DNA of 64,000 bases from contig WJIL01000132.1 in the NCBI GenBank assembly GCA_014730275.1, positions 1 to 64,000 of the forward strand, in the 5' to 3' direction. The translations under genes and the position numbers were made by a program. Within the stretch, counting starts at the first letter, position 1, and every line of letters starts with the position of its first letter. Source of the DNA: Candidatus Lokiarchaeota archaeon (GTDB taxonomy: Archaea > Asgardarchaeota > Thorarchaeia > Thorarchaeales > Thorarchaeaceae). The notes under the pieces were generated by a model. The model saw only the letters and a list, made by a program, of their open reading frames with translations. It was not told where the DNA came from and did no database searches. Positions 1-64,000 of the stretch are shown piece after piece.

Positions 1-396
1 GTGCTGTCCTGTCAATCTTCAAAACATGGAGCCTTTCTATCTTCTCCCCGGGCCGACTGGCTTGACGAACGGTTGGAATGGGCAAGAGCTGCTTGCCACA
101 TATTGAGCTTGCTAGGTAGGCTGGATGTTTTTGAACAGGAACTCAGTGTTATCGACTATCCTGAACATACCACTCCCCAAGCGTATTATGACTTCATTGA
201 GGAACACATCAGTCCGACAACTGGGAACGGAAATCACTTCGTTATACCTAATATTGATGTCTTGGGATTTCTAATTAATGCTGTACCATATGCAGTTGTG
301 TTTGCCATTATTATCTCGCCATTTTGGTACCTCTATCGAGCTGACAAACGAAAGAGGGAAGAAAGAAGGCGCAGAAAGAAAAGGGGTCCTAGCTAA
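1..396 (+). CDS. C-terminal part of a membrane-anchored protein (5'-truncated by window edge)
   Basis: The frame is open to the first base, so this is most likely the tail of a longer gene. The visible 131 residues end in a hydrophobic helix (about residues 88-112) followed by a strongly basic Arg/Lys tail. This is the usual arrangement of an extracellular domain anchored at its C-terminus with the basic tail in the cytoplasm. No enzymatic motif is visible in the short soluble part, so the function is unknown. The GTG at base 1 could be a start codon, but nothing upstream can be checked. Confidence 0.55.
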   Translation: MLSCQSSKHGAFLSSPRADWLDERLEWARAACHILSLLGRLDVFEQELSVIDYPEHTTPQAYYDFIEEHISPTTGNGNHFVIPNIDVLGFLINAVPYAVVFAIIISPFWYLYRADKRKREERRRRKKRGPS

Positions 397-677
397 TACT
401 TCCATAACCAGATTTGAGTGTTATCTGCCCCCTCGATTATGCCTGAATCCTAAGGGGCGAAGGCTAGTCCACAGAGTCATCCTATTTGCAGCGATTTGCC
501 AGGAAGTGGATTATCCTATGGAGCAATCACACGAGAGATTTTCCACCGGACTGGTGAGTCGTGGGATATCAGTACAGTTGAACATGCCGTGAAATGAAAT
601 ATGAATGGCTGAATGGAAACAAATCAAGAAAGAAGAACGAATGGGGCGAACAAAATGCCCCATTTTCTGTGATTGTT

Positions 678-1916
678 CTACATCTGCTTGTCTTGACGAT
701 AAGGCAGGTTCTCGGGACCAAATAACTCCCGCGCAATGACAATTTTTTGCACATGCGACCCACCTTCTGCACCAACCGTGTATGATCGGACGCCGCGGTA
801 GGCTGCTTCGAGTGGACACTCTTTCGTGTACCCGAAGGCACCATGCCAGGTCATAGCTGTTTCTATCGCGTCAAGACTGTCGTGTGGTCCACGGTACTTG
901 GCAGCAGCGGTCCACTTGGCGACATCCAGTTTGGAGATACTGGGGTTGTCTTCGCGGTAGTGCTGGTCCATCATCCATGCTGCCTTGTAGGTCAATTCTC
1001 TGTCGGCTTGTAGGGCCATCCAAGAATCGACACCTTCGAACTGGATACCTTCGAAAGCTGCAAGTGGTCTACCGAACTGTTTACGCTGCTTCACGTAGTC
1101 GATGCCTAAATCGAGACAAGCCATACCACTTCCAATCGTCGTGGCGGCAATGAGTACTCTAGCGGCTGAGAAACCTTCCATGGCCATATAGAAGCCACGT
1201 CCACGCTCACCGATGATGTAGTGTTCTGGTATTTCGACATTTTCGATATTGAAACCGCCTGTGGAGACACCCATTCGCCCCATGTCCTCGAAGAGGGTTG
1301 TGGTAATACCGGGGTGAACACCATCTCCCATGTTGAGAGGCAGGATAAACGCGGTGAAAGCTTTGTGGTCGCCTTTTGGATCTTCTTTGGCGAGTGTCCA
1401 GTAGACGCCGCCGTGCTTCTCTGATTCATTCACACCACTGATGTAGACTTTCTCACCGTTGACTACGAACTTGTCGTCTTTTGGTTCGATAATGGTCTTG
1501 GTGGTGTTAACAAGGTCTGAACCGCCCGTTGGCTCAGTCGTTGCGATACCGAAGAAGAGGTCACCATCTGTAACTCTTGGGAGGATTTCGCTCTTTGCTT
1601 CGTGAGTACCATACCTGTCGAAAACGAAGGCCCATGAAGCCTCGACAAGGTACATGACTGGAAGTGCAATTGAGAGGTCTGCTCTTGCCAGCTCTTCTGC
1701 AGCTATACAGGCCATGGTCATGGACAGGTCTGAGCCGCCATAATCTTCGGAAACGGTTGGAGCCCACAGTCCCATTTCAGCCATCTTCTTGATGATGTCA
1801 CGGGGAATCTCGTGTTCTCTGTCATAGTCACGCCATGCAGGTTCTACATAACGTTCTGCAAAGTCACGAACAGCTTCCCTAAACATCCTCTGCTCGTCTG
1901 TTTCTTCAAAATTCAT
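678..1916 (-). CDS. Acyl-CoA dehydrogenase
   Basis: FAD-dependent alpha,beta-dehydrogenation of an acyl-CoA thioester (fatty-acid or branched-chain degradation). The 412 residues have the full family layout: N-terminal helical domain, middle beta domain (the GIATTEPTGGSDL stretch near residue 125) and C-terminal helical domain with RKQFGRPLAAFEGIQ. The usual catalytic Glu before the last helix is present as E384 (AEGG). The length is typical of the family. It is a single gene, with no electron-transfer flavoprotein or other beta-oxidation gene beside it in the window. Substrate chain length cannot be read from the sequence. Cytoplasmic. Confidence 0.93.
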   Translation of the reverse strand: MNFEETDEQRMFREAVRDFAERYVEPAWRDYDREHEIPRDIIKKMAEMGLWAPTVSEDYGGSDLSMTMACIAAEELARADLSIALPVMYLVEASWAFVFDRYGTHEAKSEILPRVTDGDLFFGIATTEPTGGSDLVNTTKTIIEPKDDKFVVNGEKVYISGVNESEKHGGVYWTLAKEDPKGDHKAFTAFILPLNMGDGVHPGITTTLFEDMGRMGVSTGGFNIENVEIPEHYIIGERGRGFYMAMEGFSAARVLIAATTIGSGMACLDLGIDYVKQRKQFGRPLAAFEGIQFEGVDSWMALQADRELTYKAAWMMDQHYREDNPSISKLDVAKWTAAAKYRGPHDSLDAIETAMTWHGAFGYTKECPLEAAYRGVRSYTVGAEGGSHVQKIVIARELFGPENLPYRQDKQM

Positions 1917-2155
1917 TTTTCTCTACCTCGCTGATGCTGTGATTTGTCGGGTGAGTTGTCAGAAGTCTTGCCTTCCTTATAGATGATTCTAAAGAGGCCC
2001 TTGTCATAGAAAATCGCTGGTTAGCTGAAAATCGATGGCTCATGAGACGCTATGGGGGTATCAATGGGTGCGTTGCAGCAGCTGCCTTTATTTCGGGTAA
2101 GCAACAGGGCCAGATAGTCCGTACTCTTCCGTTATCATGCAGGCGGGTGGAGGGT

Positions 2156-2917
2156 ATGAAAACAGATAGTGGACAACGCGCCAATACCATAGATTACAAA
2201 GAAGTAGCGGAGAGATATGATGATATTCGAAATGGGATTCCGCAACTGATGAAGGCAGTCGTTGACAATCTTTCCCCTTCTATGGGTGATTTGGTTCTTG
2301 ATCTCTGCTGCGGGACGGGGATTAATACAAGGCTATTTGCCGAGCTAACAGCAGCTCAGATCATTGGATTGGATCTCTCGCGTGAGATGCTTTGCAAAGC
2401 TCGTTCTAAGTTGCCTTCTAGCTCACTTGTTCGAGGCGAGGCAAGTGCTCTTCCTTTTCGAACTGGCTGCTTCGACCATGTAATCATGACGGAAGCCATC
2501 CATCATCTCTCGAACAAGAATGCTACTTTGCAGGCAATCCTAGATATTCTAAAGGAGAATGGACAGCTGTGCATAGCTACACAGTCCCATAACCAGATTG
2601 AGAAGCGCATGACATCTCGGTTTTTTCCATCTACACTGGAAGTTGATCAAAAACGTTATCCAAAAATATTCGAACTGGAGGCCTCGCTATCTAAGGTGGG
2701 CTTTGTCGAAATAGGTGCCGCTGAGTTAACCCTCCCATCTCGTGGTCTTAACAAAGATTTCCTTGAGTGTGTGAGAAATAAGGGGTTCTCTATGCTGCAC
2801 AAGATTTCTCCACAGGAATATGAGACTGGATTGCGCAAACTGAATGCTGCTATGGATGATGAGAACACACACTCACATGCCCTTGGTTACACTCTTGTAT
2901 ATGCAGAAAAGCCCTAG
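2156..2917 (+). CDS. Class I SAM-dependent methyltransferase
   Basis: Rossmann-fold methyltransferase. Motif I is VLDLCCGTGINT, followed by the acidic ribose-binding strand end (IIGLDLS) and a UbiE/Methyltransf_11-like post-motif (FDHVIMTEAIHHL). The open frame extends upstream to 2042, but I chose the ATG at 2156 because a GGAGGG Shine-Dalgarno-like stretch lies just before it and the extra upstream residues look unlike the family. The substrate is unknown; the C-terminal third has no recognisable binding motif. It stands alone, divergent from the acyl-CoA dehydrogenase and convergent with the next surface protein. Confidence 0.82.
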   Translation: MKTDSGQRANTIDYKEVAERYDDIRNGIPQLMKAVVDNLSPSMGDLVLDLCCGTGINTRLFAELTAAQIIGLDLSREMLCKARSKLPSSSLVRGEASALPFRTGCFDHVIMTEAIHHLSNKNATLQAILDILKENGQLCIATQSHNQIEKRMTSRFFPSTLEVDQKRYPKIFELEASLSKVGFVEIGAAELTLPSRGLNKDFLECVRNKGFSMLHKISPQEYETGLRKLNAAMDDENTHSHALGYTLVYAEKP

Positions 2918-2920
2918 GGA

Positions 2921-3649
2921 TTACTTACGACGCATGTAAACGACAATGGCAACAATGATGGCTACTGCTATACCAATACTAATCACGAGTATGGTAGAGA
3001 GCTGTATTTCAGCTGGCAACACGGTTGGCACTCCTGGATACCAGTGCACAAATACAATGTCAACCAAGTCATTTCCGAGGGCGGAGAACCGAAGCCGAAG
3101 GTAGCTTAACGTACCGTTCTGCTTCTCATAGCGAATCTCTTCGTATACATCCACGGTTGTTTGACCCGCAACTATCTGACCCCTGTTTATGGTGCCCCAC
3201 TCATCATCTGTTTCAACCTCTGAGAGACCCGGTGTTGACTCGATTTCTGCGATCTCTCTAAGTAGGCTCCAGTTACCGACAGGCACTGACATAATGGTAT
3301 ATCCTGCTGTGAGTACGTGTGAATCGTTTTTCCTGCTCAGGGTGCAGTATGACCGTGGCAATTCGTCATAGGAACCAATCTCATCGGGTAGCTCTTCAAA
3401 ATCAGTGAATGTGGCTATCGCTTTCTGTCCTTCTCTAAGCCCTACGATGAACGGTAGATAGCTCGCCACAAACCCTTCATTTTCCGGGTCAACAAGTTTT
3501 CTTTGGAGAACGTAGGTGAAGTTCTCCCCTGCTTCGATGCCCCATTCCAATTCGGTTGTCGCCGAGACTAAGGGAGTTAACACAACAAGCTGGGTCAACA
3601 TCAAAATCAATGCCGCTCTTCGAACTTTCGAGTTGATTCTCGCCACCAA
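2921..3649 (-). CDS. Secreted, C-terminally anchored surface protein of unknown function
   Basis: The 242 residues begin with a signal-like segment (hydrophobic core about residues 12-28, cleavage plausible near SATT). A beta-rich ectodomain with N-glycosylation-type sequons (NFT, NDS, NWS, NGT) follows, then one membrane helix (about 218-237) and a short MRRK tail. The same architecture recurs at 9420, 39293 and 54312, so it looks like a general surface-display format in this organism. I recognise no domain family. It ends 3 bp from the convergent methyltransferase. Confidence 0.7.
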   Translation of the reverse strand: MVARINSKVRRAALILMLTQLVVLTPLVSATTELEWGIEAGENFTYVLQRKLVDPENEGFVASYLPFIVGLREGQKAIATFTDFEELPDEIGSYDELPRSYCTLSRKNDSHVLTAGYTIMSVPVGNWSLLREIAEIESTPGLSEVETDDEWGTINRGQIVAGQTTVDVYEEIRYEKQNGTLSYLRLRFSALGNDLVDIVFVHWYPGVPTVLPAEIQLSTILVISIGIAVAIIVAIVVYMRRK

Positions 3650-3718
3650 CCTTCTTGAATTATGTACTATGTTCTTCTGAATTATGCCTCTCGCTTGTAA
3701 GGCTTGCGTCCATCTAGG

Positions 3719-4555
3719 TCACGGTTTTTCGGTTGCTCTTTCGGAAAACAACGAATCGATCATGTGCTCCAAACTGAACCGCCCCATAGTCATATCCATG
3801 TACCAAGGGGACTCCCATCCTAACTCCGCAATGATTTCAGACGATGATAATCCTTTCTCATGCAGTCTCATAGCGGTTTCTCGCACCTTATTCAAATAAT
3901 CCAGTCTTTTCTGAATATGGCTCTCTGGTGTTTCGATTGGTCCAAGATGACCATCAAAGAGCACTTTCACATCCAAATCCATGATATATTCCATTGTTCG
4001 CATCATCTGTGGAATATTCTCATCAGTCATCGATATCTGCTTGTGCGAGGGAAGAGGTACTGCATCTGCTGAAAACAGCCACCCTTTCTCCTTCTCGTAG
4101 AACCCAACCATCTCTTCTCCATGACCGGGCAATTTGACTGTATCAAAGCATAGATCTCCTACTTGGAACTGAGACGGTGTGATTTGAACTTGTTTTACAG
4201 GTTCTGGTTGTCCCCACACCCATTGAAAGAATTCATTCAGATTAGGAGGATTGAGTAGTACGTCTCTCGCACGTGGAGGGGCAAATATGGTCGCCGTTTC
4301 ACTAAACGCTGAACAACAACCGTAATGATCCTCGTGTCCATGTGTCACGTAAATGAAATCGATCTTTTTCCCATTGAGGAGTGAAACCAATTCATCCTTG
4401 GCATTGGCACAGCCGCAATCGATGAGAGCGTTTTCGACCTTGTAAAGACATGCCCACATCGTTCTGTTTTCGTAGCTGATGCTCCCAGTCTTGATACAAG
4501 TGACCTGTTCATTGACGATAATCTCTTCAATCATGGCTGAACTATAATTGGGCAA
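3719..4555 (-). CDS. Metallo-beta-lactamase fold hydrolase
   Basis: The metal-binding signature THGHEDHYG (residues 71-79) is the classic HxHxDH motif, and later ligands are visible as LPGHGEEMV, FSADAV and DGHLGP. At 278 residues it matches single-domain MBL proteins of the glyoxalase II/SoxH-like branch. A C-terminal helical extension ends in a winged-helix-like stretch common to this branch. A hydrolase acting on a thioester, lactone or phosphodiester is expected; the substrate cannot be told. Cytoplasmic, with no signal peptide. Confidence 0.85.
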   Translation of the reverse strand: MPNYSSAMIEEIIVNEQVTCIKTGSISYENRTMWACLYKVENALIDCGCANAKDELVSLLNGKKIDFIYVTHGHEDHYGCCSAFSETATIFAPPRARDVLLNPPNLNEFFQWVWGQPEPVKQVQITPSQFQVGDLCFDTVKLPGHGEEMVGFYEKEKGWLFSADAVPLPSHKQISMTDENIPQMMRTMEYIMDLDVKVLFDGHLGPIETPESHIQKRLDYLNKVRETAMRLHEKGLSSSEIIAELGWESPWYMDMTMGRFSLEHMIDSLFSERATEKP

Positions 4556-4579
4556 CAGCTGAATTGTACTCTTCGGTTT

Positions 4580-5731
4580 TCAAGATGCGCATTGTTCTGC
4601 AGATGTCATATTTTCTGAATCTCTTGGAATAGGAGGAGCAAACCGCTTGAGCCGTTTCAAGCCCACAACCTTGTCTCTCCTTCCCATCTTTGCATCGCAT
4701 AAAACCGTTTCTAGGAACTCGATAGCCTCGTCGTACTCCTTTCGCTTGATTGGGAATGGAACACCATCCTTACCACCAAAGGCGAAGGTCATCCTAACGG
4801 GATCTGCCCAGGATGGGCTCTCGCCATAAATCATCTCTGAAATCAATGAGAGCCCGCGTATGGTAGCTGGCCCAATCCCATTGATGAATAGTAGTTCTTC
4901 GTAATCTCCCGGTTGTCTCTCATATGCTTCTCGAACTGCATTCCAGTTCATGCGGTTTGGAAAGACTTTGTAGGAAGGTAGTTTTTCTCGTGGGCTATAG
5001 TCATCCAACCACGGAATGAGTGTGCTTTCTCCATAGGGTTTGATATCTTCAAAAAGGCGTTTGATTTTGATGGGCTCTTCTTGAGAAATATCCACAGAGA
5101 CATCTCTGCATTTGTCGCTTTCTTTTGCTGTCATATCTAGTGCTGCTGTTTTAACAGCACCTGAAATCATTCCAGTATGGGGCTCCTCAATGAATTGCTC
5201 AGTGGTCTGAGATGTCCAATGGTACCGTCTAGCATCTCCGGAATCTCCATCCATACCCTGCTGGACAACTGTCCAATTTTCTTCCACATCAACAAAGAAA
5301 ACGTGCTGATAGAGTGCATATCCATCCTGGACTGCTGCATTATCTACCTTGGCTACTGCTCTGCTTATTTCTCCGAGGCCTACTCCATCGAGGCCATAGT
5401 CTTCAAGCGCCCGAAGATGTTCAGGTGTTTTCATCGACGTTTTTCCCTTGCCACCTGCAGCGGCCATACCGTGTTCTTCAATACTCAGTACAGAACGCAA
5501 CACTCCACAAGTTACGGTAGTTGAACCTGAACTATCCCAATCGTACCCTAGAACGTTTGATAATGCTTGGAAGTAAACTGGATCTGCAAGGCGTTCCAGA
5601 AGCTCAAGCGGACCATGTTCTTCTACGATGAACCTACAGATGGCCTTCGCCATAGGTTTCATGCGCTTTACAAGCCATCTAGGGGCTTTTCCCCCGTGAA
5701 GCTTCAAATCAGCTACGCCGGACCTTCTCAC
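4580..5731 (-). CDS. DUF763 family protein
   Basis: The N-terminus RRSGVADLKLHGGKAPRWL is the hallmark of DUF763, a conserved family of unknown function found in archaea and thermophilic bacteria. Around residues 278-295 the segment INGIGPATIRGLSLISE resembles a helix-hairpin-helix, which would suggest nucleic-acid binding; that is inference. The 383 residues cover the family length without truncation. The gene lies 24 bp upstream of the MBL-fold gene in the same direction, so the two may share a transcript. Confidence 0.85.
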   Translation of the reverse strand: MRRSGVADLKLHGGKAPRWLVKRMKPMAKAICRFIVEEHGPLELLERLADPVYFQALSNVLGYDWDSSGSTTVTCGVLRSVLSIEEHGMAAAGGKGKTSMKTPEHLRALEDYGLDGVGLGEISRAVAKVDNAAVQDGYALYQHVFFVDVEENWTVVQQGMDGDSGDARRYHWTSQTTEQFIEEPHTGMISGAVKTAALDMTAKESDKCRDVSVDISQEEPIKIKRLFEDIKPYGESTLIPWLDDYSPREKLPSYKVFPNRMNWNAVREAYERQPGDYEELLFINGIGPATIRGLSLISEMIYGESPSWADPVRMTFAFGGKDGVPFPIKRKEYDEAIEFLETVLCDAKMGRRDKVVGLKRLKRFAPPIPRDSENMTSAEQCAS

Positions 5732-5959
5732 CAGTCACACATTCTTCATGGTCATACAAGCCAAAATAAGTTCAACAGATAGCCGAAAGTATCCTAGAGA
5801 TACTCGATTTTGCATTTGACGATATTGTCTATTATACTCTTGTTAGACAGGAAGGTAGAATCTCATGGCGGCCAATACGCATATTCTTTTTATTACTTGC
5901 TTGATACTTACAGCTTGCCGGCAGCCGGTACGATTCTACTAAGAATTGACGTGATACAT

Positions 5960-6493
5960 ATGTCTGAAACTGCCCTTTGGGAACAAGCCATCGAACACAG
6001 TAAGTGGTTGGATTCAGCCCGCGAGAATGTTGAGCTGATGAAGGCTAGATTCAATGATCTGATGCTTAATGAACAAGAAGAGGAGGAATTGGCTGCCATT
6101 CAGAATGAGATTCACATCTTAGTTATTGGTACCGACCGATGCAATGATACAGCGGGGAATCTCCCAGTTTTGGCTAGAATGGCTTCGCTTTCTTCTCGAG
6201 TACATCTCCGAGTACTGGACAGTGATGATAACGCTAAGGCGCATCAGAATTACCGCGTGAACGGCAAGAGAAAGACACCTGTGGTCTTATTCCTGAACAA
6301 AGATAATCAAGAACTCTGTCGGTGGGTTGAGCGCCCCAATGCTGCTTATCGTACACTGCATGAACAAGCTGGAAGCATAGATGACAGGCGCGATTTTCTG
6401 AAGAGCTTGTATAGCGATCCCGAAATCCTACGCCAAAGTTTGAGTGAATTAATGCCTCTTCTTATTCGTTCCGACTATTTATTGCAGGTGTAA
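5960..6493 (+). CDS. Thioredoxin-like protein (Thioredoxin_9-type) leading the PriL operon
   Basis: The region around residues 55-120 (LVIGTDRCNDTAGNLPVLARMA, then KTPVVLFLN with a cis-Pro position) follows the thioredoxin fold of the Thioredoxin_9 group, where a single Cys-x-Asp replaces the CxxC redox pair. Only one active-site-type Cys is present, so a disulfide oxidoreductase role is doubtful. A charged N-terminal helix (about 1-50) precedes it. The start is the ATG at 5960; the open frame begins at 5810 but that leader has no family resemblance. The next gene begins 3 bp after its stop, making it the first gene of a four-gene operon. Confidence 0.65.
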   Translation: MSETALWEQAIEHSKWLDSARENVELMKARFNDLMLNEQEEEELAAIQNEIHILVIGTDRCNDTAGNLPVLARMASLSSRVHLRVLDSDDNAKAHQNYRVNGKRKTPVVLFLNKDNQELCRWVERPNAAYRTLHEQAGSIDDRRDFLKSLYSDPEILRQSLSELMPLLIRSDYLLQV

Positions 6494-6495
6494 CA

Positions 6496-7155
6496 ATGAC
6501 AAATCCTGCAAAAGCGGACTGGGAAGACGACAATGAGATTAAAGAACTGGTGGAGCTATATAGTGACCGATATGGCCAAGCATTCTGGGAACCATTTCTA
6601 GAATTGGTCGGTGATTCGCCACGTCGAACAATCGCCGATTTTGGTTGCGGACCGGGGCTGTTCTTGGCTGATGCCGCAAAGAAATTTCAAGCCGAAGAGA
6701 TATACGGGCTCGATGAGAGCTCTCGTATGCTTCAGACGGCTACTTTGGTTCTTACAGGCGAAGTTGACGTCGAGAAGATATCACTTAGACAATTGGATTT
6801 CGATTTCCAGAAGATAGAGATTCAGTCAAGAAGTATAGAGTTGGCTTTTTCAGGCTACTTGCTTCACGAGCTAATGAATCCCCTGAATCTCCTAGAACAG
6901 ATAGTCAAGGTCTTGGATGAAAATGGTTTGTATGCGGTATACGATTTCATTTCTGGTGATGAACAGGCTTTTGTTAATCGAATGACGAATCTTGGATGGT
7001 CAGAGAAACGAGCTCATGAGAAATATCCTAGTATGTGTAAACACTCCCTTGAAGATTTGAAGCATCTCCTTCAAGATGCTGGATTCACAATCCTTGGTTC
7101 CAAAACGATTAACAATGTTCTAGGAATTATTATAGGGGAAAGAGAAAAGTCGTAG
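6496..7155 (+). CDS. Class I SAM-dependent methyltransferase
   Basis: Motif I is TIADFGCGPGLFLADA, with the acidic strand-2 end in IYGLDES and the post-motif LAFSGYLLHELMNPLNLLEQI. The 219 residues form a compact single Rossmann domain of the Methyltransf_25/11 type. It sits between a thioredoxin-like gene (2 bp gap) and a zinc-ribbon gene, in front of the DNA primase large subunit. Co-transcription with primase is likely, but a functional link is only inference. The substrate is unknown. Confidence 0.8.
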   Translation: MTNPAKADWEDDNEIKELVELYSDRYGQAFWEPFLELVGDSPRRTIADFGCGPGLFLADAAKKFQAEEIYGLDESSRMLQTATLVLTGEVDVEKISLRQLDFDFQKIEIQSRSIELAFSGYLLHELMNPLNLLEQIVKVLDENGLYAVYDFISGDEQAFVNRMTNLGWSEKRAHEKYPSMCKHSLEDLKHLLQDAGFTILGSKTINNVLGIIIGEREKS

Positions 7156-7170
7156 GTCAGTGAGCTTTGG

Positions 7171-7362
7171 ATGGATGAAGAAGAAAAACAGAAGAAAAAG
7201 TGTGCTGATGATGGCCTGAAGTGCCCTCGTTGTGGCAGCGGTAATATCTACCGAATTCTTGAAGATATCAGTCGAATGAAAGAGGCCCAAGTGTTCAAAT
7301 GCGGTTCCTGCGATAAGAAATTCTATAAACGTCATGTGGAGGATTATAGTCCTACGTACTGA
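7171..7362 (+). CDS. Small zinc-ribbon protein
   Basis: The 63 residues contain two CxxC knuckles, CPRCGSG and KCGSCDKKF, about 25 residues apart, which is a complete four-Cys zinc ribbon. The N-terminus is a highly charged Lys/Glu stretch. Its stop codon TGA overlaps the ATG that opens the primase frame (TGATG at 7360-7364), so coupled translation with PriL is plausible. Function unknown. Ribbons of this size often act as nucleic-acid or protein contact modules. Confidence 0.7.
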   Translation: MDEEEKQKKKCADDGLKCPRCGSGNIYRILEDISRMKEAQVFKCGSCDKKFYKRHVEDYSPTY

Positions 7363-7376
7363 TGGAGGGGGGATTC

Positions 7377-8498
7377 TTGCTTACGCGAAGGCAGCTGCTG
7401 AAATATCCGTTCTCGCGGGAGGCTCGTCAAGCTACACAGGATTTTGCTCGCGATGTTCGGGCACTAATTGAATTCGTGTCTTCCGAAGAGAACGAGTATC
7501 TCGTTGAAGAAGCAGAGAAAAGGGTAGCTGCGGAGCTCAAGGGCAATCAGATTGAACTCCCTGATTATGGTGATTCTCGAGATATATTGATCTATCCGAC
7601 TGCAAGATTGATTGTTGAGAAAATAAATCATTCTCGGTTGAAACAATATCAAGCAGAAGCTGAATCAAAGGCTGTTAACAGACACCTAGGGTCTGAGAAA
7701 AATGGCGTTGTTCTGCACCTCGCTGATTCTTCTTTTAACTGGTCCATCAGATCCCTTGGTGAGATTGCGAACCGTGCGCAACTTCCTTTAGCCCTTCGCA
7801 CTTTCGATTTCAAGATGCGCCTCGAAGATTTTCTTGAAGTTGCCCCGTCCTTTCATCAGGCTGTGTGGAAGCTGATAAACCGCTATGTTGATGAGGGCTG
7901 GGTATTTGTAAAACGGTCAGAACTGGATCGATTGATGTCTGGAAAGGCCAAGCAGCTTATTCTTGAAAGTAGTCTTGATGTTCCAACTCTCCCTCAACGT
8001 TTGACGGAGGCGGTACAACGAATTGAATCCCAGCTACGTGGACGAATCAAAAAAAGCGACCCAGTTGAGATCACGGGTGACATCACTGCTGCTTTTCCAC
8101 CGTGTATTGCTCGTATGTATGATGATTCAACCCAAGGAAAGAACCTTGCCCATGATGCAAGGTTTGCACTCGCATCTTTCCTGCTGAAAATAGGCATGAG
8201 CAAGGAGGAAGTGATCGGTGTATTCAAGGCTGCTCCTGATTTTGCTAGAGGCCTTGCTGAGTATCAAGTTGGTCAAATAGCCTCGAAATCGGGTGGGGAG
8301 GGATATACACCTCCTGGTTGCAAGAAACTACAGGGTAGCAGCTTGTGTCCGGTGTATCTTGGAGAAGCATGGGATCCACTCTGTGAATATATTCTACATC
8401 CATTATCGTTCTATCAGACTAGAGCGTGGGAAGTATCGAACGATGTTGAATCACACGATTGGTACGCACAGAAGAAGCAGAAGAAACAGACCTTCTAA
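7377..8498 (+). CDS. priL: DNA primase large subunit PriL
   Basis: Non-catalytic subunit of the archaeal/eukaryotic primase. It regulates primer length and initiation together with PriS, which is not in the window. The C-terminal half has the four conserved Cys that bind the [4Fe-4S] cluster, at about residues 243 (FPPC), 315 (PPGC), 324 (SSLC) and 336 (DPLC), and ends with the family HPLSFY motif. The N-terminal half is helical. I prefer the TTG at 7377 because GGAGGGGG lies 8 nt upstream and the protein then begins near the family's YPF motif. An ATG at 7362 overlapping the previous stop is the alternative. Confidence 0.92.
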   Translation: MLTRRQLLKYPFSREARQATQDFARDVRALIEFVSSEENEYLVEEAEKRVAAELKGNQIELPDYGDSRDILIYPTARLIVEKINHSRLKQYQAEAESKAVNRHLGSEKNGVVLHLADSSFNWSIRSLGEIANRAQLPLALRTFDFKMRLEDFLEVAPSFHQAVWKLINRYVDEGWVFVKRSELDRLMSGKAKQLILESSLDVPTLPQRLTEAVQRIESQLRGRIKKSDPVEITGDITAAFPPCIARMYDDSTQGKNLAHDARFALASFLLKIGMSKEEVIGVFKAAPDFARGLAEYQVGQIASKSGGEGYTPPGCKKLQGSSLCPVYLGEAWDPLCEYILHPLSFYQTRAWEVSNDVESHDWYAQKKQKKQTF

Positions 8499-8517
8499 TC
8501 TCAGGAAATCCGTCTCT

Positions 8518-9363
8518 TTATTTTTTACAGTTATTCTCGCGTGAATAGTAGTAGAGATACTGCTGTGCATATCCTGCATACTCGCCGAAGTACTCTCTTG
8601 CTGCTGTAGATTTCTTTGCATATGAGGTACCTTCTTCTGTGAAGAGGCTATAATGCTCTTGGATTACTCTTTCAATCCACACGTCCATGGGAAATGCTTC
8701 AAGGAACCCAAGTGAGAACAGAAGCACACAATCTGCTACCTTGTTTCCAACCCCATGCAATTTCTTGAGGGTTCGGTGGGCTTCTTCGTACGGCATCTCC
8801 AGCAAGATATCAGGGTCAATATGACCTTCTAGAATCGAGCGTGTAGATCTTGCAATGAACTCACTTCGCCAGGCAAGACCCAAATCTTTCAAGGAGTCGA
8901 TTTCTACGGTTGCGAGCTTTTGAGGGCTTGGCATCCCGTAAACCTGTTCTCCTCTGATTTCATATTTTGGACCATACTTTTGACGAATTGATGCTACAAG
9001 ACCTTGGATACAAGGAATACTCTTCCAGATTGAACAGAGAAACGAGATAAGACAGGGAAAGAATGGATCTCTTACAATTCGTAACCCTCGTGCAAACTGC
9101 ATACTTTCCTTTAGGAATGAATCACTAGGAAGACTATCCCAGATTTGACCAATCGGGTGTCTCAGCCCGAGCATTTCTCTCAATGGAACATCTGTATCTG
9201 TCGATTCATAGAACAGGGAATCGCCTTGCTGTTCGACATATACGACCTGTCCAACATCTGCGTTGAGGTACCCCTTGTCAAACTTGGTCCAACAAAACGT
9301 TTGTCCACATTCAATTGTAGCTCGGAGTGAAAAATCGGGGGTTCGAATTTCTTTCATAAACAC
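8518..9363 (-). CDS. ogg: 8-oxoguanine DNA glycosylase/AP lyase, OGG1 type
   Basis: Base-excision repair enzyme that removes 8-oxoguanine and nicks the abasic site. The helix-hairpin-helix segment KLHGVGNKVADC contains the catalytic Lys (K208), and the GPD-loop Asp is D227 in FPMDVWIER. The N-terminal segment FSLRATIECGQTFCW matches the OGG1 N-terminal domain (GQ.F.W). At 281 residues it is full length for an OGG1 enzyme rather than the shorter Ogg2/AGOG types. It converges on priL with about 20 bp between the stop codons. Confidence 0.9.
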   Translation of the reverse strand: MFMKEIRTPDFSLRATIECGQTFCWTKFDKGYLNADVGQVVYVEQQGDSLFYESTDTDVPLREMLGLRHPIGQIWDSLPSDSFLKESMQFARGLRIVRDPFFPCLISFLCSIWKSIPCIQGLVASIRQKYGPKYEIRGEQVYGMPSPQKLATVEIDSLKDLGLAWRSEFIARSTRSILEGHIDPDILLEMPYEEAHRTLKKLHGVGNKVADCVLLFSLGFLEAFPMDVWIERVIQEHYSLFTEEGTSYAKKSTAAREYFGEYAGYAQQYLYYYSRENNCKK

Positions 9364-9419
9364 CAGTGAAATGTGGATTATGAGATGAGTCTTTTGCTAT
9401 CGGGTCTTTCCGGTAGATT

Positions 9420-11444
9420 CTAATCTCGGCTATAAGCTCGATACTTCAACATGCCAAATACACCAACCAGGACAGTAATGGTGACAACCGATACTGGCGA
9501 TACAATAACTATCCAATGAGATCGTGGATCCCAATCTATTCCATCTGGAATTCCATCGCCATCTGTATCGCTATTGGTTGGAGACATGCATGATTCCACC
9601 TCATAGGCATCACCCCAGCCATCATTGTCTGAATCCGCAGAAAGAGGATCTATCTGGTTTATTATTTCGAAAAGATCAGTGAGACTGTCTCCATCCGTAT
9701 CTTGAGATAATGGGTTGAGTCCATACGAGACTTCGAATCCATCCCCAAGGCCATCTCCATCGCTATCCTCCTTTGTGGGATTCGTATTGTATGTGTTTAC
9801 TTCTTCGAAGTCATGGAGACCATCCGCATCAGTATCTTCTTTTGTTGCGTCTGTTCCAAGCACGCCTTCCAATCCGTCCGATAAACCATCCTCATCAGTG
9901 TCATTAGCCGTTAGGCTCGAGCCCCACTCGTATTCCTGTGAGTCTGATGCTCCATCTCCGTCCGTATCGTTCAAACAGGGGTTAGTTCCAATACTAATCT
10001 CAAATTGATCCTCTAAACCGTCAAAGTCGCTATCACGAAGGAATATCTCGGTACCTAGTTGCGATTCTTCAGCATCAGCAATCCCGTCTCCATCGCAGTC
10101 GTTTCTAAGAGTTGTATTGATTTGACAATTGGTTGCATTCGTATCGAGATTCTCTACTTCAACTGCATAGAAGCCCTTGGATGATGATCTATACCGCAGT
10201 TTGATTAGTCCATCATTCTCGGTTCGCTGATAGACTGTTTGTTCTCCATCTATGTCTTCTATTGATGCCCTGATACTACAACTGGTATTGCAGGAAATCG
10301 TCACGTTCAGATAACCTGTGATTGTTATGAAAACGTCAGCTTCCAAGACCTCTCCGCCGCTTAGAGTTTCGTTTCTATGAAAGACTGGGTTTTCACCTTC
10401 GCCCAGAGCACCCATGTAGCATAATACTGCAGATGCAGATGCAACGGTTTCTGCAGTTTTTTCATAGCCATAATCTACATCGTTCCATACATCTTCTTCT
10501 GTCCCGCTCGAGCTATCCGGCCAATAGCCTTGGGAAACATGAACAGCCGGTCTTCCGACTCTCCACATTTCCTGAGCGAATGAAACGTCTGCTGGACCTA
10601 TGTTAGGCACCTCAATGAGTCTACCGTTACCATAACTGGATGCTTGACTAAGCATCATATCTGGTATCCATTCTATGTCTTGGTATATGCTGTTAACTGA
10701 AGAGATACGAAGAGCTATTTTGCTAGCGAAAAGGTATTGCGGATGATCAAAGAGTAACCTGTCAAAATTCAACGCGTTAATCGTGTGAACATCTTTTTCA
10801 TCTAGCCATGATACGAATTCTCTGCTACCGGGGTCGTAGTCCAGATTGCTATGATAACCATTTACCAAGACGTAATAGATGTCGAAAGGAAATGTGAAGT
10901 TACTGAGTAGAGAGGCCATCTGCAAAACGGCTGCTACACTTGCACCCATATCGTTGGCTCCTGGATTGCTACCTGAATCGATAACGCCAGTAATGAGAAA
11001 AGTTGGTCTGGTACTCTCATTCGTCCCATTTTTCACTGCAATCAAGTGTTGATACTCTGTGACTTGTCGAAATACGAGTCCATTTCCTGTTACATTGAAC
11101 AATGTGTCATTAGCCCATGACCAAGCGTCAACCAGATTTGTCGATGGTGTCATATTCTCTTGATGCCAAATCCTGCTGGGGTAGACCTCTGAAATTGTCT
11201 TGGTGAGGTTTCGAATCACATTGACCGAATCGATGTCCCATATATTCTCCCATCTTTCTGCTACATCCATGAAATCTCCGGAGTTTGCGGTTTCGTGCCT
11301 GTTCCGAGCTGAAGAAAACAGCATCCCTTTTTCAGAAGCTGGCGAGAAAGCCATGGAGATTAGAATTTGAGATGATACTAGAATAGCCGCCACTACGATT
11401 AGTTTTCTGCATTTCTGTGATTTTCTAGCAATGCAATGCTTCAT
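9420..11444 (-). CDS. Secreted M28-peptidase-like protein with nine thrombospondin type-3 calcium repeats and C-terminal anchor
   Basis: A signal segment (about residues 12-32) leads into an M28 aminopeptidase-like domain: GVIDSGSNPGANDMGASVAAV aligns with the HxD...PGAxDxxSG region, and NGYHSNLDYDPGSREF with the EExGLxGS region. The first His and the Glu pair are replaced, so catalysis is doubtful. About 450-640 carry nine DxDxDG(x)xD repeats (such as DTDGDGASD and DSDGDGLGD) that should bind calcium and form a stalk. A membrane helix (about 643-667) and a short basic tail anchor it to the cell surface. A true peptidase remains possible if other residues serve. Confidence 0.8.
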   Translation of the reverse strand: MKHCIARKSQKCRKLIVVAAILVSSQILISMAFSPASEKGMLFSSARNRHETANSGDFMDVAERWENIWDIDSVNVIRNLTKTISEVYPSRIWHQENMTPSTNLVDAWSWANDTLFNVTGNGLVFRQVTEYQHLIAVKNGTNESTRPTFLITGVIDSGSNPGANDMGASVAAVLQMASLLSNFTFPFDIYYVLVNGYHSNLDYDPGSREFVSWLDEKDVHTINALNFDRLLFDHPQYLFASKIALRISSVNSIYQDIEWIPDMMLSQASSYGNGRLIEVPNIGPADVSFAQEMWRVGRPAVHVSQGYWPDSSSGTEEDVWNDVDYGYEKTAETVASASAVLCYMGALGEGENPVFHRNETLSGGEVLEADVFITITGYLNVTISCNTSCSIRASIEDIDGEQTVYQRTENDGLIKLRYRSSSKGFYAVEVENLDTNATNCQINTTLRNDCDGDGIADAEESQLGTEIFLRDSDFDGLEDQFEISIGTNPCLNDTDGDGASDSQEYEWGSSLTANDTDEDGLSDGLEGVLGTDATKEDTDADGLHDFEEVNTYNTNPTKEDSDGDGLGDGFEVSYGLNPLSQDTDGDSLTDLFEIINQIDPLSADSDNDGWGDAYEVESCMSPTNSDTDGDGIPDGIDWDPRSHWIVIVSPVSVVTITVLVGVFGMLKYRAYSRD

Positions 11445-11702
11445 GTTGTTTATTCCTTCATTTGAGGAGCCTGGTTTCCAAGCTTTATCACTGATTCAGT
11501 AAGTGGTTTTGGTAAGTGCTGTTCGTGTCTTTTGTACCAGATTCACTATTTTGTGAAATGCAATATACTAGTCTGGCTCTCAATACGATGATGAAACCGA
11601 GTTATAGTTATAGTTTACGACCTCCGCCTTCTGACTCATCCGGATAATGGATGATGTCGAATAGGCCTACTATTACTGGACACAATTTGCTTCAGTAGCA
11701 AC

Positions 11703-11710
11703 CTTAAATA
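11703..11710 (+). promoter_or_regulatory. TATA-like box CTTAAATA before the ABC cluster
   Basis: An archaeal box A-like CTTAAATA lies about 27-30 nt before an in-frame GTG at 11737. If it is the functional TATA box, transcription would begin close to that GTG, giving a leaderless mRNA and a protein eight residues shorter than the GTG at 11713 would give. Confidence 0.35.
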
Positions 11711-11712
11711 TC

Positions 11713-12528
11713 GTGGGTGTCGTTCTGCAAAATCGAGTGAGGTCTCCCTTGGATATCGATAATGACGTAGCAGTACGCTGCAAGGATGTACATAGACAGT
11801 TTCAAGACGGTACTCGAATTATTCGTGTGCTTAGAGGAACCGACTTAGAAGTGCACAAGGGCGAGTTCATAGCAATCGTTGGTGCTTCCGGTTCAGGCAA
11901 AACAACTCTTCTGAATCTTATAGGCGGACTTGATAAGCCCACTAGCGGAGAAATCATCGTCAATGGAACCGATATTACCAGACTTAACGATGATGAACTG
12001 TCTGAAATACGACGTCGGAATATTGGAGTGCTTTTCCAAGATCAATACTTGCTGGCTATATTCACCGCATTAGAGAATGTACAAGTGCCCATGCTGCTTG
12101 ATGAGATACGCGAGAAGGAACGATACGAACGCGCCATGGAATTGCTAAAGGCAGTTGGTGTAGATCATAGGGCCCATCATATGCCCCATGAACTTTCTGG
12201 AGGCATGCGTTCGCGAGTCGCCCTTGCTCGTGCAATAGCAAATGATCCAGTTGTCCTACTTTGCGACGAGCCTACTGGTGATTTGGATCATAAAACTGGT
12301 GGCAAAATCATCCAGCTCATGAAGGACTTGGCGCGAGAGGGAAATCGCGCAGTTATCACCGTAACGCATGATCCTGAAGTTGCTCGAATGGCTGACAGGA
12401 TTCTGCTCCTTCGAGATGGTGTATTAGTTGAGGAACTCGTTGCGGCTTTCTTCAAACACAGCGGTGTGGATGTAGGAACCCCTTCAGACAAAGCAACGAG
12501 AGATGCTGACGTTTCCGCTAAGGGGTGA
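11713..12528 (+). CDS. ABC transporter ATP-binding protein, LolD/MacB type
   Basis: ATPase subunit of a MacB/LolCDE-like (type VII) ABC system. Walker A is GASGSGKTT (about residues 57-65), the signature is LSGGMRSRVALARA, and Walker B with D-loop is VVLLCDEPTGDLDH. The switch His is present in TVTHDPEVA. The 271 residues are slightly longer than usual because of a C-terminal tail. It directly precedes and overlaps in frame space with the permease gene, so they form an operon. The start could be GTG 11713 or, if the TATA-like box at 11703 is used, GTG 11737. Confidence 0.9.
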   Translation: MGVVLQNRVRSPLDIDNDVAVRCKDVHRQFQDGTRIIRVLRGTDLEVHKGEFIAIVGASGSGKTTLLNLIGGLDKPTSGEIIVNGTDITRLNDDELSEIRRRNIGVLFQDQYLLAIFTALENVQVPMLLDEIREKERYERAMELLKAVGVDHRAHHMPHELSGGMRSRVALARAIANDPVVLLCDEPTGDLDHKTGGKIIQLMKDLAREGNRAVITVTHDPEVARMADRILLLRDGVLVEELVAAFFKHSGVDVGTPSDKATRDADVSAKG

Positions 12529-12532
12529 TACC

Positions 12533-15418
12533 TTGTCAGATAGGAGGTCAGCCAAAGAGTCCAACGGTAACCGGATATACCCCCTTTCTTATGCGCTAAG
12601 CTCGATGCGCTCATATCCTTCCAGAGCATTGAGCTTGGCTCTGACCTTGAGTTTAGGCGTTGCATTGGTGTCATCTGTTTTTGTGTGGGCTGATACCGGG
12701 GTCTATGTTACAGTGGATAACTACTTCGAGGAAAATTCATTCCAGATGCTAGTCGAGAACCCCGTTGGTGGTACCGCACAAGTGGAGGCCGCTGAGAACT
12801 ACGTTGAAACAAGCCGGATTATTGAGACCACTCATCGAATCAACTCCACGGTGGGTCTTGTTTCAGCGAGCGCTCTTCCCAATGACACCGTATATGGAAC
12901 TGACGAACCCATCTACACGTATGGTATGAAGGATTGCGAGGTTATCTTTGTTACAGAACAATTCTTGGAACAGGCATCGAGCCAGTTTGATGTAGAAGGA
13001 GTACTAACTCTCGAAAAGGGACAAACGCTTGTTTCGAAGCAATTCGTGCGATATTATTACGAAGTCTTCGGTGTGACACTAACCGTTAACTCAACAATCG
13101 ATGTTGATGTTCTCCAACGGAAAGCCGCCGATATGCCCGCCCCCATTGGAGAGCTTGGCCGTCTTAGCATCAGATCCTTGGAGATTGCAGGCATTTACGA
13201 ACTTAATACTGGCGGGTCTCTTCTTGCCGCGGGTTTTCCGTCCATTCTTCGATCCAATTATGATTACCTCCATTATCGAATACCTGTACTTGGCATTCAT
13301 GACAGCATAATGCTTCCCGCTGACTCGGTGGACGCTAGTCAGCTTTCTGAACAGGGCTTCTTTGGTGCTCGCTCATTCATTCGAGCTTCTGCAGAGAATC
13401 TAATGTCAGCCGGGGTGGAATCCATGGCTGATAATCTACAGACTCTGAAAGCACGAGTAGAGGAGCAATTTGATGTCACTGTTGAAGGATTAGATGAGAT
13501 TCTCTATCTTCAACATCTGGTAGATACCTATTTGGAAACTATGCCTTTGTCGTTGCTAAACATGCCCATTTTCATTCTGGCTCTGTTTCTTTCAGTTTTT
13601 GCCGCCAATACATTCATGGCTGCAAGACAGCGAGAGGTCAGTGTCCTCCGTTCCAAGGGGGCTAGCCCAAGTCAAATCTATGGTGTGTTTATCGCGGAAT
13701 CGGTTTTGATGGCGATAATCAGCCTTGTTCTTGGATTGGGATTGAGCGTTCTATTTGCGGCCCTTATTCCTTCAACCAAGGCGTTCATGGTTTTCGATTG
13801 GACTATATATCAATTCTACCTCTCCCAGACCGTCATTCAACCACAAACAGTGGTTGCGGCTGTTGGAATTTGCATCCTTCCCCCGCTCCTCTTCATTCTT
13901 GCTTATGCCCGACGAGCTGCTCATACTGAGATAGGTTCAACTCTTGTCGATTCTACCGAGATGATGGAATCAGGTGGCGAATCCTATGGTTTTACAATTG
14001 GTGCCTCTACTGCTCTACTTGCCTTGGTTTTGGGAGCGATTTTCTTGCTACCCAATCATCCCTTGGTATTCATGATTGAATTGATTCTGGGTACTGCTGC
14101 TTGGTTCTTCATGGCATACAATGGTTCTCGGATTACACGTGTTGGGTTTGCCAAACTCTCAAGCAAGGCGTCATTCCTTTTGGGCGAGAAGAACCGCGTA
14201 TCTGCTGGGAATCTAAGAATGCGGAAAGGACGCATAGTACCACTGATGGTAGTCCTTTCCCTTACTTTATCTTCCACGATAGCTTTCTCTGTCCAAGCAG
14301 AAAGTTTTCGAACAGATTTGGAAAAAGAAATCTCGTATGCAGTTGGTGCCGACTTGCGTGTCAGTTGTAGACCCAGACCTTTCAGTTTCAATGACACTCT
14401 TGAGAGATATCCTGGCGTGAAGAAAGCAGTACCTGTAATGAAGACATGGGCTGGAGTTGGGAACGAACGAATTACCCTGATAGGTACAGATGCAATAGAT
14501 TATTCCCTCATAGGCCACTTCGACCCAAGCAGTTTCAATGGGAAAGATCCCGGCATTGTGCTTTCTGGACTTGATTCGGTAGAAAACGGAATAATCCTGA
14601 GCGAATATCATGCCGACAGATGGAACAAGAGCATAGGTGATGCAATCAACCTTGAGGTGGGTGGCAGACTTCATTCTACTCCCGTTTCCTTTACAGTAAC
14701 CGGTATGGTGCATAGCGCACCCGGCTTTGGTTACAGTTCTGCTGAAGATACTCCCCCCTCGCGTTTGGGTGCGGCTTTTGGCTATCAGACTAAGTTCTCA
14801 GGTTTTGCTTTCACTAATCTTGACTATCTGTCCTCTGAGACTGATATCCAAGTTGCCGAGCTCTTTCTTGGAGATCTTGTTTGCATAACTGACCAAGAGG
14901 AAGTTCTCCGATCAATTAGAGATCTTCCCGGTGTTGGAGCAACAACACCCGAGCAATTCAATCTCAAGAGCTATTCGTTTGGTACGGCCCTATTTTTGAA
15001 TACAGTTGAAGGTCTTTTCTCTATAGGATTCACGATGTCCTTGACTCTTAGCTTGTTTGCGATGTCACTGTTCCTTAGTTCAATTGTACGTGAACGTAAG
15101 AAGGACTATGCGATTTTACGTGCCCTTGGTGCTTCAAAAAGCCAAGTTACGAAAATTGTTCTTTCAGAATTTACTGGTGTGGTTTTGGCTTCACTTGCTC
15201 TCAGTCTGGTATTGGGAACAGTATTTGGTTATGTCATGTCAACGCTTGTATTCTCGATGAGTCCGTTCTCGAGAATTCTACAAGCAGCAATTGTGTTCCC
15301 CATCGGATTCTTGACAGGCGTGTTACTCCTTGAAATATTCATAATGATTTTAGCAGCCTACATGCCAGCTCGTGATGCCTCAAAAATAGACCCAGCTGTT
15401 GTACTACGTAACCTATGA
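12533..15418 (+). CDS. Giant FtsX/MacB-type ABC permease with duplicated FtsX domain
   Basis: About 960 residues. One helix near the N-terminus (about 25-47) is followed by a large extracellular domain (about 50-330) and a first FtsX block of three or four helices containing REVSVLRSKGAS. A second helix-ectodomain-FtsX unit follows, with KKDYAILRALGAS near the end. Both FtsX blocks carry the conserved (V/I)LR-(A/S)-(L/K)GA motif that contacts the ATPase. I chose TTG 12533, with AGGGGTGA just upstream, rather than ATG 12503, which would overlap the ATPase gene by 26 bp. Such permeases usually work by mechanotransmission rather than by a channel. Substrate unknown. Confidence 0.85.
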   Translation: MSDRRSAKESNGNRIYPLSYALSSMRSYPSRALSLALTLSLGVALVSSVFVWADTGVYVTVDNYFEENSFQMLVENPVGGTAQVEAAENYVETSRIIETTHRINSTVGLVSASALPNDTVYGTDEPIYTYGMKDCEVIFVTEQFLEQASSQFDVEGVLTLEKGQTLVSKQFVRYYYEVFGVTLTVNSTIDVDVLQRKAADMPAPIGELGRLSIRSLEIAGIYELNTGGSLLAAGFPSILRSNYDYLHYRIPVLGIHDSIMLPADSVDASQLSEQGFFGARSFIRASAENLMSAGVESMADNLQTLKARVEEQFDVTVEGLDEILYLQHLVDTYLETMPLSLLNMPIFILALFLSVFAANTFMAARQREVSVLRSKGASPSQIYGVFIAESVLMAIISLVLGLGLSVLFAALIPSTKAFMVFDWTIYQFYLSQTVIQPQTVVAAVGICILPPLLFILAYARRAAHTEIGSTLVDSTEMMESGGESYGFTIGASTALLALVLGAIFLLPNHPLVFMIELILGTAAWFFMAYNGSRITRVGFAKLSSKASFLLGEKNRVSAGNLRMRKGRIVPLMVVLSLTLSSTIAFSVQAESFRTDLEKEISYAVGADLRVSCRPRPFSFNDTLERYPGVKKAVPVMKTWAGVGNERITLIGTDAIDYSLIGHFDPSSFNGKDPGIVLSGLDSVENGIILSEYHADRWNKSIGDAINLEVGGRLHSTPVSFTVTGMVHSAPGFGYSSAEDTPPSRLGAAFGYQTKFSGFAFTNLDYLSSETDIQVAELFLGDLVCITDQEEVLRSIRDLPGVGATTPEQFNLKSYSFGTALFLNTVEGLFSIGFTMSLTLSLFAMSLFLSSIVRERKKDYAILRALGASKSQVTKIVLSEFTGVVLASLALSLVLGTVFGYVMSTLVFSMSPFSRILQAAIVFPIGFLTGVLLLEIFIMILAAYMPARDASKIDPAVVLRNL

Positions 15419-18339
15419 AGGATGCTTTAGAAATGGAAACTAGAAAAACCCGACAACTCAGCGGAAATAGCCTATGGGCTCCATCCTACGCCTTCAAATC
15501 TCTTCAATCTTCACCAATACGAAACATGGGTATTGCACTTATACTGGCTATTGGCATCGCTCTTCCATCTACTGTTTTCATCTGGACACGGACAGGAACT
15601 ACCATAGCAGTGGATGAATACTTCTCAGAAGAACCATATCATCTTACTGTGAAACCTGGCAATGGCGAATCCTATCTCTCCTCTAACTTACAAGGCGCCA
15701 AGAACGCACTTGATGAAAACAAGTATACTGATTATACCCAGCAGGTCTCATCTACTATTGGCATTCTACGGGGTTGGTTCTCTCTAGGCTGGACCAGCTA
15801 TATGGCCTATGGCCTGAATTACGCACAGGGAATCAAGGATATGCGGGTTCTCTTTGTTACAAATGAAATACTGGATACTTGGTCAGAGGATTTTGATTGT
15901 GAAGGGAATTTCTCATTGGAGACTGGTCAGGTTCTTGTTTCAGAGATGTTTGTGAACTACACTCGTGATGTCTATGATGTGCGAATCACTGTAGGCAGCA
16001 ATATCAGCTTCGACCTATTACAGAATGGTGTTGACTTCGATGTATCTCGCACTCCCGAGCAATTAGGAAGCACCAGAGTAGGCAAACTCCAAGTTATGGG
16101 AATCTATAGCTTGGCTGGCCGTTCTTCCATAATTTCTGAATCCTTCATCGAGCTAAGGCGCAAAAACTGGGATCCGTTTGATCCTAACAAAGAACCGGTA
16201 CTAGGTATACGCGATTCCATTATGATTTTGAGAGATGAAGTCAGCGGTGAGGTCAATACTCGGGTCACTGGGAGAGGTTTCTTCGATCCTGTCGTTTTCT
16301 GTAGAGCCTCAAAGGAATCTCTCATGAAAGATGGGGTGGAACGTATCCCAGATAATCTTCTAGCTTACAAGGCCCAGATTGAAGAGGAATTTCAAAGGGT
16401 AAAAGTAAGTGGCACGGAAGAAGTACAGCAACTTGATACGAATATTCAAACCTATCTTCAAAGCCAGGTTCTAACAGTCATTGCCTTCCCTGTTATGATA
16501 ATGAGCATGATGCTCACTGTATTTACATCTGAAAGTTCAGTTACTAGACGTAGTGGCGAAGTGAGCGCGTTACGATCCAAAGGGGCTTCCTTCAATCAAA
16601 TATTCTCCACTTTCATGTGGGAATCGATATTACTCGGCTTAGCAGGACTTGTATTGGGTATTCTCCTTGCTATGGTTATGGCTCCGTTTATTGCATCATC
16701 TGTTGGTCTATTCATAATTGATATCCAAAGCTACGCTTCCTTTTTTACCCGTCTCAGAATTCCCCCCTTGGGACTTGTAATAGCGGGAGCTATTGCTATG
16801 TACTTGCCTGCTGCGTATCTCCTACATGTTGCTCGACAAATCGATGTATCAGAAGTAGGTCAACCAATGACTGAATTACCCGAGGAGAGTACTGAACAAG
16901 TAAGCATATGGCCTTATGTTGTTGGGCTCGCAGCCATTCTGGGTGCTTTATTGATAATGCCTCGACTAATCCCCCCTGTCGGGGTACAGGCTGTAGGAGA
17001 GCTTCTGATTGCTACTCTATTGTTGTTTGGAACTGCGTATCTTGGTTCGCGAGTTATGCGTCTTGTAACTGCTCGGCTATCCGACCGTTCAGACTCTATC
17101 CTTGGAGAAAGCAGTCTCTATGTTAGTCAGAGCCTCCGGAAACGGAAAGGTCAGTTCATTCCTCTGTTGGTTATACTAACTCTCACTCTGACCACTACAA
17201 CGATGATGGTAATCCAATCTTCGAGCTTCCAGTCTACAGTCAGCACTGAGCTTCGATATTCTATAGGAGCGGATATGCGGATAGAAAGTGCACCAACTGC
17301 CTTTGCATTCTCTAATACCCTTCGAGGGTATCCTGCTGTCCGTGATGCAACTCCTGTGCTAGAGGTGTTTGCTACTGTTGGTACTAACTCGTTCTTCCTG
17401 GAAGGTGTAGACGCAGAGAAGTATGCGGATATAGGCTATCTCACCGAGGATAGTATGGTAAGTGGAACACCTCAATCCGTATTTGAAGAGCTGGAGAATG
17501 ATCGGAACGGCGTAATCATAAGCAGCTATTATCAGAAACTATGGGGCCTACAAATTGGCGATGTAATATACCCTGATGTAGAAACCGATTCGAGCAGTAC
17601 TTCGTTTAGCTTAGAAGTTGTTGGAATCATGAAGAGCGCTCCTGGATTCGGGATGGCCTCAACAGAAAACATGGGTGGATTATCGTTAGCATCCCATTTT
17701 GGCTTCCAAGTAAGTCAGGGTGGATTTGCTATTGTCAACCTTGATTACTTGGCATCAGAGACTGATATGGAAACCAGCGAGCTATTCTTGGTTGATTTGT
17801 TACCCGATGCCGATTCAACTACTCTGATTGAGGATTTGGACGAACAAACAGGAATTGCGGTATACACTGAGCAGACTTTCGACATTGCTCAGGAGAGCAC
17901 CTCCATAGCCCTCTTCCTCTCTGGTATTCAAGGACTTGCAACAATTTCCTTCTTGATGTGTGCTGCTATGGGATTCACGGCAATTGCTCTCTTCCTTGGA
18001 TCTGCAGTACGTGAAAGAAAACACGAATACGCGATATTCAGAGCAATGGGTGCCACGAAGCGGCAAGTTGTCTCGATGGTTTTTGGTGAATTTGCCGGCT
18101 CTGTAATCGTCGTTATCGCTGTTAGCTTTGTTATGGGGTTGGTATTCGGCTATGTGATGAGTATTCTAACTGTTGGAATCTCTCCTTTCATACCGATACT
18201 CCCAGTTGCCTTCTCATTCCCGATTATTACTCTTCCAATGCTTCTGCTATTTCAAAGTGGCATTATGCTGGCTAGCTGCTACTACCCAGCTAAGCAAGCA
18301 GGAACAGTAGATCCAGCTGTTGTATTGAGGAATCTCTAA
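15415..18339 (+). CDS. Second giant FtsX/MacB-type ABC permease (paralogue of the preceding gene)
   Basis: The 974 residues have the same order as the upstream permease: N-terminal helix, ectodomain, FtsX block (GEVSALRSKGAS), helix, ectodomain (with the shared SAPGFG motif) and a terminal FtsX block (HEYAIFRAMGATKRQ). Its ATG overlaps the previous stop codon (ATGA), so the two are translationally coupled and probably form a heterodimer. Shared ends such as DPAVVLRNL show that they arose by duplication. No other transporter type fits. Confidence 0.87.
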   Translation: MKDALEMETRKTRQLSGNSLWAPSYAFKSLQSSPIRNMGIALILAIGIALPSTVFIWTRTGTTIAVDEYFSEEPYHLTVKPGNGESYLSSNLQGAKNALDENKYTDYTQQVSSTIGILRGWFSLGWTSYMAYGLNYAQGIKDMRVLFVTNEILDTWSEDFDCEGNFSLETGQVLVSEMFVNYTRDVYDVRITVGSNISFDLLQNGVDFDVSRTPEQLGSTRVGKLQVMGIYSLAGRSSIISESFIELRRKNWDPFDPNKEPVLGIRDSIMILRDEVSGEVNTRVTGRGFFDPVVFCRASKESLMKDGVERIPDNLLAYKAQIEEEFQRVKVSGTEEVQQLDTNIQTYLQSQVLTVIAFPVMIMSMMLTVFTSESSVTRRSGEVSALRSKGASFNQIFSTFMWESILLGLAGLVLGILLAMVMAPFIASSVGLFIIDIQSYASFFTRLRIPPLGLVIAGAIAMYLPAAYLLHVARQIDVSEVGQPMTELPEESTEQVSIWPYVVGLAAILGALLIMPRLIPPVGVQAVGELLIATLLLFGTAYLGSRVMRLVTARLSDRSDSILGESSLYVSQSLRKRKGQFIPLLVILTLTLTTTTMMVIQSSSFQSTVSTELRYSIGADMRIESAPTAFAFSNTLRGYPAVRDATPVLEVFATVGTNSFFLEGVDAEKYADIGYLTEDSMVSGTPQSVFEELENDRNGVIISSYYQKLWGLQIGDVIYPDVETDSSSTSFSLEVVGIMKSAPGFGMASTENMGGLSLASHFGFQVSQGGFAIVNLDYLASETDMETSELFLVDLLPDADSTTLIEDLDEQTGIAVYTEQTFDIAQESTSIALFLSGIQGLATISFLMCAAMGFTAIALFLGSAVRERKHEYAIFRAMGATKRQVVSMVFGEFAGSVIVVIAVSFVMGLVFGYVMSILTVGISPFIPILPVAFSFPIITLPMLLLFQSGIMLASCYYPAKQAGTVDPAVVLRNL

Positions 18340-18459
18340 CATGAAACTCCGAGTTGACACTATGAGAAGAGAGTACCACATGGCACCTAGAATATTCAAA
18401 GAAGAATCGCATCAGCGAGTGATGCGCCTCTCAATAGTTTTATCTAATTGGAAGGAGCG

Positions 18460-19497
18460 ATGAGATGTATGACTTCAACAGCCCCCCACGAAGGAATCGA
18501 TATCTACGATGATTTCGCTGAAGATATTGTTGTCAGCGTCGACAACGTATACAAAATTTACAAAGCACATGATCTTGAAGTGGTGGCTCTAAGTGGTGTT
18601 TCTCTACAGATTCTAAGAGGAAAAATCATGGCTGTTGTTGGTCCAAGTGGCTCGGGCAAAACAACACTAACGAACATAATTGGGGGCATCACAAAAGCTA
18701 CAGTGGGCAAGGTCTACTGGGCCAATCTTAAGACCGATATAACGAAACTGAGCGAACGCGTTCTAACACAGGCACGACGGAACTTCATCGGATTCGTTTT
18801 CCAGGTCAACAACCTCTTACCTCATCTGAATGCTTGGCAGAATGTTGAATTGGCCGCAAGGATTGCTGGTGTTCCAAAGGATATTCGAGAGGAACGAGTA
18901 GACCGTCTCATCAGACTTGTTGGATTAGAGGATCGGCGTAATAACAAGGCAACCACACTCAGCGGTGGTGAACGCTCACGAGTAGCTATTGCCAGTGCTT
19001 TGGTCAACCTTATCGATTCTGAGGGTCATGGACTTGTTCTTTGTGACGAACCAACAGGCGATCTAGATCCTGAGACTGCAGAGCGTATTCTGAATCTTTT
19101 CCAGGAGTTAAATGACACTCTTGGCACATCCTTCTTCATTGTCACTCACAGTCAACAAGTAGCATCAAAGGCGGATGTTACGGTCGAAATCCGTGACGGT
19201 ATCATCTCAGGATTTCATCAGGCAGGAATTGACCTTGACACGCTTGACTACACACGCGTAGTTAAGCTTGACAATAATTACCGATTACCTATGCCTACTG
19301 ACCTACTTGAAGCCGCAGGAGATCCAAGTGAGTTCAAGATTACGTATGAAGATGATAAAGACAGATTTATTTTGGAACCACAGAAAGCTGGTGTTGTTGA
19401 TGAGATGCGAGTGAAGAAGACTCGAACGTGTAGGGTATGCGGGCATGAGATTGAACCCGGCAGTTTTATCTGCAGTAACTGCGGAAGCACGGTTTAG
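18460..19497 (+). CDS. ABC transporter ATP-binding protein with C-terminal zinc ribbon
   Basis: Second LolD/MacB-type ATPase of the cluster: Walker A GPSGSGKTT, signature LSGGERSRVAIASAL, Walker B LVLCDEPTGDLD. Beyond the ATPase core (about residue 240) it has a roughly 100-residue extension ending in a four-Cys zinc ribbon (CRVCGHEIEPGSFICSNCG), which is unusual for a transporter ATPase and may bind a partner. The start ATG 18460 is favoured by GAAGGAG at 18451-18457; TTG 18448 is the alternative. It lies 121 bp after the second permease and directly abuts the hydrolase gene. Confidence 0.88.
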   Translation: MRCMTSTAPHEGIDIYDDFAEDIVVSVDNVYKIYKAHDLEVVALSGVSLQILRGKIMAVVGPSGSGKTTLTNIIGGITKATVGKVYWANLKTDITKLSERVLTQARRNFIGFVFQVNNLLPHLNAWQNVELAARIAGVPKDIREERVDRLIRLVGLEDRRNNKATTLSGGERSRVAIASALVNLIDSEGHGLVLCDEPTGDLDPETAERILNLFQELNDTLGTSFFIVTHSQQVASKADVTVEIRDGIISGFHQAGIDLDTLDYTRVVKLDNNYRLPMPTDLLEAAGDPSEFKITYEDDKDRFILEPQKAGVVDEMRVKKTRTCRVCGHEIEPGSFICSNCGSTV

Positions 19498-21312
19498 GTG
19501 GTTATTCTGGCAACGAAGCGCCAGAAAAAGGGTATTGTTGCGTTCCTAATTGCAGTGGTTCTGATATCTCTGGTCACTTCTTGGGTTTCTTTCGGCGCTC
19601 ACTATCCAGTTCGAAATGAATCGCCTCCTCCTCAACAGTACTATCAAACCGATTTCTGGAATCTAAGCAGTGTAAGGAGTGACATTGGGATCATAGAAAA
19701 CACCTCGCTACACTATGAGACCGTTGCAAATCACGGCGAAACTGTAAATGTCACGAAGTGGAATTTCAAGTTTTACAGCCACGTTTATTCGGGAATAGAG
19801 ATTTGGATTAATGCTTTGCTTATGATGAAAGCAAATCATTCACAAAGCATGCCTGGACTACTCATGTTGCATGGTTACGGTCAAACAATAGATGATCTTG
19901 AAGGTATGATGGAGCATTTTGCTGCGGAAGGTTATGTCGCCATGGCTATTGATGCTCCTGGTGTAGGAGATTCTACAGATTTTCCATTATTGAATCCTTA
20001 TACTTTTCTGAATATTTCTGACGGCCCCCAAAGTGCCCATCTCTACCATTCAGTAACTGCTGCAACAAGAGGATTAACAATACTCGAAAGCTTGCAGTAT
20101 GTTGACAATCGAAGCACTACCCTAATCGGTATTTCAATGGGCGGCCTACAGACGTACATTCTATCAGGAATAGATCCTAGGATTGAAGCATCTGTTGTTA
20201 TGCTGGCAGCCGGGAATTTCCGAGATTCCATTATTGCAGGTACGTTCCTCAACGGAGTAATCAATCCTGACTATTCAACTACATCGTATGAAGTAGAACT
20301 CATCATCAGATGGTTTGATCCCCTAGCATATACTCCCATGATTACGCATCCTGTTTACCTGCTTTTTGGGACTGATGACGAATACTTCACTCTATCTTCA
20401 TTTGAAGATACCATTGATAGCATCGACTCAGAATTGTCCTTGTGCATCCGACCAAATCATGGACATCGAGTTGAAGAGCACTGGACCACCAATATAGTGA
20501 ATTGGCTCGACTCTGTATATAACGAACAAACCCTCCCCTTCATAACGATGTCATATACCGTTTCTCTGATTCCTGTCGGTAACACTATCCGTGTTGACTC
20601 AGAACTATCTAAAAATGAAACAGCGATACTATGCTGGAGGACTAGTGAACCCGGGGCTACTTGGTTGACAACCCCGATGACCCATGAGGGTGCTAACAGG
20701 TATTATGCCAGTATTTTCCCCGCAATTCCTGCAAAGGTTACTTTCTTTGTGACTACGGGAAGTGCTTACTCATACTATGTCAGTACATCAACAGCCTCGA
20801 CTCGGGCTGGCTCTTACGGTGTGATGCTTATAGGTCTATTAGCTGCTCTTAGTTTGTCTTGGATAATCTACTCGGGTTACTATCCTCTTAGCTCATTGAA
20901 TCTTCAACAGGAAATTCCAATTATTACCGGCTCGCTGTTGACTATTGCTGGTTTTGTGTTACCTTTCATCGTAATTGAGGGTAGAACGGGTCTTTCATTA
21001 GTTGATTTCATAGAACAATATGGACATATTTTCTTGGTCGGAGGGTGGCTTTTGCCTGTTGTTCTGGGTTTGATATGCATCACTTTGGCTTTATCGAGCT
21101 TTAGACACAAATTACCATTAAGAATCATAACCGCGGGATGGTTACCTCTACTTGTTGTGTTTGTGATAGAGTTTATACTCTTTTCTGGTTTCTTCGCAAT
21201 ACAGGGAACTGTTTCACTAGTTCGTAATGGGATCGGATCCTATCTTCTTCTGATGGCTGTACCTACTATTCTAATCTTGGAATCTGCGTCTCGTAGGTAT
21301 CTGCGGCAATGA
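19498..21312 (+). CDS. Membrane-anchored alpha/beta hydrolase with C-terminal multi-helix domain
   Basis: An N-terminal membrane helix (about residues 12-30) is followed by an extracellular alpha/beta hydrolase domain. The nucleophile elbow is GISMGG (Ser about 213), the oxyanion stretch is LLMLHGYGQ, and an acid/His pair is plausible at GTDDEYF and NHGHRVEEHW. After about residue 440 come five or so membrane helices. GTG at 19498 follows the previous stop TAG without a gap, so it is the last gene of the ABC cluster. The hydrolase face should be outside. Peptide, ester or lipid substrates are all possible; it could process what the ABC complex mobilises (inference). Confidence 0.8.
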   Translation: MVILATKRQKKGIVAFLIAVVLISLVTSWVSFGAHYPVRNESPPPQQYYQTDFWNLSSVRSDIGIIENTSLHYETVANHGETVNVTKWNFKFYSHVYSGIEIWINALLMMKANHSQSMPGLLMLHGYGQTIDDLEGMMEHFAAEGYVAMAIDAPGVGDSTDFPLLNPYTFLNISDGPQSAHLYHSVTAATRGLTILESLQYVDNRSTTLIGISMGGLQTYILSGIDPRIEASVVMLAAGNFRDSIIAGTFLNGVINPDYSTTSYEVELIIRWFDPLAYTPMITHPVYLLFGTDDEYFTLSSFEDTIDSIDSELSLCIRPNHGHRVEEHWTTNIVNWLDSVYNEQTLPFITMSYTVSLIPVGNTIRVDSELSKNETAILCWRTSEPGATWLTTPMTHEGANRYYASIFPAIPAKVTFFVTTGSAYSYYVSTSTASTRAGSYGVMLIGLLAALSLSWIIYSGYYPLSSLNLQQEIPIITGSLLTIAGFVLPFIVIEGRTGLSLVDFIEQYGHIFLVGGWLLPVVLGLICITLALSSFRHKLPLRIITAGWLPLLVVFVIEFILFSGFFAIQGTVSLVRNGIGSYLLLMAVPTILILESASRRYLRQ

Positions 21313-21331
21313 AATACCTGGATTCTAGGTT

Positions 21332-21748
21332 CTATTTTGGGAAATCCTTCTTCTTGAACAGGGCAACTAGCTCTTCTATGGCTCTGTAGGGCCCCATGTA
21401 TTTGCGTATTACTAGCCGAAGCCTTCTCATAACACGAACGTCATACCGTTCAAGTGCTCTACTAAGAGACTTGGCAATCTCTATGCCTTCGCTGTCAAAG
21501 TCGGTTAGAATCAGAATTTTTCCTCCTTTCCCCGCCTTTCTAGCAATTTCTTCGACCAGCTGGAACCGAGATTTTCCTGCTTGAGTTCGAATGATGGGGG
21601 CCTCCACCCCGAAATCCCTAAGCAGCTGTTCATCTCGTTTTCCTTCTACAATGATAATGAAATCCTCGTACTTGTCGTCGAGCGTCTGCAGAATTTCTAT
21701 GAGTTTCTTCTCATACTCTTCCAGTTTCTCATTGCTTTTCCAGTACAA
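21332..21748 (-). CDS. Small TOPRIM-domain protein (UPF0292 type)
   Basis: The 138 residues form one TOPRIM domain: IIIVEGKRDEQ supplies the catalytic-type Glu and LILTDFDSEG the DxD metal-binding pair. This size and the charged helical ends match the archaeal small TOPRIM family UPF0292. A role in nucleic-acid cleavage, ligation or primer metabolism is expected, but the family's substrate is not established. It converges on the hydrolase gene with 19 bp between the stop codons. Confidence 0.82.
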   Translation of the reverse strand: MYWKSNEKLEEYEKKLIEILQTLDDKYEDFIIIVEGKRDEQLLRDFGVEAPIIRTQAGKSRFQLVEEIARKAGKGGKILILTDFDSEGIEIAKSLSRALERYDVRVMRRLRLVIRKYMGPYRAIEELVALFKKKDFPK

Positions 21749-21789
21749 TTCTGGTTCTCCTGTTTTTCATTTGGAACAGTATAGAGATC

Positions 21790-22854
21790 CTATGGCTTGA
21801 TTGCTATTTTCATGCTTTTTCCCGCCCCCATCATCTCTATGGCCTCAGCTACCCTATCTAGTGACATTTCGTGGGTAATGAGCAAATTCGAGTCTATGAT
21901 ATCAGCTTCTAGCAATTTCAGAGCCTCTTCCACATGATGTGGTGTGAGATGAAATACACCTTTGATCGTGAGTTCGCCATAATGAAGCCTCTCTGTATCC
22001 ACTTGAAATTCAGTGCCGCTTTTGGCACCCCCAAATAAAACTGTAGTACCTGCGTCTCGCGTCATATCTACTGCCTGTTCCCAGGTCTGTGTTAGCCCTA
22101 CAGCCTCTATGACAACGTCAGCTCCGTATCCTGAGGTTTCTTCTCTGACACGCTCAACAGGACTTTCCTCGTTTGGATCCACTGTTATATCTGCTCCTGC
22201 CTTTTTCGCCGATTGTCTTCTCAGATACTCGAGATCTGATGATATCACAGTACTGGCTCCACTATGTTTCGCAAGCATAATCATCATTTGTCCAATTGGT
22301 CCAGCCCCAATGATGGCTACAGTATCTCCCAGCTGAATGTTTGCCTCCTCTATTCCATGAACAACACACGCAAGAGGCTCGGTGAGTGCAGCGACTCTGT
22401 AGGGGAGATCGTCGGGAATTCTGTGCGTATTCCATCGCACGACTTGTTTTGGCACTCGTATGTACTCAGCGAATGCTCCATTTACAAGACTAGCTTTCAA
22501 TGTCGGACAAAGGTTCTGTCGTCCTCTTTTACAAAAGAAGCAGGTACCACACGGTGCTGAATTTGTAGCTACAACTCGCATCCCTTCTTCAAAATCATCG
22601 ACTCCTGCTCCAACTCTCGCAACGGTTCCAGCATATTCATGACCGAAAAGTGCTGGAGTCTTGCCAATTAGTAGCGGATGACCCCGTTTGTAGGTCTTAA
22701 CATCTGTACCGCAGGTAAGCGCGGTTCCAATCTTAATCAGGAGTTCGCCATCTTGAATCTCTGGGATGTCGGTTTCTTCAACTCTAACATCGCCAACGCC
22801 GTAGTACAGGGCTGCCATCATCTTTTCGGGCAACTGACCACCCCGTTGTGGCAT
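21790..22854 (-). CDS. Zinc-dependent alcohol/polyol dehydrogenase (MDR family)
   Basis: Medium-chain dehydrogenase of 354 residues. The catalytic zinc site is shown by the Cys in LTCGTDV and by GHEYAGTV, and the structural zinc lobe by CGTCFFCKRGRQNLC. The Rossmann nucleotide-binding motif is VAIIGAGPIGQMM, with an acidic residue (SSDLEYLRR) after strand 2, which favours NAD over NADP. The closest functional groups are sorbitol, threonine and glucose dehydrogenases; the exact substrate cannot be set. Single gene, cytoplasmic. Confidence 0.88.
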   Translation of the reverse strand: MPQRGGQLPEKMMAALYYGVGDVRVEETDIPEIQDGELLIKIGTALTCGTDVKTYKRGHPLLIGKTPALFGHEYAGTVARVGAGVDDFEEGMRVVATNSAPCGTCFFCKRGRQNLCPTLKASLVNGAFAEYIRVPKQVVRWNTHRIPDDLPYRVAALTEPLACVVHGIEEANIQLGDTVAIIGAGPIGQMMIMLAKHSGASTVISSDLEYLRRQSAKKAGADITVDPNEESPVERVREETSGYGADVVIEAVGLTQTWEQAVDMTRDAGTTVLFGGAKSGTEFQVDTERLHYGELTIKGVFHLTPHHVEEALKLLEADIIDSNLLITHEMSLDRVAEAIEMMGAGKSMKIAIKP

Positions 22855-22972
22855 GATGATTCAAGCTTAAATCCCTTCCTCAGAACTGACACCTACCATA
22901 GCAAAATCGACATAACCGGGTACAATAATGAGTGGCCAAGACCCTTAGAGTAAGCTCCGTGAGGCAAGTATC

Positions 22973-23425
22973 ATGAAGATTCGGAAGAAGTATCCTGAGA
23001 CCATGGAATATGTCACAGCGACAGAGTGGGACGGTAAGACGGGAGGAACCGCGAAACTAAAAGAATCTGAGCTCATTTTTGACACTCCGAAGGTATATGG
23101 TGGAAGAGGGGAAGGACTGTGTCCTTACAGGCTGTTCCTTTCTGGCATTCTTGGCTGTCTAAACAATACATTACTTGATGTGAAGCGTCGTTCTAATCTG
23201 GATATGTTTGGGTTTGCTCTTGAAGCGAAACTGACTGTCAAATTCGATGGAGAAGGCTACTCTATCAGCAAGCTGCGTATCTCCGGAAAATTGGAGGTGG
23301 CTAAAAGTGAATTATACCTTGGTCAAAGATGCCTAGAATTGGCGAAGAAATATTGCCCACTTACACGATCTACAAAAGATTGCGTGCCCATCGAATATGA
23401 TATTGAGATAGAAGAAACTCGCTAA
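22973..23425 (+). CDS. OsmC-family protein
   Basis: The 150 residues fit OsmC/Ohr. The first reactive-type Cys lies in the helix SGILGCLNNTLLDV and the second near the C-terminus in CPLTRSTKDCVPIEYDIEI. Members reduce organic hydroperoxides with a Cys pair. In this sequence several Cys occur near both sites, so a peroxidatic role is plausible but unproven. Its stop overlaps the convergent Mut7-C gene by 4 bp. Confidence 0.75.
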   Translation: MKIRKKYPETMEYVTATEWDGKTGGTAKLKESELIFDTPKVYGGRGEGLCPYRLFLSGILGCLNNTLLDVKRRSNLDMFGFALEAKLTVKFDGEGYSISKLRISGKLEVAKSELYLGQRCLELAKKYCPLTRSTKDCVPIEYDIEIEETR

Positions 23426-23961
23426 TCCTGGCCGGTATCTGCAGAACCTTCTTGATGGGTACTAGCATTTCCGTTTCCAAATTTGCATTTCATAATCTCT
23501 CGAATCTTTTGCATGTATTGCTGAATATTGGACCAGTACCCTCCTTGAAAGTAGACACTGTGGCAATTTTCACATAGCCAGAATCTATCATAGTGATTGT
23601 AAGTCTGTTCAAACACTAAATCTTTGATTTGCTCTTTGTCGTCAGCCTCTATTTCTCTGAGTTTGCCGTTGCATTTGGAACATCGCGATTGTGAGGGATT
23701 TACATAAGGCTCAATGCCATATTCGTGAAATACTCTTGCTAATCGTTTATGAACGGATTCCTGAAGGAGCATAGACTCAATTCCTCTCTTTTCGGCTAAG
23801 TGGTGAAGTTCACTATCCGCTGTCAATAACACTCTATCTTCATTTTCCGCTTTGTCCAAAAGTTCCTCGTCCTGAATATCTGCAGAGTAGATTGTATTGT
23901 TTCCTGTAAGGCGGAGCCATACAGCTAGTCTTCCGAGCATCGCGTCTACAATGAAATCCAT
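23422..23961 (-). CDS. Mut7-C RNase-domain protein
   Basis: The N-terminal part (about 1-90) is PIN-like with conserved acidic residues (FIVDAMLGRLAVWLRL, LLTADSELHHLA). The second part has the four-Cys zinc finger CSKC...CENCHSVYF. Together these are the Mut7-C domain, a predicted RNase found alone in many archaea. An 18-residue polar tail ends the protein. It abuts the next gene (amidohydrolase), sharing base 23961, so the two are cotranscribed. Its RNA target is unknown. Confidence 0.85.
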   Translation of the reverse strand: MDFIVDAMLGRLAVWLRLTGNNTIYSADIQDEELLDKAENEDRVLLTADSELHHLAEKRGIESMLLQESVHKRLARVFHEYGIEPYVNPSQSRCSKCNGKLREIEADDKEQIKDLVFEQTYNHYDRFWLCENCHSVYFQGGYWSNIQQYMQKIREIMKCKFGNGNASTHQEGSADTGQD

Positions 23962-24863
23962 CAGTTTTCACCAAAGAAAACTCTGGCTGCATTCTTTCCC
24001 ATCACAAGTTCAATTTCATCTGATGTGACTTGTGGATATCCCTGGTCAGTGAAATCCTCAGGTATAGTTAAACCACTCATGAATTCAACCCAGTTACCAA
24101 TGTGCATTCTGTGTTCAAAGAGTGGGAAATCACTGCCAAAGAGAACCTTCTCGGGAAACACACCGGAGAGTTTAGCTTCTGCTATTAACTTGTATAATTT
24201 CATTGGCACGGTGGAAGCATAGAGCTGCAATCCGGAGAGGTCAATGAAGACATTTGGATTCTTGGATGCAACCAGCAGACATTCATCAACCCACGGAATT
24301 CCTGCATGAGCAAGGACGATTTGAAGTGACGGAAAATCAGCAGCCATCTTATCAACGAATATTGGACGTGCATATTTGACGTGTTTGAACCGTGAAGTGA
24401 AGCCCTGATGAATTACTACCGGGATATCGAGTTGGGTGCATAGCTCATAGTATGGGTAGAAGTCTTGGTTATCCGGATAGAAACCGTTGGGTGGATACAT
24501 TTTCCAACCAATACAGCCTTTCTCTTTGACAGCACGTTCGAGCTCGGCAAGACCTTCCTCACCTCTTCGAGGATCAAGACCAAGGAATGTTGAAAGCGAA
24601 TCCTCATCTCTGATTTGATTTGTATGCCAGTCCGTTTTCTCTTGAAGCGATAAGGGCATTCTCTGGTTAAGTCCACTATCAATCGGAAGAATGATTGCCT
24701 TTTCAATCTGAGCTGTAGCCATCGCGGTTTTCAGATCTTCAACCGTGGAATCTGTTTGTGGTTCTATTCCTGCTTTTTCAGCGGCAATCTTCCTAGCTTC
24801 AAGATCACTCTTGCTTATGATTTCACTCGTCCAGATATGCACATGTGTATCGATTACTAACAA
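23961..24863 (-). CDS. Amidohydrolase-related (Amidohydro_2) TIM-barrel hydrolase
   Basis: The N-terminal DTHVHIW supplies the HxH metal pair, and VIHQGF, VLAHAGIPW and LFGSDFPLFEH supply the remaining ligands in the order expected for the Amidohydro_2/ACMSD-like superfamily. The 300 residues make a single TIM barrel without a separate beta-sandwich. Decarboxylase or hydrolase reactions are both found in this group. The gene is upstream of the Mut7-C gene in a two-gene operon. Confidence 0.82.
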   Translation of the reverse strand: MLVIDTHVHIWTSEIISKSDLEARKIAAEKAGIEPQTDSTVEDLKTAMATAQIEKAIILPIDSGLNQRMPLSLQEKTDWHTNQIRDEDSLSTFLGLDPRRGEEGLAELERAVKEKGCIGWKMYPPNGFYPDNQDFYPYYELCTQLDIPVVIHQGFTSRFKHVKYARPIFVDKMAADFPSLQIVLAHAGIPWVDECLLVASKNPNVFIDLSGLQLYASTVPMKLYKLIAEAKLSGVFPEKVLFGSDFPLFEHRMHIGNWVEFMSGLTIPEDFTDQGYPQVTSDEIELVMGKNAARVFFGEN

Positions 24864-25044
24864 GAGATGTACCCATCATTTACTGCTAGCTAATTCCTGA
24901 TTAGCCTTCCTCACGCTAGCTTTGTGAAGCGCATATATTCTCAAGTTGATTTGATACTCGCTTAACGCAACAACAATTCTGCCAGTCTCAGCGCAGGTTT
25001 AACAACCCACTTTCTCAGTAGTTTCCGTAACTTGTTACTCTTCC

Positions 25045-25971
25045 TTGCCATTTCAGAGTTCTTTTTCCATTATCACTTCTTTTGCGGTAGGTTGGTTTAC
25101 GTTTCCTCTGTTTAGCGATATTGTGGCTATGGATCCTGAAGGGTTTCTTTACCGCATACCGAGCCTATCTGTACCCGCTCTTATCATGGGCTGTCTTCTG
25201 TTAGTAGTGGCTTTGGCTCGAAGACGTGTGCGTAGTTCCTTTGGCATTTTTTCAATTGGGATAGTTGTGATTACTTCCTCAATTACCTCAACTGTATGGC
25301 TTTTCGACCGTGGTTTTCCAGAGTTTGCTGTACTGTCATTTGCCCTGATTCTATCAATGTCTGTATTTACACTCAACCTCATTCGGTATAATCTCAATAT
25401 TCTCAAAATATCCTCGTGGATTTCAATTCCATTCTGTCTTTCAGCTATACTGTTCTACGGGATTCAGTACTTTGTTCCTGTAACACACGGAAATGAATTG
25501 GGCATGTTACTATCTGCAATTCTCTGTACATCCCTCTTACTTGTTTCAACTCATGTCCGAATTCCACCTCTAATCTTACAGAAACCAATATGGGTGATAC
25601 TTGCGGGCCTTACTGCCTTTACCGCATTCCAGATTTCAGGATTGATAGGTTTCTCATTGCTTGGCTGTATCTACTTGGCTGTTTTTGTCTTCTCATGGGT
25701 TCTCTTTCCTATTACTCGCAAGGAATTTCTCTATCTGTTTTTGACACCGCTATTCTTCTCTCTCACTGGTTTTGGCTACACATTCGTATTTGGGGACTTC
25801 ATTCAGAGCCTGTTTCTTGCTATGGCGGTGGCTCTGTTGTTCGTAAGTCTTGACATTAGAGAACGAGAAAAGAATCTCGCCGAACTTGTCTATTTACGGC
25901 TTGCTGTATTAGTTGCCCTTGTTTCGCTATTGATTGCATTTGGTTACTCTTTCTTCTTAACAGCTTTCTAG
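25045..25971 (+). CDS. Multi-spanning membrane protein of unknown function
   Basis: About 308 residues with some ten hydrophobic segments separated by very short loops; almost the entire chain is membrane-embedded. Short Arg-rich loops (ARRRVRS near residue 55, IREREKN near 270) set the inside. I recognise no transporter or enzyme signature. The start is uncertain: the frame opens with TTG 25045 and no ATG occurs before the first membrane segment. A TATA-poor 180-bp spacer separates it from the divergent amidohydrolase operon. Confidence 0.65.
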   Translation: MPFQSSFSIITSFAVGWFTFPLFSDIVAMDPEGFLYRIPSLSVPALIMGCLLLVVALARRRVRSSFGIFSIGIVVITSSITSTVWLFDRGFPEFAVLSFALILSMSVFTLNLIRYNLNILKISSWISIPFCLSAILFYGIQYFVPVTHGNELGMLLSAILCTSLLLVSTHVRIPPLILQKPIWVILAGLTAFTAFQISGLIGFSLLGCIYLAVFVFSWVLFPITRKEFLYLFLTPLFFSLTGFGYTFVFGDFIQSLFLAMAVALLFVSLDIREREKNLAELVYLRLAVLVALVSLLIAFGYSFFLTAF

Positions 25972-26037
25972 TCTCAATCCCCAACCCTTCCGTATTTGTT
26001 TCAACCAACATAACGCGGATACTATGTGGAATTGCCG

Positions 26038-26865
26038 TTATCTAGGGCCGGTTGACTTGGCCGCCAATTCTTCGACAATTCTCATCGGAACCGTCACTTC
26101 TCCAATAAGGCTTCTAACATCATCCCCATGATGGTCACTTCCACCGGTCTCAATGAGATTGTACTCTCTCGCGATTTCTCTTATCTCATGTGTGCTGCCA
26201 TCAACTACAAGATGTTGGTAATTGTATTCTGTCTCAATGCCTAGCAGTCCCTTGTCAACGAGATTGCCAATGAACGTAGAGTAGTCATCAGTCTCTATCG
26301 TTAGTGGGTGTGCAAGTACGGGTACTGCCCCCTCAGATTTCAGCAATTCAATTGCTTCATCCGTCTGCATTCGATCCTTCTTGACATATGCGGGTTTGTC
26401 TTTTCCTAGATACTGTTTGAATGCCTGATCCACATCCTCAACTACTCCCTCCTCTACGAGAGCTCTAGCAAGATGAGGTCTTCCAGGGGTTGTTGCGTTT
26501 TCTAGTATCCGATTGATAATCCGATTATCAATCTGGATTCCAAGCCCCTCGAGTTTGGCGACCATTTTTGGTATTCGTTCTATCCTTGCTTCTTCAAGTT
26601 CCTCTAGTCTGTTTTCTAGTTTCTGTGATTCAAGCGGAACGAAGTATCCAAGCAGATGTGCTTCTTTGTCCCAGTACTCTGTGCTTATCTCAACGCCAGG
26701 TATTCTGACGATGTCTTGAGATGTCTTGGCAGATACAAATTCACGATTACCGTCTATAGTGTCATGATCAGTAAGAGCGATTGCTCCAAGAGCTAATCTT
26801 GCACCCATTTGAACCAATTGGCTGGGTGTATGAATCCCGTCAGACACATTCGAATGTAGATGCAA
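26038..26865 (-). CDS. PHP-domain metal-dependent phosphoesterase
   Basis: The N-terminus HLHSNVSDGIHTP and the later LTDHDTIDG, VLAHPLT and TGGSDHHGDD give the full set of PHP metal ligands in the TrpH/RNase AM-like subgroup (275 residues). Nucleotide or oligonucleotide phosphoester cleavage is the expected chemistry. The start is odd: TTG 26865 lies 2 nt after the stop of the upstream YkgJ-like gene and would drop the conserved Asp before HLH, whereas the codons upstream read Q-R-A-D with ATT at 26880. Confidence 0.85.
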   Translation of the reverse strand: MHLHSNVSDGIHTPSQLVQMGARLALGAIALTDHDTIDGNREFVSAKTSQDIVRIPGVEISTEYWDKEAHLLGYFVPLESQKLENRLEELEEARIERIPKMVAKLEGLGIQIDNRIINRILENATTPGRPHLARALVEEGVVEDVDQAFKQYLGKDKPAYVKKDRMQTDEAIELLKSEGAVPVLAHPLTIETDDYSTFIGNLVDKGLLGIETEYNYQHLVVDGSTHEIREIAREYNLIETGGSDHHGDDVRSLIGEVTVPMRIVEELAAKSTGPR

Positions 26866-26866
26866 A

Positions 26867-27289
26867 TCAGCTCTCTGAATCGTCGTAGATGGCCTCCGTT
26901 CGTAGCTGTCGCACCAATTCCTTCACCTTTGGACATATCCGGCGGATGTCTTCTTTTGTCACCGTGTCAGCTGAAGGGCAGTCCCTATCCGCTACACAGG
27001 TTCCAAGGTGTAGGTTATAGACGATTGGATAGTATCGGCATCCTTCAGGTCTCTTATCATATATTTTGCATGATCTGGATTCCCTGTCATAGAAATAGCA
27101 ATATCCATCGTTATTCCTAAGCTCAATGAAACCATCTGAAGCCTTTCTGGCGTAATCATCGCGGGAATAGCCAAGAGAGTTGATACGATTGACATCCTTC
27201 TTGGTTAGTGTCATTTCTGTTTCTGTACAGCAGATGCGCACTTCGTCGCAATCCCCGTTGTGATTACATTCGAAAGGTGGCAGAGTCAA
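26867..27289 (-). CDS. YkgJ-like cysteine-cluster protein (putative metal binding)
   Basis: The 140 residues carry the cluster CNHNGDCDEVRICC near the N-terminus, then a pair in YCYFYDRESRSCKIYDKRPEGCRYYP and a Cys pair in GTCVADRDCP. This pattern matches the YkgJ family, thought to bind zinc or an iron-sulfur centre. The function is unknown; some members are linked to protein modification. Its stop codon lies 2 nt from the first codon of the PHP gene, so the two are cotranscribed. Confidence 0.78.
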   Translation of the reverse strand: MTLPPFECNHNGDCDEVRICCTETEMTLTKKDVNRINSLGYSRDDYARKASDGFIELRNNDGYCYFYDRESRSCKIYDKRPEGCRYYPIVYNLHLGTCVADRDCPSADTVTKEDIRRICPKVKELVRQLRTEAIYDDSES

Positions 27290-27428
27290 TCTTCCCTCTG
27301 ATTTTCCTTTCCTAGTTACTGGCTATTAGTTGTGTGGTATGCCATTAATAAGAAGCTGGTGTACTAGGAATCTAAACTGAGATATAAGAATAGAATCTAC
27401 CCGAATAAGAGAACGAAGTATCTCCTTC

Positions 27429-27656
27429 CTATCGCCTTAATCTCCTAAGTAAGGATAATCTGCCGCTCTTACTTAGTTTTTCTTCTGAATCGAGAGAATC
27501 GATAGAACGCAGCTTCTTGCCTGTTATCTTTTGAAATGCTCTTGCTCGAACCGCTCTGACATGCTTGAGAAGATTCATTGATTCTGATGGGTGAGATCCC
27601 AAGGTCTTGTTGATACTGAACATCTCAAGAAGCCGATCCAGAATATTCATTCTCAT
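27429..27656 (-). CDS. Possible small basic protein
   Basis: A 75-residue frame rich in Leu, Ser and Arg that ends LSLLRRLRR. No family is recognised. In its favour, its ATG overlaps the stop of another short frame upstream on the same strand (ATGA at about 27653-27656), and it fills the gap upstream of ABCE1. Against it, no clear ribosome-binding site or TATA box fits. It may be non-coding. Confidence 0.28.
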   Translation of the reverse strand: MRMNILDRLLEMFSINKTLGSHPSESMNLLKHVRAVRARAFQKITGKKLRSIDSLDSEEKLSKSGRLSLLRRLRR

Positions 27657-27813
27657 TCATGTTTTCCAGTGCGAATGAACTCAAAAGCCTTTGCAACATT
27701 GCAGATGTCACACGGGGGAATTTCTCCTAATCCAATGAATGGACCATTCGTAGCCAAAGCGCTAAATACGGAGAGACAAAGCCAAACTTGGACAATAGTG
27801 GAGCTGCAATACA

Positions 27814-29640
27814 GTGAGAATAGCCATCCTAAACAAAGACGCTTGCAGGCCAGATGACTGCACCCATGAATGCCGACGGTTTTGTCCACAGGTAAGAACT
27901 GGTGTGGATGCTGTTATTTTTCCCGATGGACAGGATGAACCACCCACAATTGTTGAAGATCTCTGTTCAGGTTGCGGTATGTGCGTGAAGAAGTGTCCCT
28001 ATAATCATCAGGGCGCTGTAATCAAGATTATCAACTTGCCAGAGGAACTTGATACCGACACAAGCCATCGGTATGGTGTTAATGCATTCAAGCTATTTCG
28101 GCTTCCGACTCCCAAGCAATCACAGGTTTTGGGTCTGATTGGCCCTAATGGCGTTGGTAAAACCACAGCTATTCGAATATTAGCCGGGGAACTCAAACCT
28201 AACCTTGGTCGCTTTGAAGATCCTCCGGACTGGGATGAAATCATCCGCGAGTTCAGAGGATCCGAACTTCAACCATTCTTTGAAAAAATCCAGGAAGGCT
28301 CCATTGTCCCAATCCATAAGCCTCAGAACATAACTGGTCTGTCAGAAATGGAATCGATTGCTGGAAAACCAATCAGTGCTCTTTTGGAGTCTTCTGATAG
28401 TTCAGGTCGATTATCTGAAATGAAAACGGAGCTCAATCTAGAGGATATTTGGGACCGAGATGTCGGACACTTGAGCGGTGGCGAGCTTCAACGTGTGGCA
28501 ATCACTGCGGCAATCGTCCGAGAGGGTGACATTTACTTCTTTGACGAGCCCACGGCTTATCTGGATGTTCGAGAACGCCTTAGAGTTGCCAGAGCGATTC
28601 GTAACCTATCTGACCTTGGAAAGACCGTGGTCGTTGTTGAGCATGACTTGTCTATCTTGGATTACGTCTCTGATTTGATTTGCATGCTTTACGGTGATCC
28701 GGGCGCTTATGGTATTGTTTCTCATCCGCATGGAACAAGAAAAGGTATCAACATTTTCTTGGATGGATATATTCCCGATGAAAATATGCGATTCAGGGAC
28801 ACATCCATTACTTTCAAGGGGATGTCTGCTGATGATAGAGAATTCAAAGGTGCACAACCATTCATTCGTTATGACAACATGACCAAGGAATTCAAAGACT
28901 TCAAGCTTGAAGTTCAAGCTGGCGAAGTGGCAAAAGGTCAGATTATTGGTATATTAGGTCCAAACGGAATAGGAAAGACAACTTTCGTAAAGATGTTAGC
29001 AGGAGTATTGGAACCAGACGAGGGTGAGGCCCCTAACACCACAATAACCGGTATGGAATTACAAGTCAGCTACAAACCTCAGTATATCAGTGCTGATTAC
29101 GAAGGGACAGTTAGAATGTATCTGCGAAAGGTGGGCGAAGGTAGAGAAGCCACTTCACAGTTCAAGACTACGGTTATTCGAAATATGGGCCTCGAGCACC
29201 TACTAGATAATTATGTTCCTGATCTAAGTGGCGGTGAGCTCCAACGTGTAGCTATTGCTGGCTGTCTGGCCCGAGACGCGGATATCTACTTGTTAGACGA
29301 GCCTTCTGCTTTTCTTGACGTGGAACAACGGCTTGCATCCGCACGGGCAATTGGACGTATCATCCGAAATAACATGAAGACGGCCTTTGTAGTTGAGCAC
29401 TCCATTCTCATGGCTGACTACCTGAGTGATTCAATGATTCATTTTGATGGTATCCCTGGTAAGCATGGTTATGCATCACAGGTCATAACTGTCAAACAGG
29501 GTATGAACTCCTTCTTGAAAGAGATGGGTGTGACCTTCAGACGAGATCCCCAGACTGGACGGCCACGAGTTAACAAAGAGGGTTCTCAGATGGACCAGAA
29601 ACAGAAGGCAGCAGGTGACTACTGGGGTTCCCCCTCCTAG
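27814..29640 (+). CDS. abce1: ABCE1/Rli1 ribosome-recycling ATPase
   Basis: Soluble twin-ATPase that splits ribosomal subunits after termination. The N-terminal iron-sulfur domain is shown by CRPDDCTHECRRFC and LCSGCGMCVKKCP, which bind two [4Fe-4S] clusters. ATPase 1 has Walker A GPNGVGKTT and signature LSGGELQRVAI; ATPase 2 has GPNGIGKTT and the same signature. The hinge contains the expected basic residues. The start is GTG 27814, giving MRIAILNKDACRP as in other archaea. The length of 608 residues is normal. Single gene. Confidence 0.97.
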   Translation: MRIAILNKDACRPDDCTHECRRFCPQVRTGVDAVIFPDGQDEPPTIVEDLCSGCGMCVKKCPYNHQGAVIKIINLPEELDTDTSHRYGVNAFKLFRLPTPKQSQVLGLIGPNGVGKTTAIRILAGELKPNLGRFEDPPDWDEIIREFRGSELQPFFEKIQEGSIVPIHKPQNITGLSEMESIAGKPISALLESSDSSGRLSEMKTELNLEDIWDRDVGHLSGGELQRVAITAAIVREGDIYFFDEPTAYLDVRERLRVARAIRNLSDLGKTVVVVEHDLSILDYVSDLICMLYGDPGAYGIVSHPHGTRKGINIFLDGYIPDENMRFRDTSITFKGMSADDREFKGAQPFIRYDNMTKEFKDFKLEVQAGEVAKGQIIGILGPNGIGKTTFVKMLAGVLEPDEGEAPNTTITGMELQVSYKPQYISADYEGTVRMYLRKVGEGREATSQFKTTVIRNMGLEHLLDNYVPDLSGGELQRVAIAGCLARDADIYLLDEPSAFLDVEQRLASARAIGRIIRNNMKTAFVVEHSILMADYLSDSMIHFDGIPGKHGYASQVITVKQGMNSFLKEMGVTFRRDPQTGRPRVNKEGSQMDQKQKAAGDYWGSPS

Positions 29641-29648
29641 TTCTTAGT

Positions 29649-30491
29649 TCATGCTATGCCCCGATACCAATAGTTCTTGTTGGCCTTGCTTTTCTCCCCA
29701 TCCATTTCAGCAAGAATTCGCATGGTTTCGTTGCCGCAACGAATTGCGTTCTCTTCCCCTTCTACACGGAATTCATCTTTGACCCTGTTTGCATAGACCG
29801 CACATATAGCCCCAGTTCTGAATCCATACAGGTTACCCAGAGTGAAAAGCGTGGCCGCCTCCATCTCGAAGTTCACAACTTTCGCTCTTTGTAGTTCTTC
29901 AATCAGGGCTTCGCTGTAGTCTTGTTTGTATCCTTCAAAACCTGGCCTTGATTGACCAAGATAGAATGAATCGGTTGATGCGGATATGCCCAGATGGTAC
30001 GTGATACCAAGCGATTCTGCGGCTGTTACAGCTGCTAACACCATCTCGTACGAGGGACTGGCTGGATATTCTTGTCTGATGTATTGGTCGCTGGTTCCTT
30101 CCAAGCGAACTGCGCCTGTTGATATGATAATATCACCTATGTTGATCTCTTCTTGTAGCGTAGCTGTAGATCCCACTCGGAGAAAATCCCTTGCACCTAC
30201 ATTAGCAAGCTCTTCAATCGCAATTGCCGTACCCGGCCCGCCTATGCCGGTAGAACACGCTGAAATTTCTGTTCCCTTGTATATCCCTGTATGCGTCACG
30301 AATTGCCTGTGCGCTCCTTTTTGTTCATAACTGTCCCAGAAGCTGCTAATCTTCTTAACGCGGCCAGGATCTCCTGGCAATATCACGCTCGATGCAACAT
30401 CACCCTCCTTTACTTCAAGATGATACTGTTCTCGTTCCTGTGTTTCGGGTCTCTCAGCAGATACTCTTCCTTCTTTCATGATATCGCACAC
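29649..30491 (-). CDS. udp: Uridine phosphorylase-type nucleoside phosphorylase
   Basis: Phosphorolysis of uridine (or a related nucleoside) in the PNP_UDP_1 fold. The 5'-region VILPGDPGRVKK binds phosphate, STGIGGPGTAIAIEEL is the family signature, and VVNFEMEAATLFTLG is the Glu-Met-Glu nucleoside-binding motif. The RVGSTATLQ stretch is typical of uridine phosphorylases rather than of purine enzymes. At 280 residues it has a slightly extended N-terminus; ATG 30479 is an alternative start. It converges on ABCE1 with 8 bp between the stop codons. Confidence 0.88.
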   Translation of the reverse strand: MCDIMKEGRVSAERPETQEREQYHLEVKEGDVASSVILPGDPGRVKKISSFWDSYEQKGAHRQFVTHTGIYKGTEISACSTGIGGPGTAIAIEELANVGARDFLRVGSTATLQEEINIGDIIISTGAVRLEGTSDQYIRQEYPASPSYEMVLAAVTAAESLGITYHLGISASTDSFYLGQSRPGFEGYKQDYSEALIEELQRAKVVNFEMEAATLFTLGNLYGFRTGAICAVYANRVKDEFRVEGEENAIRCGNETMRILAEMDGEKSKANKNYWYRGIA

Positions 30492-30568
30492 CCATTTTCA
30501 ATCTGAGATGGATTGTCCACTGACAGCATGGGGAAACGAACATATGGCTTTGTCGGGATAAGTACACC

Positions 30569-31591
30569 ATGGAATCCTCCATTGTCACTCCTTCGAGAAG
30601 GGGCTCGAATAGATACGTTATAACAGTTAACTCCGCAAGACACTACTTGCGTAAGAGAGACTTTTTGACATACGCATCACAACTACTACCGGAACCACTT
30701 GGTTCAGAAACTTGGTCGCTTGCTTGGGGATATATCCGGCGATTTGATGATTTACTGGATTCTCCAACTATCAACAAGACACAGGCTGTAGCGTTACTGG
30801 AAAATGAGCAGTCAGTAGTAGAAAGAGGGTTTAACGGGAGCTTGAGAGTAGGTAGGAACTCACCCAGACGTCATCATTGGCTTGCACAGTTCTTTGATAA
30901 TGAAAATACATTCTATTCGGGAAGGGCCCTTCAGCAGGTCCGAGACCTCTATGATAGTGCTTGGGGTGACGTAAACCGCCGAAACAGGATTATTTCTCAG
31001 AACGAAATGGATCGACTACTCTACAAGAAGGCCAGAAGTTTCTTCAAATTGTATTTTATCCTCGGTCGGTTGGATCTGGGGGGTTACCTTGATGAATTCT
31101 CATATCTGCTCGGGATGGGCCTTGGCATGCTCGATGATATGCTTGACATTCTGATAGATCAGGACGCCGGATACATCAATATCACTCAAGAAGAGATGCA
31201 AACTCTTGGCATCGATTTGAATCCAAGAGACAAACTATTCATTAAGAAGGCGATTGAAAGAGGCTATCTGACATATAAGGCGAAGCGGATTCTGCGATTA
31301 CTGCTTCGTGCTCGTCGACTTACCCGCCGATTAAGAATGCCGTTGATTCGGAAGTTCATTCTACGGCTAACTGAAGTTTTTGCAGCTCCAATATTCGAGG
31401 GCCGCTTCATTCCCGGACAGTCTTATTTCTTCAAAGGCGGAAGAATTGCTGATTTGATTCTGCCTAATAATGAGTCAATAGCATACAGAATGGGCCATCA
31501 GGTTCTCAAGGCAATACTGGCTGTTCCCCAGGTAATTCCAGTTCTTTTCGAAAACCTTCATGATGAATGGGCAGAATCGGGAAAGGTGTGA
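30569..31591 (+). CDS. Squalene/phytoene synthase-like isoprenoid synthase
   Basis: The 340 residues look all-helical. The first Asp-rich site is YIRRFDDLLDS (D60, D61, D64) and the second LGMLDDMLDILID (D189, D190, D193), in the spacing and context of trans-head-to-head prenyl synthases (SQS_PSY). The N-terminal RKRDFLTYASQLLP resembles the family's SFS.ASRLLP start. If active it would condense two prenyl diphosphates such as GGPP. Basic helices in the C-terminal half (RLLLRARRLTRRLR) are unusual. It stands alone; no carotenoid desaturase lies nearby. Confidence 0.68.
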   Translation: MESSIVTPSRRGSNRYVITVNSARHYLRKRDFLTYASQLLPEPLGSETWSLAWGYIRRFDDLLDSPTINKTQAVALLENEQSVVERGFNGSLRVGRNSPRRHHWLAQFFDNENTFYSGRALQQVRDLYDSAWGDVNRRNRIISQNEMDRLLYKKARSFFKLYFILGRLDLGGYLDEFSYLLGMGLGMLDDMLDILIDQDAGYINITQEEMQTLGIDLNPRDKLFIKKAIERGYLTYKAKRILRLLLRARRLTRRLRMPLIRKFILRLTEVFAAPIFEGRFIPGQSYFFKGGRIADLILPNNESIAYRMGHQVLKAILAVPQVIPVLFENLHDEWAESGKV

Positions 31592-31746
31592 AGTTGTTCT
31601 GTAATAGGTGAGTAGAATTGCTGATGGGGCCCTAAATAATTTGGAATCTGCCTGTTTTGTGATATGGATGACTAGAAAAGCCCATTTTCCAGTTCCTACA
31701 AAAGGTCTAAATCTAGGGGTGTGTATAGATTTGTGGGATGTAGAGT

Positions 31747-32037
31747 TTGAGTGTACGGCGTCGTTTCAAGACTTTCGTTACTGAGCAAAAGACGCTTCTT
31801 TTCTTTCAAATCATGATTCTGCTTGGGCTACTTATTCAAGTGATTATGTTTTTTGCCTATATTTGGTACGGACGGCCTCCTGAAGGAGATTACCTAGCCA
31901 TTGCACAGTTCTTCCTTGTGGCTGCAATTTGGGTGCTTACTATCAACACTGGTATTGTCCTCTTCTGGTGGGTATCTCGACTTGGGAGTTGGCCTATAAG
32001 GGCCGCCTCATCTGATGACTTATCAGACACGGCGTAG
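31747..32037 (+). CDS. Small two-helix membrane protein of unknown function
   Basis: The 96 residues have a basic N-terminus (VRRRFKTF), two membrane helices (about residues 20-40 and 52-75) and a polar Ser/Asp-rich tail. The start is TTG 31747; no ATG lies close by. A TATA-like TCTAAATC about 40 nt upstream supports transcription. It precedes the aldolase gene by 18 bp and may share its transcript. No family recognised. Confidence 0.5.
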   Translation: MSVRRRFKTFVTEQKTLLFFQIMILLGLLIQVIMFFAYIWYGRPPEGDYLAIAQFFLVAAIWVLTINTGIVLFWWVSRLGSWPIRAASSDDLSDTA

Positions 32038-32055
32038 TATGAAGCTTCATTATCG

Positions 32056-32964
32056 GTGAATTTGACGATGACCTTGGAAGATACGAAATTTGAACATCTT
32101 TGCATGGGAAAACGAACGCGGCTACATCGTATGATGTATGATTTTGGACCCGGCAATGGCAAGCTTCTGATTCTGCCAATAGACCAAGGTCTTGAACATG
32201 GTCCGATTGATATGTTTGCAAATCCTGAGAGCATCGATCCAGACTTTCAGTTTCGCTTAGCAGTGGAGGGTGGTTTTTCAGCGATTGCTCTACATATCGG
32301 TCTTGCCGAGAAATACGCAGGAAAATATGCTGGGAAAATACCTATTGTACTGAAGTTGAATGGGAAAACGAATATCCCTTCCGACGATGAAGCCCTCTCT
32401 CCGCTGACTGCATCGGTAGAGGATGCGGTTCGTATGGGTGCAGATGCGGTTGGATATACCCTTTATGTGGGATCTCCCAATCAGGTTGCTGATTTTACGC
32501 AACTACGGCAGGTGAGACAGGATGCTACTCGATTTGGTCTGCCACTGATTGTGTGGTCCTATCCTCGTGGTAGAGCCATTGAATTGAAGGGTGGAAGAGA
32601 TTCACTTTACGCGGTTGATTATGCGGCTAGAGTCGCCAACGAACTCGGTGCAGATGTTGTGAAGCTGAATGTTCCTGCTACTGATCCTAGCAAGAAGGCA
32701 GACCAGCCATCGCCCTATGACTCGATGGAGCTGGACTATGGCGAGAGAGTAAGAAAAGTTGTCGAATCTGCCGGGAAGACTATGACTATTTTTTCTGGTG
32801 GGAGCAAAATTGGAGATGAAGACGTTCTCAAAAGAGCCAAAATATGCATGGAAAACGGTGCGAGAGGACTGATTTTCGGAAGGAACATCTGGCAAAGAGA
32901 CTGGGAAGACGCACTTGACATGACCTCTAAAATCAAGAAACTCATGAAGAATGCTAGGCAATAA
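32056..32964 (+). CDS. Fructose-bisphosphate aldolase, archaeal class I (DhnA type)
   Basis: Reversible cleavage of fructose-1,6-bisphosphate into dihydroxyacetone phosphate and glyceraldehyde-3-phosphate through a Schiff base. The segment LLILPIDQGLEHGP at the N-terminus, WSYPRGRAI in the middle, GADVVKLNVPA with the Schiff-base Lys and IFSGGSKIGDED with the phosphate-binding loop are diagnostic. The 302 residues are slightly longer than Pyrococcus-type enzymes. The start is GTG 32056 or ATG 32068. The next gene encodes the bifunctional aldolase/phosphatase, so both sugar-phosphate directions are covered here. Confidence 0.93.
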   Translation: MNLTMTLEDTKFEHLCMGKRTRLHRMMYDFGPGNGKLLILPIDQGLEHGPIDMFANPESIDPDFQFRLAVEGGFSAIALHIGLAEKYAGKYAGKIPIVLKLNGKTNIPSDDEALSPLTASVEDAVRMGADAVGYTLYVGSPNQVADFTQLRQVRQDATRFGLPLIVWSYPRGRAIELKGGRDSLYAVDYAARVANELGADVVKLNVPATDPSKKADQPSPYDSMELDYGERVRKVVESAGKTMTIFSGGSKIGDEDVLKRAKICMENGARGLIFGRNIWQRDWEDALDMTSKIKKLMKNARQ

Positions 32965-32993
32965 TACAATAATACAATACCTACTCTTGCGGT

Positions 32994-33017
32994 ACTATTA
33001 TATGCATGTATAATAGT
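32994..33017. promoter_or_regulatory. Inverted repeat overlapping TATA-like sequences upstream of the aldolase/phosphatase gene
   Basis: Two perfect 9-bp arms, ACTATTATA and TATAATAGT, flank a 6-bp centre (TGCATG). The repeat contains TATA-like sequence and sits about 115 bp before the aldolase/phosphatase start. A regulator bound here would block TATA-binding protein, so an operator is plausible. A terminator is less likely because no T-run follows. Confidence 0.4.
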
Positions 33018-33130
33018 GAGCACTCGAGAAGGGTGCCTACCTCCTATGCTAGTCCGAAAACCCTATTATGGGTCCTTAGGTGGGGGTTTCCTGAATCTGA
33101 AAAACCGAGAATAAATGGAGCGAGTTGTGA

Positions 33131-34252
33131 ATGGTAAAGACGACTCTCAGCGTAATAAAGGCCGATATCGGTTCACTGGCTGGACATGTTATAGTACCCG
33201 ATTTTCTAATGGAGATTGCTCGTAAGTCTCTGAAAGAGGGTGTGGAAGATGGTATAATCAACGATTACTATGTTACTCATGCAGGTGACGACCTGGAACT
33301 CATCATGACCCATGATAAAGGTGAGGACCATGAGGAAGTTCATGAGCTTGCATGGAACACTTTCATGGAAGGTACCAAAGAAGCTAGGAAACGGAAAATC
33401 TACGCAGCAGGACAGGATATGCTTGAAGACACCTTCAGTGGTAATGTCAAAGGTATGGGTCCTGGATCTGCAGAAATGACCATTGAAGAGCGAAAATCAG
33501 ATCCCTTCGCGATTTTCTGTGCTGATAAGACGGAACCTGGCGCATTCAATCTACCCTTGTTCCGCATCTTTGCAGATCCCTTCAATACTGCAGGTTTGGT
33601 AATAGATCCAAGTTTCCATGAGGGTTTCAGTTTCGTTGTACAGGATATCAAAAAGGAGATACCCTGTTACCTTGAAATGAAATGCCCGGAGGAGATGTAT
33701 GATCTTCTGGCTCTGTTGGGTAGCACCGGTCGGTATACTATCAAGAAAATCTACCGAAAGGACGGGATGCCTGCAGCTGCAGTAAGCACCGACAAACTGC
33801 ATCAGATTGCAGGGAAGTATATTGGCAAGGACGACCCTGTAGCTATTGTTAGGGGTCATTCAGGTCTTCCAGCAATGGGTGAAATCCTAGAGGGCTTTAC
33901 AATACCACACCTTGTGTCAGGTTGGATGCGAGGTTCTCATACTGGTCCCCTGATGCCAGTTAGTCTGGAGGACTCTCGATGCACACGTTTTGATGGTCCT
34001 CCGCGTGTAATCGGTTTAGGTTTCCACGTAGCTAACGGCAAGTTGCTTGGTCCTGTTGACCTATTTGCAGATGTAGCATTCGATGTGACCCGAAAACGGG
34101 CAATGGATGCTGTCGAGTATCTCAGGAGACATGGCCCCTTTATGCCTCACCGGCTAGATGACGGCGCGATGGAATACACAACCCTCCCTGGTGTCTTAGA
34201 TAAATGTGAAAGCCGTTTCACTGAAGAAGAAATACGTCCAGAAAAGGAATAG
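33131..34252 (+). CDS. fbp: Bifunctional fructose-1,6-bisphosphate aldolase/phosphatase
   Basis: Archaeal gluconeogenic enzyme (FBPA/P, class V) that condenses triose phosphates and dephosphorylates the product to fructose-6-phosphate. VKTTLSVIKADIGSLAGH at the N-terminus, YVTHAGDDLELIMTH, GPGSAEMTIEERKSDPF and the C-terminal AFDVTRKRAMDAVEYLRRHGPFMPHRL are all hallmarks of the family. The 373 residues are full length. It follows the class I aldolase by 166 bp, in which an inverted repeat and smaller hairpins suggest separate control. Confidence 0.95.
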   Translation: MVKTTLSVIKADIGSLAGHVIVPDFLMEIARKSLKEGVEDGIINDYYVTHAGDDLELIMTHDKGEDHEEVHELAWNTFMEGTKEARKRKIYAAGQDMLEDTFSGNVKGMGPGSAEMTIEERKSDPFAIFCADKTEPGAFNLPLFRIFADPFNTAGLVIDPSFHEGFSFVVQDIKKEIPCYLEMKCPEEMYDLLALLGSTGRYTIKKIYRKDGMPAAAVSTDKLHQIAGKYIGKDDPVAIVRGHSGLPAMGEILEGFTIPHLVSGWMRGSHTGPLMPVSLEDSRCTRFDGPPRVIGLGFHVANGKLLGPVDLFADVAFDVTRKRAMDAVEYLRRHGPFMPHRLDDGAMEYTTLPGVLDKCESRFTEEEIRPEKE

Positions 34253-34270
34253 TTAATTTACCTTGTTCTT

Positions 34271-34302
34271 GGACTCTAGGGCCCTCTTACGGGCCCTGGT
34301 CC
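34271..34302 (+). terminator. Strong GC hairpin with following T-rich tract after the aldolase/phosphatase gene
   Basis: AGGGCCC and GGGCCCT form a 7-bp stem around a 6-nt loop, extended by GGAC/GTCC at the base across a small bulge. A T-rich stretch (AATTTTATTGTTTCT) follows on the plus strand. It lies between the converging fbp and parvulin genes. It resembles an intrinsic terminator for fbp; archaeal termination needs mainly the T-tract, so the stem may instead limit read-through or protect the 3' end. Confidence 0.5.
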
Positions 34303-34335
34303 AATTTTATTGTTTCTCTATTAATGGCTATGGGT

Positions 34336-34620
34336 CTAGCCAGTCCGCTTTATTATGTGATAGCCGAATTTCGTCTTAACTGGTTCCTGTGTCATAGCGC
34401 CAACAGAGAGATTGTATGTTGCTCGCTCAAATGGTTTCACCATTTGCCCTCTTGCGAAGTATCCGAGATCCCCACCCTTTTTTCTGCTTGGGCATTCGCT
34501 ATGTTCCTTTGCCATCTTCTTGAAACTAGCACCCTCCTTGATTTTGTTTATAATTTCAAGAGCTTTACTATGCTTGTCAACAAGAATGTGGCTTGCTCTG
34601 ACTTTTCCTTGATTTCCCAT
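34336..34620 (-). CDS. Parvulin-type peptidyl-prolyl cis-trans isomerase
   Basis: A single parvulin domain of 94 residues. [15 protein letters not shown] opens it, [33 protein letters not shown] is the family centre with the catalytic-site Cys and the GGDLG loop, and [13 protein letters not shown] closes it. There is no signal peptide or extra domain, so it is a cytoplasmic minimal parvulin that assists folding at proline bonds. Confidence 0.93.
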
Positions 34621-34812
34621 TTATATCACCGTCTATCCTGTTTTCCGTGATTCCCTTCCCTCTATAAGTGCTTGTTTTCGAAGAAAAAGTTGCTGCGATT
34701 TTTGCTGTTATTGTATCTCTGAAGTAAGCATTTCCCAGAAACCAAATATTAATCATCGTTAAAACCCTCAATATCATGTGGGGTAACCAAAATTCAGATT
34801 GATCCATTTCAA

Positions 34813-35685
34813 ATGTTTGTAGACTTCATAGCTTCACTTCTTCAGCCATTCGGCCTGGATCCCTATGCACAATACATAGCCATTGTGCCATTTTTGATAA
34901 TACTCTATATTGCCTATCTCATTGTTGCGCGTTCAATTCGTGTGTCATTCCGCAGGGCTGGTTTACCACGGGAAGCTACCACAGGCGTAATATTCATTGT
35001 CCGTCTAATTTTCTTCGGAATTGCGGTTATTGCGGCTTTGACCATAACAGAGATAATAGCTGGTGAGGGAGTTGTTGCCTTTGGTGCCCTAACAGGTACA
35101 GCTGTGGGTCTTGCGTTTTCAAGGTCATTAAGTAACATGGTTAGTGGCCTCTATGTATTTGCTTCACGCCCGTTCCGCATTGGTGACTACATCAGAATTG
35201 GATCAGTTGAAGGAATTGTCCGTGATATTACCCTCAATTACACGAAAATAGTAAAACCTGATTATACGATTGAGGCAATACCCAATTCAGATATTGTTGA
35301 AGAGAAATTGGTGAACTTCCGCATCAGGATTGATCAATATTTGAACATTAGAGGAATGAAGAAAGAGCAAGAAACAACGGAGGAAGGCCGGCTGTCGAGC
35401 GCGATGAGCAAATTCAAAGAGCTGACAACCGGAGAAGAAGTATATCGCTACACGTTTGAGATATTTGCCCATCGAGCCTATGATGTGGGTGAAGCTCGAG
35501 AAAACATGAAGCGTGTTGTCCAAGAATGGGAAAACCGTTTCCTTGAGCCGCCAGAGATGTTTTACAGCACCAATGACTACAATGGCACAAGATTCGGTTT
35601 TGCTATCATTGTCGATGATCCTACGAAGATACTTGAAGATGGTGCTGATTTTCAAGAAGCACTAGTGAAATCATTTCAAGGTTAA
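34813..35685 (+). CDS. MscS-family mechanosensitive channel
   Basis: Three membrane helices (about residues 20-40, 55-80 and 88-115). The third is the Gly/Ala-rich pore helix (GVVAFGALTGTAVGLAFSRSLSNMVSG), followed by the beta domain RPFRIGDYIRIGSVEGIVRDITLNYTKI and a mixed alpha/beta C-terminal domain. The 290 residues match small MscS channels that release solutes on hypo-osmotic shock. A charged insert (about 185-215) is longer than usual. It is divergent from the parvulin gene. Confidence 0.9.
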   Translation: MFVDFIASLLQPFGLDPYAQYIAIVPFLIILYIAYLIVARSIRVSFRRAGLPREATTGVIFIVRLIFFGIAVIAALTITEIIAGEGVVAFGALTGTAVGLAFSRSLSNMVSGLYVFASRPFRIGDYIRIGSVEGIVRDITLNYTKIVKPDYTIEAIPNSDIVEEKLVNFRIRIDQYLNIRGMKKEQETTEEGRLSSAMSKFKELTTGEEVYRYTFEIFAHRAYDVGEARENMKRVVQEWENRFLEPPEMFYSTNDYNGTRFGFAIIVDDPTKILEDGADFQEALVKSFQG

Positions 35686-35795
35686 ATATGGGTCATTGGT
35701 GGAGATATGTGTCCTAAGTGAGTAATATCCCAATTGTAACCTGAGTGAGACACCAATTCATTATCTGGTTTGCCACACAATTCAAACGAGCCAAG

Positions 35796-36017
35796 ATGAA
35801 AGTCGTGACGATTTGCTTGCCGAAGAGATACGTTTCAGGTATTGAGGATTTGGTAGAACAGAGCAAATATCCTAATCGATCTGAAGCAATCCGAATCGCA
35901 ATCCGGGATATGCTTGTTGATGAATTGTGGGGGTCTCGAGCACAAAAACGTCCTTCTGTCCCTCTTGTTTCGCAATTAACGGAGACATCTCCCACCGAAG
36001 AAACAACTCCTCCCTAA
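35796..36017 (+). CDS. Ribbon-helix-helix DNA-binding protein
   Basis: From ATG 35796 the protein is 73 residues. MKVVTICLPKRYVSGIEDLV is the beta strand and first helix, and YPNRSEAIRIAIRDML the second helix of a CopG/Arc-type ribbon-helix-helix domain. A Pro/Thr-rich tail follows. The open frame begins at 35745, but that leader does not match the fold. It is likely a dimeric transcription regulator; its target is unknown, and its own operon is the first place to look. Confidence 0.75.
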   Translation: MKVVTICLPKRYVSGIEDLVEQSKYPNRSEAIRIAIRDMLVDELWGSRAQKRPSVPLVSQLTETSPTEETTPP

Positions 36018-36098
36018 TATCCCCAAGCTATCTTTTTTAGTAGTCTAGTAGGAGTGGTGCTTGAGTGCCCATTTAGCTCAGATGAACTCGGGAGAATT

Positions 36099-36683
36099 AT
36101 GAAAATGGTTATGGATCGCATCAAAAAATTCCTCGGTAAAGAAGAGGAAGAGGAAGAAATCGAAACTGAAGCTGAAACCGAAGCTGAAACTGAAGTAGAG
36201 GAAGAACCTCCTACCGAAGCCAAAAAAGAGGCTGAGGTTGAGGAAGAAGCTCTAGAGGAGCCTCCTACACGTGGAAAAGGTACTATTCCATATCATGATA
36301 CATTTCAGAAAAGATTGGAATTCTTATTTGATAACGAGGAAACTGCGGGAGACATGAAGGCTCCAGATGAGTTCTCACTGGAGTTCATGGTTATGGGTGA
36401 ACGATTCAATGTAACAAAGGACTCAATGGGTCCTGTCGAGATTGAGTCTGGAACCACTTCTGATGAAGATGTATTCATTCGAATCTCAAACACCGTAGCC
36501 AAGAATCTGCTTGATGCTGCTACCTTTGATGAATTCTCAGACACCTACATGCAGTATTACCGAGAATCGGAATCTGACAAGTACGTGAAAATCGATCTTC
36601 GTAAACCGATTGAAGAATTGAACAAGCGAGGTTATGTTAGAGTACCTATATTACGGCTCTTGGTTGGACAGGTCCGTCCCTGA
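36099..36683 (+). CDS. Protein of unknown function with acidic linker and conserved C-terminal domain
   Basis: From ATG 36099 (GGAG just upstream) the protein has a short basic helix (MDRIKKFLGK), a roughly 50-residue Glu-rich low-complexity stretch and a folded domain of about 110 residues starting near DEFSLEFMVMGERF. The C-terminal domain has the rhythm of an SCP2-like lipid-binding fold (DVFIRISNTVAKNLLDA, then YVKIDLRKPIEELNKRGYVRV), but this is a weak resemblance. GTG 36054 is an alternative start. Confidence 0.5.
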   Translation: MKMVMDRIKKFLGKEEEEEEIETEAETEAETEVEEEPPTEAKKEAEVEEEALEEPPTRGKGTIPYHDTFQKRLEFLFDNEETAGDMKAPDEFSLEFMVMGERFNVTKDSMGPVEIESGTTSDEDVFIRISNTVAKNLLDAATFDEFSDTYMQYYRESESDKYVKIDLRKPIEELNKRGYVRVPILRLLVGQVRP

Positions 36684-36750
36684 TAGATAACTTGGCAAGC
36701 CTAATCATAGGCACTTATTAGGCTGGGAGACACCACTTCATTTACACCTA

Positions 36751-37449
36751 ATGGTGGGAACGTACAAAATGAAGGATATCAATCTACCAGCTATTGTGAT
36801 TAACTTCAAAACATATCCACAAGCCAACGGTGAGAGAGCTGTTCTATTGTCACAGGCTTGTGAACGAGTCGCAAAGGAATACGACGTTTCTGTTATAGTT
36901 GCCCCTCAGGTTACGGACCTTTACCGGGTCAGTCGGGCTGTGGATATTCCTGTGTTCTCACAGCATATGGATCCTGGCTCTCCGGGTCGCTTTACCGGGC
37001 ACGTTCTTGGCGATGCACTTGTAGAATCAGGTTGCTCTGGAACAATACTCAACCATTCTGAGAACAGAATGGAACTTGCTGACATCGAGGCTGCTATCCA
37101 GACTGCTGAAGATCATCACCTGTATACTATCGTATGTACCAACAATCCGGCGGTGAGTGTTGCTGCATCAGCTCTCAATCCTTCAGCTGTTGCAGTTGAG
37201 CCTCCAGAACTCATCGGTACCGGTATCTCGGTGTCTCAGGCTCAGCCAGAGATTATCAGCGGTACTGTTGAAAAAATCCGTGCAGTAAACGAAGAAGTCG
37301 ACATCTTATGTGGAGCCGGCATCTCAAGTGGTGATGATGTTGAGTCTGCACTTAATCTTGGAGCTCAGGGTGTTCTGCTTGCATCGGCAGTTGCAAAGGC
37401 GGAGGAACCAGTCGAGATTCTGAGAGATTTAGCTCAGCCCATCGCCTAA
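36751..37449 (+). CDS. tpiA: Triosephosphate isomerase, archaeal type
   Basis: Interconverts dihydroxyacetone phosphate and glyceraldehyde-3-phosphate. Catalytic residues are visible: the Lys in INFKTY, the His in ILNHSENRM and the Glu in VAVEPPELIGTG. The phosphate loop is LCGAGISSGDD and the end of the barrel GVLLASAVAKA. At 232 residues it is the short archaeal form. ATG 36751 or ATG 36769 may be the start. It lies 2.5 kb downstream of the aldolase/phosphatase gene. Confidence 0.95.
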   Translation: MVGTYKMKDINLPAIVINFKTYPQANGERAVLLSQACERVAKEYDVSVIVAPQVTDLYRVSRAVDIPVFSQHMDPGSPGRFTGHVLGDALVESGCSGTILNHSENRMELADIEAAIQTAEDHHLYTIVCTNNPAVSVAASALNPSAVAVEPPELIGTGISVSQAQPEIISGTVEKIRAVNEEVDILCGAGISSGDDVESALNLGAQGVLLASAVAKAEEPVEILRDLAQPIA

Positions 37450-37506
37450 GTGTCTATTCCGTTTGGTTTTTCAGGCACTTGAATCGCTACAGAATCGGCG
37501 ATACCA

Positions 37507-38391
37507 TTGAAAGTCGACCTTGAATGTGCTCATTGTCTTATTGAACGAGCAGTAAACCAAGCTAAGCTTGCTACTGACAATCCCGAAAAACAGATGGAAG
37601 TCGTAGAAGCGGTTACCAAGCTGTTCGGTATGGATCTAAATGAGAATTCTGTTCCAAGTCATATTGGCACGGATCGAGATTTGCTTGTTCAAGAAATAAC
37701 GGGCAGGGACCCGTACGCACATCTCAAAGAAGAATCCAACGAGCTAGCCCTTGAGCTATTTCCAACGCTTCGGAGTCTAGTACATGAACAGACCCATCCC
37801 GCTGCTAGATTCAGAAAAGCTGCTCTTATCGCAGCAGCAGCCAATGCAATTGAGTTCGATGTTTCGGGGCGGGAATTCGACTTGGAGATTCTCCGAGACT
37901 TGGTAGCTGATGTAGAATCTGATTTGGCTATCGATGAGGTCGATGAATTCTATGAACTGTGTCACGAGGTCAGTGAAGTTGTATACTTGATGGATAACGC
38001 CGGCGAAATTGTCTTGGATATGGTACTTATTGAGCAAATTCAGAACGTTGGGCCAGAAGTGACTGCAGTTGTTAAAGGTGGGCCGATTCTCAATGATGCT
38101 ACCATGGCTGATGCAGAAGCGGTAGGACTGGATGAATGTGCAGATCAGGTTGTAGATACTGGAGCTCCGGCTATAGGCGTCAATCTAGAACGCGATTCAG
38201 AGGATTTCAAGCAATTACTGTTTTCAGCTGAATTGATTGTAGCTAAAGGAATGGGTAACTATGAGAGCATGACCGAATTTGACACGAGTGAGCTTTGTCC
38301 CGTCGTACATATACTTCGGACCAAATGTTGGCCCGTAGCGCGTCACGTTGGGGTCGATCGTGACAAGAATGTTGTTCTGATACGACAGTAG
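37507..38391 (+). CDS. DUF89 metal-dependent phosphatase-like protein
   Basis: The N-terminal LECAHCLIERA carries the CxxC that defines archaeal DUF89 proteins. YLMDNAGEIVLDM with the DNAGE motif, VKGGPILNDATMADA and IVAKGMGNYESM contain the conserved metal and phosphate-binding residues. Characterised relatives dephosphorylate damaged or promiscuous sugar phosphates, which fits a place next to triosephosphate isomerase; that link is inference. The start is TTG 37507. 294 residues, cytoplasmic. Confidence 0.85.
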   Translation: MKVDLECAHCLIERAVNQAKLATDNPEKQMEVVEAVTKLFGMDLNENSVPSHIGTDRDLLVQEITGRDPYAHLKEESNELALELFPTLRSLVHEQTHPAARFRKAALIAAAANAIEFDVSGREFDLEILRDLVADVESDLAIDEVDEFYELCHEVSEVVYLMDNAGEIVLDMVLIEQIQNVGPEVTAVVKGGPILNDATMADAEAVGLDECADQVVDTGAPAIGVNLERDSEDFKQLLFSAELIVAKGMGNYESMTEFDTSELCPVVHILRTKCWPVARHVGVDRDKNVVLIRQ

Positions 38392-38395
38392 ATAC

Positions 38396-39220
38396 CTACA
38401 TTTCTCTTTCGAAACAGAATGTTTTGGTGTATGGTTTGGCTTCTACATAGGACACCTTCAATCCGGGGAACTCTAGATTAAGATAATTGTTGAGTCGTTC
38501 CATACCCGGATTTTCTGTAGCAAACGAACCTAATTCGAGCAGATTACAGCCTCGTTCGTTTGCTATGATTCTTGTTTGTGGTGTTACATCTCCCGTCACA
38601 ATCGTACGAGCTTCCTTCTCAAGGGCACTGAGGATTTCCCCTCTTGAAACAAAACTACCCGGAAGGACGAGAACCTTTTCCACTTCTTGATCGAGTTCAC
38701 CAGTAAACTTGATTGAACCAAGGTTCAGCTTGTCTGCCAGATAATTGAGGAATCGAGAGTGATTCATTGGCTCGATGGTCTTGACTATACGGCCTGTTGG
38801 AACTACTGGTTCATGTTCTCCCTTCGTCATGAACTGTTGTTTATGTGTCAACCCTAGTCGCTCTACAAGTGCATCACTAAGTCCGTTTTCAGCCCCTATC
38901 CAAGCGGAGCTCATGACGTATGTTGATATGTAATTCTTACTCAATAATCGCACTCGATCTAAATCCCACCCACCAAGGTGATTTTTCGGCGTGGTGAAAA
39001 TTGGTCTATTTGATATCAAAAGATTTGCTTTTTGCTGTGTAGCACTAGTCACTACTCTTGCAGAGGGATATGATGCAACCAAAACTCGATTCACGGTGGT
39101 TTTGATTTGCTCGGATGTCGTTTGAGGTCCTATTTCAACGTAGCTTCCTCGTTTGGCAAAAGCAAGTCTGTTTGGAGCTATGTCTTCCAAATATTGGATT
39201 ATGTCAAACAGAGTAGCCAT
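38396..39220 (-). CDS. NIF3-like protein lacking the metal-binding histidines
   Basis: Segments align with NIF3: LLISNRPIF with the usual LIVHHPLIF, STYVMSSAWIGAENGLSDALVERLGL with the YSAHTNLD...LGL region, and TGDVTPQ...CNLLELGSFATE with TGE...LGHYATE. At each site the His (and one Asp) ligands are changed, so the dinuclear metal centre of NIF3 enzymes is probably missing. The 274 residues are otherwise full length. Function unknown; perhaps a structural or regulatory homologue. Confidence 0.62.
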   Translation of the reverse strand: MATLFDIIQYLEDIAPNRLAFAKRGSYVEIGPQTTSEQIKTTVNRVLVASYPSARVVTSATQQKANLLISNRPIFTTPKNHLGGWDLDRVRLLSKNYISTYVMSSAWIGAENGLSDALVERLGLTHKQQFMTKGEHEPVVPTGRIVKTIEPMNHSRFLNYLADKLNLGSIKFTGELDQEVEKVLVLPGSFVSRGEILSALEKEARTIVTGDVTPQTRIIANERGCNLLELGSFATENPGMERLNNYLNLEFPGLKVSYVEAKPYTKTFCFEREM

Positions 39221-39292
39221 CTTTTCTCTCCTTCTTTTTTCACTCGGTAGCTGGCTGGGACGTATCAGAAACTACATCCCAGCCATATCAAA

Positions 39293-41725
39293 TTACATCA
39301 TACCTTTCTTCCGCATAACAACCAAGATAACTGCAATAATCGCGACTCCACTTATAGCTATTGCAGTAATTACTAGAGGATTAAACATCCCCGGCGAAGT
39401 AGGAGAAGTGACTCCGGTGATGGTAATCGTCTTGCTTTCAAGGAAGAACGTATTGCCCAGTTGATCTCCAACAGATACTTGGATAGTCACATTTGTTCCA
39501 TCCGAGTATGGGCCAATTTCAGCGCTATACTTACCACCGACATATTCCATTGGTACTGTATTTTCTGTTTCGTCTACTGAATAGGTCAGGCTTACCGATG
39601 TAATCAAAGATTTGCTCCCGATATCCTGTGGGAGCTCGACGATCAACATCAATCCTTCGTCGGTAGACTCGATTGAAGAGGTAACACTATCAATTATTCC
39701 CCCTGCCAATAGAGTAACAGGTTTCAAATCCTCAGTTGTGTTGAAGTCTTTTAGATTGAAAGCAATCTCCATGTATCCGTAGCTGTCGGTTTGAACACCA
39801 AAATCAATGGTTCCCGTTGTGCCGGCAGCTGCAGCAAGAGATTGCCAATTCTCTTCAATACTCGAGGCTGTACTTACAAATGGAGTAACGTTGAGTTTAA
39901 CTCCGGTTTCAAGTCTATTTCCCATAGACAGGCTTACCGTGGTCTCACTATTTGGTTCAGCGACCCCAATACTCTGTGAGACCTCTAAATCAATACCTGT
40001 GACTTCTTCACTTGTGGCGTCTTCTGCATATGCTATAGCTCGTGATGGATTCCACCAGTCCAATGCACTCTTCGCATGGTCAAGATAAAGCCGCGAAAGG
40101 GATACGTTATATCCACCGTTCTCAAGCCCCTCAATTTCGCTTTCAGCATTCTCGACAGCGGTTTCCGCCTCTTCTTGGATTGAGAGAAAACGATCAACCC
40201 AGACACCTTGACCAAAAACCAGATTATTGTACCTGTCAAGAATGACTATTCTTCGATCCAAAACTGCATCTATGAGATCTTCGGCCGTGATTGTGCCACC
40301 TGGCCCGCTTGGATTCTTTACAAACGCCACATTTCTGGTCAAACCGAGTTTTTTAGCAGAATGCCCATCAGAGGCTCCCATGAATGGCCAGAAATATGCT
40401 TGCTCTCCCAATCCATGGATATATCCGGAGTTATCTACTTCGAATGCATCATAACCGTAGTCCTGGAAGTTTTCCCATACTGCTGCGTACGGAAATCCTA
40501 TAGTTGGGTGACAGAATACTGCTATGCCTCCTTGTGCATGTATTTCATTCACAGCTTCTTGCGTACTGTCTGTATAGATTTGTTCGGTAAGTGGAAAGCC
40601 AACTGTATGTGGGATTGCAGACAATTCAGCTCCAATGAAAATCTCCGAATCTAGACCATATGTCTCTGTGAATTCTCTGACTGCTAGTGCTCCATAGATG
40701 CCATTAGTAGAGGGCTTATCATAGGAGTGGTCTGACATGACAAAGAAATCCTGATGGACTTCCACGTTCCTTATTGCCATCTCACTAGGCGTGTTCTGCC
40801 CATCACTCGCTGTTGTATGGTCATGATATGCCCCATTGAAAATTTCATACTGGGCAATTTCTGTTTCGTTCAGATCTGGTCCGTGCCCGACCTTGATAAC
40901 TGCCTTCTCGGGAAGATTAACTGCTCTTTGCTCAGCTCCGACCAACCAATCGAAGATATTTACCGTTAGCTGTGAGTGGTCATCATCATTTACCTGCCAC
41001 CCGACGTTCTTTCTGTATTGCGTGAATGGAGCAAGAGCACCTATTGCTACTACTCTACCACTTCCATCTTCTGCAATGGCAAGGGTATCTCCAGAATCAC
41101 TTGTTGCTAATGATGTAGCTGAACCACTAATCGAGAGCGGGCAGCCACTAAGCTGATCTGCATTTGAATGGAATGAGTTTACATTTGTCGTTATTTGATG
41201 ATCCTCTATCTCACCTTCGCTTCTAAGTACACGACCTCGCCATCTTTCTGCATCAAACTCAATCCCATATGTTGTAGAGACTGGATTCAAATTCTCGATA
41301 CTGTATCCCCAAGACCCCTCTAGGGGCTCCACACCAACTAGCAGCAATCCGCCTCCATTCTCAACGAAGGTATGAATAGCATCAACTTCCCCTGATGTAA
41401 GAGCAATGTATGGGAAAAATAGAGCCAAAACATCATAATCATTGAGGATGCCACTATCAAGCGACGCATTCCAGTTCATGCTCATGTTGTACCCATGTTC
41501 GGAGAGTATCCAACCAAACATGGATGCATTTCCTGGCGTCCACATTTCTGATGCGTTACCAGTATGTGACTCGTCAACTAGAACCTTTCCCCCACCAGAA
41601 CTGGAAAGGGAATTCCCTATGTTCGGCACATCTGATGTTGTTGACACATCATGCGCAGTTGGTACCTGTACTGTTAGCATCAATAGAAGAAAGAAACTTA
41701 GCAGAGCAATCTTTTTCATCAACAC
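39293..41725 (-). CDS. Secreted PHP-domain (CehA/McbA-like) surface protein with C-terminal anchor
   Basis: Of 810 residues, the first about 25 are a signal peptide. About 45-270 resemble a gatase/ThuA-like fold (VLVDESHTGNASEMW, DYDVLALFFPYIALTSGEVDAI, ENGGGLLLVG). About 290-500 form a PHP domain with YHDHTTASDG, VMSDHSYDK, FCHPTIGFPY and GASDGHS as metal ligands. Beta-sandwich stretches then lead to a membrane helix (about 783-803) and an RKKGMM tail. CehA/McbA relatives hydrolyse ester or phosphoester bonds. It probably acts outside the cell. Confidence 0.8.
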   Translation of the reverse strand: MLMKKIALLSFFLLLMLTVQVPTAHDVSTTSDVPNIGNSLSSSGGGKVLVDESHTGNASEMWTPGNASMFGWILSEHGYNMSMNWNASLDSGILNDYDVLALFFPYIALTSGEVDAIHTFVENGGGLLLVGVEPLEGSWGYSIENLNPVSTTYGIEFDAERWRGRVLRSEGEIEDHQITTNVNSFHSNADQLSGCPLSISGSATSLATSDSGDTLAIAEDGSGRVVAIGALAPFTQYRKNVGWQVNDDDHSQLTVNIFDWLVGAEQRAVNLPEKAVIKVGHGPDLNETEIAQYEIFNGAYHDHTTASDGQNTPSEMAIRNVEVHQDFFVMSDHSYDKPSTNGIYGALAVREFTETYGLDSEIFIGAELSAIPHTVGFPLTEQIYTDSTQEAVNEIHAQGGIAVFCHPTIGFPYAAVWENFQDYGYDAFEVDNSGYIHGLGEQAYFWPFMGASDGHSAKKLGLTRNVAFVKNPSGPGGTITAEDLIDAVLDRRIVILDRYNNLVFGQGVWVDRFLSIQEEAETAVENAESEIEGLENGGYNVSLSRLYLDHAKSALDWWNPSRAIAYAEDATSEEVTGIDLEVSQSIGVAEPNSETTVSLSMGNRLETGVKLNVTPFVSTASSIEENWQSLAAAAGTTGTIDFGVQTDSYGYMEIAFNLKDFNTTEDLKPVTLLAGGIIDSVTSSIESTDEGLMLIVELPQDIGSKSLITSVSLTYSVDETENTVPMEYVGGKYSAEIGPYSDGTNVTIQVSVGDQLGNTFFLESKTITITGVTSPTSPGMFNPLVITAIAISGVAIIAVILVVMRKKGMM

Positions 41726-41839
41726 TCAACCAATTACATATTTACACTTGTCCTACATAAGCTGTTTCATTTAGACAGAGTGTCAACTGGCTGAGAACCT
41801 TTTGGAAGAAGATTTGTAACTAGTAGTCAGTATCTAACA

Positions 41840-42139
41840 CTATTCTTCTTCTTCAATTTCCTCATCATAAGTATAGAGCTCATCAAGGTCTTCATCGGAA
41901 ACTAGCCGGTCTTCCGGCCCCTCTTCAATCTCCTCTATTTCCGGTTCCTTTTCGGGGGCTTCTGGAACCTCCCTTTCAAAAACACGTCCCTCTCTTTTTG
42001 CCTTTGTTTTCTTGATTTTCCAATACTTGGCATTAACACTGCGCAATCTTTTCTTACGCTTCTGATTAGTAACCGAGGGATTCTGCACGTTTCGTAACCT
42101 TGCTCGTTCTCTTTCTAGAGCTTTCTCCTTGTCGCCCAT
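41840..42139 (-). CDS. Small highly charged protein of unknown function
   Basis: From ATG 42139 it is 99 residues. The first half is strongly basic and helical (Lys/Arg-rich to about 50), the second half strongly acidic, ending in a run of Glu. Such a bipolar charge pattern is seen in nucleic-acid or ribosome-associated proteins, but no family is recognised. It is divergent from the ribbon-helix-helix/winged-helix gene at 42259. Confidence 0.5.
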   Translation of the reverse strand: MGDKEKALERERARLRNVQNPSVTNQKRKKRLRSVNAKYWKIKKTKAKREGRVFEREVPEAPEKEPEIEEIEEGPEDRLVSDEDLDELYTYDEEIEEEE

Positions 42140-42258
42140 CTTTCTCACCGCAGTGCTTCGGTCCAGTCCGGGAAGCTGTTTTTATAACTGTGTCGAATAC
42201 ACAAAGAAATCGATATCTCCATATCACTTTTCGTCTACTAAATCGGTGGTTGCTTCAA

Positions 42259-42777
42259 ATGTCCTCCTCAAACCGAGACGATGTAAGCATTAGAATACGA
42301 CTTAGTCCTGAGCTTCTAAAGAGAGTAGATCGAGCAGCCGGTGAGCATGGCCGCCAGCGGTTCATTAGAGATGCCATTCTTTCCAAGCTTGATGAGGAGC
42401 TTCCTCCCATCGTGAATAGGCTAGTAGATCAAGTTGAAGAACTCCACGCCCGGGTGGAATATCTTGAAGCACAACAATCAACGAGTATGTATAGAAACCA
42501 ATTAAGCTCAGTAACCAAGCAGAAAATATGCCGCGATGAATTGGACCGGAAGATACTGACATACTTCGTTCAGCATGAGGGTGCAACTACACCCGAACTT
42601 GCTGAAGAGTTGCTCGGAAGTGAATCCAAGCGTCGTACTATTTTGGACAGAATTCATAGATTGAATGAATCGGCAGAAGATGTAGTGGGGTCCCAAGTTT
42701 TGGAATATGAGAAGGGACTGCGGAACGGGAAGCAAGGGGCTTGGTGGCTCATTTGCAATACCAAACTCACTCAATAG
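42259..42777 (+). CDS. Ribbon-helix-helix plus winged-helix DNA-binding regulator
   Basis: From ATG 42259 the protein is 172 residues. VSIRIRLSPELLKRVDRAAGEHGRQRFIRDAI is a ribbon-helix-helix domain, followed by a coiled-coil helix (VNRLVDQVEELHARVEYLEAQ) and a C-terminal winged helix (LDRKILTYFVQHEGATTPELAEELL). The upstream open frame to 42100 is not homologous. It ends 38 bp before a tRNA gene. Probably a dimeric transcription factor; the target is unknown. Confidence 0.72.
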   Translation: MSSSNRDDVSIRIRLSPELLKRVDRAAGEHGRQRFIRDAILSKLDEELPPIVNRLVDQVEELHARVEYLEAQQSTSMYRNQLSSVTKQKICRDELDRKILTYFVQHEGATTPELAEELLGSESKRRTILDRIHRLNESAEDVVGSQVLEYEKGLRNGKQGAWWLICNTKLTQ

Positions 42778-42786
42778 GTGGCAAAT

Positions 42787-42795
42787 GCTTTAAGG
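42787..42795 (+). promoter_or_regulatory. TATA-like box of tRNA-Arg(CCG)
   Basis: GCTTTAAGG is centred about 25 nt before the first base of the mature tRNA, the distance expected for an archaeal TATA box. Confidence 0.5.
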
Positions 42796-42815
42796 TTGCA
42801 AGAACGTGAAGCGGT

Positions 42816-42893
42816 GGGGCCGTAGTCTAGTCTGGATAAGGCACCAGCCTCCGGAGCTGGGCTCCCCCGGTTCAAATCCGGGCGGTCCCGCCA
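42816..42893 (+). tRNA. tRNA-Arg (anticodon CCG), CCA encoded
   Basis: The cloverleaf folds fully. The acceptor stem is GGGGCCG with CGGTCCC (one G-T pair), the D-stem GTCT/AGGC with D-loop AGTCTGGATA, the anticodon stem CCAGC/GCTGG with loop CTCCGGA (anticodon CCG, reading CGG), a 5-nt variable loop and T-stem CCCGG/CCGGG. G73 is followed by an encoded CCA. No intron is present. It serves as the internal comparison for the second tRNA-Arg at 43252. Confidence 0.96.
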
Positions 42894-42910
42894 ATATTAT
42901 CCAATTCTAA

Positions 42911-42926
42911 TTCGTGTTTCTTTTTC
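42911..42926 (+). terminator. T-rich tract after tRNA-Arg(CCG)
   Basis: The stretch TTCGTGTTTCTTTTTC begins 18 nt after the tRNA and is the kind of oligo-T tract at which archaeal RNA polymerase stops. No stem is needed. Confidence 0.4.
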
Positions 42927-42931
42927 GAGGA

Positions 42932-42940
42932 CTTTATATC
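42932..42940 (+). promoter_or_regulatory. TATA box of the 62-residue gene between the tRNAs
   Basis: CTTTATATC would place transcription start near 42963, giving a short leader of about 20 nt before the ATG at 42982. Confidence 0.45.
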
Positions 42941-42981
42941 TTTGAAATGCAACTAACTAGCAATATGGGCGGTTGACCTTA

Positions 42982-43170
42982 ATGGGTTCTAAATTGGAAG
43001 AAGTCATCTCTAAATATGAAAAGAAATTGAATAGCAGTCCCGGAGATTCGGTTCTTGAGTATCTAAACGAGGGTGAAAGCTTCCTGATTGACACATCGGA
43101 CTACTTGCTTCGGGTCACAAAGCGCAATGGACGGGCCGAGGTAGCCTTGGTTGAAATCCCTGTTCCGTAA
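42982..43170 (+). CDS. Small protein of unknown function between two tRNA-Arg genes
   Basis: From ATG 42982 the protein has 62 residues: an N-terminal amphipathic helix (SKLEEVISKYEKKLNSS), then alternating beta-like stretches (SFLIDTSDYLLRVTKRNGRAEVALVEI). No family recognised. A convincing TATA box upstream and codon use like its neighbours support it as a real gene. Confidence 0.55.
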   Translation: MGSKLEEVISKYEKKLNSSPGDSVLEYLNEGESFLIDTSDYLLRVTKRNGRAEVALVEIPVP

Positions 43171-43222
43171 TTACCTTTTCCTCCTGCCACTTACTGATTT
43201 TATTCATTCGCCAGCGAAGGGT

Positions 43223-43230
43223 CTATAAGA
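43223..43230 (+). promoter_or_regulatory. TATA box of tRNA-Arg(GCG)
   Basis: CTATAAGA is centred 26 nt before the first tRNA base, which supports this locus as an expressed tRNA despite its unusual D-arm. Confidence 0.55.
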
Positions 43231-43251
43231 AACTCTAGGTGGATTCAATTA

Positions 43252-43361
43252 GGGGCCGTAGTCTAGCCTGGGCTTTCAGAGGACAATCTTCTGGAAGAGG
43301 TACATAAGGCACCAGCCTGCGGAGTTGGTAATCCCCGGTTCGAATCCGGGCGGTCCCGCCA
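43252..43361 (+). tRNA. tRNA-Arg (anticodon GCG) with 32-nt insertion in the D-loop, CCA encoded
   Basis: The ends and arms match the tRNA-Arg(CCG) at 42816: acceptor GGGGCCG/CGGTCCC, D-stem GTCT/AGGC, anticodon stem CCAGC/GTTGG with loop CTGCGGA (anticodon GCG, reading CGC and CGT), T-arm CCCGG/CCGGG, G73 and CCA. Between G71 and A304 (in coordinates, 43272-43303) there is an extra 32 nt in the D-loop. The likely exons are 43252-43271 and 43304-43361. The insert folds as an 11-bp hairpin. A non-canonical archaeal intron is the best explanation; an unspliced extended D-arm is the alternative. Confidence 0.88.
43272..43303 (+). other. Putative non-canonical tRNA intron (D-loop)
   Basis: The boundaries are set by comparison with the neighbouring tRNA-Arg(CCG), whose D-loop AGTCTGGATA corresponds to AGCCTGG plus ATA here. 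Bases 43273-43283 pair with 43287-43297 (11 bp, two G-T pairs, loop CAA). By eye I could not draw a canonical bulge-helix-bulge motif across both junctions, so exact splice sites are uncertain by a few bases. Confidence 0.6.
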
Positions 43362-43560
43362 TATTCAATTCTTAATCCATGTAGTACTGCCTGATTGAAA
43401 TTCGGTGATTAGATGGCGTTTCACATGCACTCTTCTATCCTTCAGCTGGGTGTCTCAAAGGCATTATCTATAGTCTTAAATCATCGTAGAAGGGGAAATA
43501 CTACAATCATCACGAAGACCGCTTCTCGAAGCAAGTAGGCTGTTTTCGGAGGTTTCAATC

Positions 43561-44676
43561 ATGCAATTCACCCCCCAACGGCTAGAGAAAGTCCATCGTT
43601 CAATGAGAGCCGAAGAAATCGATGCTATCATTGTTACTCGGAAGCCTGATGTTCAATACCTCACTGGCTACCAACCTCCACTGCGTGACCTTCCTGTTGC
43701 ATGTGTTGTTGTTGACGGCCATCAGCCTCATTTGATTGTCTCTGAAACACAAAGCAAAGCATTATCTCTGGATTTAGTAATGGCAAAGGTTGTTACTTTT
43801 CCCGAGATTGGTTCCCCAGAATGGTTTTTGGCTCATAGTCCTCAGATGTGGAAATCTGCCATCGGAGAAATTCGAAATATGGGGGCGGAGAGTGGTATGA
43901 TTGGATTCCAGCAAGACTGGGTCTCAGTATTGGAATTCGATGTTCTAAAAAAGGCTCTTCCTAAAGCTGGGTTCTGTGATTTTTCTAAGAACCTATGGCG
44001 ATTACGCCAGATAAAAGATCCTTCTGAGATTGAAACTATTAAGGCCGCCACCAAAATAGCTGAGATAGGCTTGAGAACCGCATTAGAAATCGTGGTTCCT
44101 GGTAAGACAGAAGAAGAAGCTTCAGTTGAAATCGAAGCGGCAATGCGAGGATCTGGTGGACAACAGAGAGGCATCCGGGCAGCTGTATTGTCTGAGCGGT
44201 ACGGAAGTTTTCCTTTCGTTCAACCTAGTGCAGAACGAATTGGTGATGATGAACTAGCTCTCATTGACATAACGGTAAGTCATGATGGCTATTTTGCTGA
44301 GATATCACGAACACTACATACGGGAAGCCCAGATAGGAACGAAAAATCATTGTTTGATAGTGTTTTGAACGTATCAATGAATCTAGAGAATCTAATGGCT
44401 CCTCACATGCGCATTTCCAAACTTGCAGAAAAATCCATTGAGGGAATACCAAACACAAAGAAGCGGAGAGTTTTAGGTTCATCAATTGGATTAGATTTGC
44501 GAGAGCCTCCACAGATACAGTCGAATAGTACCTATTCTCTACGCGAAGGAATGGTTTTTTCCATTCATCCTACTTTCTACGATGAAAAAGTGGGAACCGC
44601 TAAAATAGCCGATATGCTCCTCGTTACTGAGAACGGCTCTTCTCGCCTTACAGATATGACACGAGAGACATTATGA
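43561..44676 (+). CDS. M24 (creatinase/prolidase)-fold protein lacking most metal ligands
   Basis: The 371 residues have the N-terminal creatinase domain (to about 150, with IVTRKPDVQYLTGY) and the C-terminal pita-bread fold. The five usual ligands Asp-Asp-His-Glu-Glu read Asp (LIDIT), Glu (YFAEISRT), Ser (GSSIGL), His (VFSIHPTFY) and Ala (KIADMLLVTENG). Only the first is intact, so Xaa-Pro peptidase activity is unlikely. A GGAGG site lies 8 nt before the ATG. Its stop abuts the convergent gamma-CA-like gene. Confidence 0.8.
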   Translation: MQFTPQRLEKVHRSMRAEEIDAIIVTRKPDVQYLTGYQPPLRDLPVACVVVDGHQPHLIVSETQSKALSLDLVMAKVVTFPEIGSPEWFLAHSPQMWKSAIGEIRNMGAESGMIGFQQDWVSVLEFDVLKKALPKAGFCDFSKNLWRLRQIKDPSEIETIKAATKIAEIGLRTALEIVVPGKTEEEASVEIEAAMRGSGGQQRGIRAAVLSERYGSFPFVQPSAERIGDDELALIDITVSHDGYFAEISRTLHTGSPDRNEKSLFDSVLNVSMNLENLMAPHMRISKLAEKSIEGIPNTKKRRVLGSSIGLDLREPPQIQSNSTYSLREGMVFSIHPTFYDEKVGTAKIADMLLVTENGSSRLTDMTRETL

Positions 44677-45201
44677 CTATGGTTGAAACTGCCATTTCCG
44701 AAGCTTCTGGAATACTTGGCTTATGACTTCTGCGTTGGCCTTCTGACGTTCTACTTCTTTCTGTGATAGTTCTCGTATTTGACTAGCTGGTGAACCCGAG
44801 TTGACGCTTCTCGGCGGGATGACAACATTTTCAGGCACTATCGAACCCGGTGCAAGTTTTACTCCTTCTCCTAAGGTTGCACCGTCAAAGACCACACATG
44901 CATCTCCGATATCAAGTGAATCGCCTAAATATACACCATGTAAGACCGAGCTTGAGCCGATTACCGTATGACTCCCAATCATGGCTGGGTTGTCCTCGTT
45001 ATGTGCATGGATAACAACACTATCTTGTACACACGAGTTCTTTTCAATACTAACTGAAGCGCGGTCTCCACGGATTACAGCTCCAGGCCAAACACTCACA
45101 CCTTCACCAATCGTAACATCACCTACAATGGTTGCTTGTGTGCTGATATAGGCTTCTGGATCGATATCCGGCTTTGTATCTCCAAAGGGCAGTATCGGCA
45201 A
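44677..45201 (-). CDS. Gamma-carbonic-anhydrase-like left-handed beta-helix protein
   Basis: Hexapeptide repeats run from about residue 20 to 130 (IVGDVTIGEGVSVWPGAVIRGD and onward), followed by a C-terminal helix. Of the three zinc His of the family, H65 (VVIHAHN) and H88 (VLHGV) are present, but the one before the LHG turn is Ser (S83, in IGSSSVLHG). It may be a non-carbonic-anhydrase member such as the PaaY/YrdA or acyltransferase-like group. 174 residues, probably a trimer. Confidence 0.82.
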   Translation of the reverse strand: MPILPFGDTKPDIDPEAYISTQATIVGDVTIGEGVSVWPGAVIRGDRASVSIEKNSCVQDSVVIHAHNEDNPAMIGSHTVIGSSSVLHGVYLGDSLDIGDACVVFDGATLGEGVKLAPGSIVPENVVIPPRSVNSGSPASQIRELSQKEVERQKANAEVISQVFQKLRKWQFQP

Positions 45202-45282
45202 TATTCATACCCCTACAAGTTGATTGTTCTGGGAATTGGCCTTGTATCTAATAAACCCATAACCTATGAACCCGAAAAAAGT

Positions 45283-45639
45283 CTATTCTAGAAGGGCATC
45301 TATTACCTGTTCATACTGTTCTGCCGGGCGTAATCCAATAAGGCGATCCGTTTTCCCTCCTCTATGCGGATCTTCGTAGGTTGCTAGTTCCCCATCCTTG
45401 TAGACCAGAACACAGGGAATCGCTGTAAGGCGGTTCTCCAAGGCAAACTGCCTGTGTTCATCAGTATTGACTTTGAAGAACTTAACAGCTGAATTATCCC
45501 CGTATTTCTCTTCTAGCTCTTCGAGGATTGGACTCAAAGCTTTGCAGGGACCACACCACGGCGCCCAGCAATCCACAAGGACAATACTGGCGTTATTCTT
45601 GGCCTGCTCAACTTCCTGTGGGGTTACATCGCTGACCAA
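45283..45639 (-). CDS. trxA: Thioredoxin with CGPC active site
   Basis: VLVDCWAPWCGPCKALSPILEEL is the classical redox-active helix start, with cis-Pro in AIPCVLVYKDG. The 118 residues match cytoplasmic thioredoxins. A possible second redox Cys lies at the cis-Pro position (IPC). A thioredoxin-like paralogue lies just upstream on the same strand. A reductase partner is not in the window. Confidence 0.93.
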   Translation of the reverse strand: MVSDVTPQEVEQAKNNASIVLVDCWAPWCGPCKALSPILEELEEKYGDNSAVKFFKVNTDEHRQFALENRLTAIPCVLVYKDGELATYEDPHRGGKTDRLIGLRPAEQYEQVIDALLE

Positions 45640-45703
45640 TTTGCTTTCTCCTTTGCAAGGTACAGTTTTCTGTCCTTAATCAAGCTTGTTAATTGTCTTT
45701 CTT

Positions 45704-46063
45704 CTAGGATGCTTCGCCAAGTAATTCATTCGCTATAGTGTCATAGACCTCCATTGGCATTACGCCAACCAGTCTATCCATCTTGTTGCCATTGCCATCG
45801 TCAAATACAACACGCTGTCCGTTAGCATACACTAGTACACTGGGTACTCCGGTGATTTGGTTCTTGGTGCTAAATTCGCGGTTCTTGTCCACATCTAACT
45901 TCACCACTCGTAGTCCTTTGCTATTGTATTTTTCATGGATTTCCTCAAGCATTGGACCAAGTGTTCTGCATGGTTGACACCAGACGGCATGGCAGTCAAC
46001 GAATACAACTTGATTGTTTTCAACTATTTCTGGGATTTGATCTGCGTTAATGTCTTCGACCAT
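45704..46063 (-). CDS. Thioredoxin with CQPC active site
   Basis: From ATG 46063 the protein has 119 residues. VVFVDCHAVWCQPCRTLGPMLEEI holds the active site CQPC instead of CGPC, and GVPSVLVYANG the cis-Pro. It is clearly a paralogue of the thioredoxin at 45283. The Gly-to-Gln change in the active site may alter redox potential. The frame extends to 46114, but that leader is not thioredoxin-like. Confidence 0.88.
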   Translation of the reverse strand: MVEDINADQIPEIVENNQVVFVDCHAVWCQPCRTLGPMLEEIHEKYNSKGLRVVKLDVDKNREFSTKNQITGVPSVLVYANGQRVVFDDGNGNKMDRLVGVMPMEVYDTIANELLGEAS

Positions 46064-46239
46064 GAGTAATATCTCCGGTTTAACCACCGAATCGGTTGTG
46101 AAGATTAAATGCACAACCGTTTATAAGCTTCCGCAAGCGGCAAAAAAGAATATCGCATTCCTATGATTTCTTGTAGGACTACTGCCAAAATTTGATAAGC
46201 GGCGTAAATCAGCCTTTTCAAGAGGTTTCGTAGAGTCCA

Positions 46240-48867
46240 ATGCCTGTACTTCACTGTCTCAAATGCGGCTCGAAGCTGGATATCACTCAAAAAGGGCGTA
46301 TTTGGACGGTTTGTTGTAACCATTGCAATGCTGAGCTGAAGCGGAAAGGTGGTGACCTCTTTGACGCATATGAGGCATACTCAGAGGCAATAAAGAGTGG
46401 TAAAATAGGTAGTTCCACACCAAAACGGAAGTCTTGGAAGAGAAAATCTCGCTCCCGCTCTTCCCAACGAAGAAAGAAGACCGGTAAGGAGCGAGTACAG
46501 TCTCTCAAGGAAGTTCAGAGGCTAATCGAGGAAGGTGGAGCCGAAATTGATGAACTGCCTGGGGGGCTAGAAGACCTTGCCCGTCGTGGAAATGACTATC
46601 TTGTGACTTACAGGCACATGGAGGAAACAGATGCTGAGTATGGATCGTATATTGGGGATATCAAATTGCCTTCCCGTCTCAAGGAGCTCTTGAGAGAAAA
46701 AGGGATAGAACGGCTCTACAAATTTCAGGAGATTTGCTACAATCTCATCATGGACGGACATGATGTTGTTATCTCTGCTCCTACTGCGCAGGGCAAAACG
46801 GAAGGTTTCATTCTTCCAATTATGAAGAAACTGCTAATCAATATCCGTGATTCTGTCATGAATCCCGGTGTACGAACATTACTTGTTTATCCTACGAAAG
46901 CCCTTGCAAGAGACCAGTACGAGAAAATATCCGCAATGTGTGATGCATGCAGTTTAACAGCAGCTATCTTTGATGGTGATGTCTCACAACACAAACGAAG
47001 GAAAATATATTCCAATCCCCCGGACATTATGCTGACAAATCCTGACATACTTCATTACCACTTGGGATGGAAAAGATCTAGACTGGTACCGCTTTTGGAG
47101 ACAGTTGATTTTGTCGTACTGGATGAAATCCATCTATACTCTGGCTCTATGGGCGCGAACCTCTTCTACATCCTGAAACGACTTGCACTTGCCTGTGGTG
47201 ATTTCCAGAAAATTGGTGCTTCAGCAACAATCGCGAATCCCAAAGAATTTGCTGAACTCATATTCGATACAGATGTAAAACTGGTTGCGTCAGAGCGTGC
47301 CAAACGCGGCCCAATACATTTCTTGATGTATTATCCCGGAGAGCGAAGCAAATACAGCATGATTGTTGATATTGTCGATAAGCTCCAACAAGGAGATTTC
47401 AAGACGCTTGTATTTGGCAACACGCATACTGAAGCTGAGCTTCTCAATATGATGATTAACGATAGCGGACACAAGTCGATGGTTCATAGAGCAGGCTTGT
47501 CTAAAAAATACCGAAATGATGTCGAGGAGGATTTCAAATCAGGTGACCTTCCTATTATCGTGTCCACCCCAACTCTTGAACTTGGTGTAGATATTGGGGA
47601 CCTTGATTCTGTTGTTAGCATGATTACCTCAATTACGAGATTGACTCAAAGAATTGGACGGGCGGGAAGGCAAGGCCAAGAGAGTGTTGCGGTTCTGGCT
47701 CTCCGTGATAATGATCCGATTTCGTCATTCTATAGGCATCAACCTGAGAAGTACTTCACTGATATTGATGCAGCCTACATGGAGCCAGAAAATGAGGTCG
47801 TAGGCTATTTTCAGCTCATTGCTGCAGCTATGAGTGGCAAATTGCATACTTCACATTTTCCTGGCCAGAAGGATATCCTCAATCAGTTGGAGCGGGAAGG
47901 CATTTTATCTGTGACTGAGAATGGTGAAGTACGAGTTGCTGACTATGAGCGAGCGAGGAAGGAGTGGAGGGGCTATAGCATACGCGGAATTGGCGACACA
48001 GTCCAAATAAAGTCTGGAAAGAAGACTATTGGCCGTCGCTCAATGCCGATGGCGGCACAAGAGCTACATCCGGGAGCCATATATCTTCATGGAGGGGATA
48101 ACTACAAGTCAGTGGAATTCGCTTACACCTCGGGTTTGGGCAGAGCCAGAGTAGTACAAATTGATGAGAAGAATGTTTACACTAAACCGCTATATGTTAC
48201 AATGCCTCGGATTGTTAAGATAAACGAGAATCAAGACTTACTTGGAATGGATGTAGTATACTGCGATCTTGAAATGAAACAGACTGTGGATGGTTATGTA
48301 AAAAAGGAGACCGGGAGCGGTGACATTCTCGATATGACCCAGTTGCAAAATCCCTTGGATTACACCTATAAAACCAAGGGCTTTGCTTTTGCGGCACCAG
48401 AACCTGATATCGCAGTAGATAAGTACCTCTCAGGGGAGTTTCGAAATGCCGAAGGTCCCAGAATGGGACCTGCAGACCTTTACGGTGGAGCTTTCCATGC
48501 ATTGGAACATGTAGTGATAGAATCAAGTGATATGTTGACTGGCGGCAGTACAAGAGAGATTGGTGGCGTATCGATGGGTGACAGTGGCATCATATTCGTC
48601 TATGACGGTTGCCCTGGAGGAAATGGTGCCTCAAAGCTGTTGTTTACAAGACTTCAAGAGGCCTTAAAGCGGTCTGAAACCATCTTGAACAAGTGTGATT
48701 GTGATACTATCGATGGATGCCCCCTCTGTACCTATTCATATCAATGTGGTAACAATAACAGTCCACTGTTCAAACAGGGGGCTTTGCAAAGCGTTCGGCA
48801 GATACTTGCTGGAACCGATACACAAGTGGATACCGAGGGCTATCGTGGATACGAACCCTTGGTCTAA
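46240..48867 (+). CDS. DEAD/DEAH-box helicase with N-terminal zinc ribbon and C-terminal DUF1998 domain
   Basis: An 875-residue SF2 helicase. N-terminal CLKCGSKLD...CCNHCN is a zinc ribbon, followed by a basic Ser/Arg/Lys linker. Walker A is SAPTAQGKTEGF (about 180), motif II DEIH (about 294), motif VI TRLTQRIGRAGRQG. The end holds the DUF1998 Cys cluster CDCDTIDGCPLCTYSYQCG. This is the Hrq1/MrfA-like architecture, involved in DNA repair in bacteria and fungi. It is followed 19 bp later by ArcS, so the two probably share a transcript. Confidence 0.9.
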   Translation: MPVLHCLKCGSKLDITQKGRIWTVCCNHCNAELKRKGGDLFDAYEAYSEAIKSGKIGSSTPKRKSWKRKSRSRSSQRRKKTGKERVQSLKEVQRLIEEGGAEIDELPGGLEDLARRGNDYLVTYRHMEETDAEYGSYIGDIKLPSRLKELLREKGIERLYKFQEICYNLIMDGHDVVISAPTAQGKTEGFILPIMKKLLINIRDSVMNPGVRTLLVYPTKALARDQYEKISAMCDACSLTAAIFDGDVSQHKRRKIYSNPPDIMLTNPDILHYHLGWKRSRLVPLLETVDFVVLDEIHLYSGSMGANLFYILKRLALACGDFQKIGASATIANPKEFAELIFDTDVKLVASERAKRGPIHFLMYYPGERSKYSMIVDIVDKLQQGDFKTLVFGNTHTEAELLNMMINDSGHKSMVHRAGLSKKYRNDVEEDFKSGDLPIIVSTPTLELGVDIGDLDSVVSMITSITRLTQRIGRAGRQGQESVAVLALRDNDPISSFYRHQPEKYFTDIDAAYMEPENEVVGYFQLIAAAMSGKLHTSHFPGQKDILNQLEREGILSVTENGEVRVADYERARKEWRGYSIRGIGDTVQIKSGKKTIGRRSMPMAAQELHPGAIYLHGGDNYKSVEFAYTSGLGRARVVQIDEKNVYTKPLYVTMPRIVKINENQDLLGMDVVYCDLEMKQTVDGYVKKETGSGDILDMTQLQNPLDYTYKTKGFAFAAPEPDIAVDKYLSGEFRNAEGPRMGPADLYGGAFHALEHVVIESSDMLTGGSTREIGGVSMGDSGIIFVYDGCPGGNGASKLLFTRLQEALKRSETILNKCDCDTIDGCPLCTYSYQCGNNNSPLFKQGALQSVRQILAGTDTQVDTEGYRGYEPLV

Positions 48868-48886
48868 TTAATCGGAGGCTAGAGAG

Positions 48887-50830
48887 GTGAATAAGTTCCT
48901 TATTGGCGAAGGCCATGATGGGCCCGCTAGAATTGGCGAATTCCAAGCTGGAAAAAACCGTGTTGAACTCCCAGCCCTTCTTACTTCCAGAAATAGTGAG
49001 ATACAAGGTTTCCATCATGTTAGTTATTCAGAAGAAAATGTGAAATCTGTGGATTCAGGGATTCTATCATTACCGTTTCACAAAGAAATCGATGTGGAAT
49101 CTCTCGAAGAGCACGAGCATATGATCTTGCTTCCCTCTGTGCCATACTCATCCGATTCAATTTCTGGTATGGCTCAATCCCTGCTAGAGCGTCAAAAGGC
49201 TTTAGCAATGGACTGGAGTAGAAAAATCGACCCGGGTCGTCTTATTCTTCGAATACCTCCAGATGCGAGCACTGCTGGCCTCTTGGCTGTAGTTGAGGAT
49301 CTTCATGAAGAAGGTATACGGTCTGCAGCATTCCTATTCAACGGGAATCTGGGTCCGAGGGATTTCAATGCACTACGCTTTCGAGCTGAAATGCCTTCTT
49401 GCTGGTTCACAATTGGTCTTGGAAAAATCCAACCTTGGCTAGTACCTCTTCTCTATTACTTCGGAATAGACGTTTTCGACATTGGGTATGCACATCAAGC
49501 TGCACTGGAGAAAACCCGGCTCTGGGAAATGGCTGCCGAAGAAATCGAAGAACATATTCCGTTACGATTCTGTCCATGTGATGGCTGTAGCGGAATTACG
49601 GGTTTTAACAACATGAGTGACTCTCAGCTCGAGGATATGCTTCTGAGACACAACCTCAACACCTACCGAAAGACAATGTCAAAGGCTGTTGATGCACTTC
49701 ACAGAGAGAAGCTCAGGTGGCTTGTCGAGTCTTTTACACATTCAAGTCCTGCTTATGCAGCTACGCTTAGACGGGCCAACAAGAAACTCTACAACTATCT
49801 TGAAGAATTTACCCCGACTGCAGGGGATGCGACGCTGAATCTAATTGGTTCAGAATCGTATTACGCTCCCACAGTCCAACGTTTCAGGGAGTTTATCATT
49901 TCACGCTATTTCCCACCAGACGGAAAACAATTGGCGCTCCTATTGCCTTGTTCTGCTAGGAAGCCTTATTCGGAGTCTAGATCTCACAGAAGGTTTCAGC
50001 GAGCCATACAAGCAGGTTTGGGAAGGAATAGAGGTGCACTTTCTGAGATCATTCTAACGTCTCCTTTGGGTGTTATTCCTCGTGAGCTTGAACGAGCATA
50101 TCCTGTTGCAGAGTATGATATTCCTGTGACAGGTGACTGGGACCAAGAAGAGCTTGATATTGCTGCAGATGCGCTTACTGCGATTCTTGAGAAATATGAC
50201 GATTCAGTAGTTGTAGTTGCGCATGTCTCTGGCGGATATGCTGATGCAGTGAAAGCAGCTGAGTCTAAGATTTCGCAAAGTATAATCTACTCCATTTCCG
50301 ATGCCCATCCCACAAGACGGGATTCTCTCAATGCCCTGAGTGAGACGCTACATGATATGCATGAGGTTCTAAATATCGAGTTTCGTGAACAAACCGAGTT
50401 CAGAGATACTCTTCGTGCGACAGCTGATTATCAGTTTGGGGCTGGTGCTGGAGAACTACTTGTCCCTGATAATGCTGATTTTCGAGGTAGATTGTATCGT
50501 ACAGTTGTTTGTGAAGTGGAAGGCGAGCAGGTTTGTACCTTTGTTGGCTCAAATGGGTCCCTCTCTCTAACTAATGCTGGTGGAAGAAGACTCTCGGAAC
50601 TGGACGCTTACTGGGTCAGAATCGGCTTTGATGGTTCCAAGTTGCGAGGAAGCTCGCTCTTTGCTGTTGGCATCGAGGAAGCTGACGATGCAATCCGCCT
50701 AGGTGATGAAGTCATAGTTCTTGACCCTGATCAACGAGTCATCGCTGTCGGAAAAAGCGAAATGTCGGGCCGTGAGATGTGCGAGTTTGAAAATGGGTTG
50801 GCGGTGCATTTGAGACATAAGAGGAGCTGA
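48887..50830 (+). CDS. arcS: Archaeosine synthase ArcS (alpha subunit) with PUA domain
   Basis: Modifies preQ0 at position 15 of archaeal tRNA, with RaSEA, to form archaeosine. The chain has a Tgt-like N-terminal region, CPCDGCSGI zinc-type Cys, then the ArcS core motif PCSARKPYSESRSH (from about residue 354) that binds lysine, and TSPLGVIPRELERAYPVAEYD. A C-terminal PUA domain (about 565-645) binds the tRNA. 647 residues is normal. The start is GTG 48887. The next gene is RaSEA with a 5-bp gap. Confidence 0.95.
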   Translation: MNKFLIGEGHDGPARIGEFQAGKNRVELPALLTSRNSEIQGFHHVSYSEENVKSVDSGILSLPFHKEIDVESLEEHEHMILLPSVPYSSDSISGMAQSLLERQKALAMDWSRKIDPGRLILRIPPDASTAGLLAVVEDLHEEGIRSAAFLFNGNLGPRDFNALRFRAEMPSCWFTIGLGKIQPWLVPLLYYFGIDVFDIGYAHQAALEKTRLWEMAAEEIEEHIPLRFCPCDGCSGITGFNNMSDSQLEDMLLRHNLNTYRKTMSKAVDALHREKLRWLVESFTHSSPAYAATLRRANKKLYNYLEEFTPTAGDATLNLIGSESYYAPTVQRFREFIISRYFPPDGKQLALLLPCSARKPYSESRSHRRFQRAIQAGLGRNRGALSEIILTSPLGVIPRELERAYPVAEYDIPVTGDWDQEELDIAADALTAILEKYDDSVVVVAHVSGGYADAVKAAESKISQSIIYSISDAHPTRRDSLNALSETLHDMHEVLNIEFREQTEFRDTLRATADYQFGAGAGELLVPDNADFRGRLYRTVVCEVEGEQVCTFVGSNGSLSLTNAGGRRLSELDAYWVRIGFDGSKLRGSSLFAVGIEEADDAIRLGDEVIVLDPDQRVIAVGKSEMSGREMCEFENGLAVHLRHKRS

Positions 50831-50835
50831 GAACA

Positions 50836-51921
50836 ATGACGAAACCATTGGATAAGATGCATGAACTTGTGACGCGAGCCGCATTGGAAGAGCGGGAACG
50901 ATCATTATCGAAGAGACGGCATTCAAATCCGACTGAACCTTCTGCAGCATGGGTTACGAAAGCTAGAATTGAAGAAGAACTCGGATATGCGCTTTCTGTT
51001 GTTCTCGCGACCGTTGGTTGTTCTCATGCACGAGGGCCCTATGGCGGATGTACCATGTGCAGCTATTTGCTCGACGGAGCTGCAGAGCAGATAAGCTCCA
51101 GCAACATTGTGAAGCAGTTTAGAAAAGCCATGTCGAGGCTAGAACACAAGGAACCGCCTCTGTCTGTGAAGATTTACACGAGTGGCAGTTTTCTTGATAC
51201 GGAAGAAATCCCTCCGGACGCCAGAGTGAAAATACTTGACATAATCTCAGACGATGACCGAGTGCAAGAAGTTGTTATTGAAACACGGCCAGAGTTTATC
51301 CAACTCTCTACTCTTGAGGAAATCAAGACGAAGCTTGGTGAGAGGACTATCGAGATAGCAATTGGTCTTGAAAGCAGTAGTGATGTTATACGAGAAGTCT
51401 ATATCAACAAGGGGTTCACTTTTCAGGATTTCAAAGCTGCCGTCGACCTTGTACTTTCGGTTGGTCTTGACATCCGATCCTATGTCTTGATTAAGCCGCC
51501 ATTTCTCACAGAGAAACAGGCGCTATTGGACGGTATTCAGAGTATCAAAGATGCCGCTGATTTGGGGTCAAATACTGTCTCAGTCAATCCGGTAGCAGTT
51601 CAGAAAGACACGGTGGTTGAGAGGCTCTGGTATCGGCGAGATTATCGACCGCCATGGCTCTGGACTGTCTCCGAAGTATTGAGACGTGCAAGACAGGATG
51701 TAAGTCCTGATGTACGAATAATCTGCGATCCTGTCGCTCCTGGAAAGCGAAGAGGCCCGCATAATTGTGGAATGTGTGACGATGCTTTCTCAAAGGCGAT
51801 TAGCAAATTTTCATTGACTCAAGATGCTCAATCACTGGCTACTCTTGATTGCGATTGTCAGCATTCTTGGATGCATTCTCTTGAACATGAAGAGCTTTCG
51901 TTGCTTATTCATGGCCGATGA
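50836..51921 (+). CDS. raSEA: Archaeosine biosynthesis radical SAM enzyme RaSEA
   Basis: Radical SAM partner of ArcS that converts the lysine adduct on the tRNA into the archaeosine formamidine. The [4Fe-4S] ligands are in CSHARGPYGGCTMC (a CX9CX2C arrangement), with the barrel strands visible as KIYTSGSFLD and VIETRPEF. A C-terminal Cys cluster (CGMCDDAF and DCDCQHSW) is also typical. 361 residues. Its gene directly follows ArcS, as expected for subunits acting together. Confidence 0.93.
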   Translation: MTKPLDKMHELVTRAALEERERSLSKRRHSNPTEPSAAWVTKARIEEELGYALSVVLATVGCSHARGPYGGCTMCSYLLDGAAEQISSSNIVKQFRKAMSRLEHKEPPLSVKIYTSGSFLDTEEIPPDARVKILDIISDDDRVQEVVIETRPEFIQLSTLEEIKTKLGERTIEIAIGLESSSDVIREVYINKGFTFQDFKAAVDLVLSVGLDIRSYVLIKPPFLTEKQALLDGIQSIKDAADLGSNTVSVNPVAVQKDTVVERLWYRRDYRPPWLWTVSEVLRRARQDVSPDVRIICDPVAPGKRRGPHNCGMCDDAFSKAISKFSLTQDAQSLATLDCDCQHSWMHSLEHEELSLLIHGR

Positions 51922-52041
51922 ATCATGAATCAATACTGATGGTTGATCTCATTCATTGCTCATTAGAGTAGGTTGTGTAGCAAATGCTTATAGGATGAGC
52001 AGAGAGCTTGGTCCTGTTCAGAAAAGCCGGAGTGTTAGGAA

Positions 52042-52380
52042 ATGTCTGAGAAATTCATTACGAAAGTAAGCATTTGGTTCAATAGCGAAGGTGCAGCTCC
52101 AAGTGAAGTTATTCATAAGCTACTGGAACTGGGATTTACACCTGTACGCGGGGCTTACGATTTTGTGTACAGCCACCACGAAGATGTGCAGGATGATATA
52201 ACCAAAGCTATTCTGGAAACTAGCGATGCCCTTCACAAGACATTGTCAGGCTTCAATGTCATGTATACACTAGATACACATCGAGCAGACGATGAAGACG
52301 AATACATTCCGTTGGATGACATAGATGCCGAACTTGAAGCAACTCGGCAAGAACTAGAAGAGCTGGAAGACGAGACCTAA
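52042..52380 (+). CDS. Small conserved-looking protein of unknown function
   Basis: The 112 residues have a ferredoxin-like alternation (TKVSIWFNSEGAAPSEVIHKLLELGF, then YDFVYSHHEDVQDDITKAILETSDALHKTL, NVMYTLDTHR) followed by an acidic C-terminal helix. GGAGTG lies near the ATG. No family recognised. It sits 120 bp after RaSEA in the same direction; whether it belongs to that operon cannot be decided. Confidence 0.6.
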   Translation: MSEKFITKVSIWFNSEGAAPSEVIHKLLELGFTPVRGAYDFVYSHHEDVQDDITKAILETSDALHKTLSGFNVMYTLDTHRADDEDEYIPLDDIDAELEATRQELEELEDET

Positions 52381-52410
52381 TCACTGAAACCCTCACTATT
52401 CCTCCACGAA

Positions 52411-53472
52411 TTACTTGCGTTTCCACTTACCGTGAAGTCCTGAGAAATTAAGGTCCGTACCGCAAGAGGCACAACAACCGCCCTTAGCTACTCCCTTGTT
52501 TATGGATTTCATACTGGATCGCTCATAGCATAGGCTACCACATGATGGACAAACTGTATTCTGCAGGTCTCGTGAGTGCACGTTCCCAACATACACGTAA
52601 TCGAGTCCATGTTCCTTACCTATCTCCTTCGCAGCAAGTAAATCTTGGATTCTGGTGGGTGGCTTATCGTATTTAAAAGCAGGAAAATACCGGCTGATAT
52701 GCCAAGGCGTAGAGGCTCCCAAATCATTGTGAATTCTTTTCGCAATTTTCTCAATGCAGGAGAAGTTGTCACTCAATCCTGGGACCATCAGGGTGGTGAG
52801 TTCAACATGAACGCCTTTCTGTTTCATCCGTATCGCATTCTGCCACACCAGTTCTACGTCGATTCCACATTCTTCCTTTACTCCTTCACAGCCTTTGATA
52901 TCGATGTTGGCTGCATCAAGTCCTGCATCTATCATCAACTCGATTGCCTTTTTGCTCATGTAGCCGTTAGTCACAATCGTATTGTATAACCCCTCCTTTC
53001 TTGCAGCATCAAACATCTCTATGTTCCATTCTAACATAAGAGTTGCAGCTTCATTTAGAGAGACCGATGTTCCCTGTGAACCTCGTCTTTCCGCTTCCTT
53101 AACAAAATCCTTGGGAGCCATGAAATTCTTATTCTCTGGTGTGGGTTCTGTTTTGGATATCCTGTAGTTCTGACAGAATCCGCAAGTTGCATTGCAGCTC
53201 CAGCTGCCCACGGTTAGTGCCCTAGTACCTGGGGCAAAATGATAGATTGGCTTTTTCTCAATGCGGTTGTTGCTAATCGATGAGATACTACCGTAAACGA
53301 AGGTATAGATTGATCCATTGGAATTCCCTCTGGTATTACAGAATCCACGTTCTCCTTCCTGTATTATGCATTGATGTCCACAGGTTAGGCACCGAGCGGT
53401 ACCATTACGTTCTCTCTGCAAGAGGCCCTTGTGGACAACATTCCTATCAAAACCCTCAAGCCAAACAGTCAA
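52411..53472 (-). CDS. AmmeMemoRadiSam-type radical SAM enzyme with C-terminal zinc ribbon
   Basis: Pyruvate-formate-lyase-activating-enzyme-like radical SAM protein. CLTCGHQCIIQEGERGFCNTR is an N-terminal Cys motif and SCNATCGFCQN the CX3CX2C cluster motif. TIVTNGYMSKKAIELMIDAG and AANIDIKGC are typical of the AMMECR1/Memo-linked family. The C-terminal CPSCGSLC...CCASCGTDL forms a zinc ribbon. 353 residues. AMMECR1 and Memo genes are not adjacent in this window. The reaction is unknown. Confidence 0.87.
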   Translation of the reverse strand: MTVWLEGFDRNVVHKGLLQRERNGTARCLTCGHQCIIQEGERGFCNTRGNSNGSIYTFVYGSISSISNNRIEKKPIYHFAPGTRALTVGSWSCNATCGFCQNYRISKTEPTPENKNFMAPKDFVKEAERRGSQGTSVSLNEAATLMLEWNIEMFDAARKEGLYNTIVTNGYMSKKAIELMIDAGLDAANIDIKGCEGVKEECGIDVELVWQNAIRMKQKGVHVELTTLMVPGLSDNFSCIEKIAKRIHNDLGASTPWHISRYFPAFKYDKPPTRIQDLLAAKEIGKEHGLDYVYVGNVHSRDLQNTVCPSCGSLCYERSSMKSINKGVAKGGCCASCGTDLNFSGLHGKWKRK

Positions 53473-53569
53473 TCAACGTCATCTAACCATCTATAGAGAA
53501 TGTACCTTTTTTACAGTTGAGCTAAGGATGGAACAGCATGAATGCAGATTCTTGATAACCCATTTCTTA

Positions 53570-53584
53570 CAGTTCTAGGAACTG
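53570..53584 (-). terminator. Small hairpin at the 3' side of the structured RNA
   Basis: CAGTTC and GAACTG form a perfect 6-bp stem around TAG. It lies just past the GC-rich region on the transcript's 3' side. No T-run follows on the minus strand, so its role in termination is doubtful. Confidence 0.3.
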
Positions 53585-54028
53585 CATGAAACTTCTGTGT
53601 TCCACCCTTCCCCTGCCAGCGTTGCCGCCCCCACGATACCTGTAGGCCCGTGAGTCAGCAGGGGCTTTGTCCGCATTCACCGGAATAGAATTCCTCCCGC
53701 GGTCCTGGCTTCTGTCTCCTGTCGTTACTCCGAATCATCACTCCGGCGACAGTGAGGTCTTCCACAGTTCTTACCACGGCGTGGTCATGATTACCCACCT
53801 CAACATTGTCACCGCCGCCAAGGAGGCCCATTACAGGCGAGGTGAACAGCCGCGGACTCTCCCCGGTCTGATGGAGACCCGTTGCGGGAGAGTGGGGACT
53901 TCTGCTTAGTGGAACGGGTCTTCCTTGCAGCTTTCGGCCGCGCGCGTCGTGTCAGAGCACTAGCCCACTTGCCTAGTCCTACTGAACCGGGTTCCGTACT
54001 GGGCCTAATAAGGTCCCCTCGTTCGACG
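53570..54028 (-). ncRNA. GC-rich structured non-coding RNA, identity unknown
   Basis: No protein gene fills 53473-54311. From about 53590 to 54015 GC is near 60% by count on two lines (58% and 65%), well above its surroundings. A TATA box (TATAAAA, minus strand, 54057-54051) would start a transcript near 54028. Stems include 53809-53819 with 53745-53755 (11 bp), 53856-53863 with 53886-53893 plus a nested 5-bp hairpin, 53643-53649 with 54001-54007 (7 bp, closing about 360 nt) and 53610-53616 with 53658-53664. The 3' end is set at the hairpin 53570-53584. RNase P and SRP RNA are candidates by size, but I could not find their conserved sequences. Confidence 0.6.
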
Positions 54029-54050
54029 TGAAAATAGTGCTTTCAAGAAG

Positions 54051-54057
54051 TTTTATA
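54051..54057 (-). promoter_or_regulatory. TATA box TATAAAA for the structured RNA
   Basis: On the minus strand the sequence reads TTGTATAAAAC in an AT-rich context, about 25 nt before the sharp rise in GC content. It is the best TATA box in the window by eye. The remaining spacer, 54058-54311, is AT-rich and I see nothing else in it. Confidence 0.55.
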
Positions 54058-54311
54058 CAAATCTTACACTTTTTCACTCCGATTTTTTAGGATTTTTGTA
54101 AAATTTGCCTATTCTTGAATTGTTGAATGCTGTTGCTTTTAGTACAGCTACGTTCACCATTTCCTTCTCAACCAGATTTTCAGTGATTTTCCCATGTACA
54201 CAACAAATTGGTTTTCGGCGTAGAACAAAAGCCACTTGAATAGAGAATACGATTATGTTTGCAAAAGACGATTGAAAGGCTTCGAATTTCACTTGCTTGA
54301 GGGTTACTACA

Positions 54312-55679
54312 ATGTCACGGGACTGCACTCAGCTAGTTATCAGTATCGCAATATTGCTTGCTTCTACTCAACTACTTTTGGTGGATGGCTTGAATATGGC
54401 AATAACGAGCAATGATTCATCAGAGTCCCTGAAACCACTCTATGATACTACCTGGAGATATTCGGTGCGCAACGTTTTTCCTGATGTTCCACCTGAATTC
54501 GAGAATGCCACAATAATGTTTCGGGACTTGAAAACTGATGCTGATGGTTTTGTATATGTCCTGTGTGATGTATCCTCAAGCTATGAGTATTACAAAGCCG
54601 AAGGAAAATATTTCTCATATCAGTTACTGCTCAAATACGATGCACAGCTGCGTCTTATCTGGACCCAAATAACTGACAACCAAACCGGTCCCAGTATGAT
54701 GACCATTCACAATGGATTCATCTATACTGCGAAATACGGGACCCATATATCAAACGGTGCTTCTACCATTGCTCTGGTTGTTTCAAAGTGGGCATTGAGG
54801 GGAGAGAGAATATGGCAATCTGTTTTGTCTCAGATACTTGTTCGTCAACCACCAGCGATAGCAATTGCTCCCGACGATAGCGTTTATGTTTGGTTGACGT
54901 ATTTCAACCTACGTTGTCCCCTTCCCTACAATTCGATTTTCTTGAAGTTTGATTCATCTGGTTCTTTGTTGTGGAACAAGACAAGCACTATCCAGTCTCA
55001 TGCTTCGCGGGGTGAATTTGTAATACGGAACGATTCCATGTATACACATACCGAAATTGTCGAAAAACGTGATTTGTCCTGCGAACCACTCTGGAACATC
55101 AGTTTTCACTCGAATGTCAGGGAAGTTGACGACACAGGGAACATCTATTTGGCGAAAACGCGCTCAAAGAATCAGACAGAGAAGGCTGAGCTTGTAATTA
55201 GTAAATGGGATTCCCATGGAACTCAGGTATGGAACTCAAGCTTCTCTCAAGAGTTTGAGCATGGAACCTATTGGTCTTTTGAATGCAGAGACATGGCTAT
55301 TGGACGAAATCGAAGTACAGTTGTAATGCTGAAGGGGTTACATTCTGACAATAACTATCATCTAGTTAAGTTCAATTGTGAAGGTCATTTCCTTTGGGAC
55401 AAGATGATCGAAGATGAAACTTGGGCCCCTGATTGGCATCCTAGACCAACAATCCAGTCAAGCAGCACCGGATTGGCATACATACCATTTTCGTCAAGTC
55501 AGCGAGAGAAATTGGCCATTTATGCCTTTGAAGTGGGTCCTTACGATATCCCTTTTGAATCTTCAACGCTCTTGGTTATCGTTACTGGAACAGGACTAGG
55601 TATAATCATTATCGCCGTAGCAATTTACCTTCGCAAATACATTGTAACCGAACAAATTCAAATGAACCCATTTGATTGA
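54312..55679 (+). CDS. Secreted beta-propeller-like surface protein with C-terminal anchor
   Basis: From ATG 54312 (the frame begins at TTG 54297) there is a signal segment (about residues 6-25), then an ectodomain with repeats of the type KYDAQLRLIWTQ, KFDSSGSLLWNKT, KWDSHGTQVWNSS and KFNCEGHFLWDK. These are propeller blades of the SBBP/PQQ-like kind, with many Asn-x-Ser/Thr sites. A membrane helix (about 423-446) and a short cytoplasmic tail end it. The 455 residues have no catalytic motif; a binding or structural surface role is likely. Confidence 0.75.
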   Translation: MSRDCTQLVISIAILLASTQLLLVDGLNMAITSNDSSESLKPLYDTTWRYSVRNVFPDVPPEFENATIMFRDLKTDADGFVYVLCDVSSSYEYYKAEGKYFSYQLLLKYDAQLRLIWTQITDNQTGPSMMTIHNGFIYTAKYGTHISNGASTIALVVSKWALRGERIWQSVLSQILVRQPPAIAIAPDDSVYVWLTYFNLRCPLPYNSIFLKFDSSGSLLWNKTSTIQSHASRGEFVIRNDSMYTHTEIVEKRDLSCEPLWNISFHSNVREVDDTGNIYLAKTRSKNQTEKAELVISKWDSHGTQVWNSSFSQEFEHGTYWSFECRDMAIGRNRSTVVMLKGLHSDNNYHLVKFNCEGHFLWDKMIEDETWAPDWHPRPTIQSSSTGLAYIPFSSSQREKLAIYAFEVGPYDIPFESSTLLVIVTGTGLGIIIIAVAIYLRKYIVTEQIQMNPFD

Positions 55680-55742
55680 TACTTAATCTGAACTAGTTCG
55701 GTGGGTATTTACTCGCGGATTCCGAGTGCTATCTTTTTATGA

Positions 55743-57098
55743 TTGAGCACCGAATACACGGTGTGGGGCAAGCGAGCAAATCACTTCATAGCAGGGGATT
55801 ACCAGATGCTTGAGAAAATACTTACCGATGGCTTCAAACGGACGCTTAGAACCCTCTTTACAGATATTCAGAATCAACTGGATCGTCGTGACGAGCAGGA
55901 ATTCGCTCATGACGAAGAAAGAATAAGAGAGGAACTACTTGATGTCATCGAAACTTTTCCCTCCGCCACAGAGTTGGATGAAGATTACTATGTTGCAGCT
56001 GTTGACGGCTCGGGAACAGATAGTCTCATGCAACTAGATGATGTTCGAATCCATCTGCTCAGTACTGCGACGGTGGTTGTTAATACAAACACTTTAAGTG
56101 GCAAGCCTTTTGAGCCTCTTGATTCCGAGACAATCGAACCGCAATTGGGAGATCAACCGCATCTAGATCCGCACTGGCATTCAGGCATTCGCGGTGATGC
56201 CAAAAAGAAGATGGCCGAAAAACTTGAAGACATTTATCCTAGTAAATTCATGAGCGGATTGGTCTTACCCTTTTTTAGGGACTACTATGATGAAAACATT
56301 CAGTCGGTTTCTGACCTAAGAGGAACACAATACGCTGAATACCTGCCAGATTTGCGAAATATGCATGCTCTCATTTCTGGAGAACGTGGGTTTTCGAATT
56401 CTTTTGTGCACGACGAATTGCGCAAGTCTTCTGAGTATGCCGCCGCAAGACATGTTTTGACCAGCGAAATTTCACCAAAATTCTTGTTGCTGGACGGGGC
56501 ATTGTACGTCTATATGCACCCTCGAAAGCGATTCCCTTCTATGCCAAGTGGTTTCATGTTGCGAGAACTCTGCGAACTTGCAAGGAAGAAGGGTGTTATT
56601 TTGGGTGCCGTGAGCAAACATCATACCATTCCCTTTGCGCATCGTATAGCTATGATTGCCAGAAAGGAGTATGGACCAAATGCAAAATGGTTCTGTCGTC
56701 TTCCTAGCGAGGAAGATCCTGGTGGTGGTTTGCACATCTACACTGACAGAACATATATCCCACCACGATTGGGCGTTCCCTATCTATACAGCTTCTCTAC
56801 CGAGAATCGCCCCTCTCGGATCGATTTCGATAGAATGTGGTGGTTAGAGAACATATTTGTCAAAGGTGATCCTGTCACTACCCGAAAGAATGAGAAGGAA
56901 CTCTTCAGAGAAATCGAGTTTATGTCCCGGGACGCCCGCTGGTATGGGTACCCCGTGCCACTTGCCCTAGCCCATGAGAAATGCAAACTTCGCTATGAAG
57001 ATGTGAAGCTTGCTCAAGAGGTATGCAGGGAAGTACGGCATGAAATGGAGTTGGGTTCAGAGAAGACTTCTCCAATGCGAGATGACTATAATCTGTAG
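55743..57098 (+). CDS. nurA: NurA 5'-3' nuclease
   Basis: Nuclease that resects DNA ends together with HerA. The first conserved acidic motif is YYVAAVDGSGTDS (Asp near residue 87), and later conserved blocks include LLLDGALYVYM, RELCELARKKGVILGAVSKHH and YPVPLALAHEKCKL. The 451 residues are near the upper end of the family. It opens the NurA-HerA-Mre11-Rad50 operon and is followed by HerA 19 bp later. The start codon is TTG 55743. Confidence 0.9.
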   Translation: MSTEYTVWGKRANHFIAGDYQMLEKILTDGFKRTLRTLFTDIQNQLDRRDEQEFAHDEERIREELLDVIETFPSATELDEDYYVAAVDGSGTDSLMQLDDVRIHLLSTATVVVNTNTLSGKPFEPLDSETIEPQLGDQPHLDPHWHSGIRGDAKKKMAEKLEDIYPSKFMSGLVLPFFRDYYDENIQSVSDLRGTQYAEYLPDLRNMHALISGERGFSNSFVHDELRKSSEYAAARHVLTSEISPKFLLLDGALYVYMHPRKRFPSMPSGFMLRELCELARKKGVILGAVSKHHTIPFAHRIAMIARKEYGPNAKWFCRLPSEEDPGGGLHIYTDRTYIPPRLGVPYLYSFSTENRPSRIDFDRMWWLENIFVKGDPVTTRKNEKELFREIEFMSRDARWYGYPVPLALAHEKCKLRYEDVKLAQEVCREVRHEMELGSEKTSPMRDDYNL

Positions 57099-57117
57099 CT
57101 ATTGATGGTGCGAGATA

Positions 57118-58875
57118 ATGAAATTGGACAAAACGAAACTGGGTGAACATTTTGGTAAGGTTGGCACAGGCAACCAGACACATTTGGGAATTATGGGAAC
57201 AAACCGAGACATTGCCGTTGGTGAGATTTTCATGGTGTATTCTTCCCGTGATAATAACGAACGCATTTTCTTCTTCCGTGTGCTGGGGCTAGAAAACTAC
57301 CTAAGACAAGTTGAGAACCTCTCCAAAGTAGCGGGGACACTCATGGTCGAGGGCGATTCATATTTGTCAGGTATTGAACGAAACATGCTTCTTTCTGTTG
57401 AAGGTAGACTACTAGGATATGCAGAACAGCGTGGAGGCAAATGGGTCTTTAATTCCCCTCGACGACTACCTGATCATCTTGCTGATGTCTATCGTCCTAT
57501 ATCGGGCAAATCAGACCCCTTGGTTCGAGATATGCTTGCATCCCAAACAGGCGGCGAAATCTATTGTGGAGATTTGCAAGTTGGGGAATCTACCCTTCAA
57601 GTACCAGTTAACATGGATGCAAAATATTTGCCAATGCATGTTGGTATTTTTGGTGCAACTGGGGCTGGAAAAAGCAACCTTATGATGGTCCTAATCAAAT
57701 CATTCATTGATGCGAATCTTAAGGCATCGAGGGGTAACGATGATGTTACGAAGCTCTCGGCTTTTTGTATAGATCCTCATGATGAATTTGCTAGTGGGGT
57801 AGATGACTATGGAATACAAGATATAGTTGAGAATATGGATGAACAGACACGGTTAACTGTTTTTGGTGATTTTTACTATCTTACAACCCATCTAGCTGCT
57901 ACTAGCAGAGAAATACGACGGTACGCTAGGGAGCTACGCATTTTATGGAGCGAGATCAAGCCAAGAGATTTGTATTCCATAATGGATTTCACGAATCAAA
58001 TGGGTGCCTTCATTGATGGCCAGTATTCCAACTCTGGAGAGGATTGGATAGCTGATATTCTTGGTATGGATGAACCGCCTGGGGGGACAACAAAAGCGAC
58101 ATTCCGTGCTGTAAAGAGGCGGCTTCGTTTTGTTGAACGTTCTCCAGTTTTTGCTAAATCTGGAAGTTCCGTTCTAGCTGATATTTTCGAAGCTATGGAA
58201 ACCGGAAAAATACTGGTTGTCAATACGAGTCTTATGGGCGATATGGAACAGTTTCTTCTGACTACAGTAGTGACTCGAACCCTTTCAGATCTTCGACGGG
58301 CACTAAAAAGCAGTGGAAACCTTGGGGACTTTGAAAAGCAGGGTGAGAAACGGCTACCTGCTAGTTTCTTCAGTAAAGTCAAGAAGAAAGCTAAATCCTT
58401 CTATGGTGTTAGTGGAACCACCAATGAATCGCCGGTTATGGATCCGAAGAATCTCCCTGTAATTCAGGTTACTGTGGAGGAGGCACCGTCTATTCTAAAC
58501 CCTGAGCTGATGCGCGGTCGGTCCGTCTTCAAAGACATCTCAAGACAAGGCCGGAAGTTCAATATTGGGTTGTTGGTTATCAGTCAACAGGTGAGTGTCC
58601 TAGATAATGTGATACTGAGCCAGATGAATACGGAAATCAACCTGAGATTGGGAAACGAACGTGAAATAGCCTCCTGCATTGAGAATGCCAGTGTCAATAT
58701 AGCTGGATTCGAAAACGAGTTCCGGGTAATGTCACGAGGAGAAGCTATACTCACTGCTTCTTACAGAGAAATGCCAATCCCTGTAAAAATACCGCTTTTC
58801 GATGACATCTATAGGCGTGATAAAGGAAATTACAAAAGCAACTCTGGAAATGACCCCGAAGAGTATATCATCTGA
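57118..58875 (+). CDS. herA: HerA DNA-translocase/helicase
   Basis: Hexameric FtsK-like ATPase that drives NurA along DNA. An N-terminal HAS-barrel (about 1-110) precedes the ATPase core with Walker A GATGAGKSN (from residue 179), the acidic FCIDPHDEFA, the Walker B-type VIQVTVEEAPSIL and a conserved Arg/sensor stretch (LLVISQQVSVLDNVILSQMNTEI). 585 residues, full length. Mre11 begins 2 bp after its stop. Confidence 0.94.
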   Translation: MKLDKTKLGEHFGKVGTGNQTHLGIMGTNRDIAVGEIFMVYSSRDNNERIFFFRVLGLENYLRQVENLSKVAGTLMVEGDSYLSGIERNMLLSVEGRLLGYAEQRGGKWVFNSPRRLPDHLADVYRPISGKSDPLVRDMLASQTGGEIYCGDLQVGESTLQVPVNMDAKYLPMHVGIFGATGAGKSNLMMVLIKSFIDANLKASRGNDDVTKLSAFCIDPHDEFASGVDDYGIQDIVENMDEQTRLTVFGDFYYLTTHLAATSREIRRYARELRILWSEIKPRDLYSIMDFTNQMGAFIDGQYSNSGEDWIADILGMDEPPGGTTKATFRAVKRRLRFVERSPVFAKSGSSVLADIFEAMETGKILVVNTSLMGDMEQFLLTTVVTRTLSDLRRALKSSGNLGDFEKQGEKRLPASFFSKVKKKAKSFYGVSGTTNESPVMDPKNLPVIQVTVEEAPSILNPELMRGRSVFKDISRQGRKFNIGLLVISQQVSVLDNVILSQMNTEINLRLGNEREIASCIENASVNIAGFENEFRVMSRGEAILTASYREMPIPVKIPLFDDIYRRDKGNYKSNSGNDPEEYII

Positions 58876-58877
58876 GG

Positions 58878-60197
58878 ATGGCTAAGTTGGAAGCGCGAAT
58901 AGCACACATCTCTGATACACATCTTGGCGCAAGATTTCGAGAAGGCGTCAAACACAACGCTTGGCGTGTTGAGATGAGAAGCCGTCTCTTAGAGCATGAT
59001 TTCTATGATCAATTTGAAGAGGTTTTCACCAAAATCGCCAATTTGGACCCTTTACCCGACATAGTCGTACATGCTGGAGATTTGTACGATTCTCCATGGG
59101 AAAACAATCCATCACAACCTCCAGTAGTTGCTCAAGAAACCGCCTTATCCGTTATGAAGAAATTCACAGAAGATACTGGAATACCAATCCTCATCATAGA
59201 AGGTAACCACGGTCTTTATCGGACGTTGGATGTTTCTCTTCTGGATTCGTTAGAGATGTCAATCCCGGGCTTAGATGTAGCCACTCAGATGGATTTGAAG
59301 AAGGCATTTGCCAACGGAGAACCGTTGGTTCATTCCTATGAAAACGTGGATGTGTACTGCTATCCATTTCTGGAATATTCAGTTCTTGAGAAGAGTAACA
59401 ATGTGGCCAATTTCAATGACTGGATTCTCACTCACCAGAAACCTGCTAGTGACCGCTTATCGATTGCAGTTGCACATGGTATGACTTTGGATCGCTCTCT
59501 TTACGAACAGATGTTTAGTTTAGGGTATGATTATCTTGCTCTTGGTCATGACCATCACCAACGCAAGTACTCAGATAGAGCTTGGTATGCAGGTTCAACT
59601 GAAAGATGGCGGTTTGATGAGGCGAAGCATGAAAAAGGCTTCTTGGTTGTTGATTTGAAATCAGGAGAAATACCCGATGTTCAACCCCACCAGCTGGAGT
59701 TTTCGCGTCCTGTATACAATGAGAGAATCAGGATAGAGAAAGACGCCACCATCGAATCGCTAATTGAACATGTGGAAGGTTGGCTAGTAGATAACGGAAT
59801 TCGTGGCAATTGGAATCCTGACACAGCTGCACGAGTGAGATTGGTGTTCGAAGGCAAATCAACAAAGCTGAGCTCGATGGAGCTCAATATGGCAATGGAA
59901 ACATTGCGGATGAGGCTACTATCCCAAGACTCAGGTTATAATCTCGTTCAGCTGGTGTGGAGTATAAAACAAGAAGACATGGAACATGTAAAGGCCGCTT
60001 ACCCTGAAATTCAAAGCGAGTATCTTATTGAGGATCCAGAAACCGATTTCAAGAACTACCTTGGAACATTGGAGATTGATGAATCGTTAGATGTTGATAC
60101 TCTTGTTGCAATTACTGTACGAGCTCTACGGACTTCAGTTAATCCTGACAAAGACAAACTCGTTTATGATGACCTGCTGGAGGATGGAATAGAATGA
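58878..60197 (+). CDS. mre11: Mre11 DNA double-strand-break nuclease
   Basis: All phosphoesterase motifs of Mre11 are visible in order: HISDTHLG, VHAGDLYD, IEGNHGLY, VAHGMT and LGHDHHQRKY. They bind two manganese ions. After about residue 290 comes the capping and Rad50-binding region. 439 residues. Its stop overlaps the ATG of Rad50 (ATGA at 60194-60197), which couples their translation. It acts in end resection and repair. Confidence 0.94.
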   Translation: MAKLEARIAHISDTHLGARFREGVKHNAWRVEMRSRLLEHDFYDQFEEVFTKIANLDPLPDIVVHAGDLYDSPWENNPSQPPVVAQETALSVMKKFTEDTGIPILIIEGNHGLYRTLDVSLLDSLEMSIPGLDVATQMDLKKAFANGEPLVHSYENVDVYCYPFLEYSVLEKSNNVANFNDWILTHQKPASDRLSIAVAHGMTLDRSLYEQMFSLGYDYLALGHDHHQRKYSDRAWYAGSTERWRFDEAKHEKGFLVVDLKSGEIPDVQPHQLEFSRPVYNERIRIEKDATIESLIEHVEGWLVDNGIRGNWNPDTAARVRLVFEGKSTKLSSMELNMAMETLRMRLLSQDSGYNLVQLVWSIKQEDMEHVKAAYPEIQSEYLIEDPETDFKNYLGTLEIDESLDVDTLVAITVRALRTSVNPDKDKLVYDDLLEDGIE

Positions 60198-62281
60198 AGC
60201 TCCTCTCTATTGAACTACAGAATTTCAAACCCTTTAGGAATCTGAAGCTTCCCGAACAAGGGGGGGAGTTACCTGAAGGTCTAATTCTCATTCAGGGTCG
60301 CAATTCTAGCGGGAAGTCGAGCCTTTTCGAAGCTATTCTTTGGGGTTTTTGGGGCCCTGGTGCAGTGAATTTGACGAATGAAGAACTAATCAGTTTCACC
60401 TCGTCATTTTGTAAAGTCAAGCTTTTGTTTGAAGTTGCAGGCACTGAATACAAAATAGATCGGTCGTATGACCCTGCGACGGGCATGGATGTAGCAATCT
60501 TTGCTCGTAAAGGCAAAAAGTGGAAGCGTCTTGCACATAAGAGTAAATCTGTCGAGCGCCGGCTTGAGAAAATATTGAACTTGGACTGGGGCCAAGCCCG
60601 TGATACACTGCTGGTACGTCAAGGTGAGGTTTCCCGTATAGCCAATGCTACTCCTGCCAAACTCAGGGACCTGCTCATTGACATATACAATATTGGGTTA
60701 CTCAATGATATGTCAGATCACATAAATCATCTTGAGTCAGATCTTGAAGCACGCTTTCGAAGTCTTGAGGTAGATTATGTCAAGCCATCTCATATTGAAG
60801 ATCAAATAGAAGCAACGCAAAAGCGGGAAGAACGTCTTCAGAAATCACTCAAAGAGAAACAGGATGAAATATCCAGTACAAAGAATCTATTGGCCCGATT
60901 ACCCTCATCGCGTGAATTGGACAATATCCGCAACACAATCGATGAACTAGAGCACAAGAAAACCGATTACGAACGTGCCGTTACCAATAGAGATGAGTAT
61001 TTGGAAAATGCAGGGCTAGTGAGTGCTGAAGTAGAAGTTGTGAAAGCGAGATACGAGTCTCTGAAGAAAGAATCCAAGCGAATTCGTTCTAGACGGAAGG
61101 AGCTTGAGAATGAGATATCCTCAATTGACCGTGAGATGGGCGAGATACTGGGAACAAGAAAGGACCTTCTAAAGAAAATCAATACGCTTGAGGGGTCTGC
61201 TGAAACAGATGAAGAAGGAAAGAGCGTGTGCCCGACCTGTTCTAAGCCTCTCTCTGAGAACGAGAAAGAAGACATTCTGAGCGACTATCATAAGCGAATC
61301 AACGAGGGCAAGTCGAGGTACAAAGAGCTGAAAGCAAAGCGATCTAGTCTAAAATCAGAAGTTGAAGATATTGATGTAAGGTTGGAAAAAGTAACAAAGG
61401 CAATTGAAGCAGTAACCGGAATAAAGGAGAAGCAGAAGGATGTGGATGAAGCTTCAGAGGTGGTTACAAAGTTGTCCGAGGAATTAGAGCAGGCTGTTGC
61501 TGATATCGGCGTTGATGAAATTGACAAACTGCTTGATAAGCACGATGTCGAAAGTATTGTTGAATTGCAACGGAAAATCGCAGTTCTCAGCAGTAGTGTC
61601 TCATCCCTTGAGAGAAATTACAATGAGATTGAGGATAATATTTCGGAAGAACACAAACGCATATCTGAGCTTGAACAGAAAAAGTCTAAGATGAAAGATA
61701 TCGGCAAAGAAATAGATCGCCTCAAAGAACTCAACACTCATGCCAAATATGTTCGGCGAAAATTGGTCAAAGGATTCGTCGCTGATTATGTGTTTCAAAA
61801 ACGACTTATCGGTATTATTCGAGGTGCGACAAACCAGTATGTACGGGCATTCACTGGCGGTCAGTACACCAATGTTGACTTAGAGCCAACTGCTGCAAGA
61901 GGTAGGTCTGGACCTGGCCTTTCTCTGGTTCTATGGGATGATCGCGACAATGCTCGAAAGAACGCATCTCAACTTAGTTTTGGAGATCGGACTGCGATAA
62001 GTCTAGGTCTGAGACTAGGCATCAGTAGAACAATGAGCGGTATTCGTCCCTTGAAAGAGAGTCCTGCTATAGCTCCTCGGGTGAGATCAGTTCTGCTGGA
62101 TGAACCACTTGGTGGTTTGGATGAGCAACGAAGAAGCTCTGTAGTACGGACTCTGGTCAATGATGAAAGCTTTGAGCAGATTATGTTGATAACCCATACC
62201 GATGTCCAGGAGTGGGAAGGGGTACCCACAATCGATATCACAAAAAGCGGTAAGACGAGTACCGCAACTCTCCAGATGTAG
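60194..62281 (+). CDS. rad50: Rad50 ATPase
   Basis: Walker A is GRNSSGKSS (about residues 35-43), Q-loop and LLVRQGEVSRI follow, then coiled coil on both sides of the zinc hook CPTC (C346 and C349), and Walker B VLLDEPLGGLDEQ. The 695 residues are short for Rad50 (commonly about 850-900), so the coiled-coil arms are short. The ABC signature reads LSFGDRTA instead of LSGGE. It is the last gene of the resection operon, overlapping Mre11. Confidence 0.93.
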   Translation: MKLLSIELQNFKPFRNLKLPEQGGELPEGLILIQGRNSSGKSSLFEAILWGFWGPGAVNLTNEELISFTSSFCKVKLLFEVAGTEYKIDRSYDPATGMDVAIFARKGKKWKRLAHKSKSVERRLEKILNLDWGQARDTLLVRQGEVSRIANATPAKLRDLLIDIYNIGLLNDMSDHINHLESDLEARFRSLEVDYVKPSHIEDQIEATQKREERLQKSLKEKQDEISSTKNLLARLPSSRELDNIRNTIDELEHKKTDYERAVTNRDEYLENAGLVSAEVEVVKARYESLKKESKRIRSRRKELENEISSIDREMGEILGTRKDLLKKINTLEGSAETDEEGKSVCPTCSKPLSENEKEDILSDYHKRINEGKSRYKELKAKRSSLKSEVEDIDVRLEKVTKAIEAVTGIKEKQKDVDEASEVVTKLSEELEQAVADIGVDEIDKLLDKHDVESIVELQRKIAVLSSSVSSLERNYNEIEDNISEEHKRISELEQKKSKMKDIGKEIDRLKELNTHAKYVRRKLVKGFVADYVFQKRLIGIIRGATNQYVRAFTGGQYTNVDLEPTAARGRSGPGLSLVLWDDRDNARKNASQLSFGDRTAISLGLRLGISRTMSGIRPLKESPAIAPRVRSVLLDEPLGGLDEQRRSSVVRTLVNDESFEQIMLITHTDVQEWEGVPTIDITKSGKTSTATLQM

Positions 62282-62342
62282 AATTCTCTCTTTTGTTACT
62301 TGAGAAAAAAGGTTAATGTAGCTGATACCAACTGTAGAGTAC

Positions 62343-63845
62343 ATGAGCTACAGAAATCGGGCCAAGAAACTCATCTTCAAATACGGCCCTCTTGTATTGA
62401 TTCTACTGGTGGGGCTAGCTGTCTGGGTACGGGTGTTCACTACTGCCGTAGCTCATTACTTGGAGACGCCAATCTGGAATAGACGGGGTGTCTGGCTGGG
62501 CCCAGGTGTTGAACCAGGTGAGTTCCAATTATTCGGCTTCACTATACCGTACCAGTTTGAAGGATACACAGACTACAGTTTCTTCTACGCTCATTGGGGT
62601 CACAATATCCTGCGGGGTGTCCTCCCCTACGGCGAGGAATTCGGTCATATTGTGATTGATGGGGTGGAGAATAACAATGGACTCTACATGTTTCCGCCAT
62701 ATACGGCTCTATTCTACGGTCTTGGGATTCTGATTCCTGTTGATGATTGGGGGATCGGTCTACTAATCGCCGTCTGCGGCTACCTTACTGCATTTCCTGT
62801 GTACGGAATAGCCAAGGAGTTATCATCAAATAGGCGGGTTGGTGAGATTGCAGCTCTAACATACTTGCTCAATCCACTTACTCTGTATCATACCACCTAT
62901 CTCTGGACCAATACTGCCCCCTTCATATTGGCTTTCTTCACGGGCTATTGTCTCCTGCTGCGGAATCACAAATCCTTGGGAACTTTCTGTCTTGTAACCG
63001 CTGCATTGTTCAAACAGACGGCGTGGTTCTTTGCCTTCCCACTTGTTATGCACCTTTTGGTTAAGCCCCGCCCGGCATCGGAGGAGAAAGGACTGGAATT
63101 ACCCCCCGATGAATCTGAAGAATCTTGGTTGGAATATCTCATCAGTAGAATTGACATTCTTAGCTTTGCGAAAAACGCATTGCTAGCCTGTATTTACGCT
63201 GCTATGGTTCTATTGCCCTTCTACTTGGCTCAGCCTCAGATGATTCAATTTCTCTTGCTTGCTGCTGGTGGGTTTCCACTAGAATCATTTACTGAACCTC
63301 CAAATTATGGGCAGCCAATGCGCTTTCAGGTTCTTCCCGTCGTAGCTGGTAGACCTGGTCTTGCAATGATACTCGATGAAATCATATCAAGTGGTGCTCT
63401 TCTCTGGTTTGGTGTGGTCATATTTGCTGGTCTGATGCTGATTGAAGACAAGGAAGAGGGTCATGTGCAACAGTATCTTGGGAGAATCCTGTTCCTGATG
63501 ATGCTCATGCTGTTCTGGGTGCATTTAATGGGACCTAGGGGAGTATTCAAGTACTACTTCACGTTGTTTATCCCATTCTTTTCGATTTTTTCTTCAGCAT
63601 CTATGATTCAGCAATGTGACGACCAAGTCAATGTATCACTCTCCATGATGTGGTTTCCGTTCGTTGCAACTTTGCTCATTCTGATTCCCCCGCGAAATAT
63701 CTACCTCATCTTTGTTCTAGCATTGTTTATTTGCTATCTATTTGCCGGTCCTATTGGAAAGCTATGGCAGATGGTCACTAAACCCTTCAAGAGACTGGTT
63801 CCGCAATCTTTTTCGGATCGAATATTATCCCGCTTTCGTGAATAG
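62343..63845 (+). CDS. GT-C-like polytopic membrane protein
   Basis: About 500 residues with a basic N-terminus (NRAKKLIFK) and roughly 11-12 membrane helices. The first extracytoplasmic loop (about 45-115) has acidic and aromatic residues (YTDYSFFYAHW, LPYGEEFGHI), as in GT-C glycosyltransferases that use lipid-linked sugars. A charged cytoplasmic loop (about 240-265) splits the helices. The exact family is uncertain. It lies 61 bp after Rad50, probably its own transcript, with another membrane protein following. Confidence 0.7.
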   Translation: MSYRNRAKKLIFKYGPLVLILLVGLAVWVRVFTTAVAHYLETPIWNRRGVWLGPGVEPGEFQLFGFTIPYQFEGYTDYSFFYAHWGHNILRGVLPYGEEFGHIVIDGVENNNGLYMFPPYTALFYGLGILIPVDDWGIGLLIAVCGYLTAFPVYGIAKELSSNRRVGEIAALTYLLNPLTLYHTTYLWTNTAPFILAFFTGYCLLLRNHKSLGTFCLVTAALFKQTAWFFAFPLVMHLLVKPRPASEEKGLELPPDESEESWLEYLISRIDILSFAKNALLACIYAAMVLLPFYLAQPQMIQFLLLAAGGFPLESFTEPPNYGQPMRFQVLPVVAGRPGLAMILDEIISSGALLWFGVVIFAGLMLIEDKEEGHVQQYLGRILFLMMLMLFWVHLMGPRGVFKYYFTLFIPFFSIFSSASMIQQCDDQVNVSLSMMWFPFVATLLILIPPRNIYLIFVLALFICYLFAGPIGKLWQMVTKPFKRLVPQSFSDRILSRFRE

Positions 63846-63851
63846 GGGATC

Positions 63852-64000
63852 ATGAAAATGGCTACAAATTCTTCCCGAAACTTCATTCAAAAAGGTAGAT
63901 TTCAGAGGGTCCTTGATGCTGTTTTCGATTTCATTTCAACTCATAGGCTGTTTATCCTAATCTTAGTCATTGCCGCCATAGTCTGGACTTGGGTCTTTAA
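63852..64000 (+). CDS. N-terminus of a second membrane protein (3'-truncated by window edge)
   Basis: AGGGGATC just precedes the ATG at 63852, a good ribosome-binding site. The 49 visible residues have a polar, basic N-terminus, an amphipathic stretch and the start of a hydrophobic helix (RLFILILVIAAIVWTWVF). It resembles the start of the preceding GT-C-like protein and may be its paralogue. The frame is open to the window end. Confidence 0.65.
   Translation, partial: MKMATNSSRNFIQKGRFQRVLDAVFDFISTHRLFILILVIAAIVWTWVF

Follow-up and report, generated by a model that had tools for sequence, protein, structure and literature searches.

Probable bulge-helix-bulge intron at position 19/20 in the D-loop of a Thorarchaeota tRNA-Arg(GCG)

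tRNA introns bounded by bulge-helix-bulge (BHB) motifs are already known from the D-loop (PMC6379350, PMC4090602), and PMC11291895 reports that non-canonical tRNA introns are abundant in Asgard archaea. In Thermoproteales, introns have been reported to transpose among tRNA genes (work of Fujishima et al. 2010, summarized in PMC4090602). Introns with a relaxed BHB are efficiently removed by two types of endonuclease, one of which is the (alpha-beta)2 enzyme (PMC6379350). A literature search that omitted most subscription journals found no description specific to Thorarchaeota. Here we describe a tRNA-Arg(GCG) gene whose D-loop carries an additional 32 nucleotides. We conclude, with a probability of about 95%, that they constitute an archaeal tRNA intron of the BHB type, located at position 19/20 of the sole tRNA-Arg(GCG) gene detected in the genome.

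The gene resides at 43252-43361 on the forward strand of the window, by which we mean the whole 64,000-nucleotide stretch of DNA that was analysed. It encodes a complete tRNA-Arg with anticodon GCG, G73 and CCA, and comparison with the nearby tRNA-Arg(CCG) gene reveals the 32 extra bases in its D-loop. Its parts are, in order, GGGGCCG TA GUCU AGCCUGG (32 nt) AUA AGGC A CCAGC CUGCGGA GUUGG UAAUC CCCGG UUCGAAU CCGGG CGGUCCC G CCA. A sequence-only reading of this DNA had placed the insert, within an otherwise intact gene, at exactly the coordinates listed in the table. It was also correct about the 11-bp insert hairpin with a CAA loop, which is also predicted when the 110-nt RNA is folded at minimum energy, about the upstream TATA box, where we find a TATA-like element, and about the uninterrupted sister gene.

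Features of the tRNA-Arg(GCG) locus (window positions)
Feature	Coordinates	Strand	Evidence and remarks
TATA-like promoter element TCTATAAG	43222..43229	+	sequence; ~25 nt upstream of tRNA-Arg(GCG); kept in same-genus relative G001
5' exon, positions 1-19	43252..43271	+	acceptor 5' strand, U8, A9, D-stem 5' strand GUCU, D-loop AGCCUGG
Central BHB helix, 5' strand GCCU (exon)	43266..43269	+	fold, BHB search, covariation
5' splice-site bulge GG^G; predicted cut after 43271	43270..43272	+	BHB search; boundary fixed by empty-site comparison
Probable 32-nt intron, D-loop, between G19 and A20	43272..43303	+	sequence, BHB search, comparison with relatives
Intron hairpin, 11 bp (CUUUCAGAGGA / UCUUCUGGAAG), CAA loop	43273..43297	+	fold, alignment
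Central BHB helix, 3' strand AGGU (intron)	43298..43301	+	fold, BHB search, covariation
3' splice-site bulge AC^A; predicted cut after 43303	43302..43304	+	BHB search
3' exon, positions 20-73 and encoded CCA (43359-43361); anticodon GCG	43304..43361	+	sequence
Sister gene tRNA-Arg(CCG), uninterrupted	42816..42893	+	ARAGORN, Rfam tRNA model

The junctions of the insert form a strict 3-4-3 BHB, in which GCCU of the D-loop pairs with AGGU of the intron between 3-nt bulges GGG and ACA. The intron hairpin continues this stack on the inner side, and the D-stem lies on the outer side. A home-made BHB search ranked the GCCU/AGGU motif above every other placement in the gene, and the minimum-energy structure contains this pairing too. 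This search returns several candidate registers for some other tRNAs, and those reported are the ones that restore a standard D-loop. When the insert was shuffled, this central helix with at least 8 inner pairs arose in 2 of 200,000 trials. Cuts between the second and third bases of both bulges, as predicted from the canonical rule and from exon homology, would release a 32-nt intron and leave AGCCUGG^AUAAGGC, matching the sister gene (AGUCUGGAUAAGGC). The earlier statement that there is no clear bulge-helix-bulge motif is therefore wrong, given this structure search of both junctions, whereas its suggestion of an archaeal intron at a position other than 37/38 was right. Because the intron lies at 19/20 in the D-loop rather than at the canonical 37/38, it falls into the non-canonical BHB subclass (PMC4090602, PMC6379350).

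Sequence, folding and covariation together show that G15-C16-C17-U17a of the precursor pairs with AGGU near the 3' end of the intron. With this pairing, two bulges of 3 nt each, G18-G19^G and A-C^A, are flanked by the 11-bp intron hairpin and the D-stem. An (alpha-beta)2 endonuclease would cut both bulges, and RtcB would then join G19 to A20. The product would be a normal 75-nt tRNA body plus CCA, reading CGC and CGU.

The genome encodes two proteins of the tRNA_int_endo family and an RtcB ligase. The alpha subunit keeps the Tyr/His/Lys residues, and its best PDB match is the catalytic subunit of A. pernix (3p1z, E 3.6e-53), while the beta subunit has Ala aligned to the catalytic His. This combination of catalytic alpha and structural beta genes suggests an (alpha-beta)2 heterotetramer. 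A segment of the alpha subunit, GYFGQPVGIRKPKSPDF, aligns to the "Crenarchaea-specific loop" (CSL) of the A. pernix enzyme, with counterparts of Lys44 and Pro45 and a basic residue at position 46. The lysine, the proline and the basic residue of the CSL are reported to be important for cleavage (PMC6379350, PMC12397907), and the predicted CSL of the alpha subunit, with its lysine, is a feature associated with broad specificity. We also observe a CSL in catalytic alpha subunits sampled from more than 20 Asgard families (L001:1201-1782 in this genome, and L175-L199). The lysine is kept throughout this sample and a K-P-K/R core in most of it, a few subunits having other residues after the lysine. 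The beta subunits of this genome and of three others lack the loop. PMC12397907 argues that the CSL is convergent with loops of ARMAN and of eukaryotes, and does not mention Asgard archaea. A CSL common to Asgard catalytic subunits bears on the question of convergence versus inheritance of the specificity-broadening loops of Crenarchaea and eukaryotes.

We compared the gene with its counterparts in the window's family, comprising 47 genomes. Without the insert, the gene reads as a standard tRNA equal to intronless orthologues, with all 75 nt identical to the GCG genes of six relatives. Among the tabulated Arg genes, those for GCG have no intron in most family members. Introns at exactly the 19/20 site occur in the GCG, TCG, CCG, CCT and TCT isoacceptors of Thorarchaeota, and these inserts vary in sequence and in length (27-34 nt). 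With the register fixed by exon homology, 70 of 72 central-helix positions are paired among 18 distinct introns of GCG, TCG, CCG and CCT genes. Pairing is complete in 16 of these genes, and the other two carry one mismatch each. When the partner was slid along the sequence, at most 39 of the 72 positions paired and no gene did so fully, and none of 20,000 permutations reached 70. The combinations include GCCU/AGGU, GUCU/AGGC, GCAU/AUGC, GUAU/AUAC, GCCG/CGGC, GCCA/UGGC and GCUU/AAGC. Seven introns of 32 nt align without gaps; their central helix is 100% paired and has a covariation score of 0.441, compared with a shuffled mean of 0.252 (0 of 500 shuffles reach it). RNAalifold, unprompted, recovered the central helix and the 5' bulge. 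Unlike this covarying helix between exon and intron, pairs at the hairpin tip are often broken across introns. Introns of Arg(TCT) at the 19/20 site fit less well, with 47 of 56 positions paired and 5 of 14 introns paired fully. In six Arg(TCT) introns, the 5' strand is GCCC and three of the four central positions are paired, a possible relaxed BHB.

These comparisons bear on an alternative raised by the sequence-only reading, namely that the insert stays in the mature tRNA as an extension of its D-arm. The hairpin is indeed stable, and with the insert in place the other three arms (acceptor, anticodon and T) still fold. However, the insert varies among relatives and is missing from most of them, some with identical exons, and covariation preserves the central helix between exon and intron, which cutting requires, rather than the hairpin tip. 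The contact between the D-loop and the T-loop of tRNA involves G18-G19, and the location of these bases in a bulge beside the hairpin is hard to reconcile with it. The canonical BHB, its covariation across species and the precise empty sites in relatives thus disfavor a retained insert, which we regard as improbable.

The insert leads standard tRNA finders astray: ARAGORN misplaces the start of the gene at 43281, and the unspliced gene scores 21.8 bits with the Rfam tRNA model, whose cut-off is 29 bits, versus 55.5 bits for the identical exons without the insert, taken from a relative. Common finders miss or mis-start such genes, and therefore the tRNA sets of Asgard archaea are likely under-annotated. 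Such poor scores might also be expected of a pseudogene disrupted by a random insertion, but no second tRNA-Arg(GCG) gene was found in this draft genome (151 contigs), where the tRNA inventory is a partial one combining Rfam hits with a home-made finder run on 18 stretches. The codons read by this sole GCG gene are used: CGU and CGC make up 1.4% of codons in long ORFs of the window (237 of 16,411). Moreover, the exons are free of substitutions when compared with six relatives, a relative of the same genus keeps both exons and intron, and the BHB of the insert covaries across genera. A pseudogene is therefore very improbable, and a spliced gene remains the preferred reading.

An exact-match pattern detected at least one such intron in 22 of the 47 family genomes, and matched in 6 of 181 other Asgard genomes, mostly off the 19/20 register. 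Matches in public records are mostly from Candidatus Thorarchaeota, and several coincide with family members. We do not claim homology outside Thorarchaeota, as hits in Acidilobaceae, Desulfurococcales, Diapherotrites, and Loki-, Hel- and Sifarchaeota mostly misfit the 19/20 register. Two of these hits (L155 and L172) resemble a normal tRNA without an intron that has been fused to a false start further upstream. Three other Thorarchaeota loci (L119, L120 and L122) are tRNA-Arg(CCT)-like genes whose anticodon region is apparently interrupted by an intron, and L120 also has a D-loop insertion.

The gene, its intron and flanks of ~3 kb align in another genome of the same genus, G001. Although the assembly studied here is a draft, this alignment and the same-site Arg introns in nearly half of the family (22/47) make an assembly or binning artefact exceedingly improbable. 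Between the two genomes, differences in the GCG gene are confined to the intron (5 of 32 bases). The present genome also has a tRNA-Arg(TCG) gene (contig C117, L036:13691-13797, minus strand) in which an intron of 32 nt occupies this D-loop site and matches that of the GCG gene at 27 of 32 positions. In G001, the syntenic TCG gene has no intron and presents a precise empty site; its exons are identical and its flanks 86-89% identical. Because the three introns (GCG of both genomes and TCG of this one) are mutually identical at 27 of 32 positions, the data fit transfer into the TCG gene in one lineage just as well as loss from it in the other. Gene conversion of the whole gene was rejected as the origin of the TCG intron, since the TCG exons match the intronless TCG gene of G001 and differ from those of the GCG gene; no more than a short tract spanning the intron could have moved. 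Position 19/20 of Arg tRNAs in Thorarchaeota could be a recurrent landing site for BHB introns that move between isoacceptors, in this genus between GCG and TCG near the split of the two species. Such movement might be made possible by an Asgard endonuclease bearing the "Crenarchaea-specific loop", which would then be a feature common to Asgard archaea. We offer this proposal tentatively, at somewhat short of even odds.

The genome contains at least five further D-loop insertions of this type. Together with the non-canonical Asgard introns reported in PMC11291895, they make a D-loop case less unusual than the earlier reading had supposed. Insertions in tRNA-Asp(GTC), Pro(GGG), Pro(TGG) and Pro(CGG) genes (L037, 9366; L033, 12709; L042, 3937; and L048, 7525, respectively, all on the minus strand) lie elsewhere in the D-loop, and for each of them a 4-bp central helix is possible. 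A possible tRNA-Glu(CTC) at L034:9737-9843 (forward strand) has an insertion near positions 9/10, and L044:7311-7410 (forward strand) is an odd tRNA-like gene of 100 nt. Several degenerate tRNA-like matches were also seen, L029, L030 and L031 among them.

The closest described systems are the archaeal BHB introns at positions other than 37/38, best known from Thermoproteota (PMC4090602, PMC6379350; tRNAscan-SE 2.0, PMC8450103). Like them, the intron described here has a 3-nt bulge, a 4-bp helix and a 3-nt bulge at the exon-intron junctions, is short, bears a hairpin, and lies in the D-loop of an organism whose predicted endonuclease is of a type tolerating non-canonical sites. Unlike them, it has an Asgard (Thorarchaeota) host. 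Its site is 19/20, whereas the positions in PMC4090602 include 20/21 and 22/23, although variable D-loop numbering can shift these by one. Atabeyarchaeia and Freyarchaeia, as described in passages of PMC11291895, are likewise Asgard hosts with abundant introns, often at non-canonical positions. They are other Asgard lineages, and those passages contain no cross-species covariation, empty-site comparison or Thorarchaeota Arg set. As in the intron transposition of Thermoproteales described in PMC4090602, similar introns occupy the same site in different isoacceptors of one genome (Arg GCG and TCG, 27/32); unlike there, a single clear pair is seen, which loss in the sister species would explain equally well. 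The tRNA-Arg(GCG) intron is an unusually well-supported new case of the known non-canonical BHB class. It would extend well-supported non-canonical tRNA splicing to Thorarchaeota, where pairs of genes with and without the predicted intron mark its boundaries exactly.
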